Part shown: positions 1-42,071 of the stretch, piece after piece
How positions within the stretch are numbered: position 1 is the stretch's first letter
How the letters are laid out: every line of letters begins with the position of its first letter
Assembly (NCBI GenBank): GCA_009692865.1
Contig: SHYH01000007.1
Location: 1-42,071, forward strand
Length of the DNA stretch: 42,071 bases
Reading direction: 5' to 3'
Source: Dehalococcoidia bacterium
GTDB taxonomy: Bacteria; Chloroflexota; Dehalococcoidia; Lucifugimonadales; GCA-2717565
Notes under the pieces: model-generated
What the model was told of the DNA's origin: nothing
Database searches by the model: none
Seen by the model: only the letters and a program-made list of their open reading frames with translations
Program-made: the position numbers and the translations under genes

Positions 1-125
1 CAATCCTCAGGCCGCGAGGGCTCCCCTAGTTTTCTGGGGGCGCGGGATTATGGCAGGATGGATTATCGTCCATTGGAATTGGCCCAGGGGTGCGTTGCTG
101 GCAGTTCCGACGTGAGGAAAAGCCC

Positions 126-889
126 GTGACGCTTCAAACGGAAGCACTGTCGAAGGGGCCTGCCATAGCCGTCCACCAGGTGCTCTTTCGCTACGGCCGC
201 CTGACGGTGCTGGACGGCCTCTCGCTGCAGATTCGTGGCGGAACCAGCTTTGGCATCCTGGGGCGCCCAACGGATCGGGAAAGACCACCCTCATTCGCAT
301 GCTGGTGGGCCTGTTGAGGCCCCAGGCAGCGACCTTCGGCGTCCTGGGCGAGCCGCCCTCATCACACCTCTCTCAGCGCATCGGGTACATGCCCCAGCTC
401 AGCGCCCTCTACCTGGAGCTCTCGGTGGTGGAGAACGTTAACTTCTTTGCGCGGATGTATGGGATGACCAGCCTTTCCCAGCGGCGGGAGGCGGTGGAGG
501 AGGTGGTCCGACTGGTGGACCTGTGGGAGCGGCGCACGGACCCCGTCTTGCGCCTCAGCGGGGGGATGCGCCAGCGGGTCAGCCTGGCCTGCGCCCTAGT
601 CCACTGCCCGCCGCTCCTTCTGCTGGACGAGCCTACCGTGGGGCTGGACCCGGAGCTTCGGGCGGCCTTTTGGGACCACTTTGACCGCCAGGTGGCGGTG
701 GGAACGACGCTGGTCATATCCAGCCACACCATGGACGATCCGGCCCACTGCCAGCGGCTGGCGTTCCTCCGCGACGGACGGGCCATCGCCGAGGACACGC
801 CGGCGGGTCTGCGGGCGGCCACCGGAAGGGCCGATGCCACCCTGGAGGACGCCTTCCTCCACTTTGTGATGGCACGACGTGACTCCTGA
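126..889 (+). pseudogene. ABC transporter ATP-binding protein, frameshifted at the Walker A motif
   Basis: N-terminal part (VHQVLFRYGRLTVLDGLSLQIRGGTSFGILG) is in the frame of ORF 90..317. The rest (APNGSGKTTLIRMLVG...LSGGMRQRVSLACALVHCPPLLLLDEPTVGLDP) is in the frame of ORF 299..889. One missing G in the G-run at 260-263 explains the shift. Confidence 0.85.
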
Positions 890-1538
890 CAGGACTCTGG
901 GCATCGCCGAGCGGCTTGTCTGGCAGATCGTTAGGGACCACCGGTCCGTGGCCCTCATCTTCTCGGCGCCCATGGTGGTCATTGCCCTGGTGGGTTTCAC
1001 CTTCGTCCTCACTGGGGTGAGCTTCCTTCGAGAGCGGGCCCAGGGCACCCTGGAGCGCCTGCAGGCCACCCCCGTGGGCCGGGGCGACATCCTGGTGGGC
1101 TATCTACTGGGGTTCCTCCTCTTCGCGGTGCTGCAGACCACGGTGATCCTGCTGTTCACCATCCTGGTGCTGCAGGTCAGCTACACGGGAGATCTGTGGG
1201 AGATCTTTCTGTTCTGCATGGTGCTGGTGGTGGTGTCGGTGAACCTGGGAATATTCATCTCCACCTTCGCCCGGAACGAGTTCCAGGTGGTGCAGTTCAT
1301 CCCGCTGGTCTTTGCGCCCCAGGTGTTCCTTGCGGGTATCCTGCTGCCGGTGGAGCAGATGCCCCAGTTCCTTCAGGCGGTGGCAAGGGTGCTGCCCCTG
1401 AGGTACGCCGTGGCGGGCATGCGGGAGATCATGCTCCAGGGCAAGGGGCTCAGTGGGGTGACGTCCGCGCTAGGGGTGCTGGCGGGCTTTGCCGTAGTGC
1501 TGCTGGCCCTGGCGGCCGTGACCGTGCGGAGGAGCTAG
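879..1538 (+). CDS. ABC-2 type transporter permease, apparently internally shortened
   Basis: Hydrophobic protein with FLRERAQGTLERLQATPVGRGDILVGYLLGF, typical of ABC-2 permeases. Overlaps the ATPase 3' end. The extracytoplasmic loop expected after TM1 is missing. Confidence 0.8.
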   Translation: MTPDRTLGIAERLVWQIVRDHRSVALIFSAPMVVIALVGFTFVLTGVSFLRERAQGTLERLQATPVGRGDILVGYLLGFLLFAVLQTTVILLFTILVLQVSYTGDLWEIFLFCMVLVVVSVNLGIFISTFARNEFQVVQFIPLVFAPQVFLAGILLPVEQMPQFLQAVARVLPLRYAVAGMREIMLQGKGLSGVTSALGVLAGFAVVLLALAAVTVRRS

Positions 1539-1567
1539 GCGGCGGTTGCGGAAAAGCGCGGTGTGAA

Positions 1568-1606
1568 GAGCCGCTCATGGTGAGCTTGTCGAACGATGAG
1601 CGGCTC
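1568..1606. repeat. Palindromic intergenic repeat GAGCCGCTCAT...ATGAGCGGCTC (copy 1)
   Basis: Perfect 11-bp inverted repeat around GGTGAGCTTGTCGAACG. A related copy is at 24254-24288. Confidence 0.8.
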
Positions 1607-1956
1607 ACCCTTTGACACACACAGAGGCTGTGGGTTTCGGCCAGTGATATCCTCAAACACCGTGACTGCGTATCTGGCACACCGGCTCGACCCTTGGCCA
1701 AGGCCAATTTCCTTGCCAGCTCTGCCGTTCGACTTTTGCCTGCTCGACGGGTGTCTGATACTTTAAACATGGAACAGCCCCGCCCAGGGTCTCCGTCCCG
1801 CCCAGGCTACTCTTCCTCGCTGGCGGCGAGGTTAGTGTGGGAACGGAGTGGTCATCCTTGGGAGGGGCCGTTCTTGATGTTATAGTAGGGACAAAACAGT
1901 TCGCAATTGCCAATTGTCACTCACTGGTGCTGTCCCCCTTGGGAGGCGCTCCCCCC

Positions 1957-3231
1957 CTACAGGTCCTTGGTCAGCGTGGCGAGGAACTCGGCGTTGTTGC
2001 GGGTTCTGACCAGACGCTCCAGCACTCGCTCGGTGGCCTCGGTGGGATGGCTGGGGTTGTTGCTGATCATGGACACCATGCGCCGCAGCAGGTAGACCTG
2101 GCGCAGCGCCTCCTCGTCCAGCAGGAGCTCCTCGCGTCGGGTGCCGCTTTGCGGGATGTCGATGGAGGGGAAGATGCGCCGGTCGGCCAGCTTGCGGTCC
2201 AGGTGGACCTCCCAGTTGCCGGTGCCCTTGAACTCCTCGTAGATGACGTCGTCCATGCGGCTGCCCGTATCCACGAGGCAGGTGGCGATGATGGTGAGGC
2301 TCCCTCCCTCCTCGCAGTTGCGGGCCGCCCCGAAGAACCGTTTGGGAGGGTAGATGGCCTGGGTATCGATCCCGCCCGAGAGGGTGCGGCCGCTGGAGGG
2401 GAGGGCCAGGTTGTGGGCACGGGTGAGCCGGGTGATGCTGTCCAGGAGGATGATGACGTCCCTGCCGTCCTCCACCAGGCGCTTGGCCCGTTCCAGGGAC
2501 AGGTCGGCCACCCGGATGTGGTCCTCCACAGGCTCGTCGAAGGTGGAGCTGTACACTTCCCCATTCACCGACCGCTGCATGTCGGTGACCTCCTCAGGCC
2601 GCTCGCCGATGAGGACGACCATGACGTGGAGGTCCTTGTAGTTGGCGGCGGAGGAGTTGGCGATCTGCTTGAGCAGGAGCGTCTTCCCCGCCTTGGGGGG
2701 CGAGACGATAAGGCCCCGCTGGCCCCGGCCAATGGGCGCCGCCAGGTCCAGGAGGCGGGCTGAGAGGTTCGTGGGGCTCACCTCCATGCGGATCATCTGG
2801 TTGGGAAAGATGGGGGTGAGGTCCTCAAAGTTGGGGCGGGTCCGGATGGCCTCGGGGTCTGAGCCGTTGACGGCCTCCACCCGCACCAGGCCGAAGTACC
2901 GCTCCCCCTCCTTGGGCGCCCGCACCTGGCCCGTCACCTGGTCGCCGGTGCGCAGGCCAAAGCGGCGGATCTGGGACTGGGAGACGTAGACGTCCCCCGG
3001 CGACGGGCGTGCCCCTTTCTGGCGCAGGAACCCGTAGCCGTCATTTACGATCTCCAGAACACCGCTGGCCAGGAGGTATCCCTGTTGCTCGGCGTAGGAC
3101 TGGAGGAGGCGCAGCAAAAGCTCGTCCTTGCGAAGGCCGACGCCGTCATCAATCCCCAGCTCCTTAGCCAGACTGACGAGCTCTTCGTGACTTCGGCCCT
3201 CGAGCTTGCTGATGGTGAGAGTAGGTTCCAT
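1957..3231 (-). CDS. rho: Transcription termination factor Rho
   Basis: 424 aa with GYGFLR RNA-binding region, Walker A ([15 protein letters not shown]), [17 protein letters not shown] and [21 protein letters not shown]. Confidence 0.98.
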
Positions 3232-3524
3232 GATCGTGCACTCCTAGGCAGTTCTGGTTGTTTGTCTGTCGCCTGGGCATCCGTGATGGCTGACGCTAGT
3301 TGGTTCGCTTCATTGCGGTGACCTCGCGCGCAGTTCCCGCCGAACCTGTCCTCTCCTTGGAGTGTGGCTCACCCCAATGGGCAACACCTTGAGGCGGTCA
3401 GGAGCATGGGGAAGCCCGTCCGGGGTGCCCTTTCCAAAGCTATGCGCTTCGCCTCTCTCCTCATCGGGGATAGCCTGGACGGCCTTGGCAACGACAATGG
3501 GGGGAGACCTCAGGGGCTCTAGGC

Positions 3525-4184
3525 TTACCCCTTCTCTCCGCGCTGCCAGTCTTGAGCGAACCGGGCCACTCCCACGTCCGTCAGGGGGTGGTGCATCATC
3601 TGCAGCAGGACCTTGTAGGGCAGGGTGGCGATGTGGGCGCCCGCTTTGGCTGCCGCCACGCAGTGAAGTGGGTGCCTGATGCTGGCCGCCAGCACCTGGG
3701 TGGGGATGCCGTACGTTCGGAAGATATGGACGATGTCCTCCACCACCTGCATCCCGTCGTGGCCCTCGTCGTCCAGCCGGCCAACAAAGGGGCTGACGTA
3801 CGAAGCGCCCGCTTGGGCCCCCAGCAATGCCTGATTCACCGAGAAGCACAGCGTCTGGTTGATGGAGATGCTTTCTTTGGAGAGGACCGACATGGCCTGA
3901 AATCCGGCGGGAGTGCTGGGTAGTTTCACCACCGCGTTGGGCGCCCAGCGAGCGATCTCCCTGCCCTCCAGCAACATCCCCGCGACGTCGGCGCTCAGAA
4001 CCTCCGCGGAGACGGGCCCCTGAACCAATCGGCAGATCTCCACCACCGTGCTCTTGTACCGTTCCAAGCGGCCTATGCCCTCTTTGGCTGCGAGAGAGGG
4101 GTTGGTGGTGACTCCGCTCACAACGCCCAACTGGACGCCGAGGTGGACCTCTTCTACGTTGGCGGTATCGAGGAAAATACGCAC
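3525..4184 (-). CDS. Transaldolase / fructose-6-phosphate aldolase family (TalC/FSA-like)
   Basis: 219 aa: MRIFLDTANVEEV, GVTTNPSLAAKEG, SPFVGRLDDEGHDG, ASIRHPLH. Confidence 0.93.
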   Translation of the reverse strand: MRIFLDTANVEEVHLGVQLGVVSGVTTNPSLAAKEGIGRLERYKSTVVEICRLVQGPVSAEVLSADVAGMLLEGREIARWAPNAVVKLPSTPAGFQAMSVLSKESISINQTLCFSVNQALLGAQAGASYVSPFVGRLDDEGHDGMQVVEDIVHIFRTYGIPTQVLAASIRHPLHCVAAAKAGAHIATLPYKVLLQMMHHPLTDVGVARFAQDWQRGEKG

Positions 4185-4270
4185 AGAGAAACCTCCTCCT
4201 ACCTTAACACAACTTTGCGATTGCGTCTACGCCTTTGTGGCACCGTTCTGTTGACACAGAGCGGTGCCTG

Positions 4271-5905
4271 CTACGTTTCCAGTGGCAAGGGGCGCTGCTC
4301 CCCTTCGCGAACGATCTTGCGAGCGCTGTCGATGAAGGCCCGAAAGAGGGGGTGAGGCCGGTTCGGGCGTGAGCGGAACTCCGGGTGGAACTGCACCCCC
4401 ACCATGAAGGGATGGTCCGCCATTTCCATGATCTCCACCAGGGTCCCATCGGGGGAGAGGCCGGTGGCCCACAGGCCGTGCTCCTCCACCGACTCCCGAT
4501 ACCGGTTGTTGAACTCAAACCGGTGCCGGTGGCGCTCCTTCACCTCGGGAACCCCGTAGGCCTGGAGGACACGGCTGCCCTCCTGAAGGAGACAGGGGTA
4601 GCTCCCCAGGCGCATGGTGCCTCCCAGGTCGGTGATGCCACGCTGCCCTGGCATGAGGTCAATGATGGGGTCTGGCGTGGACAGGTCGAACTCCGTGGAG
4701 TTGGCCTGGGTGAGCCCCAGGACCGAGCGGGCGAACTCGATCACCATCAGTTGCATGCCGAGACAGAGCCCCAGGTAAGGGACACGGTGCTCCCGGGCGT
4801 AGCGGGCAGCCATCACCATCCCCTCGATGCCCCGGGGCCCGAACCCCCCGGGAACCACGATGCCCCGGGCGGTGGCGAGGAAGGCATCGGGGCCCTGGCG
4901 CTCCACCTCCTCGGAGGGGACCCAGGCGATGTCGACGTCCTGGTCAGTGTGGAGGCCAGCGTGGCGCAGGGCCTCCCGCACCGACAGGTAGGCGTCAGGC
5001 AGGTCGGCGTACTTGCCTACCACGGCCACCTTGAGGGCCTCCTTGGGCTTCTTGGCCAGCGCAACCAGCTCCCGCCACTCAGCAAGGTCCTGGGCGCCAC
5101 GGGGAAGCCCCAGGCGGTCCACCAGGAGATCCCCCAACCCCTCCTTTTCCATGATGAGAGGCACCTCATAAATGGTGGAGACCGTGGGCAGGGCGATGAC
5201 CCCCCGCGGCTCCACGTCGCAGAAGAAGGAGATCTTCTCCTTGATGCTGTTGGGCACGGGGTGATCGCTGCGGCAGATGATGACATCGGGCTGAATCCCC
5301 ATGCCCCGCAGCTCTCGCACACTCTGCTGGGTGGGCTTCGTCTTCAGCTCGCCCGTGGCGCCGATGTAGGGGAGAAGGGTCACGTGGATGTAGAGGACGT
5401 TGTCCCTCCCCACGGCGTTCCGCATCTGGCGGATCCCCTCCAGGAAGGGCTGGCCCTCAATGTCCCCAACGGTACCTCCCACCTCCACCACGATAACCTG
5501 GGCGCCCGTCTGCTCGGCCAGGGCCTTGATGCGGGCCTGGATGGAGTCGGTCACGTGGGGGACGGTCTGGATGGTGCCGCCCAGGAAGTCGCCTCGCCGC
5601 TCCCGGGCGATGACGTCGCTGTACACCTGGCCCGCCGTGATGTTGGAGGTACGGGTGAGGTCCACGTCGATGAACCGCTCATAGTGCCCCAGGTCCAGGT
5701 CCGTCTCGCCCCCGTCGCTGGTGACAAACACCTCGCCGTGCTGGTAGGGGGACATGGTGCCTGGGTCCACGTTCAGGTAGGGGTCCAGTTTCTGGAGGGA
5801 GACGGTGATGCCTCGGCTCTTGAGGATGCGGCCGATGGAGGCGACACTGATGCCTTTGCCCACGGAGCTGACGACGCCGCCGGTGACAAAGATGTACTTA
5901 GTCAT
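4271..5905 (-). CDS. pyrG: CTP synthase
   Basis: MTKYIFVTGGVVSSVGKGISVASIGRILKSRG start (5905), GATase motif YLGLCLGMQ and VQFHPEF. The track ORF extends to 5995 but the conserved Met is at 5905. Confidence 0.98.
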   Translation of the reverse strand: MTKYIFVTGGVVSSVGKGISVASIGRILKSRGITVSLQKLDPYLNVDPGTMSPYQHGEVFVTSDGGETDLDLGHYERFIDVDLTRTSNITAGQVYSDVIARERRGDFLGGTIQTVPHVTDSIQARIKALAEQTGAQVIVVEVGGTVGDIEGQPFLEGIRQMRNAVGRDNVLYIHVTLLPYIGATGELKTKPTQQSVRELRGMGIQPDVIICRSDHPVPNSIKEKISFFCDVEPRGVIALPTVSTIYEVPLIMEKEGLGDLLVDRLGLPRGAQDLAEWRELVALAKKPKEALKVAVVGKYADLPDAYLSVREALRHAGLHTDQDVDIAWVPSEEVERQGPDAFLATARGIVVPGGFGPRGIEGMVMAARYAREHRVPYLGLCLGMQLMVIEFARSVLGLTQANSTEFDLSTPDPIIDLMPGQRGITDLGGTMRLGSYPCLLQEGSRVLQAYGVPEVKERHRHRFEFNNRYRESVEEHGLWATGLSPDGTLVEIMEMADHPFMVGVQFHPEFRSRPNRPHPLFRAFIDSARKIVREGEQRPLPLET

Positions 5906-6231
5906 CCAGACCTCCGGCCGACCTGCAGCCTTCCTCCGAGGTTCTCGCTCCCAATGTCCTCCAGCCTGGGTGGGAGGGTGTGGCGCCAACTGCAAATCCC
6001 ACTACAGGGGTGTAGAACATCCTGAAGGGGGTAGGAGAGGCTCCCGTAGGAACGGGCCGTGCACAGAGGTATGAAGAAACGCCTGATCGGTGCCTCAAGC
6101 AGCCTGATCCCTCTCGCAAGGGGCACAGCCCACGTCTATTCTACGGGCCTCTAATGGCGATGGTCAAGGTGCGGTTGTGGAGCCCTGGCCGATTTTCTGA
6201 GCCCTCTGGGCCACCAAGGGGGTGGGGCCGT

Positions 6232-6909
6232 TTACAAGGCCTCGTCAGGGTCCCAGGAGAAGCGCTGCGAAAACCGCTGCTCCTCCCAGGGGTCGCCCTT
6301 CATGTGGTAGCCGCGAAGCTCCCAGAAGCCTGGCGTGTCCTTGCCCATGAGCTCCAGGCCGTTGACCCACTTGGCGCTCTTCCACCCGTACCGGGCGGGC
6401 ACCACTAGGCGCAGGGGGCCGCCGTGGTCCGGCTCCAGGGGCTTGCCTTCCTGGGTGTCGGCGAGGAGAACGTTCTCCTCCAGCAGGGCCTCCAGGTCAA
6501 TATTGGTGGTGTACCCCCCAATGCTGTGGGCCATCACGTATTTGGCTTCGGGCTTGACCCGCGCCAGTTTCAGCACCTCCCGGACCTGCACCCCCTCCCA
6601 CGCGTTGTCCAGGCGGCTCCACTGGGTGACGCAGTGGAAATCGGCCGTCACGGCAACCCTTGGCAGGGCCGAGAACTGGGCCCACGTAAGCTCAGCCTCT
6701 TTTTCCACTAGGCCAAAGAGGCGCAGCCGCCAGGTGGACAGGTCAATGCGAGGGGTCCCGCCGAAGGTGAGCACCGGGAACTTCTCGCTGAGGAACTGGT
6801 TGGGTGGCGCTTCCGCCTTGCGGGGGTGTTGCTGCCGGATGGGCTTGGTGGGCCGAGGCTCTCGCACGTCGTCTCCTGTAACCTCGTGTAACGCCTTCTT
6901 TGTCGCCAC
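6232..6909 (-). CDS. Sulfite oxidase-like (molybdopterin-dependent) oxidoreductase
   Basis: 225 aa with FHCVTQWSRLDNAWEGV (molybdenum-ligand Cys), DHGGPLRLVVPARYGWKSAKWV, FWELRGYHMKGDPWEEQRF. Confidence 0.92.
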   Translation of the reverse strand: MATKKALHEVTGDDVREPRPTKPIRQQHPRKAEAPPNQFLSEKFPVLTFGGTPRIDLSTWRLRLFGLVEKEAELTWAQFSALPRVAVTADFHCVTQWSRLDNAWEGVQVREVLKLARVKPEAKYVMAHSIGGYTTNIDLEALLEENVLLADTQEGKPLEPDHGGPLRLVVPARYGWKSAKWVNGLELMGKDTPGFWELRGYHMKGDPWEEQRFSQRFSWDPDEAL

Positions 6910-7095
6910 GTATGGTACAGTCCGTAGTGGAAGGTGTCAAAGGCGGATAGTGGCCTCGTTCGAGGGACCTCGCGGCTCCCTGTAGAGCGTATTCCTCTCC
7001 CTGGAACCTTTCGCGGTTGGGGAGCGTCCTACCAAGTGCATGGGAAGAGCGCAGCGGAAGCCCAGGTCTACACTCTCTGAGACGGGAGGTGCACG

Positions 7096-7983
7096 ATGAA
7101 GGCGTGGCGATTCCTCTCTCTTGTGGTCGGCGCGGTGCTGCTGTCCTTGGCGGTGGCCTGTGCATCGTCCGGGGAACCCGGCGCGACGTCGGTGCCTGAA
7201 GGCCCTGCAGGTGTGGGCCTGGCGATGTCTGTGGGGGCGCCGGCCTATAAGGACTCCAGGGTCTCGGAGAGCATTCCCTCCCAGACCGAGCGGCTCATCG
7301 TCCGTAACGTTGACATGACTCTGGTGGTCGCCAAGCCCGCAGAGGCCGTTCAAACGATAGCCGAGATGGCTGAGGAGACCGGTGGCTTTGTGGTTTCCTC
7401 CTATATCTCTGGGGAGAAGGAGGCGACCCTGGGGGCCTTTATCTCGATGCGTGTCCCTGCTGCGAAGCTGGACGAGACTCTCACGCGCCTTCGGGGCCTG
7501 GCGCTCCGGGTGACTCGCGAGCAGATCAACAGCCAGGACGTGACGGAGGAGTACGTTGATCTGGGGGCGCGGCTGAAGAACCTGGAGGCGGCGGAGGCGC
7601 AGCTCTTGAAGCTCATGGAGCGGGCCCAGAAGGTGGAGGAGGTGCTCATGGTGCAGCGGGAGCTGACCAACGTCCAGCAGCAGATCGAGAGTCTCAAGGC
7701 CCGCATTCAGTACCTGGAGCGCACCTCGGCTATGGCCCTGGCCTCCGTGTCCCTGGTCCCGGAGGCCAGCGAGGCGCCTCTGGCGGAGCCCGGCTGGAGC
7801 GCCTTGGAGACGGTGAAGGAGGCGTTGCGTAGCCTGTTCAGGGCTAGCCAGGGCTTGGTGGACTGGGCCGTCTGGGTGGCCATCTTCGCGCCTTTTTGGT
7901 TCCCGTTGGTGGTGGTGGGGTGGCTGGCGCGGCGCCGGGTGGGTCGCTGGCTCAAGCGGGTAGGGCTCGCCGCGCTCCCATAG
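7096..7983 (+). CDS. DUF4349 domain-containing lipoprotein
   Basis: Lipobox-like LAVACASS, RLIVRNVDMTLVVAKPAEAVQTIAEMAEETGGFVVSS, coiled-coil segment, C-terminal TM and Arg-rich tail. Confidence 0.85.
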   Translation: MKAWRFLSLVVGAVLLSLAVACASSGEPGATSVPEGPAGVGLAMSVGAPAYKDSRVSESIPSQTERLIVRNVDMTLVVAKPAEAVQTIAEMAEETGGFVVSSYISGEKEATLGAFISMRVPAAKLDETLTRLRGLALRVTREQINSQDVTEEYVDLGARLKNLEAAEAQLLKLMERAQKVEEVLMVQRELTNVQQQIESLKARIQYLERTSAMALASVSLVPEASEAPLAEPGWSALETVKEALRSLFRASQGLVDWAVWVAIFAPFWFPLVVVGWLARRRVGRWLKRVGLAALP

Positions 7984-8105
7984 GGCGAGTGTCCGGTCTC
8001 TATTTATCGGGACACCAGCCCAGCGGCAAAAGACCGTGCTGAACATGGGTGCGAGGTTTGTCCCACCTCCGCTCTCTACTTGAGCGTTTGCCCTGAATTA
8101 CCCAC

Positions 8106-8157
8106 CGTAGCGTGGGTGCAGGGGATACCCTGGTGGGTGCAGGGTACCCCCTGCACC
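8106..8157. repeat. REP-like palindromic repeat (GTAGCRTGGGTGCAGGG...CCCTGCACC), copy A
   Basis: GGTGCAGGG/CCCTGCACC stem; related sequences at 16723, 20529 and 26941. Confidence 0.6.
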
Positions 8158-8164
8158 TCTCCTC

Positions 8165-8193
8165 TTGAGCCTCAACCTGGAAGGCGGTAGTAT
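8165..8193 (+). promoter_or_regulatory. Sigma70-like promoter upstream of fabF
   Basis: TTGAGC - 17 nt - TAGTAT, ending 57 bp before the fabF start. Confidence 0.5.
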
Positions 8194-8250
8194 AGTGGGA
8201 AGTGCTGCTGACTTTATAACGTTTCAATTCCTGAAAGGCGATGGTGAGGC

Positions 8251-9501
8251 ATGAACGATCGAGTGCGTGTGGTGATCACCGGAATGGGCGTGATTAGCCC
8301 CCTGGGCGGAGACAGCGTGGAGGTGTACTGGCAAGGCCTGAAGGAGGGAAAGTCGGGTATCAGCTCCATGACCTTGGTTGACACCAGCGCTTTCCCGTGC
8401 AAGGTGGCTGGAGAGGTGAAGGAGTTTGACCCAGCGAAGTACATCAACCCCCGGGAGGCCCGGCGCATGGGACGGTTTACTCAGATGGCGGTGGCGGCCG
8501 CTCAGCTAGCGGCGGAGAATGCCCGGCTGAACCTTTCCCAGGAGAACCCCGAGCGCTTGGGTGTCCTGCTGGGCAACGGCAACGGCGATTTTATCACTAC
8601 CCAGGAGAACGCTAAAGTCTTATTTGAGAAGGGTGGGATGCGGGTCAGCCCCTTCTTTGTCTCCATGATTCTGCCCAACATGGCAGCGGCCACGGTCAGC
8701 CGCATCTTGGGGCTCCGTGGGTACAGCAACACCGTCATCACCGCCTGCGCCGCCGGGACCCAGGCCATCGGCGAGGCGGCGGAGGTGATTCGTCGGGGCG
8801 GGGCCGATGTCATCTTCAGCGGCGGCACCGAGGCGGGGATCTGTGAGCTGGCCCTGGGAGGGTTCTGCGTCATGCGGGCCCTTACCTCCTGGCCAGGGGA
8901 CCCCACTAAGGCCTCTCGCCCCTTTGACGCCAACCGGGACGGCTTCGTCCCAGGGGAAGGGGCGGGCGTCCTCATCCTGGAGAGCCTTGAGCACGCCGTT
9001 CGCCGGAACGCCACCATCCTGGCGGAGGTGGTGGGGTATGGGGTCACCTCCGACGCCTACCACCCTGTCCAGCCCGAGGAGACCGGCGATGGGGCGGCGC
9101 GGGCCATTCGATTGGCCCTTCAGGATGCGGGCATCAGGCCCGACCAGCTTGACTACATCAACGCCCACGGCACCTCGACGCCTCTCAATGACGCGGCGGA
9201 GACCCTGGCCATCAAGAAGGCCCTGGGCGAGGCCGCCTACCGTGTGCCCATCAGCTCCACCAAGTCCATGATCGGCCACCTGCTGGGGGCCGCGGGGGCG
9301 GTGGAGGCCATCGCCTGCGTCAAGACCATCCAGGAGGGGATCATCCACCCCACCATCAACCAGGAGACCACGGACCCCGCGTGCGACCTGGACTACGTGC
9401 CCAACGTGGCGCGGCGGAAGGACGTGCGGTACGTCCTCTCCGACAGCTTCGGCTTTGGGGGGCAGAACGCCTGCCTTGTCCTGAAGCGGTTCGAGGAGTA
9501 G
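8251..9501 (+). CDS. fabF: Beta-ketoacyl-ACP synthase II
   Basis: 416 aa: VVITGMGVISPLGG, active-site TACAAGTQAIGEA, NAHGTSTPLNDAAET, SMIGHLLGAAGAVEA, FGFGGQNACLVLKR. Confidence 0.97.
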   Translation: MNDRVRVVITGMGVISPLGGDSVEVYWQGLKEGKSGISSMTLVDTSAFPCKVAGEVKEFDPAKYINPREARRMGRFTQMAVAAAQLAAENARLNLSQENPERLGVLLGNGNGDFITTQENAKVLFEKGGMRVSPFFVSMILPNMAAATVSRILGLRGYSNTVITACAAGTQAIGEAAEVIRRGGADVIFSGGTEAGICELALGGFCVMRALTSWPGDPTKASRPFDANRDGFVPGEGAGVLILESLEHAVRRNATILAEVVGYGVTSDAYHPVQPEETGDGAARAIRLALQDAGIRPDQLDYINAHGTSTPLNDAAETLAIKKALGEAAYRVPISSTKSMIGHLLGAAGAVEAIACVKTIQEGIIHPTINQETTDPACDLDYVPNVARRKDVRYVLSDSFGFGGQNACLVLKRFEE

Positions 9502-9570
9502 GGCGGCCTCTTCCTGACAAGTGGGTCGTCTGCTAGAATGGGGCCCGCGGATTTGTCCGGCGGTTCGCAT

Positions 9571-9644
9571 GGGCGGTTAGCTCAGGTGGTTAGAGCGCGG
9601 TCCTGATAAGACCGAGGTCGGAGGTTCGAGTCCTCCACCGCCCA
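9571..9644 (+). tRNA. tRNA-Ile (anticodon GAT)
   Basis: GGGCGGT/ACCGCCC acceptor stem, CGGTC-CTGATAA-GACCG anticodon arm, GGTTCGAGTCC T-arm, discriminator A; no encoded CCA. Confidence 0.96.
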
Positions 9645-9678
9645 CTTACTGTTAACGCTAAAGCCGATGGAGCCCCCC

Positions 9679-10029
9679 ATGCCGCCATCCGTCACCCTCT
9701 ACTGGTGGAGCCGTTGAACCACCTGCCGAAAGGTGAGGGAGTATCTCTCACAAAAGGGCGTCGCTTTCCAGGCCCGGGACTTCTTCAAGGAGCGTTTCTC
9801 TCCCCAGGAGCTTCGGCAGCTTCTGGGCGATCGCCCTCCCGTCGACGTGTTCTCCCTCAAGAGCCCCAGTGCCAAGGCTATGGACCTGGAGGGCAGGGCG
9901 CTGACGGATGACGAGATGGTGGCGCTGATCGTGCAGGAGCCACGATTGCTGCGTCGTCCCCTGGTGAAGGTGGGGGAGCGCCTCATCGTCGGCGCCAACT
10001 GGAAGGAACTGGACGAGGCGCTGGGGTAG
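9679..10029 (+). CDS. ArsC/Spx (arsenate reductase-like) family protein with in-frame TGA at the expected catalytic Cys; candidate selenoprotein
   Basis: MPPSVTLYWWSR-TGA-TTCRKVREYLSQKGVAFQARDFF...FSPQELRQLLGDRPP...LIVQEPRLLRRPLVKVGERLIVG. TGA at 9715-9717 lies at the first Cys of the expected CxxC. The track only gives the part after the TGA (9733..10029). Confidence 0.75.
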
Positions 10030-10135
10030 GGGGCGCGAAGCTGGGCCAGGCCACCGCCGAGGGGAGCTTCTTCATCGGCTCGCCCTTCCACTGCGGCGTG
10101 GAGGTCAAGGGAGGATGAGGTGGCTGCGGGCTACA

Positions 10136-10693
10136 CTACCTGAGTGGCCAGGCCTGGTATATCCGAATCATTGCGTCTGCAATCCTCGGGTTCTCGGCAG
10201 CCACCCTCATTTCGAGCAGTTTCAGCACTACAAAGAAGTCCCTGATTTCCGATATCGTGCCTTCCGGACCAACAGCGATTTCTAAGAATTTCCTGAAGGC
10301 ATCCCGCGTATACCTGGAGGCAGACTTCGTGATAATGATTTCTTCCAGATGGTCCACAATCTTTTCGAATTCGCCGTGGTCAAGCCAAACCCCCGTGCAG
10401 CGAGTGCATTTGTCTATGACAACTCTAGAGGTCTCGTACGTCAGGGAGTCTATCGTTATAGAGCACTTGGGGCACTGTTTTTCAGACGGAGTAACTGTGG
10501 AGTTGCTTGAAGTGTCGCCAAACGGGTCGAAATCCAACCACCTCAAGTCGCTGTCCGTCTTGTCCTTGGCTTTCCTCAACTCATCCCTGTCGAACCATCT
10601 ACCTTTGCACTTGATGCACTCGTCAAGTGCAATTCCCCTGTAGTCGATTTGCCGTAGGTCACCCTTGCAATTCGGACACTGCATCGAACTCAT
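10136..10693 (-). CDS. zf-TFIIB (zinc-ribbon) domain protein
   Basis: Two CPxC...CxxCxGxWxDxxE modules: MQCPNCKGDL...DECIKCKGRWFDRDEL and KQCPKCSI...DKCTRCTGVWLDHGEF. Confidence 0.85.
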   Translation of the reverse strand: MSSMQCPNCKGDLRQIDYRGIALDECIKCKGRWFDRDELRKAKDKTDSDLRWLDFDPFGDTSSNSTVTPSEKQCPKCSITIDSLTYETSRVVIDKCTRCTGVWLDHGEFEKIVDHLEEIIITKSASRYTRDAFRKFLEIAVGPEGTISEIRDFFVVLKLLEMRVAAENPRIADAMIRIYQAWPLR

Positions 10694-10947
10694 TCTCCAG
10701 GCGCTTTGTGGTCTTGTGTACGGTGACTACTGCCGCTCTGCATCCCGCCTATCATGCCAGAAGCTAGGAAAACGATTTGCCTATTGACCGCGCCGCCACG
10801 AGTGGTCTGGGGTTCCACGCTCAATCGCTCGAGTATCTGCCTTGGTAGCCAGGTGTAGGCGGAGCCGGTGTCCACCAGGGTGTCCACTGCCTGCCATCGC
10901 TGTCCCTGCGGGTCGCCTATATCAATGGTCGCGTGAAAGGTTCCCAC
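10690..10947 (-). pseudogene. Retropepsin-like aspartyl protease remnant
   Basis: VGTFHATIDIGDPQGQRWQAVDTLVDTGSAYTWLPRQILERLSVEP retains the DTGS motif; the remainder is too short and divergent for a whole domain. Confidence 0.65.
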
Positions 10948-10948
10948 G

Positions 10949-12373
10949 CTACCCTCCCCCCGCTCGTCCCGCCGTTTCCACGCTGGGCTCCACCATCTTG
11001 ACCGGGTCCAGCAGGCGGTCCAGGTCCGCATCTGATAGCTTGGTGCGCTGCTTCGCCACCTCGCGGACGGTCTTGCCCGTTTTCTCCGCCTCCTTGGCGA
11101 TCTCCGCCGCGGCGTCGTAGCCGATGGCAGGGGCGAGGCCCGTGGCCAGCATCACCCCCTGCTCCACCATGGCGGGGCCCTTCTCTGTGGCCTGGAGGCC
11201 TCGCACGCACTGGGCGGTGAAGTTGTGGGTGGATGCGCTCAGGAGGGCTATGGACTGCAGCAGGTTGTGGGCGGCCACGGGCATCATCATGTTCAGCTCG
11301 AAGTAGCTCCCCTGGGCGGCAACGACCACCGCGGCGTCGTTGCCGATGACCTGGGCCACCACCTGGATCAGGGACTCGGGGATCACGGGGTTCACCTTTC
11401 CGGGCATGATGGAGCTGCCCGGCTGCACCTCGGGGATGGCCAGCTCGCCAAGGCCCGCCCGGGGGCCCGAGCCCATCCACCGGATATCGTTGGCGATCTT
11501 GTTGAGGCTGATGGCGATGGTCTTGAGGACGCCGCTGGCCTCCACCACCGCGTCCAGGGTGTTCTGGGCCTGGAAGTGGTTGTCCGTCTCCCGCACCGTC
11601 ACGCCCGTCATATCCGAGAGGATGGCGCATACGCGGGCGGCGAACTCAGGGTGGGTGTTGACGCCGGTGCCCACGGCGGTGCCGCCCAGGGCCACCTCGG
11701 AAAGCTCCTCCCGGGCGTGGCGCAGGCGCTTCAGGCCGTGCTCCGCCTGCCCGGCATAGCCCAGGAACTCCTGCCCCAAGCGGATGGGCGTGGCGTCCTG
11801 CAGATGGGTGCGGCCCGTCTTGATGACGCCCCAGAACGCCTTGGCCTTCTGGCGCAGGGCCACGTCCAACTCATCCAGGGCGGGGGCCAGCTGCTCATGG
11901 ATGGCGGTGAGGGCCGCCAGGTGGATGGCCGTGGGGATGACGTCGTTGGAGGACTGGCCCATGTTCACGTGGTCGTTGGGGTGGGCCAGGCGAGCGCCCC
12001 GCTGGCCGCCCAGGTGCTCCGTGGCCCGGTTGGCGATGACCTCGTTGGCGTTCATGTTGGTGGAGGTTCCGGAGCCCGTCTGGTAGATGTCCACGACGAA
12101 CTGGTCGTCCAGCTTGCCGTCGGCCATCTCCTGGGCAGCCTGCACAATGGCCTCGCCGATGCGCTTGTCCAGCAGCCCCAGGTCCATGTTGGCTCGGGCG
12201 GCGGCCAGCTTGATGAGCCCCAGGGCTCGGATGAAGCTCCTGGGGAAACGCTGGTTGCTGATGGGGAAGTTGAGGACGGCCCGCATGGTGGAGGCGCCGT
12301 AGTAGGCGTCAGCGGGCACCTCCATGGGGCCCATGGAGTCGCGTTCAGTGCGTGTCTTTGGTTTGGTGGTCAT
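10949..12373 (-). CDS. fumC: Class II fumarate hydratase
   Basis: 474 aa: TGSGTSTNMNANEVIANRA, HPNDHVNMGQSSNDVIPTAIH, GRTHLQDATPIRLGQE, GSSIMPGKVNPV. Confidence 0.97.
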   Translation of the reverse strand: MTTKPKTRTERDSMGPMEVPADAYYGASTMRAVLNFPISNQRFPRSFIRALGLIKLAAARANMDLGLLDKRIGEAIVQAAQEMADGKLDDQFVVDIYQTGSGTSTNMNANEVIANRATEHLGGQRGARLAHPNDHVNMGQSSNDVIPTAIHLAALTAIHEQLAPALDELDVALRQKAKAFWGVIKTGRTHLQDATPIRLGQEFLGYAGQAEHGLKRLRHAREELSEVALGGTAVGTGVNTHPEFAARVCAILSDMTGVTVRETDNHFQAQNTLDAVVEASGVLKTIAISLNKIANDIRWMGSGPRAGLGELAIPEVQPGSSIMPGKVNPVIPESLIQVVAQVIGNDAAVVVAAQGSYFELNMMMPVAAHNLLQSIALLSASTHNFTAQCVRGLQATEKGPAMVEQGVMLATGLAPAIGYDAAAEIAKEAEKTGKTVREVAKQRTKLSDADLDRLLDPVKMVEPSVETAGRAGGG

Positions 12374-12412
12374 GGGGACCTCCTGGGAAGGCTCAATGGT
12401 CTAGGCGGCTGC

Positions 12413-13618
12413 CTATCTCGTCACCCGCTCGACCCTGGGAAGCTCCTGCAGGGGCACGAAGGTGACATCCTTCACCTCGGCGGTGTTCACGCCGGTACGC
12501 ATCAGACCATCGATGTCGATGCCGGCCTCGATGTGCTGCATCTCTTGAGGCGTAGAGCGCGTCACGGGGTGCTTGGGCACAAAGAGGGTGCAGCAGTCCT
12601 CGTCGGGCTCGATGGAGAGCTCGTAGGTGCCGATGCGCCGGGACTGCTCAATGATTTCCGCCTTGTCCATGCCGATGAGGGGCCGCAGCACCGGCATGGT
12701 CGTGGCGGCCTCGATGGTGGCCAGGTTCTGAAGGGTCTGGGAGGCGACCTGGCCGAGGCTCTCGCCCGTCACCAGGGCGCCGGCGTTCTCCTGGCGGGCG
12801 ATGGCCTCGGCGATGCGGAACATGAGGCGCCGGTAGACCACCACCCGGTAGCGTGGAGGCACGGAGAGGATGAGGCGCTGTTGGAGGGGGGCAAAGGGCA
12901 CCAGGTAGAGGCGGGAGCGCAACTGGTAGCGCGCCAGAATCTCCAGGAGGGCCTGCACCTTGTCGCGAGAGATGCCCCACAGCACGGGGAAGGCGTGGAA
13001 GTGGACGAAGATCACCCGAGCGCCCCGCTTCATGATCCTGTAGGAGGCCACCGGCGAGTCAATGCCCCCCGAGAGGAGGGAGACCACCGTGCCGCTGACG
13101 CCCGCGGGCAAGCCTCCCGCGCCTTGCTCCTGGCCAAAGGAGAGGTAAGCAGCCCCCGGCACGATCTCCACCCGTATACTCAGGTCCGCGTGGGCCAGGT
13201 CCACGCCCCAGCCGGTGTGGGCCTTGACGAAGGCCCCCAACTCTCGCTGGATCTCGGGCGAGGTCAAGGGGAAGCTCTTGTCATTGCGAGTGGCCCGCAC
13301 GGCGAAGGTTTGGACGTAGCTGTTGGAAGGTAGAAGGGGAGCTATCCCCTCCTTGATGGCCGCCAGGTCGGCCGGAAGGCGATAGGCCAGGGAGAAGTTA
13401 GCGATGCCGAAGACCTCTTTGAGCCGCCCCGTGAGGTGCTCCCAGTCGGCATCCGGGGCCAGTTCCAGGAGGACGCGGGAGTGGCGATGAAGGACGCTCT
13501 TCACCCCAAGTCCACGAGTGGCAGCCTGAACGGCTTGCACGAGGGCCCGCTCGAACATGGGGCGGTTGTTGCCCTTGAGGGCTATTTCGTGATATTTGGC
13601 GACGACCAAGCGCTCCAC
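12413..13618 (-). CDS. thiI: tRNA 4-thiouridine synthase ThiI (no rhodanese domain)
   Basis: GTG start at 13618 giving VERLVVAKYHEIALKGNNRPMFE; PP-loop SLLSGGIDSPVASY; SLGQVASQTLQNL. Ends shortly after PEEMQHIEAG-type region. Confidence 0.93.
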   Translation of the reverse strand: MERLVVAKYHEIALKGNNRPMFERALVQAVQAATRGLGVKSVLHRHSRVLLELAPDADWEHLTGRLKEVFGIANFSLAYRLPADLAAIKEGIAPLLPSNSYVQTFAVRATRNDKSFPLTSPEIQRELGAFVKAHTGWGVDLAHADLSIRVEIVPGAAYLSFGQEQGAGGLPAGVSGTVVSLLSGGIDSPVASYRIMKRGARVIFVHFHAFPVLWGISRDKVQALLEILARYQLRSRLYLVPFAPLQQRLILSVPPRYRVVVYRRLMFRIAEAIARQENAGALVTGESLGQVASQTLQNLATIEAATTMPVLRPLIGMDKAEIIEQSRRIGTYELSIEPDEDCCTLFVPKHPVTRSTPQEMQHIEAGIDIDGLMRTGVNTAEVKDVTFVPLQELPRVERVTR

Positions 13619-13719
13619 TGCTGCTCCTTTGTGAACAAAGGCACACCCTTGCCATTCTAGCGTAAGCGGGTGGGGGGCGCCACGCAGAGGTAGCTTGAGG
13701 GAGCGTGCCCTGGCGAGGG

Positions 13720-14133
13720 CTACTGCAGAGAGGTCTCCAGGGCCTGGCGCACCTCCGAGGGCAGGACGGCGGCCCCCTGGTCTGCGCCGAGCCATACCTG
13801 GGCCGAGGTGCCTTCCGCCGCCGTCACGCCGTCCCCCTGCCGCACGATCTCATAGGCCAGGAGGAAGCTCCGGTTGCGAACCTCGGTGGTCCAGCACCGC
13901 ACCTTGACATGGTCCCGGAACCGGAGGGCGGCTCGATAGCGGCAGGTGGTCTCGGCAATGGTGAAGGTGCGGCCTCCCCACGCCGCTCCCGTGGACTCCA
14001 CCGAGGCCAGACGACGCAGGTGCTCCAGACGTGCCTCGGCGAAGTAGTCGAAATAGCGGGAGTTGTTGACGACGCCTTGGGCGTCCACATCGGTAAAGCG
14101 GACGTGGATCTCCACCTCAGTGGTTTGGGGCAT
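13720..14133 (-). CDS. Acyl-CoA thioesterase (4HBT / YbgC-like)
   Basis: EIHVRFTDVDAQGVVNNSRYFDYFAEARLEHL hotdog-fold signature. Confidence 0.9.
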   Translation of the reverse strand: MPQTTEVEIHVRFTDVDAQGVVNNSRYFDYFAEARLEHLRRLASVESTGAAWGGRTFTIAETTCRYRAALRFRDHVKVRCWTTEVRNRSFLLAYEIVRQGDGVTAAEGTSAQVWLGADQGAAVLPSEVRQALETSLQ

Positions 14134-14343
14134 GGCCTTCCTTTATTCAGTCTGGAAGAGTGGCTTCACTATACCAGCGGCCCTAGTCGGCGGCAAGGGC
14201 AGGGCCGTAGGGCCATTCCGATGGCGATTCTTTGCCAGGCCGGAAGAGGCTGAAAGTATGAGGATGGGAGCATTGACAGGGGCGACCCGTCGTGATATGT
14301 GTAGCAGGCATTGAGGAAACTGAAGGGCAGGGTTGGCTGACCG

Positions 14344-14901
14344 ATGATCAAGTGGCGGTGCACCCTTTGTGGTGAGTGCTGCAAGAGGTACGTCCCTCTC
14401 GTGCTTCCCGAAGACGTCCAGCGCATCCAAGACACCCTCCAGCGCCCTCTCTCCACCTTCGTCACATTTTACCGCCCCACCGATCTCGATGAGCCACTGG
14501 ACGATTCAGATGAGCGGCTTTTCCAGACCAAGGACGGCAAGGTGGCCATGGGTCTCTCCAGAGTGGAGCTGGAAGGAGAGGAGCGAGAGGGATGTGTGTT
14601 CCTCAAGAACAACCTGTGCTCGATTCATGAGTTCAGCCCCCTCCTCTGCCGCCAGTACCCCTTCCAGCCCCAGGATGCAGATGACTTGGACGGTCCTCTC
14701 CGGTTGGTGGAGAACGTGTGCTTTGGCAAGCACGCCGAGGACGAGGTGGTAGACGAAGACCCGTACCGGCGCAGCTATCGCCTCTTCCAACAGAAGTACG
14801 ATGAGCACGTGCAACAGATCGCCCAGTGGAACGCGAATCCGCAGTCCAGGGATAGGAGTATAGAGGACTTTCTCTCCTTTGTCGGGCTACAATGGAGCTA
14901 G
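14344..14901 (+). CDS. YkgJ-family cysteine cluster protein
   Basis: WRCTLCGECCKRYVPLV, CVFLKNNLCSIHEFSPLLCRQYPF. Confidence 0.92.
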   Translation: MIKWRCTLCGECCKRYVPLVLPEDVQRIQDTLQRPLSTFVTFYRPTDLDEPLDDSDERLFQTKDGKVAMGLSRVELEGEEREGCVFLKNNLCSIHEFSPLLCRQYPFQPQDADDLDGPLRLVENVCFGKHAEDEVVDEDPYRRSYRLFQQKYDEHVQQIAQWNANPQSRDRSIEDFLSFVGLQWS

Positions 14902-14950
14902 CCCGCTCCTGAGGGGTGAGGTTATTCCATAAGGAAAGGAGGAACTGGAC

Positions 14951-15061
14951 ATGACCACAAGACCAGCACCTAAACCCGCCGCGAAGCCTGCAGCCAGGCC
15001 TGCCGCCAAACCCGCAGCCAAGCCTGCAGCCAAGCCCGCAGCCAAGCCCGGACGCAGATAG
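14951..15061 (+). CDS. 36-aa basic Lys/Ala/Pro-repeat small protein
   Basis: ATG at 14951 after AAGGAAAGGAGGAACTGGAC; translation MTTRPAPKPAAKPAARPAAKPAAKPAAKPAAKPGRR*; strong terminator follows. Below the length cutoff of the ORF track. Confidence 0.75.
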   Translation: MTTRPAPKPAAKPAARPAAKPAAKPAAKPAAKPGRR

Positions 15062-15090
15062 TATTCTTGCCGCTAAGTCGGGCGCGAAAA

Positions 15091-15117
15091 GGGGGGCAGA
15101 GTATCGCTCTGCCCCCC
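15091..15117 (+). terminator. Strong intrinsic-type terminator hairpin
   Basis: GGGGGGCAGAG-TATCG-CTCTGCCCCCC perfect 11-bp stem followed by TGGCGTTTTCCTT. Confidence 0.8.
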
Positions 15118-15163
15118 TGGCGTTTTCCTTGGGGAGGAACAGACCGGCACGTCTGGTGAGGCG

Positions 15164-16519
15164 TCAGCCCTCCGCTTCTGTTTTCGTCCCCTCTCCCCTG
15201 ATCACCTCCGCCTCCGCCTCGGGGTCATCCACACCCAGGAGGGCCATGGCCCGGCGGCGAGAGTGCAGCCTAGCCTCCACCAGGGTCCGCTCCTCCTGCA
15301 CGAGGCGCCCCCGGTCCTGGGGAAGGACCGGCCCCCACAGGATGTTCGTGCGCAGCGGAAGGTATCGCTCCCCCGTGTGCTGTTCCAGGAGCCGCAGCAC
15401 CATATCGATGCGGCGGCGGTAGGCGGCCGTGCGGACGGGCCGCTTGCGTCGCACCTTTTGCAGAAGGGGGTGTATCTCCATATCCAGGGCCACCGCGGAG
15501 AGGCTGCGGGGGTTGTCCCCAAAGGTGGTCCCGGGGGTCTCGGCCAGGTCGTGGAGGGCGCGATAGAGAAGGTCCACGTAGTCGATGTGGAGGCGCCCGC
15601 CGTCCCCTTGGAGCAGGTCCAGCAGGTAGGCCCTGGCCCGCTCGGGCACCTCCCACACGGCCCCAGGCTGCACGGCGATGTCCTGGGCCTGCTCCACCCC
15701 CTCCAGGACGGCGATGGGGTTCCCCGAGAGCTCCAGGATGGAGGACATCCGGGAAAGGGCGCGGTTCATCTCCCTGGAAGGCTCCATAAGGGGAGGAACG
15801 TCTGACGTGCCCCAGAACCGCTTGGGCTCCCGCAAGTTGGGGAAGATGATGAAGGGGATGAAGCCGTAGGGGTTGGCACGGTCCTCCAGCACGGTGTCCT
15901 CCAGCCAGAGCTGAAAGGCGTGCTCCGTCCACACCTCCACCACTGTGGCCTTCCCCTCGGGGCGAGCACCCAGGGGCCGCGAGACGCCGTACAGGAGCTC
16001 CGCTGCCTCCCAGGTGATCTTGTAGCGGGTGGCCACCCTCCATATGCGTGAGGGGTCGTCCTCCACCTACCAGGCGTAGATGCCCTGGACGTCTTGGGTT
16101 GAGATGCGCACCTGCTGGGCGGCTGGGTCCCAGGTCACCTTGTAGCACCCGTCGCCCAAGATCGCTGCGTTCAGCTCGGTGTAGAAGTACATCTGCTCCA
16201 CCTGGTTGGCGAGGTACACCTGGCGCACGGCCTTCTCGGCGCGGCGGGCCCGCTGGCGGGCCTCCTCGGTGGCCTCCAGGGGCTCCAGGTCAAAGCTGAG
16301 GCCCGACGTGAGGTACGAGGCGAGCTTGTCGAAGAACACCTTGGCGTAGTTGAAGGTGAGGCGTCGTTCCCGCCGACGGCTGGCGCCCTGCCACTGGGCG
16401 TCCCTGTAGAACTCCAGGTGCTTCTGGTAGGAACGCAAGCGCTCCAAGTCCATCCTGGCCAACTGCTGGGGCAGCGTTAGCGTCGTGGTGACCATCTGGT
16501 ACCTCCCTTCCCTTAGCAA
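15164..16519 (-). pseudogene. Phage portal-like protein interrupted by an in-frame TAG
   Basis: ORF 16067..16519 (LTFNYAKVFFDKLASYLTSGL...GIYAW) is followed directly, in the same frame, by TAG (16067-16069) and ORF 15164..16066 (VEDDPSRIWRVATRYKITWE...). Confidence 0.7.
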
Positions 16520-16520
16520 G

Positions 16521-16635
16521 GTGGTGAAAAACCCTTTTGACCGTCCCCCTTTCCCTCTTCCTGGCTAGGAAGGGGGAAAAATTTATATCTGGGGGACACC
16601 CCCATACCCCCGTCAAAGGGGCTTTGCCCCTCTGG
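16521..16635. repeat. Dispersed intergenic repeat, copy 1
   Basis: GGTGGTGAAAAACCCTTTTGACCGTCCCC...CTTCCTGGCTAGGAAGGGGG...GGGGGACACCCCCATACCCCC; matched by 37090-37205. Confidence 0.75.
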
Positions 16636-16692
16636 ACACTCCTTTTCCGTATCCTGTTAGTCCTGTTGTAGGGGTGAACCCCGCCTCTCCCC

Positions 16693-17028
16693 TCAACCTG
16701 AACCCTTGCCCTTAGCCACCTGCCGTGGTGTGGGTGCGGGGCACGCCCTGCCGCGGGCCAGGATGCGGTGGACGGTGCGCACGCTCAGGTCAAAGCGGCG
16801 GGCTAGCTCTATGACCTTGGCCCCCTCCTGAAGCCGTACGCCCAACACCTCCTGGTCACGTTGGTCCCGCTTGCGGGACTGATACTCCAGGGGGTCGTCG
16901 TACTTGCACTGGGATAGGGGGCAGCGGAGGCACGATGGCGTCACCTCGCACCCCTCATCCCGATAAGGAAAGAACTCAGGCAGGGCGTCTATAATGGGTT
17001 CGTGGCGCTTTCGATTTGTTATGCCCAT
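16693..17028 (-). CDS. Small HTH protein with N-terminal Cys cluster
   Basis: CEVTPSCLRCPLSQCKYDDP then KVIELARRFDLSVRTVHRILAR (HTH). Lies upstream of the portal-like pseudogene. Confidence 0.7.
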   Translation of the reverse strand: MGITNRKRHEPIIDALPEFFPYRDEGCEVTPSCLRCPLSQCKYDDPLEYQSRKRDQRDQEVLGVRLQEGAKVIELARRFDLSVRTVHRILARGRACPAPTPRQVAKGKGSG

Positions 17029-17490
17029 CCCTTATGCTTCTTTGGGGGTCGTCCCGATAGAATCGGGATTCCCTGATCACCCACCCTCCGGTATAGCAAG
17101 CTGACCTCACGTGCCCTTCACCAAGATGCCCTCTCTACACAGGGGCTGGGGCCCTCCCTCGAGCCGTGCGTGGCAGATACGACCCGGCCCTGACCACCAG
17201 GGCCAGGACAAGGGCGCCTATCCTTCGCCGGGGCGTCACACCTCGATAGGAGAGGAAGTAGAGAGCGTTCAACCCGCTGGAGAGGGCGGCGCCCAGGCGC
17301 AAGGTTGTCGTGAGGGCCTCTAGGGCTGGATGGGGCACCGTCACCTCCGGATGCCTCGCTGTCTCCCCTCCGAAGCCTCTGACACCTAGAAAAGAACATA
17401 AGCTCTTATCAGTCAAGGCAGCAGTGACACCCTTGAGGTGGAGGCCAGGTACGAAGCGTGGTGAAAGCGAGGGGGTTGGGCTGACGACCT

Positions 17491-17528
17491 TAAAAAGGAG
17501 AGGGCTCCCTCCTGGGAGGGAGCCCTCT
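17491..17528 (-). terminator. Intrinsic terminator of the thiolase/DUF35 operon
   Basis: AGAGGGCTCCCTC-CTGG-GAGGGAGCCCTCT (13-bp stem) followed on the minus strand by CCTTTTTA, just after the DUF35 stop. Confidence 0.85.
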
Positions 17529-17554
17529 GTATGGGCCTGGGGTGCTCGAGGGCC

Positions 17555-17983
17555 TTACGCCTTCTGCCACTTGACCAGTGTATAGTCGGGGCTGGCCTCC
17601 TCAAAAACTGCCTTCACTCGCATATCCACATGGCACTCGTGGGGGTCCTTCAGGCCGATGACGTTGCCCGGGATGCGGGGCCCCTCATCCAGCTGGATGA
17701 TCCCGAAGATGTAGGGCACGTCGTTCAGGAAGGCGGGGTTGGCGGGCTGGTGGACGATGGTGTAGGTGTACACCCGCCCATTCCCGCTTACCTTCACCCA
17801 CTCCAATTGCGCCTGACCGGCGAGACAGCGGGGACACGCTTCCCTGGGGTAGAAGAAGGTGTGGTCGCAGTTCTTGCACCGCTGGACCATGAGCTCCTTG
17901 CGCTTGGTGGCTGCCCAGAAGGGCTCCGTTAGCGTCTTGTTCATCGGCAAGGGCAGGGGCTTCTTGGGCTGCTGGGTGGTCAT
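17555..17983 (-). CDS. Zn-ribbon OB-fold (DUF35) protein, thiolase partner
   Basis: VQRCKNCDHTFFYPREACPRCLAGQAQLEWVKVSGNGRVYTYTIVHQPANPAF. Confidence 0.93.
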   Translation of the reverse strand: MTTQQPKKPLPLPMNKTLTEPFWAATKRKELMVQRCKNCDHTFFYPREACPRCLAGQAQLEWVKVSGNGRVYTYTIVHQPANPAFLNDVPYIFGIIQLDEGPRIPGNVIGLKDPHECHVDMRVKAVFEEASPDYTLVKWQKA

Positions 17984-18022
17984 CCTCTTTGCCTCCTCGT
18001 GACTGTTTTCCTGGTTCCTTGC

Positions 18023-19177
18023 TTACAGCGTGTTCTCGGACCCGAGAACGAGAGTGCACATGTCACTCATGGAGCCTCCTCAACCGTTGACGACGCCAAG
18101 GTCGTTCTTGGTGACCTGCCTGGGCCCCGCCTTCCGCATGATCTGGCGAGCAGCCTCTATGACGTGGCGGAACCCTCCACCAACCTGGGGCTGGCCGCCA
18201 GAGAGCTGGCCGCCATCGGTGTTGATGGGGTAGTTGCCCTTATAGGTGGAGTCGTTCGACTCGAACCAGGCTCCGATCTGGCCCTTGGGGCACAACCCTG
18301 CGTCTTCGAGGCACACGGCCTCAAGGATGGTGTATCAATCGTAGAACTGGGCAAACTGGGTGTCGCTGAACTTGTACCCCGACATGGCGAAGGCCTTGGG
18401 CGCCGAGTAGACGGTGGGGCTGGTGGTCATCCTGTCCAACTGCCAGATAGCTCCGTGGGTCACGGCTACACCAGCTCCCAGCACATACGCCGGTGGGTTG
18501 GGGAAGGCCTTGGCCCGGTCTGCGGAGGTCATAATCAGCGCTGCGGCACCGGCGCAGGGCATCACGCACTCCAGCAGGTGGAGGGGCTCGTTGGTGTACC
18601 GGGAGTTCAGCACGTCCTGTACGGTGATGGGCTCCCGTAGGGCGGCATTGGGGTTCTGGATGGCGTTGAACCGCTGGTTCACGGCCATCCGGGCGAACTG
18701 CTCGGGCTTGCTGCCGAACTCGTACATGTGGCGATTGTAGATAAGGGCGTAGCCGTTGTTGGCGGCAACAGCGGGGCCTACCCACGACTCGAACTCAGAG
18801 CCTACGCTGGCGGGACCTGCGCCTCCTGCCATGGGCAAGTACCCTGTCGCATCTCGTGCCTGGGAAAGAGTCACCAATATCGTCTCACAGTACCCGGCTG
18901 CTATGGCCGCGGCGCCTAGCTGGATGCAGGTGGCGCCCGTGGCCCCCGCCATGTCCACGCCGGTGGCGAAGGTGGGCCTGAGGCCCATGTACTCCGTGGG
19001 CCCGGCCGGATAGACGGCCGTGATGAGGCCGTCCACGTCCTCCTTGCGGAGGTGGGCGTCGTCCAGCGCCAACTTGACGGCCTCGGCCATCAGGCCGAAG
19101 TTGCTCCTTCCGGGGTTGACGCGCTTGGTTGGGATCTCGCCAATCCCTACGATGGCTGCTTGTCCTCGTATGCTCAT
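18023..19177 (-). CDS. SCP2-type thiolase / acetyl-CoA acetyltransferase with two in-frame TGA codons (pseudogene or recoded)
   Basis: MSIRGQAAIVGIGEIPTKRV...FAQFYD-TGA-YTILEAVCLEDAGLCPKGQIGAWFESNDSTYKGNYPINTDGGQLSGGQ...NDLGVVNG-TGA-GGSMSDMCTLVLGSENTL-TAA. One 385-codon frame; TGA at 18335-18337 and 18080-18082. Confidence 0.8.
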
Positions 19178-19433
19178 AGTCCATCTCCTTTCCAGGGTCT
19201 GAACGCGGGTCGAATCGTACCATGTGGGGGGAGGGGGGTCAAGGATTCTGGCCTAGAATTCTCCCTAGGGGGACAATGGTCCGCTGGGCCACCATTCATA
19301 GACGCTCATGCAGCGTCTGGGCTCGTTGGAGCACCACCAGAAGCTGGTTTCTGGCCTCGATGCTGGTCAGGTCGGCTCCAGCGACTTGTTCGGCGGTGCC
19401 CGGGAGCTGGAATGAAGTGGTTCTCCATGAAGA

Positions 19434-19832
19434 TTATGCCTTTTCCCTGGCGGGCGAATTGAGGGCGCCGGCGGCACGAATTAGGTCCTTCAGGGCGGAC
19501 ACATCAACCTTGTCGCCTTCGCTGAAGTCGATTGCTCGCGTGGTCTTGGCATCAAGGCCAGCGTTGAAGAGACGGTTTGGATCTTTGAGAGAAGCGCCTT
19601 TGAAGAAATTGAGCTTCACATGATCCTTGAAGGCACCGGCACTGCAAACAAGTCCTTTGTTCGTCCACACCGCGGTGCCCCACTTCCATTCCTCAGTCAT
19701 ACCGGGGGCGGTCTCCAGGATCACTTTACGGAGTCGGGCAAGGAAAGTGCCTCGCCAGTCACCTAGTTCTCCGATTTGGTTGGTGATTAGTTGGGAGGCG
19801 TTGGGGGCGCCTTTTACGGCTGCTTTCTTCAT
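19434..19832 (-). CDS. DUF1801 domain-containing protein
   Basis: MTEEWKWGTAVWTNKGLVCSAGAFKDHVKLNFFKGASLKDPNRLFNAG...RAIDF. Confidence 0.88.
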   Translation of the reverse strand: MKKAAVKGAPNASQLITNQIGELGDWRGTFLARLRKVILETAPGMTEEWKWGTAVWTNKGLVCSAGAFKDHVKLNFFKGASLKDPNRLFNAGLDAKTTRAIDFSEGDKVDVSALKDLIRAAGALNSPAREKA

Positions 19833-19859
19833 GCTTTCTCCTCTCCAGTTGAGAGAAGT

Positions 19860-20069
19860 CTAGTTACCTTTGGTTCTGGTGATGCTCGGTTCATGGGCAT
19901 CGCTGCCACAGGCGGTGGCCGCCAAGTCTACCCGCTGGGGGTCCAGGCCGTGGCGGAGGGCCAGAGCTACCGCGATGCCGCGCACGCGCTGAATGTGCTT
20001 CCGCAGTCCACGGGGAAGCCTCTCCACTGCAGCGGCCACTTGGGCCAGGGCATCACTCTTTGCCATCAA
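19860..20069 (-). pseudogene. Truncated HD-domain protein remnant
   Basis: LRKHIQRVRGIAVALALRHGLDPQRVDLAATACGSDAHEP resembles the start of an HD domain and stops where the HD motif should be. Confidence 0.5.
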
Positions 20070-20077
20070 TATCCTCG

Positions 20078-20425
20078 CTACCCCATAGCGCCCAGGGGGC
20101 CTCCCCCAAGCAGGTGAAGGTGGATATGGGCGACCTCCTGGCCGGCGTTCCTGCCCTGGTTGATGACCAGCCGGTAGCCCCGGTTTCTAATGCCCTCCCG
20201 CTTGGCCATGTCCTGGGCAACGAGGAACAGGTGCCCCACCATGAACTTGGAGGCAGGGGTCATGGAGGTGAGGTAGGTGAAGTGCCGAAGGGGAATGATG
20301 AGCAGGTGGACGGGCGCCCTAGGGTGGAGGTCCCGCACCACGAAGGCCACGTCGTCCCGGTAGAGGAGGTTGGGGCCGGGCGCCTGACGCCCCAGGTTGC
20401 AGAAGATGCACTGCTCTTGGGCCAT
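20078..20425 (-). CDS. HIT family (histidine triad) protein
   Basis: CIFCNLGRQAPGPNLLYRDDVAFVVRDLHPRAPVHLLIIPLRH...GQEVAHIHLHLLGG. Confidence 0.95.
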   Translation of the reverse strand: MAQEQCIFCNLGRQAPGPNLLYRDDVAFVVRDLHPRAPVHLLIIPLRHFTYLTSMTPASKFMVGHLFLVAQDMAKREGIRNRGYRLVINQGRNAGQEVAHIHLHLLGGGPLGAMG

Positions 20426-20557
20426 CAGCGTCTCCCGCTGCGATGTTCTTTGCTAGCTGTAGCGGTGTAGCATCCTATGCCCCTACTGCCGCCGCCGCTG
20501 TCGATTGCCTCTTCCCGCACAGTGCGCATCGTAGCATGGGTGCAGGGCACGCCCTGC

Positions 20558-21688
20558 CTAGATACCCAGGGCCAGGGCCACCCTCTCCCGGTGGAAGTCG
20601 CTGTCCCCGAAGGCTACCTCGTTAGCCTTGGCTCGGCGGGAGTACAGCTGCAGGTCGTACTCTCGGGTGAAGCCGATGGCTCCGTGACACTGGTGGGCCA
20701 GGGCGGCGATGCGCCGGACGGCATCACTGGTCCACCCCTTGGCGTAGGCCACCTCCCGCTCGGCGTGAAGCCCCTGGGCCAAGCGCCAGGCCGCCAGGGA
20801 GGTAATGGCCCTGGCCCCCTCCAGGTCTATGGCCATGTTGGCGCAGTGGTGCTGGATGGCTTGGAAGCTCCCAATGGGGTGGCCGAACTGCACCCGCTGG
20901 CTGGCGTAGCTCACGGTCATCCCCAGCATGGCCTCGGCCTGGCCCACCATCTCGGCGCACTTGGCTACCGCCGCCTGCTGGAGCACCCGCTCCAGGATGG
21001 GCCATCCCTGGTGCACCTCGCCTAGCATGCCGTCCCTTGGCGCCTGCACGTTGTGGAAGGTCATCTCGCTCTGGCGGTCCGAGGCCACGGTCCACAGGAG
21101 GCGCTGGCTCACCCCGTGGGCGTTGGATGGCACGATGAACAGGGTGATGCCCTCGCTCCCGGTCCCCTCCTGGGTCCTGGCGGCCACCACAAGGTGGTCC
21201 GCAACGTTGGCGTTGGGAACGAACAGCTTGGCGCCGTTGAGGAGGTACTGGTCCCCCTCGCGGGAGGCCTGGAGCTGGATCCCTCCGGGGTCGTACCTGG
21301 CGCTAGGCTCAGTCAGGGCAAGAGTCATGAGAAGCTCGCCGTCCGCCATGGGGGGCAGGAACTGGCGCTTCTGGGGCTCGGTGCCGTGCTCGGCAATGGG
21401 GAGCCCCGCCAGGACCACGGTGGAGAAGAAGGGACCGGGGAGCAGGAACCGGCCCATCCTCTCCAGCAGCATCGTCAGGGAGAGGAAGTCCTGTCCAGCG
21501 CCACCGTAGGCCTCGGGAAAGGCAAGCCCCAGCCAGCCCATCTCCGCCAGCCTTTCCCACAGCTCGGGGGTGAAGCCTCGCTCATCCTCCTCCATGGCCC
21601 GCACGAAGGTGCTGGGGCACTCCTGCTCCAGGAAGGAGCGGGCGCTGTTGAGGAGGAGCTGCTGGGTTTCCGACAGGTTGAACTCCAT
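20558..21688 (-). CDS. Acyl-CoA dehydrogenase
   Basis: 376 aa: MEFNLSETQQLLLNSARSFLEQECP, GWLGLAFPEAYGGAGQDFLSL, ALTEPSARYDP, CHGAIGFTREYDLQLY. Confidence 0.95.
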   Translation of the reverse strand: MEFNLSETQQLLLNSARSFLEQECPSTFVRAMEEDERGFTPELWERLAEMGWLGLAFPEAYGGAGQDFLSLTMLLERMGRFLLPGPFFSTVVLAGLPIAEHGTEPQKRQFLPPMADGELLMTLALTEPSARYDPGGIQLQASREGDQYLLNGAKLFVPNANVADHLVVAARTQEGTGSEGITLFIVPSNAHGVSQRLLWTVASDRQSEMTFHNVQAPRDGMLGEVHQGWPILERVLQQAAVAKCAEMVGQAEAMLGMTVSYASQRVQFGHPIGSFQAIQHHCANMAIDLEGARAITSLAAWRLAQGLHAEREVAYAKGWTSDAVRRIAALAHQCHGAIGFTREYDLQLYSRRAKANEVAFGDSDFHRERVALALGI

Positions 21689-21697
21689 CAGATCTCC

Positions 21698-22882
21698 CTA
21701 GCCGCGGGGGAGCCCAAGCCCCCGGGTGGCGATGATGTTGCGGTTGATCTCTGAGGTGCCCCCTGACACGCTCTCGGTGAAGGCGCTCCAGTAGAGGCTG
21801 GCAACCTGCCCGCGAAGCGGGGCCCACCTCTCCTTGGCGTCCAGGTTCTGGTAGAGGCCGATCATCTGCATGCCAATGAGGGCGACCTTCTGCAGCACCT
21901 CGGCCCCCAGGACCTTGCAGATGGAGGCCTCGTTGGTGGCTATATAGCCTTGGCCCTGCATCCAGGTGACTTGATAGCCCAGCACGCGCAGGATCTCCAC
22001 CTCGGTGGCCGCCTGGGCCAGCCGGTGTCGCATCACCGGGTTCGAGGCGACGGGCCTGCCGTCGGGGCCGGGGACCTCTTTGCCCAGGGCGATTAGCCGC
22101 TCCAGCAGGCGCTGGCATCGGGCAGCCTGGGCCACGCTGGACCGCTCCCTGTCCAGGAGGGCCAGGGCGATGGACCACCCGCGGTCCCTCTCTCCCACGA
22201 GGTTAGCCTTGGGGACCCGAACGTTGTCGAGGTACACCAGCCCTCGGTGGCCGCCACCCATGAGGGGCAGCTTGCTGACCTGGATGCCCGGGCTTTTGAG
22301 GTCCACAAGGAGGAGGCTGATGCCCCGGTGTCTGGGGGTATCGGTGCTGGTGCGGGCGAGGAGGAACCCCATGTCGGCGCCGATGTAGGCGCTGTTCCAG
22401 GTCTTGGAGCCGTTGATGACGAACTCGTCACCCTCCTCCACAGCGGTCGTCTGGAGGGAGGCCAGGTCGGAGCCTGCGCCGGGCTCCGAGTAGAGCTGGG
22501 CCCAGAGCCACCGCCCCTCGGCGATGCCCTTGAGCCAGACGCTCTTCTGCTGTTCGGTCCCATAGGTTATCAGGGTCTCGCCCAGGGGCTGGGACGAGTC
22601 GTCCAGCACGGGGGCGTCCAGAGAGGCGCATACCTCGTCGAAGACCACCTGGGCCATGGGGTCGGCGTTCCGTCCCGTGGAACCGCCGTACTCCTTGGGC
22701 CAGCCCAGGGCCAGCCACCCTTTGGCAGCCAGCCTCTTTCGGAACTCCCTGGCCACCTGGATGTTCTCGGGGCTCTCGGGGTCTCCTTCCTGGCCCTCCC
22801 AGCCGGGTGGCAGGTTCTCCTTTATCCAACGTGCCGCCTCTTCCCGGAAGGCGGCCTGCTCCGGCGTGAACTGGAAGTCCAT
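21698..22882 (-). CDS. Acyl-CoA dehydrogenase
   Basis: MDFQFTPEQAAFREEAARWIKENLP (Met at 22882), GWPKEYGGSTGRNADPMAQVVFDEVCA, YSEPGAGSDLASLQT, GGTSEINRNIIATRGLGLPRG. Confidence 0.95.
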   Translation of the reverse strand: MDFQFTPEQAAFREEAARWIKENLPPGWEGQEGDPESPENIQVAREFRKRLAAKGWLALGWPKEYGGSTGRNADPMAQVVFDEVCASLDAPVLDDSSQPLGETLITYGTEQQKSVWLKGIAEGRWLWAQLYSEPGAGSDLASLQTTAVEEGDEFVINGSKTWNSAYIGADMGFLLARTSTDTPRHRGISLLLVDLKSPGIQVSKLPLMGGGHRGLVYLDNVRVPKANLVGERDRGWSIALALLDRERSSVAQAARCQRLLERLIALGKEVPGPDGRPVASNPVMRHRLAQAATEVEILRVLGYQVTWMQGQGYIATNEASICKVLGAEVLQKVALIGMQMIGLYQNLDAKERWAPLRGQVASLYWSAFTESVSGGTSEINRNIIATRGLGLPRG

Positions 22883-22923
22883 GAGCTCTCCTGGCGTCCT
22901 GGCACTGAAAGAAGGCCTCAGAT

Positions 22924-23036
22924 TGTCATTGCGAGGAGTCCCGATCACATCGGGACGACGAAGCAATCTGGTGGGGAGGGGATGTCGCCACCCCATATTG
23001 CCACGCCCCGATGCCGCATCGGGGCTCGCAATGACA
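22924..23036. repeat. 113-bp MITE-like palindromic element
   Basis: Perfect 12-bp terminal inverted repeats TGTCATTGCGAG/CTCGCAATGACA; internal hairpins GTCCCGAT-CAC-ATCGGGAC and GCCCCGATG-CCG-CATCGGGGC. Confidence 0.85.
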
Positions 23037-23044
23037 GCCTGGCA

Positions 23045-23281
23045 CTAGAGGCTAACAGCCAGGCAGGTGGTGGTGCGGACGATGCCGCCGATGGTGTGGA
23101 TCCTGCTGGTCACCAGGTCACCCACGGCGTTCAGGTCGCTAGCCTGGACCGTGATGATAAGGTCAAAGGGCCCAGTGACGGCGTCCACCGTCTCGATCCC
23201 CTGGATCTTCTTCACGGCCTGCAGGACTTCCCTGGTTTTCCCAACTGCCGTCTCCACCAACACATAGGCTCGCGTAGGCAT
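23045..23281 (-). CDS. Stand-alone Lrp/AsnC ligand-binding (RAM) domain protein
   Basis: 78 aa: AYVLVETAVGKTREVLQAVKKIQGIETVDAVTGPFDLIITVQASDLNAVGDLVTSRIHTIGGIVRTTT. Confidence 0.92.
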   Translation of the reverse strand: MPTRAYVLVETAVGKTREVLQAVKKIQGIETVDAVTGPFDLIITVQASDLNAVGDLVTSRIHTIGGIVRTTTCLAVSL

Positions 23282-23604
23282 GGGTCACCTTCTGGTGCTG
23301 TGCCGGTATTGTGCGGGGTTGTTAACAGCACGACCTCCTAGAGAGTAGGCTCAGTCTACGGGGCTGTAGGTGGGCTGTCAACCGCTGGCTGTGGGTGGCC
23401 TCTCTCCCTTCCTTGGTGCTATAATCCGCCACGCTAGAGCCCCTTGAGGTTGTTCCAGAGGATAGGCTCATTTCTCACCCCCATCCCAATAGCGCCTTTC
23501 GTCGGCTGGTCTCAGGGGCGGCGAAGCTGGGGTTTTCCCTTTCTGAACACCAGATCGCCCAGTTCCAAAGGTATTACGCGGAGCTGGAGCAGTGGAACCA
23601 GCGG

Positions 23605-24207
23605 GTGAACCTCACGGCGGTGACCGTGCCGGAGGAGGTGGAGGCTCGCCACTTCCTGGACTCGCTGACGGTGGCGCTGGCCTTCCCCGACGGCCTTGGG
23701 GGCGTGGGCCGCTTGCTGGACGTGGGCAGCGGCGCGGGGTTTCCCGGCCTGCCCTTGAACCTGGCGTTCCCTGGCCTCCGGCTCGCCCTTATGGACTCGG
23801 TGGGGAAGAAGACCGTCTTCCTGCGCCACCTCTGCGATGTTCTGGGGCTTACGGACGTGGAGGTGTACACCGGCCGGGCCGAAGCCCTGGCCCACGGTGA
23901 GATGCGGGAGGCCTTTGATGGCGTGGTCAGCAGGGCCGTAGCCCCGATGAACGTCCTTGCCGAGCTGACCCTCCCCTTCTGCCGGGTGGGGGGCCTTGCC
24001 GTAGCCATGAAGAGCGAGGATAGTGCTGAAGAGGTGGCGCAGGCGGAGCGGGCCATCGGGGTGCTTGGTGGCCGTCTGGAGAAGGTGGTGGCCGTGCGCC
24101 TGGAGGAGCTGGGCGAGCGGCGGTCCCTGGTGGTGGTGCGCAAGGTGTCGCCTACCCCTGAGCGATACCCGCGACGCCCGGGCATCCCGGCCAAACGCTC
24201 CCTCTAG
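23605..24207 (+). CDS. rsmG: 16S rRNA (guanine-N7) methyltransferase RsmG; true start probably upstream
   Basis: NLTAVTVPEEVEARHFLDSL, LLDVGSGAGFPGLPL. In-frame upstream sequence LVSGAAKLGFSLSEHQIAQFQRYYAELEQWNQRV belongs to the protein but lacks an obvious ATG. Confidence 0.92.
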   Translation: MNLTAVTVPEEVEARHFLDSLTVALAFPDGLGGVGRLLDVGSGAGFPGLPLNLAFPGLRLALMDSVGKKTVFLRHLCDVLGLTDVEVYTGRAEALAHGEMREAFDGVVSRAVAPMNVLAELTLPFCRVGGLAVAMKSEDSAEEVAQAERAIGVLGGRLEKVVAVRLEELGERRSLVVVRKVSPTPERYPRRPGIPAKRSL

Positions 24208-24253
24208 GCTTCCAGCCTGTTATTGCTTCCTTGCGAAAAAACCGGTCCGAACA

Positions 24254-24315
24254 GCCGCTCATGGTGAGCCTGGCGAACCACGAGCGGCCCATCCTTCGAT
24301 AAGCTCAGGGTGGGC
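24254..24315. repeat. Palindromic intergenic repeat GCCGCTC...GAGCGGC (copy 2) followed by CCCATCCTTCGATAAGCTCAGGGTGGGC
   Basis: Shares GCCGCTCATGGTGAGC(T/C)(T/G)G(T/G)CGAAC with 1568-1606; a second adjacent inverted repeat follows. Confidence 0.75.
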
Positions 24316-24378
24316 GGGTCTTGGTTAGATCTGGTGTACGCGAACTTACGTAAAACGGTACGGTACCAGGAGTGACGG

Positions 24379-25422
24379 GTGTCTAATTCCGGCGACGCTT
24401 CCAAGCCGCCTGCCTCTTCGCTGGGGAAGAGGTTGCTCTCCCTGCCCGCCCTGGCCTCCTTTGCCATCGCCGGTGTCTTCCTCTACTTCCTCTTCACCAG
24501 GTTCGACATAGACCTGGGAGATACGTGGGCCCAGGTGCGCGGGAACAACTGGTGGATGTACCTGCTGGCCCTGGTGGTCTACTACGCCAGCTTCCCCATT
24601 CGAGGGTGGCGGTGGAGGATCATCGCTGCCAATGCCGTAGTAGTATCCCCTCCTGAGAAGCGTTTGCCCTCTGTCTGGCGCTGCGGGTGCTTCATTCTTC
24701 AGGGTTGGTTCATCAACACCATCTCCTGGTTCCGCTTGGGAGACGCCTACCGGGCCTACGCCTTCAGCGAGGCCACGGGGGCCAGCTTTCCCCGTGTGTT
24801 CGGCACCGTGGTGGCGGAGCGGGTGATGGACGGGGTGGTGGTGGCCGTTCTTCTGCTTCTGGCAGCGGGGCTCCTGGCCGTCACGGGGGGCCTGCTGCCT
24901 TCGCCCCTCATTTTCGGAGCAGCCCTGGCGGTGATGGCGGCGGGGGTTGCCCTGTTGCTCCTCATGAAACACCTGGGGCTACGCCTGGCTCGATGGCTGC
25001 CCCGGCGCCTTGCGGAGGCCTACGCACGCCTCCACGAAGGCACGATGGGGAGCTTTCGCAACCTCCCTGCCATCGCGTTGCTCAGCCTGGGGGCGTGGCT
25101 GCTGGAGGCCGGGCGGCTCCTCTTGGTGCTCCAGGCCCTTGGCCTCTCCCTTCACCTGTCGCTGGTGCTGTTCGTGGCCCTGGCGAGCGCCCTGCTGACC
25201 ACCGTGCCCATCACTCCGGGCGGGCTTGGTGTGGTGGAGCTAGGGGCCACTGGCCTTTTGATGCTGGAGCTGACCCGAGACGCGGCGGTGTCGGCAGTCC
25301 TCTTGGACCGCTCCATCAGCTACCTGAGCATCGTCGTGGTGGGGGCAGGCTTCTTCCTGGTGCAACAGGTCCGGGCTCGCCCAGGCCCGCTGGGCCGCCG
25401 TCAGAAGCCTATGCAGCAATGA
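24379..25422 (+). CDS. Lysylphosphatidylglycerol synthase TM-region / UPF0104 flippase-like membrane protein
   Basis: Multi-TM protein with YYASFPIRGWRWRIIAAN, FGTVVAERVMDGVVV, TTVPITPGGLGVVELGATGL. Confidence 0.88.
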   Translation: MSNSGDASKPPASSLGKRLLSLPALASFAIAGVFLYFLFTRFDIDLGDTWAQVRGNNWWMYLLALVVYYASFPIRGWRWRIIAANAVVVSPPEKRLPSVWRCGCFILQGWFINTISWFRLGDAYRAYAFSEATGASFPRVFGTVVAERVMDGVVVAVLLLLAAGLLAVTGGLLPSPLIFGAALAVMAAGVALLLLMKHLGLRLARWLPRRLAEAYARLHEGTMGSFRNLPAIALLSLGAWLLEAGRLLLVLQALGLSLHLSLVLFVALASALLTTVPITPGGLGVVELGATGLLMLELTRDAAVSAVLLDRSISYLSIVVVGAGFFLVQQVRARPGPLGRRQKPMQQ

Positions 25423-25625
25423 CAGCCCTAGAGAGCGTGGGTGCAGGTCGAAGACACTCGATGTATCGGTGGCACGCCATGCTGTTGTGCACTTCCTCGC
25501 CAGGTGGTATCCTTGACCCTTGCTGTGCGGTGGCGTCGTGGGGCGGATGGGGGTGATCGGGGAGTGCGAAGGCACGACCCCCGTAGGAGCGGAGAAGCAA
25601 TCCGATCGTTGAAGGAGAACGACCG

Positions 25626-26045
25626 ATGCACCTGATCGTAGACGGGTACGGCGCTGCCCTGGAGCGTCTCACAGACGCCGACTTTCTCTACCGGTTTCTG
25701 GACGACTATCCCGACAGCATCGGCATGACCAAGATCACCCAGCCTCAGGTGTTCACCTACAAGGGGGTCACGCCTCAGGATTGGGGCCTCTCGGGCTTCG
25801 TCCTCATCGCCGAGAGCCACATCAGCGTTCACACCTTCCCCGATCGCGGCTACCTCAACATTGACGTCTTCTCCTGCAAGGAGTTCGACCCCGAGGCCGC
25901 CCTGGCGTACCTGCGCGACCACTTTGGCGTCGAGAAGGTGCGCTCCTGGGTCCTGGACCGGGGGCTGGAGCACATTGACCCTCCCGAGGCGGTGGAGGTC
26001 ATCACGGCGCAGCGTGGTCTCCTTGCCCGCACCTTGAAGGGGTAA
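25626..26045 (+). CDS. speD: S-adenosylmethionine decarboxylase proenzyme
   Basis: AESHISVHTFPDRGYLNIDVFSCKEFDPEAAL with the ESHIS processing site. Confidence 0.95.
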   Translation: MHLIVDGYGAALERLTDADFLYRFLDDYPDSIGMTKITQPQVFTYKGVTPQDWGLSGFVLIAESHISVHTFPDRGYLNIDVFSCKEFDPEAALAYLRDHFGVEKVRSWVLDRGLEHIDPPEAVEVITAQRGLLARTLKG

Positions 26046-26049
26046 GACC

Positions 26050-26976
26050 GTGCGGGAGCCGCGCCCTTCGGCTGACGTGCCCCTCGTGCCGTTCTCCTTC
26101 CTTGCCCTCTCGCCCCAGGAGTCGGCCCTCTCCACGGCGCGAGCCGTTCTTGTTCCTGTTCCCTACGACGGCGCGACCTCCTATCGCAGCGGCGCCCGCG
26201 AAGGCCCCAGCGCCATCATCGCCGCCTCCCGCGATCTGGAGGACTACGATGCCGAGCTTAAGGACGAGCCATCGCGCCTGGGCATCCACACCTACCCTGA
26301 AATTGAGCCCCACGTAGGGTCCCCCGATGCTATGGTGGAGCGCGTGGAGCGGGTGGTGCGGCCCTTGGTGGAGGCGGGCAAGCTGGTGGGCGTCCTGGGG
26401 GGCGACCACTCGGTGGCCGTGGGCTCGGTGCGGGCCTACCTGGAGCGATTCCCCGACCTGTCGGTCCTCTACCTGGACGCCCACGCCGACCTTCGGGACG
26501 AGTACCAGGGCAGCCGCTACAGCCACGCCTGCGCCGCCCGTCGGATGCACGAGCGCGTGCCCCTGGTGCAGGTGGGGGTCCGCAGCCTCAGCGTCGAAGA
26601 GCGCCGGTACATAGAGGCAAAGCAGGTCCCCGTGTACTTCTGGGACCCCGCGCCGGCTGCCTTCCGGCCCCAGGAGGTGGTGGCCCTGCTCTCGCCCCAT
26701 GTGTACGTCAGCGTGGACCTGGACGTCTTCGACCCGTCGCTAATGCCGGCGGTGGGCACGCCTGAGCCCGGCGGCATGGCCTGGGAGCAGGTGGTGGGCC
26801 TGTTGCGGGCGGTGGCCGCAGAGCGGCGCATCGTGGGGTTTGACGTGGTGGAGCTGTGCCCCCGCGAGGGGCCCGCGGCCTGCGCCTTCACCGCCGCCAG
26901 ACTGGTGTACAAGCTGATTGGGTACGCGCTGCTGCTGGGGGCAGAGCGTGCCCTGCACCCACAGCAGAGCGTATAA
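26050..26976 (+). CDS. speB: Agmatinase / ureohydrolase
   Basis: VPYDGATSYRSGAREGPSAI, GGDHSVAVG, LYLDAHADLRDEY, SVDLDVFDPSLMPAVGTPEPGG. Confidence 0.94.
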   Translation: MREPRPSADVPLVPFSFLALSPQESALSTARAVLVPVPYDGATSYRSGAREGPSAIIAASRDLEDYDAELKDEPSRLGIHTYPEIEPHVGSPDAMVERVERVVRPLVEAGKLVGVLGGDHSVAVGSVRAYLERFPDLSVLYLDAHADLRDEYQGSRYSHACAARRMHERVPLVQVGVRSLSVEERRYIEAKQVPVYFWDPAPAAFRPQEVVALLSPHVYVSVDLDVFDPSLMPAVGTPEPGGMAWEQVVGLLRAVAAERRIVGFDVVELCPREGPAACAFTAARLVYKLIGYALLLGAERALHPQQSV

Positions 26977-27011
26977 TACGTCTGCAGCAAGGGTATATGG
27001 GAGGGGGTACT

Positions 27012-27080
27012 ATGGGCACTAATGAAAGTGGCGTAAACTACCAAAACCTAATTCGAAACTTGGCCGAGATGTATCCTTAA
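27012..27080 (+). pseudogene. 22-codon ORF, possible truncated N-terminus of a larger gene
   Basis: Preceded by GGGAGGGGG; MGTNESGVNYQNLIRNLAEMYP*; lower GC than its surroundings. Confidence 0.35.
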
Positions 27081-27107
27081 GAAGGTCATCCTCCTCAGGA
27101 GCACCGT

Positions 27108-28307
27108 ATGGCAGAGGCGCCCCACAAGCTCATCTACATGGACCATGCGGCCACCACGCCCCTCCGGCGCGAGGCCTTGGAGGCCATGCTGCCCTACTTC
27201 TCGCAGAGTTTCGGCAACCCCTCCAGCCTCTACACCCTGGCCCAGGAGTCGCGCAAGGCGGTGGATGAGGCCCGCGAGGCGGTGGCCGCCGTGCTGGGCT
27301 GCCGCTCCAGCGAGGTGGTGTTCACCAGCGGGGGCACGGAGTCGGACAACACGGCCCTCAAGGGCGTGGCCTTCGCCCTGAAGCAGACGGGCAACCACAT
27401 CATCACCTCGGCCATCGAGCACCATGCCGTGCTGCACACCTGCCATCAGTTGGAGCAGTTTGGCTTCGATGTGACCTACCTGCCCGTGGACCGCCAGGGC
27501 CTGTTGGACCCCGAGCAGGTGGCCGCCGCCGTCAACGAGCGTACCATCCTGGTGAGCGTGATGCTGGCCAACAACGAGATCGGCACGGTGGAGCCCATTG
27601 CCGAGATCGCCAAGGCGGTGAAGGAGCGGGCCCGCCACATGCGCCGCACCATCGTCATGCACACCGATGCGGTCCAGGGGGCAGGCCTGCTGGACCTGGA
27701 TGTCCAGCGGCTGGGGGTGGACCTCCTCAGCCTGTCGGGGCACAAGTTCTACGGCCCCAAGGGCACCGGGGTCCTGTACATCCGGCGGCGCACGCCCTTC
27801 ACGCCTCAGATGATGGGCGGCGGGCAGGAGCGGGAGCGGCGCTCGGGCACGGAGAACGTCGCGGGCATCGCGGGAATGGCCGTGGCCCTTCGCTTGGCGG
27901 AGGAGGAGCGGAGTTGGGTGACGCCCCACTGCCAGGAGCTGCGAGATCGCATGATCACGGGCATCCAGAAGTCCATCCCTGGGGCTCACCTGAACGGGCA
28001 CCCTACCCAGCGGCTGGCCAACAACGTGAACTTCTCCTTCGAGAGGATCGAGGCGGAGCCGGTGCTGGTGGGGCTGGACTTCAAGGGCATTGCTGCGTCC
28101 AGCGGGAGCGCCTGCACCTCGGCCACCCTGGAGCCCTCCCACGTCCTCATCGCCCTGGGGCAGCCGGCGGAGCTGGCCGAGGGGAGCCTGCGCCTGACGC
28201 TGGGGAAGGAGAATACGCAGGGGGAGGCGGATGAGTTTCTTGCCCTGCTGCCGGACCTGGTGGGCCGGCTTCGGGCCATGCCATCACTATCCGCTGCTGG
28301 TGATTAG
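27108..28307 (+). CDS. Cysteine desulfurase (NifS/IscS family)
   Basis: [61 protein letters not shown]. Confidence 0.95.
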
Positions 28308-28921
28308 TGGTTCCTCCCACGAGTATTCAAACCACTCTATTCCCTGTCCCACGGCTATCGTCCAGATTGGTGGAAACGACTACGAGCCGGTTGTATAAAG
28401 TCCGCTGGGGTGTCCTCGGCATTGGGGCCGCGGTCCTCCTGGCCCTCTTGGGATTGGGCTGCTACAATTCGCAGCTTGCGTCCCAGTGGGTGAGGGGATC
28501 GCAGTTCAGCATGGGCGTGGGCGCTCTCCGCGTCACCGACCAGGTGGTCTTCACCAAAGAGGGAAAAGACCTGGTGGTGCGCCCAGCAGAAGGGCAGACC
28601 CTGGTGGCCATCCCGATACGGCTCCGCAACGACCGCACGGGCAAGGCCCTCCTTCTCATCAACGAAGACGCGGCGCTGCTGCGGGACCGGGCCGGTCGGC
28701 AGTACACTCCCGTCGACCCCTTTGCCCGGGCGGTGGCCCTGGACGGGTCCTTGGACCAGAGCAAAGTGGTCGCGCCCTTCCTGTGGGGCAAGATCTCTCT
28801 TGACCAGAACTACCAGCTCTCAGGGTGGCTCCTTTTTGAGGCGCTGCCCAACCGTGAGTGGCAGGAGTTGGAGTGGCGTCAGGGCGACACCATCGTAGCC
28901 CGCTTCGGCGGCTACCCCTAG
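28307..28921 (+). CDS. Membrane-anchored DUF4352-like protein
   Basis: N-terminal TM followed by an Ig-like region LVAIPIRLRNDRTGKALLLINEDAALLRDRAGRQYTP. Confidence 0.55.
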   Translation: MVPPTSIQTTLFPVPRLSSRLVETTTSRLYKVRWGVLGIGAAVLLALLGLGCYNSQLASQWVRGSQFSMGVGALRVTDQVVFTKEGKDLVVRPAEGQTLVAIPIRLRNDRTGKALLLINEDAALLRDRAGRQYTPVDPFARAVALDGSLDQSKVVAPFLWGKISLDQNYQLSGWLLFEALPNREWQELEWRQGDTIVARFGGYP

Positions 28922-28944
28922 ACAGGGCGCGCCCTAAGGCATTT

Positions 28945-28973
28945 TTGATTTTCGTCACCTGTTACGGTAAAAT
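28945..28973 (+). promoter_or_regulatory. Sigma70-like promoter upstream of ftsH
   Basis: TTGATT - 17 nt - TAAAAT, about 50 bp before the ftsH start. Confidence 0.65.
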
Positions 28974-29023
28974 ATACGGGTGGTGAGGGCTGAACCGAGG
29001 GGATAGGCCCCTGGTGGAGAAGA

Positions 29024-31093
29024 GTGATGAACCCCCGTTGGGTACGACAGAGCTTCGTCTATGTGCTGATCGCACTGGCGGTCCTGGGTATTCTCTTTGT
29101 GTTCCGAGCGCCCACCAGCGAGATCAGACCCTTTAGCGATGTCATCCAGTTGGCCCAAGAGGGCAACGTCCAGAAAATCGAGGTGCGCCAGGACCAGTTG
29201 ACGGTCTACGCCAAGGACGGCGCTGTCTACAAGTCTTCCAAAGAGCCCACCGCCGTCATGTACGATATCTTGACCAAGGCGGGAGTGGTGGTTGGCGCCA
29301 AGGGGGTCCAGCTAGAGGTGAAGGGGTCAAGCGGCTGGGACGGGTTTTTGGGCCTGGCCATTAACTTCCTGCCCCTCGTACTCCTTGGCTTCCTCCTCCT
29401 CTTCATCATGCGCCAGGCCCAGGGAGGCGCCAACCAGACCTTAAGCTTTGGTCGGACCCGGGCTCGAATGCTCGTGGCCAACAAGCCCACCGTGACCTTT
29501 GACGACGTGGCAGGAGTCGAGGAGGCCAAGCGGGAGCTCCAGGAGGTGGTGGAGTTTCTACGCTTTCCGGAACGGTTCGTCGCGCTGGGAGCACGCATCC
29601 CCAGGGGGGTGCTTCTGGTGGGCGCCCCCGGCACCGGCAAGACCTTGATGGCCAAGGCCGTAGCCGGGGAAGCCGGCGTCCCCTTCTTCTCCCTCAGCGG
29701 CAGCGAGTTTGTGGAGATGTTTGTTGGTGTGGGGGCCGCTCGGGTTCGGGACCTGTTTGACCAGGCCAAGCGCGGTGCCCCCTGCATCATCTTCGTTGAT
29801 GAGATCGACGCCGTGGGGCGCCATCGAGGCGCAGGACTGGGAGGGGGCCACGACGAGCGGGAGCAGACCCTCAACCAGATCCTGGTGGAGATGGACGGCT
29901 TTGACAGCAGTACCAACGTCATCGTCCTGGCTGCCACCAACCGCCCCGACATCCTGGACCCGGCCCTTCTGCGGCCTGGCCGGTTTGACCGGAGAGTGGT
30001 CCTGGACCCGCCGGACATCAAGGGGCGCGAGGCTATCCTGGCGGTTCACTCTAAGGGGAAGCCCGTGGACCCTGAGGTGGACATGAAGGTCATCTCCCGG
30101 GAGACGTCTGGGTTCACCGGAGCAGACCTGGCCAACGTTCTCAACGAGGCGGCCTTGATGGCGGCCCGCCTGGGGAAGACGACCATTGGCAAGGCTGAGT
30201 TCGAGGAGGCCATCGAGCGGGTGGTGGCGGGCCCCGAACGCAAGAGCAGGGTCGCCTCCTCTCGGGAGAAGGAGATCACCGCCTATCACGAGGCGGGCCA
30301 TGCCCTTGTGGGGTGGAGCCTCCCGAATGCCGATCCCGTGCACAAGATTTCCATCGTGGCCCGTGGCATGGCCGGGGGCTACACTCGGTTCCTGCCCGAG
30401 GAGGACCGGAACCTGATGGCCAGGTCGCAGTTTGAGGACATGCTGGCGACGGCCCTGGGCGGTCGTGTGGCCGAGGAGGCGGTTTTTAGCGACGTCACCA
30501 CCGGGGCCAGCAACGACTTGGAGCAGGCTACTCGAATAGCGCGGCAGATGGTCACCCGTTTCGCAATGAGCGACCTGACCATCTACAAGGAGATGGCCAT
30601 CAACGAGGTCATTGACAGGGCCGTGGCGGGGCAGGTGGCCTCCATTGAGGTGTACGGGAACGACCTCCTGGTGCGGACCACCGATGGAGACGTACACGTG
30701 TCTCGCAAGGAGGAGGAGTTCAGCTTGGTGGACTATCTCCAGCAGCAGAAGGCCCGCCACAACGGTGTGGTCTGGCCCCAGGTTCATGTCAAGCCCGCCA
30801 AAAAGTTGGGAGGCTTGGGGCCCCGCACCTTTGGCCGCCGTGAGGAGTTGATCTTCCTGGGCACGGCGATCTCTGAGCAGCGGGACTACAGCGAGCAGGT
30901 GGCCCAGGAGATTGACGAGCAGGTGCACTCCATAATCCAGCGGGCCTACGAGCGGGCCCGGGAGATCATCACCGCCAAGCGGGCAAAGCTGGCCCAGGTC
31001 GCCAAGTACCTCATTGTGAACGAGACGGTGGATGGGCAGGCGCTGAAGGACCTGTTTGAAAGCGAGCCTTCATCGTCGCCAGCGCCAAGCTGA
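29024..31093 (+). CDS. ftsH: ATP-dependent zinc metalloprotease FtsH with an ~80-aa insertion in the M41 domain
   Basis: N-terminal TM and ectodomain, Walker [42 protein letters not shown] zinc site. Insertion between VTRFAMSD and [16 protein letters not shown] (about 30575-30814). Confidence 0.95.
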
Positions 31094-31473
31094 TAATCGG
31101 CGGGGCCTATACCATTCGCTTCCGAAACGACGACGCCGTCAGCACAATAACTATTGCTGCCTTCAGCTCCTCCGGAGCCATCACGGGCACCTGGATCAAC
31201 ACCACCACCTTCAAGGGTTACCTGATCACCTCGACCGCAGGGGCATGGACGCTTACGGTGCTTGCCAGGCAGAGCCCTGGCGCAACACAGATCACTCGCG
31301 CCGTCCAACTGTCCTCTTGGAAGAACTGATCCGGCACGGGTTACTTCGTGAGCGAAGGCGAGGAGGCATCTCAGCGGGGGCGCCAAGTCAGGCCGCAAAA
31401 AGTTCGAGTACTGTCCACAGAGGCCCACCGTGCAGGACTCGAACCCAAAGGTGGTCCGAGCGATGGCGGAATC

Positions 31474-31938
31474 TTACTGCCCATGATGGCGGCGTTTGAT
31501 TAAGGCCTTTGTGAGCTGGTAATCGGTTTCCAGGTTGAGCCAGAACCTGGCTGCGATCTCCGGCATCACTGCCTCAAGCTGCACGGCCGTCGCGGCGGTA
31601 ATAGCCTTTTTCCCGTTGATGATCTCGTTGATGGTGTTCACTGGCCGTCCCATGCGCTTGGCTAGCTCTTTTAGGGAGATGCCTCGTCCCTCAATCTCCT
31701 CCGCAAGGTATTCTCAGGGAGGGACAGCGACGTCATGGGCTGCTGGGGGTGCCAATCCACCGTCCTGCTGGGCGAGGGCCTTGTTGCGGCGCCTCTCGGT
31801 ACGCCGTGCGGTCTTGCGCTCCACGGTGCATTGTGGATGGCGCTTTGCCTTGTTGGACCTAGCGACACCCGGTTTGCGGCACTAGTCGCAGGTGAAGTGA
31901 TAGGGCTGGCGGGCCTGCTGTTGTGGGGTGGTGGTCAT
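31474..31938 (-). pseudogene. Decayed frame combining a Cys/His small zinc-finger-like segment and a HigA-type (XRE) antitoxin
   Basis: MTTTPQQQARQPYHFTCD-TAG-CRKPGVARSNKAKRHPQCTVERKTARRTERRRNKALAQQDGGLAPPAAHDVAVPP-TGA-EYLAEEIEGRGISLKELAKRMGRPVNTINEIINGKKAITAATAVQLEAVMPEIAARFWLNLETDYQLTKALIKRRHHGQ*, all in one frame. Confidence 0.7.
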
Positions 31939-32072
31939 GGCTAGGCTCCTTTCTCGTCCCCGGCGCAGTGGCCGTCGGCACGGATGTTGTCGCAGGGCGG
32001 GGCGTAGGCGTAGCCTTGGGAGCGCCACCTTGTGAGCGTCATGCTTTGTAGCGGCCCCGCCAGCGGTCGTCC

Positions 32073-33200
32073 CTACAGGGCCTCTATCTCCTCCATCAGG
32101 GCCGTGAGCATCTGGGACTCCTCCACCACCCGCACCTTCTTGCCCTTCCTGAAGATGATGGCACGCCCGTTGCCCCCGGCGATGCCTACATCGGCGTCCT
32201 TGGCCTCGCCGGGCCCGTTGACCTCGCACCCCATGACCGCCACCTTCACCTGCTTGCCCAGCTTCTTCACCAGGGCGTCCACCTGGTTAGCGAGCTTGAT
32301 GACGTCCACGTCGGCGCGACCGCAGCTGGGGCAGGCGATGAGGGTGACGCCTTTCTGGCGCAGGTTGAGGGACTTGAGGATGTCAAACCCGGCGGACACC
32401 TCCTCACGCGAGTCGTCGCTCAGGGAGACGCGGATGGTGTCGCCGATGCCCTCATAGAGGAGGAGGCCCAGGCCCACGGCGCTTCGGATGGAGCCGGCCC
32501 TGGCGGTGCCCGCCTCGGTGATGCCCAGGTGTAGGGGGTAGGGCACCATCTTGCCGATGCGGCGGTAGGCCTCCACCGTGGTGGGCACGTCGAAGGCCTT
32601 GAGGGAGAGCTTGATGAGGTCGAAGTCCAGGTCCTCTAGGATGGCGATCTCCCAAAGGGCGGTGTCCACCATGTGGTCCACTATGGTGTAGGCGCCGGCC
32701 TCGGCCTCGGCGCGGCCCCACTTGGGGAGGGTGTTCACTGCGTCATCCAGGCGATGCAGGCCCCTCGTCTGGCCGATCTTGCCCACGGGTGGGAGGCTCC
32801 CAAAGTTCACGCCAATGCGGATGGGCACCTGTCGCTCCTTGGCCTCCCGGACCACTGTCTCCACCTGCTCGCGGCTGCGCAGGTTGCCCGGGTTCAGGCG
32901 CAGGCAGTCCACCCCCTGGCGGAGGGCCTCCAGGGCCAGTTGGTAGTGGAAGTGGATATCGGCTATCAGGGGGATGCCGATCTGACGCTTGATCTCCCCC
33001 AGGGCCTGGGCCGCCTCCATGTCGGGCACGGCGGCCCGAATGATCTCGCACCCCACCTCTTCCAGGCCCTTGATTTGGGCTACGGTGGCTTTCACGTCCC
33101 GGGTGTCCGTTTTGGTCATGGACTGGACGGTGATAGGGGCATCGCCCCCCACCTTGACGGGCCCAACGTAGACGGGTTTGCTGACACGGCGATGGATCAT
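32073..33200 (-). CDS. ispG: 4-hydroxy-3-methylbut-2-enyl diphosphate synthase
   Basis: MIHRRVSKPVYVGPVKVGGDAPITVQSMTKTDTRDV (Met at 33200), RLNPGN, ITEAGTARAGSIRSAVGLG, CPSCGRADVDV, VMGCEVNGPGEAKDADVG. Confidence 0.97.
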   Translation of the reverse strand: MIHRRVSKPVYVGPVKVGGDAPITVQSMTKTDTRDVKATVAQIKGLEEVGCEIIRAAVPDMEAAQALGEIKRQIGIPLIADIHFHYQLALEALRQGVDCLRLNPGNLRSREQVETVVREAKERQVPIRIGVNFGSLPPVGKIGQTRGLHRLDDAVNTLPKWGRAEAEAGAYTIVDHMVDTALWEIAILEDLDFDLIKLSLKAFDVPTTVEAYRRIGKMVPYPLHLGITEAGTARAGSIRSAVGLGLLLYEGIGDTIRVSLSDDSREEVSAGFDILKSLNLRQKGVTLIACPSCGRADVDVIKLANQVDALVKKLGKQVKVAVMGCEVNGPGEAKDADVGIAGGNGRAIIFRKGKKVRVVEESQMLTALMEEIEAL

Positions 33201-33271
33201 GGTGTTTCCTTTGATGGCTGGCTTCAATGTACCAGAGGAGGCCGAGGACGACAATGTGTTTGGTGCGAAGC

Positions 33272-34354
33272 CTACTGCAACAGGCTCTCCCCCCGTATGA
33301 GGCGCAGGATGTCCTGATAGCTGATGAGCGCGATGAGGGCCATCAGGGCCACGAACCCCACCATGTGCACCAGGCCTTCGCGCCTGGGCGAAATGCGCTT
33401 GCCCCGGCGCACCCCCTCCAGGAGCACGAACATCAGCCTCCCCCCGTCCAGCATAGGTATAGGCAGGATGTTCATGATTCCGAGGCTCAGGCTCAGGCCT
33501 GCCACCAGGCCCAAGAGGGGAAGGATACCGGTGTCGGCCACCTGGTCGGTGATCTGGGCAATGCCGATGGGTCCCGCTAGTTGGGGGCTGCCGGCGCCCA
33601 TGACCCAGCGAGTCACCTCGTTCTTCGTCAGTGTGAAGCTTTCCCAGGTCTGCTGGAGCGCGTGGGGAAACGCCTCCCAAATGGGCTCGGAAACCACCGC
33701 CATGCGGGGGCTAACCTGCCCGATGACGATCCCTGTAGGCCCCTGGCCGGCTGGCCAGCGCCACCGCACCGCCACCGTGGCCTCCTCGATGATGGGCGAC
33801 TCGGCGACAAACCCCCGCTGGTAGGTCCAGTGCGACTCTGCGCCCATGCGCAGGTACACCCTGTACAGAAGGTCTCCGCTGTTGCGGATGGGATGGCCAT
33901 CCACCCTCAGGACGATGTCTCCCGGGCGCAGGCCCGCCGCCTGGGCGGGGGAGTCGGGTTCGACCTCCTGGATAGCCACCCGAGCAACTGTCTGCTCTTG
34001 GGGGACCGCCAGCAACAGGGTGAAGAGCACCACCACCAGCAGCACGTTCATGAAGGACCCGGCCGAAAGCACGATGGACCGCTGGAGCACGCTCCGGGAG
34101 GCCAGGCTCTTGGGGTGAGAGGGGTCCTCCTCTCCCAGGAGCTTGACGAATCCCCCCAGGGGCAGAAGGTTGATGGAATAGAGGGTGTCGCCCCGCCGCA
34201 CGCCGAAGAGGCGCGGGGGGAAGCCTATGCCGAACTCCTGGACTTGGACGCCGAAGGCCTTGGCCGTCAGGAAATGCCCCAACTCGTGGACCAGCACCAG
34301 CACGGCCAGGACTCCCAGGAACCTGAGGGCCAGGACAAGAAAGTCCACGCTCAC
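33272..34354 (-). CDS. rseP: Membrane-bound site-2 zinc metalloprotease RseP
   Basis: LVHELGHFLTAKAFGV HExxH motif, PDZ region AQAAGLRPGDIVLRVDG, NILPIPMLDGGRLMF. Confidence 0.95.
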   Translation of the reverse strand: MSVDFLVLALRFLGVLAVLVLVHELGHFLTAKAFGVQVQEFGIGFPPRLFGVRRGDTLYSINLLPLGGFVKLLGEEDPSHPKSLASRSVLQRSIVLSAGSFMNVLLVVVLFTLLLAVPQEQTVARVAIQEVEPDSPAQAAGLRPGDIVLRVDGHPIRNSGDLLYRVYLRMGAESHWTYQRGFVAESPIIEEATVAVRWRWPAGQGPTGIVIGQVSPRMAVVSEPIWEAFPHALQQTWESFTLTKNEVTRWVMGAGSPQLAGPIGIAQITDQVADTGILPLLGLVAGLSLSLGIMNILPIPMLDGGRLMFVLLEGVRRGKRISPRREGLVHMVGFVALMALIALISYQDILRLIRGESLLQ

Positions 34355-35478
34355 CTCACCCCTGCGAACGCGGTCTCCCGAGCCCAGGCGTCCGCTGCCA
34401 GGAGGTCGTCCAGGGAGGGGTTCTCCACCGGCTTGTGGCGCTCCAGGACCTTCGCCACGAGGCGGTAGATGTCCAGAAAGCCCATGCGCCCGGTCAGGAA
34501 GAGGTCAACAGCCACCTCGTCGGCTGCGGCCAGGACGGCAGGCCAGGCGCCTCCCCGCTTGGCTGCTTCTAGGGCCAGGGTGAAGCAGGGATACCGCTCG
34601 GGCACGAGGGGCTCGAAGGTCAAGGGGGAGCTGGCCAGCGGGTCGAACCGAGGCAACGATAGGTTGGTGCGGCGCTCGGGGTAGAAGAGGGCGTGTTGGA
34701 TGGGAAGGTGCATGTCCGGTGGGCTTAGTTGGGCCTTCACGGAGCCGTCGGCGAACTCCACCAGGGAGTGGATGATGCTTTGGGGGTGGATGACCACCTG
34801 AATCCTCTCCCACGGCACGCCGAAGAGCCAGTGAATCTCCATCACCTCAAAGGCCTTGTTCATCAGCGTGGCCGAGTCCACGGTGACCTTCTTGCCCATC
34901 TTCCAGGTGGGGTGCTGCAGGGCCTCCTGGGGAGTGACCCGTTCCAGCTCCTGGGGTGACCTGCCACGGAAGGCCCCGCCCGAGGCGGTGAGCATGATGC
35001 GCCTCACCTCCTGGCCCTCTCCCCGAAGGCACTGCCAAATGGCGCTGGCCTCGCTGTCGATGGGGAGAAGGGGGGCGCTCTGCCGCTGGGCTTCCTGGCT
35101 GATGACCTCCCCCGCCATCACCAGGACCTCCTTGTTGGCCAGGGCGATGGGTTTGTGCGCCGCAATGGCCGCCAGGGTAGGGGCCAGGCCTGCCCGGCCA
35201 ACCGTGGCCATGACCACCAGGTCAACGTCCGGATGGGTGGCCATCTCCTCGGCGGAAGCCCATCGGCATTCCGATGGAATCGGGACCAGGCCCCTGGCCG
35301 GAGCACTGGCGCAGGAGACCAGGTGAGGGCGGAACTCCTGAATCTGCCGGGCCAGGAGGTCGAGGTTGTTCCCGGCGCCCAGGCCTACCACCTGTAGGTC
35401 CCTGGGGAAGGCTCGAACCACCTCCAGGGTCTGGCAGCCGATGGAGCCGGTGGAGCCCAGAATGGCTAGTCGCTTCAA
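34351..35478 (-). CDS. dxr: 1-deoxy-D-xylulose 5-phosphate reductoisomerase
   Basis: LKRLAILGSTGSIGCQTLEVV (TTG start overlapping the cdsA stop), ALANKEVLVMAGE, LTASGGAFRG, VDSATLMNKAFEVMEIHWLF. Confidence 0.96.
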   Translation of the reverse strand: MKRLAILGSTGSIGCQTLEVVRAFPRDLQVVGLGAGNNLDLLARQIQEFRPHLVSCASAPARGLVPIPSECRWASAEEMATHPDVDLVVMATVGRAGLAPTLAAIAAHKPIALANKEVLVMAGEVISQEAQRQSAPLLPIDSEASAIWQCLRGEGQEVRRIMLTASGGAFRGRSPQELERVTPQEALQHPTWKMGKKVTVDSATLMNKAFEVMEIHWLFGVPWERIQVVIHPQSIIHSLVEFADGSVKAQLSPPDMHLPIQHALFYPERRTNLSLPRFDPLASSPLTFEPLVPERYPCFTLALEAAKRGGAWPAVLAAADEVAVDLFLTGRMGFLDIYRLVAKVLERHKPVENPSLDDLLAADAWARETAFAGVR

Positions 35479-36275
35479 CGCATCCCCCCGGTGATAGCTA
35501 CGACTCCATAGTACACCACGGGTAGGGTGAGGACAACGGAGTCCAGCCTGTCCAGCAGGCCCCCGTGGCCGGGGATAAGGCTCCCGGCCTCCTTCACCTG
35601 GGCGCTGCGCTTGAAGAGGGACTCCACCAGGTCTCCCACCTGGGCGGCCACGGCCGCCACGCCTCCCAACGCCAGGGCTTTCCACCACAGAAGGCCAAGG
35701 GAGAGGACGAGGGCGAGGGCCACGGCGGCGGCGACGCCGGCGATCCATCCCCCCACGGCCCCTTCCCACGTCTTGCCCGGGCTGATGGAGGGCGCCATCT
35801 TGTGACGTCCCATCAGTCTTCCCACAAAGAAGGCCCCGGTATCCGTTGCGAAGGTGGTGAAGAGCCAGAGGAGCACCCACTCACGTCCCTGGGCCAGGGC
35901 GTAGAGGAGCGGCGCGTGGGCGAGGGTCAAGCCCAGGTAAAGGACCGGCGCGACGGTTCCACCCCATCTCGCCGAGGTGCTCTGAGGAGCTTTACGCACC
36001 AGAAGGAGGACCAGCGAGGCGAGGACACCCCCCGTCATCACCGCCAGCATGGCGTCGCTCCCGAACTGGCTGCTGACGACAAGGGCGCCTGTCCAGGGAA
36101 GGGCGATCCATGGCTGGGGCTGCAGGCCCGAGCGTGCCAGGAGGCGGCACATCTCCCACGCGCCTAGCACCGCCAGGGTGGCCACGGTGAGGGCGAAGAG
36201 CCAGGGAAGGTCCGCCCAGACCACCAAGAGGAGCATCGGTATTCCGATAGCAGCGCTGAGCAGGCGTGCCGTCAT
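35475..36275 (-). CDS. cdsA: Phosphatidate cytidylyltransferase
   Basis: ATDTGAFFVGRLMGRHKMAPSISPGKTWEGAVGGW; GDLVESLFKRSAQVKEAGSLIPGHGGLLDRLDS. Confidence 0.95.
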   Translation of the reverse strand: MTARLLSAAIGIPMLLLVVWADLPWLFALTVATLAVLGAWEMCRLLARSGLQPQPWIALPWTGALVVSSQFGSDAMLAVMTGGVLASLVLLLVRKAPQSTSARWGGTVAPVLYLGLTLAHAPLLYALAQGREWVLLWLFTTFATDTGAFFVGRLMGRHKMAPSISPGKTWEGAVGGWIAGVAAAVALALVLSLGLLWWKALALGGVAAVAAQVGDLVESLFKRSAQVKEAGSLIPGHGGLLDRLDSVVLTLPVVYYGVVAITGGMR

Positions 36276-36320
36276 AAGGGGGGCCTTCTTGTGGGTTGAA
36301 TGACTATGAGGGCCATCGCT

Positions 36321-37064
36321 TCAGCCAGGCACTCTCAGCCCACCGAAGCGGCGCTGCCGCTGGCTGTAGGCTTGAAGGGCTTTCTGAACCTCCGCCTCGT
36401 CGAAGTCGGGCCAGTAGCAGGGGGTGGTGTAGTACTCACTATAGGCGCTTTGCCACAGGAGGAAGTTGCTCAACCGCTCCTCGCCTCCCGTGCGGATGAT
36501 CAGATCGGGGTCGGGAAGGCCGATGGTGTAGAGGTAGCGGCGGAGGGTCTCTTCGTTGACAGCTTCGGGAGGGATCCGCTCTTGCATCATGGCCTGATAG
36601 GCTTGGAGCAGCTCCTCGCGTCCGCCGTAGTCAAAGGCCACGTTCAGGGTCAGGCCTGTGTTGTCCTTGGTTCGTTCCAAGACGTTGGAGATGGCCTTGC
36701 GGAGGTCTGCAGTGAGACGGTCGAGCCTGCCGATGTGGCGCAGGCGCATATTCTCCTTGTGCAAGGTCTCAAGAAAGTCGGGCCTGGAGAGGGTCTCCCG
36801 CAAAATCTCCATCAGTCCCTGGACCTCCAGTTGAGGACGGCTCCAGTTCTCGGTGGAGAAGGCATAGACGGTGAGATATGAGATGCCATGAGCCCAAAAG
36901 GCCCTCGCCACGCGGGGGAGGTTGTCTCCGCCGGCACGGTGGCCTGCGAGCCGCGGGAGACCCTTGCTCTCGGCCCACCTTCCGTTGCCGTCCATGATGA
37001 TCCCAACGTGAGTGGGGAGCTTGTCGATGTTGTTGCGCTTCTCTTCGGCCGTCACTCTTCGCAC
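36321..37064 (-). CDS. uppS: Isoprenyl (undecaprenyl) diphosphate synthase
   Basis: HVGIIMDGNGRWAESKGLPRLAGHRAG, LTVYAFSTENWSRP, PDLIIRTGGEERLSNFLLWQSAYSEYY. Confidence 0.96.
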   Translation of the reverse strand: MRRVTAEEKRNNIDKLPTHVGIIMDGNGRWAESKGLPRLAGHRAGGDNLPRVARAFWAHGISYLTVYAFSTENWSRPQLEVQGLMEILRETLSRPDFLETLHKENMRLRHIGRLDRLTADLRKAISNVLERTKDNTGLTLNVAFDYGGREELLQAYQAMMQERIPPEAVNEETLRRYLYTIGLPDPDLIIRTGGEERLSNFLLWQSAYSEYYTTPCYWPDFDEAEVQKALQAYSQRQRRFGGLRVPG

Positions 37065-37089
37065 CTACCTTAGGATCACTGTTGTGAGC

Positions 37090-37205
37090 AGGGTGATGAC
37101 AAACCCTTTCAACCATCCCCTTGGCCCCCTTCCTGGAAGGAAGGGGGGAGATTTAGTGATGGGGGACATCCCCATACCCCCGGCCTGCGGCGCTTTCTGC
37201 GCCGA
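37090..37205. repeat. Dispersed intergenic repeat, copy 2
   Basis: GGGTGATGACAAACCCTTTCAACCATCCCC...CTTCCTGGAAGGAAGGGG...GGGGGACATCCCCATACCCCC; matches 16521-16635. Confidence 0.75.
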
Positions 37206-37267
37206 CAGCTCAATACCGCTTTAGATGCACTTCACTAGGGGCCTCCCCCCTCGGTTGGCGGGTCCCC

Positions 37268-38374
37268 TCAGTTTCTTCTGGATATAACGTAGTCGGCAAA
37301 GCCCCCCAGGAGCTTTTGAAGGGTGGGGTCAGGGGTGATGGAGGGGATGTGGCGTTTTCCCGCCTCCAGCAGCCCTCTAGCGAGGGTTTCACAGAAGGAG
37401 GCCGCGCCCGAGGCCCGCACGATGGACCTGACGCGCTCCATCACCTCCTCCCGGTTACCGGCGTCGCTGGGGAGGTCTTTTCCCAGCACTTGTTGCAGGA
37501 ACTCTCTGTCGGCGCCATCGGCCCCTTCGAGGGTCTTCAGCATGAGGAGGGTCTTCTTCCCCTCCTTGATGTCGGAGCCCACCGGCTTTCCCAGTTCATT
37601 CTCCGTGCCAAAAACACCAAGCAGGTCATCGGCGATCTGGAACGCCTGGCCAACGGGCAAGCCGTAGTTGTGGATGGGAACAAGGTCGGCGTCATCGGCA
37701 GCTCCCAGGATGGCTCCAATTTGCAGGGGACAGACAACGGTGTACAAGGCGGTTTTGTTGGTGTAGACCACCATGATCTGCTCTTCGGTTGCCTGGCTTT
37801 CGTACTGTAGGGACACGTCCTGTACCTGCCCAAGGGTGGTCCTGATGATGGTCCTGGTAAGGAGCTCCTGGGCCCTGCTCCGTTTTGCAAGGGCGAAAGG
37901 CTGCCGGTTCCAGTGGTTCAGCGCGAGGAATGCCCCCAGGTCGCCGGCGTTGATGGCCATGGAGAGGCCGAACTGGCCTCTATCCCCCATGAGGTGGAGG
38001 GCATTGTGCCAGTTGGCAAAGTGAACGTGGAACGTGTCCCTGCCACGCCTTGTTTCATCCCGGTCCATGATGTCGTCGTGGATGAGAAAAGAGGCGTGGA
38101 TGAGCTCCATGACCAGGGAGGCGTCCAGCACGGCGTTGTGCTGTTTGCGTTTGGGGGCGAAGCACTCATACCCCAACAGGACCAGGCCGCCCCGCAGCTT
38201 CTTGCCGCCTCGGGAGAGGACGCGAAGCTGGCTGACCAGGGCTAGTGCCGAAGTGTGCAAGTCCATGCCCGCAACCAGGCTATCCGCCTGGTCGAAGAGC
38301 CGCTCTAAAAGAGGCTCGGCCTCCTTTCGGTAGCTCTGGAAATAGGTGTCTACGTCTGTGGTGATCTTGGGCAC
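37268..38374 (-). CDS. Polyprenyl (geranylgeranyl-type) diphosphate synthase
   Basis: HASFLIHDDIMDRDETRRG (first Asp-rich motif) and FQIADDLLGVFG (second Asp-rich motif). Confidence 0.94.
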   Translation of the reverse strand: MPKITTDVDTYFQSYRKEAEPLLERLFDQADSLVAGMDLHTSALALVSQLRVLSRGGKKLRGGLVLLGYECFAPKRKQHNAVLDASLVMELIHASFLIHDDIMDRDETRRGRDTFHVHFANWHNALHLMGDRGQFGLSMAINAGDLGAFLALNHWNRQPFALAKRSRAQELLTRTIIRTTLGQVQDVSLQYESQATEEQIMVVYTNKTALYTVVCPLQIGAILGAADDADLVPIHNYGLPVGQAFQIADDLLGVFGTENELGKPVGSDIKEGKKTLLMLKTLEGADGADREFLQQVLGKDLPSDAGNREEVMERVRSIVRASGAASFCETLARGLLEAGKRHIPSITPDPTLQKLLGGFADYVISRRN

Positions 38375-38376
38375 GG

Positions 38377-39315
38377 CTAGCCTGTGGGGCCTGGCGACAA
38401 ATGGGCGATAACGTCGCTGCGGAAGTCGACACGCCTGAACCGTATGCCGCTCTCGTCGGCCACTTGGACCTCCTCGATGCTGGCGCCATGTTCCTCTCGC
38501 AGCCTTTTGAGAAGCTTCTGCACCACCTCATCGGGTGTGGATGCCCCCGATGAGACGCCGACGCACTCCTTGCCGTCCAGCCATTTGGGGTCAAACTCGC
38601 TTTCGTCCAACAGGCGCTGGGCTTCTGCGCCGTGGCTCTTGGCCACGTCTACCATACGCTGGGAGTTGGAGGACTCTTCGTCACCCAGGATGAGGACGAG
38701 CCGTGCACCCTGTCGCACCATCTCCACCACGGCGTCCTGGCGGTTGGAGACGGCGTAGCAGATGTCGTCCCGGACCACGGCGTCGGGATAGCGCTGGCGC
38801 AGGCGGGCCACGGCGTCGGCTACGTCGTACTTGGAGAGGGTGGTCTGGGTGAGGATGGCCACGGGTCCCTTGAGCGTTGGCGGCTCGGACTCCTCAGAGA
38901 GGAGGGTCATGGGGATCTGGCCCGTGGTTCCGCGCACCTCCTGGTGGCCCTGGTGGCCTATGAGGACCACCTGATGCCCCTCCCGAGAGTACCGCTTCGC
39001 CTCGTTGTGGACCTTGGTGACCAGGGGGCAGGTGGTATCGACGACCCTGAGTCGCTTTTGCCGAGCCAAGGCGAAGTCCTCGGGAGGCGACCCGTGGGCC
39101 GAGAAGACGCATACGGCGCCGTCGGGCACGTCGCTCACTCCCTTCACCTCCACGGCCCCTTGCGCCTTCAGCTGCTCCATGACCGTGGCGTTGTGCACGA
39201 CGGGATGGGGAAGGTAGACAGGGGGGCCGTACTCCTTCAGGGCCGCCTTCACGGCCTCGACGGCCCGGTCTACGCCCTGGCAGAAGCCTCGTGGGTTCGC
39301 CACCAGCACGCGCAT
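38377..39315 (-). CDS. ispH: 4-hydroxy-3-methylbut-2-enyl diphosphate reductase
   Basis: MRVLVANPRGFCQGVDRAVEA (Met at 39315), VVDTTCPLVTKVHNEA, GVSSGASTPDEVVQKLL. Confidence 0.96.
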   Translation of the reverse strand: MRVLVANPRGFCQGVDRAVEAVKAALKEYGPPVYLPHPVVHNATVMEQLKAQGAVEVKGVSDVPDGAVCVFSAHGSPPEDFALARQKRLRVVDTTCPLVTKVHNEAKRYSREGHQVVLIGHQGHQEVRGTTGQIPMTLLSEESEPPTLKGPVAILTQTTLSKYDVADAVARLRQRYPDAVVRDDICYAVSNRQDAVVEMVRQGARLVLILGDEESSNSQRMVDVAKSHGAEAQRLLDESEFDPKWLDGKECVGVSSGASTPDEVVQKLLKRLREEHGASIEEVQVADESGIRFRRVDFRSDVIAHLSPGPTG

Positions 39316-39474
39316 CAGTCGCTGACCACCGTTACACCGGAGAGTCTTGGAGGGATTATAGCTCAGGCGCAGCAACAGGTGTGGATGAGAACACGGATTA
39401 TGTTCGGAGCGAAGCCTTGTAGCATGGCCAGGAGGTTCGGGAGATGAAGGGCGGATGGGATTCCGGCCACCGTG

Positions 39475-40038
39475 CTACCCCGCCAACACCTCGGCCTCTT
39501 TGGTTCCCAGGAGCTGGTCCATCTGTTCGACGAAGGAGTCGGTGAGGCGCTGGAGCCGGTCGGTGGCCCGGTGGCTCTCGTCCTGGGAGATCTCCTTCTC
39601 CTTCTCCATCGCCCGGAACCGCTCCAGGGCGTCCCTGCGGACGTTGCGGACAGACACTCTGCCCTCCTCCGTCTTTGCCCTCACCACCCGCGCCAGCTGC
39701 TTGCGCCGCTCCTCCGTCAAGATGGGCAGGGCCAGGCGCAGGACGGTCCCGTCGTTGGCGGGGGTGAGCCCCAGGTCCGAGTGCGACAGGGCCTTTTCAA
39801 TCATGGGGAGGGCCTGCTTGTCCCACGGCTGCACCACCAGGAGGCGGGCCTCCGGCGATGTGATGGAGGCGAGCTGATTCAGGGGCATGGGGACGCCGTG
39901 GTAGTCCACCTGAAGGTGCTCGACCAGGCTGGGGTTGGCCCGGCCCGTGCGCACGCTGTCCAGCTCGTGTCGGAGGGCCTCCAGGGACTTCTTCATACGG
40001 GACTCAGCGTCGGCCAGGACAATCGGGGTCGTCACCAT
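39475..40038 (-). CDS. frr: Ribosome recycling factor
   Basis: LRTGRANPSLVEHLQVDYHGVPMPLNQLASITSPEARLLVVQPWD (VRTGRANPS in sequence); Met at 40038. Confidence 0.96.
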   Translation of the reverse strand: MVTTPIVLADAESRMKKSLEALRHELDSVRTGRANPSLVEHLQVDYHGVPMPLNQLASITSPEARLLVVQPWDKQALPMIEKALSHSDLGLTPANDGTVLRLALPILTEERRKQLARVVRAKTEEGRVSVRNVRRDALERFRAMEKEKEISQDESHRATDRLQRLTDSFVEQMDQLLGTKEAEVLAG

Positions 40039-40040
40039 GG

Positions 40041-40901
<861 letters not shown>

Positions 40902-40954
40902 TTACTATAACAGCTCAGCGGGCCTGGGATGGCCGAGCACGATGATGGCAGGTC

Positions 40955-41458
40955 CTATTCGCCCAGGCTGTACCGCTCGAACCGTCGGACGCGGATGTTC
41001 TCCCCCACCTTCGCCACGATCTCGTTGATGAGGTCGCGAACGGTCTTGGAGGAGTCCTTAATAAAGGGTTGCTCCAGCAGGCAGGCCTCTTCAGGGTTCA
41101 CGTTCTCTCCGCTGGGGATCTCTTCACGGTTTATGTAAAGGGGCTGCATGGCGGCTACCTGCATGGCCAGGCTGTGGGCCAACGCGCGGAACTCCTCCGT
41201 GCGCGCCACGAAGTCCGTCTCGCAGTTCATCTCTATGAGAGCGCCCACCCGGCTTCCGGAGTGGATGTAGGACTCTACCACTCCGTCTTTGGTCTCCCGG
41301 GTCGCCTTCTTGGCCACGATAACGAGGCCCTGCGCTCGAAGGAGGGCAACGGCCTCATCAAGGTTGCCCCTGGTCTTCCGCAGGGCCTCTTTGCAAGCGA
41401 GAATGCCTGCACCTGTCTGCTCTCGCAGGGCTTTTATCTGCTCTACGGATATATCCAA
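40955..41458 (-). CDS. tsf: Elongation factor Ts (TTG start)
   Basis: LDISVEQIKALREQTGAGILACKEALRKTRGNLDEAVALLR; GALIEMNCETDFVART. TTG at 41458. Confidence 0.95.
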   Translation of the reverse strand: MDISVEQIKALREQTGAGILACKEALRKTRGNLDEAVALLRAQGLVIVAKKATRETKDGVVESYIHSGSRVGALIEMNCETDFVARTEEFRALAHSLAMQVAAMQPLYINREEIPSGENVNPEEACLLEQPFIKDSSKTVRDLINEIVAKVGENIRVRRFERYSLGE

Positions 41459-41475
41459 CCCTTCTCCTTGCCTGA

Positions 41476-42071
41476 TTACCTGGGTGCAGCCAACCGCTCC
41501 GCCTGGATCGCCGCATCCTTGTCCATGCCATCTTTCTGGTCTTGGGCTGCCTGGTCCTCCCGCTGAGCCTCTTCCCACCGGCGCTGGCCTTCCAGCACCG
41601 CGTCGGCGATCCTAGAGGTCACCAGCTTGATGGAGCGTATGGCGTCGTCGTTCCCTGGGATGGGGTGATCGAGCAGATCTGGGTCGCAGTCGGTGTCCAC
41701 CAGGCCCACCACGGGGATTCCCATGCGCCGTGCCTCGGTGACGGCGATGTGCTCCTTGGCGAGGTCCACTACGAACATGACATCGGGGACCCGGCGCATC
41801 TCTCTAATACCGCCCAGGTACCGGTAGAGCTTGACCAGCTTCTCCTCCAGCTTCTGGGCCTCCTTCTTTCCCAGTTGGTTGAAGGCGCCCCGCATCTTGC
41901 GCTCCTCCAGCGCCTGGAGATAGCGGATGCGGGTGGCGATGGTGGCGAAGTTGGTCAGGGTGCCTCCCAGCCAGCGGGAGTTCACGTAGTACATGCCGCA
42001 GCGCTGGGCCTCCTGCTGGGTGATTTCCTGGGCCTGGCGCTTGGTCCCTACGAAGATGACCCTTCCCCCCC
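41476..42071 (-). CDS. rpsB: 30S ribosomal protein S2, 5' end beyond the window
   Basis: [45 protein letters not shown]...[31 protein letters not shown]. Confidence 0.96.

Follow-up and report, generated by a model that had tools for sequence, protein, structure and literature searches.

A lysine-proline-repeat microprotein gene lies behind a ykgJ-type gene in Dehalococcoidia and may form a two-gene cassette with it

INTRODUCTION

Two described systems come closest to the locus reported here. KPAA repeats make up the C-terminal domain of AlgP, a protein located on polyphosphate granules; both this domain and peptides made of KPAA bind DNA (PMC9239181). FliB, a [4Fe-4S] lysine methyltransferase of flagellin, has eight conserved cysteines and a CX4CX3CC motif that its authors liken to the CX2CX2CC of the PF03692 family (PMC8598068). 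The function of PF03692 (YkgJ, UPF0153) is unsettled, and a peptide gene paired with a member of the family would name a candidate partner or substrate.

Here, we analyzed a 42,071-nucleotide stretch of DNA from a Dehalococcoidia bacterium, the whole of which we call the window, in which a gene for a lysine-proline (KP) repeat microprotein sits directly behind a ykgJ-type gene. The KP peptide resembles AlgP of Pseudomonas aeruginosa, and the C terminus of PhaF, in its KPAA repeats, its K-P-A composition, and its presumed disorder. However, AlgP has a 154-aa repeat region on an alpha-helical N-terminal domain (PMC9239181), whereas the peptides here, of 16 to 36 aa, are encoded separately behind an unrelated cysteine-rich protein or share its reading frame, and the relatives carry KPGAP. 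The upstream gene is a member of YkgJ/PF03692 by Pfam and by its eight cysteines, but no KP peptide gene follows the distant members (about 35 loci). Its product shares with FliB a cysteine cluster and eight conserved cysteines, and a lysine-rich candidate substrate adjoins ykgJ; unlike FliB, it has the CX2CX2CC rather than the CX4CX3CC spacing and is without an NCBIfam match, and no flagellin was found in these genomes. A microprotein of 16 to 36 residues is easily taken for low-complexity noise; this one keeps its position and signals across lineages and varies by synonymous substitution.

RESULTS AND DISCUSSION

A KP-repeat ORF with the signals of a small gene

The elements of the locus are listed below.

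14274..14302, + strand: weak candidate promoter of the two-gene unit, from sequence (TTGACA, 17 nt, TATGTG)
14344..14901, + strand: ykgJ-type gene, 185 aa, CxxCxxCC (PF03692), putative zinc/iron-chelating protein; Pfam E value 2.5e-11
14931..14942, + strand: Shine-Dalgarno (SD) region AAGGAAAGGAGG, eight bases ahead of the KP microprotein start codon
14951..15061, + strand: KP-repeat microprotein gene, 36 aa, MTTRPAPKPAAKPAARPAAKPAAKPAAKPAAKPGRR*; relatives lie behind ykgJ and show synonymous variation
15090..15118, + strand: hairpin, probable transcript end, 12-bp stem and 5-nt loop; equivalents in G050, G179, and G355

The KP open reading frame (ORF) begins 49 nt past the ykgJ stop codon, and AAGGAAAGGAGGAACTGGAC precedes its ATG. 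All six lysines of the window peptide are followed by proline. Acidic, aromatic, cysteine, and histidine residues are absent; thus, the peptide is unlikely to hold a metal and is probably disordered. It matches no Pfam or NCBIfam domain and, at 36 aa in total, has no globular or helical N-terminal domain. A basic low-complexity tail of the KPAA type is present in the window peptide, and its relatives have KPGAP instead. The ORF, SD, and hairpin are placed as given in a preliminary description of this DNA, which took the ORF for a real gene that escapes length cutoffs. We agree that a real small gene, below such cutoffs, is very probable, because ORF, SD, and hairpin recur behind ykgJ in relatives. 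The ykgJ gene 49 nt upstream, the weak promoter candidate before it, and the arrangement common to relatives were overlooked in that description.

We assessed the uniqueness of the ORF within its own genome. The scan covered the window plus 60 other contigs, each to a length of up to 20 kb, which amounts to 928 kb, or about two thirds of the 1.41-Mb draft genome. It yielded 30,394 small ORFs (14 to 60 aa, all start codons), of which none but the window ORF had more than three KP dipeptides. Four small ORFs in the 928 kb consisted of at least 85% P, A, K, G, or R and had an SD; repetitive KP was found in the window ORF only. When a KPAAKPAAK-type DNA pattern was run against the whole genome with two mismatches allowed, the window site was the sole match. 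None of about 14,800 background 150-nt tiles contained an SD-preceded KP-rich ORF, the single match in that scan being the window ORF itself.

The upstream gene encodes an eight-cysteine YkgJ protein

The window YkgJ scored 44.5 bits against PF03692, above the gathering cutoff of 23. Residues C6, C9, C12, and C13, which form the CX2CX2CC motif, are invariant, and all eight cysteines are invariant in the five close homologs and also in the window together with 15 archaeal homologs. The NCBIfam release, which may or may not include a FliB model, gave no match to YkgJ up to an E value of 0.1. PADLOC and PHROGs gave no match either, and a profile search found no PDB relative. An AlphaFold2 model built from 16 sequences had a mean pLDDT of 51.6 and was therefore too poor for a fold search.

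KP peptides recur directly behind ykgJ in relatives

YkgJ was searched for in 250 genomes of the order, in two samples of about 390 genomes from the class, and in 400 genomes of the phylum. Close homologs were found in 4 of the 250 genomes of the order, G050 and G179 among them. Identity to the window protein was 60% for G050, 60% for G049, 54% for G179, and 53% for G355, which belongs to a different order. The genomes are drafts, and with only five close homologs (window included), the number of independent cases behind the statistics is small.

An SD-preceded KP peptide gene lies directly behind ykgJ, with a hairpin after it, in four of these five loci, that of the window included; in those four, the distance from the ykgJ stop codon to the KP ORF is about 50 nt at most, or the two are in frame. 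G050 has AAAAAGGAGGTGATAGC-ATG followed by MTMPKPGAPKPGMPKPGAPKPKPK (24 aa). G355 has AGAAAGGAGGTAATGCACAG-ATG followed by MPMRPKPKAKPKPKGR (16 aa), in which two of the five lysines are without a following proline. In G179 (L025, 769 to 967), the KP gene is present in tandem, and both copies encode MARPGAPKPGAPKPGAPKPGAPKR* (24 aa) behind an SD of their own. The SD, either GAAAGGAG or AAAAGGAGG, is at the equivalent place in G050, in both copies of G179, and in G355. The remaining locus, G049 (L003), has a close ykgJ with no KP gene behind it, which indicates that YkgJ can dispense with the KP peptide. The region past ykgJ in G049 is crowded with short CTCTTCTCC-type repeats, suggesting rearrangement.

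Farther away, no SD-preceded KP ORF was seen behind ykgJ at about 35 distant loci, archaeal and bacterial, and a scan of named genomes returned only archaeal YkgJ proteins (22 to 38% identity) without KP ORFs. A PKPGxPKPGxPK pattern, run against 247 genomes of the order, matched G050 and G179 only, always directly behind ykgJ. Repeat spacing drifts in the relatives, with KPGAP or KPKAKP in place of KPAA, and a pattern of three KPAA units matched the window and one other genome, G149. The search for KPAA microproteins behind YkgJ genes in relatives, suggested in the preliminary description, was thus positive in the more general form of KP-repeat peptides.

Synonymous variation and an apparent fusion

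Three codons (AGA/CGA, CCT/CCC, and GCT/GCC) distinguish the G179 copies from each other, and none of these changes alters the amino acid. Pairwise comparison of the six KPAA/RPAA units in the window gave 0, 5, and 30 base differences at codon positions 1, 2, and 3, respectively, so that third positions hold 30 of the 35. Both patterns, small as the numbers are, are as expected of a translated and constrained sequence. In G355, ykgJ continues in frame into the KP stretch (...EFLAYLGLPAEETGEKGGNAQMPMRPKPKAKPKPKGR*), and the internal SD and ATG are retained. The G355 YkgJ apparently carries the KP stretch as a C-terminal tail in a natural fusion, where a stop codon lost to sequencing error is possible. 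Fusions of this kind commonly point to two proteins that function together.

ykgJ and the KP gene are probably cotranscribed

Positions 15090 to 15101 of the window pair perfectly with 15107 to 15118, and the hairpin region folds with a z score of -2.98 relative to shuffled sequences. The stem was originally reported as a perfect 11-bp terminator stem (15091 to 15117); the pairing is indeed perfect, and the stem is one pair longer, at 12 bp. As for its role, the hairpin is real but makes an imperfect terminator: it is followed by GGCGTTTTCC, a short, weak T-tract in which TTTT begins four bases past the stem, and a consensus terminator scan of the window did not list the hairpin at 15090 to 15118. 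A stable hairpin nevertheless follows the KP gene or gene pair in four of four cases (window, G050, G179, and G355).

The sole promoter candidate for the window KP ORF lies upstream of ykgJ and scores below the scan threshold. Before ykgJ, G050 has TTGACA-17-TATAAT and G179 has TTGACA-17-TTTAAT; a weaker promoter-like site, TTGTCA-17-TAGCCT, precedes the G355 gene. Promoter-like sites before ykgJ and hairpins after the KP gene suggest that the unit probably consists of promoter, ykgJ, KP gene, and hairpin, in that order. Judged by these signals, ykgJ and kp are probably cotranscribed as one unit that ends at the hairpin.

A putative ykgJ-kp cassette and its alternatives

The explanation we favor, and consider reasonably probable, is a two-gene cassette whose translated KP peptide would act with YkgJ, either as a partner or tail or as a substrate. 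The KP ORF would be a translated microprotein gene, the second in a small ykgJ-kp transcription unit, and its product, rich in lysine and proline and free of acidic residues, would be a disordered partner of the eight-cysteine YkgJ. Such a peptide could be a detached basic tail that docks YkgJ on a polyanion (RNA, DNA, or the ribosome), or it could be a lysine-bearing substrate of YkgJ. We infer the partnership because the two genes stay adjacent, tend to be present or absent together, and appear fused in one genome. That the peptide stands alone, as first described, was not borne out: in four genomes it is paired with ykgJ as a two-gene unit, and in one of these the two share a reading frame. 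Counting against the cassette are the small number of close homologs, the G049 ykgJ without a peptide, a G149 peptide without ykgJ, and the possible error in G355. No description of a YkgJ and KP-peptide pair was found in the literature.

A narrower version, possible although unlikely, is that the KP peptide is a lysine substrate and that YkgJ, as an iron-sulfur enzyme, modifies (e.g., methylates) its KP lysines in a FliB-like manner. The FliB cysteine motif resembles the YkgJ CX2CX2CC, YkgJ has eight invariant cysteines, and the peptide offers repeated identical lysines, six of six before proline in the window. In addition, flagellin (PF00669) was not found in the draft genomes G000, G050, G179, and G355, whereas control genomes were positive; any FliB-like enzyme in those four genomes would thus have to act on a different substrate. 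However, the resemblance to FliB is at the level of the motif, and two of the five G355 lysines do not precede proline. Because NCBIfam gives YkgJ no match and flagellin was not found, the FliB comparison stays a lead of the "works like" kind. A compact peptide-modifying system, in which a YkgJ-family iron-sulfur enzyme would have a dedicated KP microprotein as its multisite substrate, is a slightly fainter possibility; if true, a family of unsettled function would gain a natural substrate.

Alternatively, and again tentatively, the peptide may be a free polycation, like a histone H1 tail or AlgP, that binds DNA, RNA, or polyphosphate by itself and is linked to ykgJ through cotranscription only. 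The DNA binding and granule location described for AlgP and KPAA peptides (PMC9239181) fit this, as does the absence of acidic residues. So does G149 (L055, reverse complement, 1489 to 1560), where a separate KPAA peptide gene away from ykgJ encodes the 23-aa MAAKKPAAKPAAKPAAKKPAKKK* with an SD (GAAGGAG) and a strong hairpin; no ykgJ was found in that genome. The group therefore probably includes basic microproteins that stand alone, and the lone G149 gene makes a stand-alone polyanion-binding role conceivable for the window peptide. However, a free polycation would leave unexplained both the co-occurrence with one YkgJ subfamily in four of five cases and the fusion, and the repeat drifts to KPGAP and shrinks to 16 aa in G355. 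PPK1-type polyphosphate kinase was not found in the four draft genomes, which weakens the polyphosphate-granule idea. The histone H1 likeness proposed in the preliminary description holds for composition; it goes no further, because the relatives keep KP but lose the KPAA spacing, no domain is present, the shortest peptide has 16 aa, and PPK1 was not found. A cis-acting element, whereby the hairpin, or the act of translating a proline-rich stretch, would govern read-through or the stability of the transcript, is highly improbable: a hairpin is close behind the ORF in every case, but the element would sit at the 3' end of the unit, downstream genes were not seen to be common among loci, and such an element would call neither for amino acid conservation at loci whose sequence otherwise drifts nor for a second complete copy. 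An attenuator was considered and rejected since no shared gene was seen downstream. Finally, it is extremely unlikely that the ORF is an untranslated, low-complexity product of chance. Slippage readily makes such repeats, and an AAGL-repeat ORF is also present antisense, on the opposite strand of the KP ORF; however, position, SD, and amino acid character are conserved, and substitutions are synonymous.

Neighboring genes in the window

A phage portal gene (PF05133 and PHROG portal families; 15164 to 16519, - strand) lies close to the KP hairpin. It is broken by one in-frame TAG (16067 to 16069) and looks like part of a decaying prophage. No relatives of YkgJ were found in phage records, plasmid records, or viral contigs; thus, there is no sign of phage carriage despite the adjoining portal gene. 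A small helix-turn-helix (HTH) protein is encoded at 16693 to 17028 (- strand), with matches to a phage late transcriptional activator family and to a resolvase-type HTH, and a tRNA-Ile (GAT) gene is found at 9571 to 9645 (+ strand).
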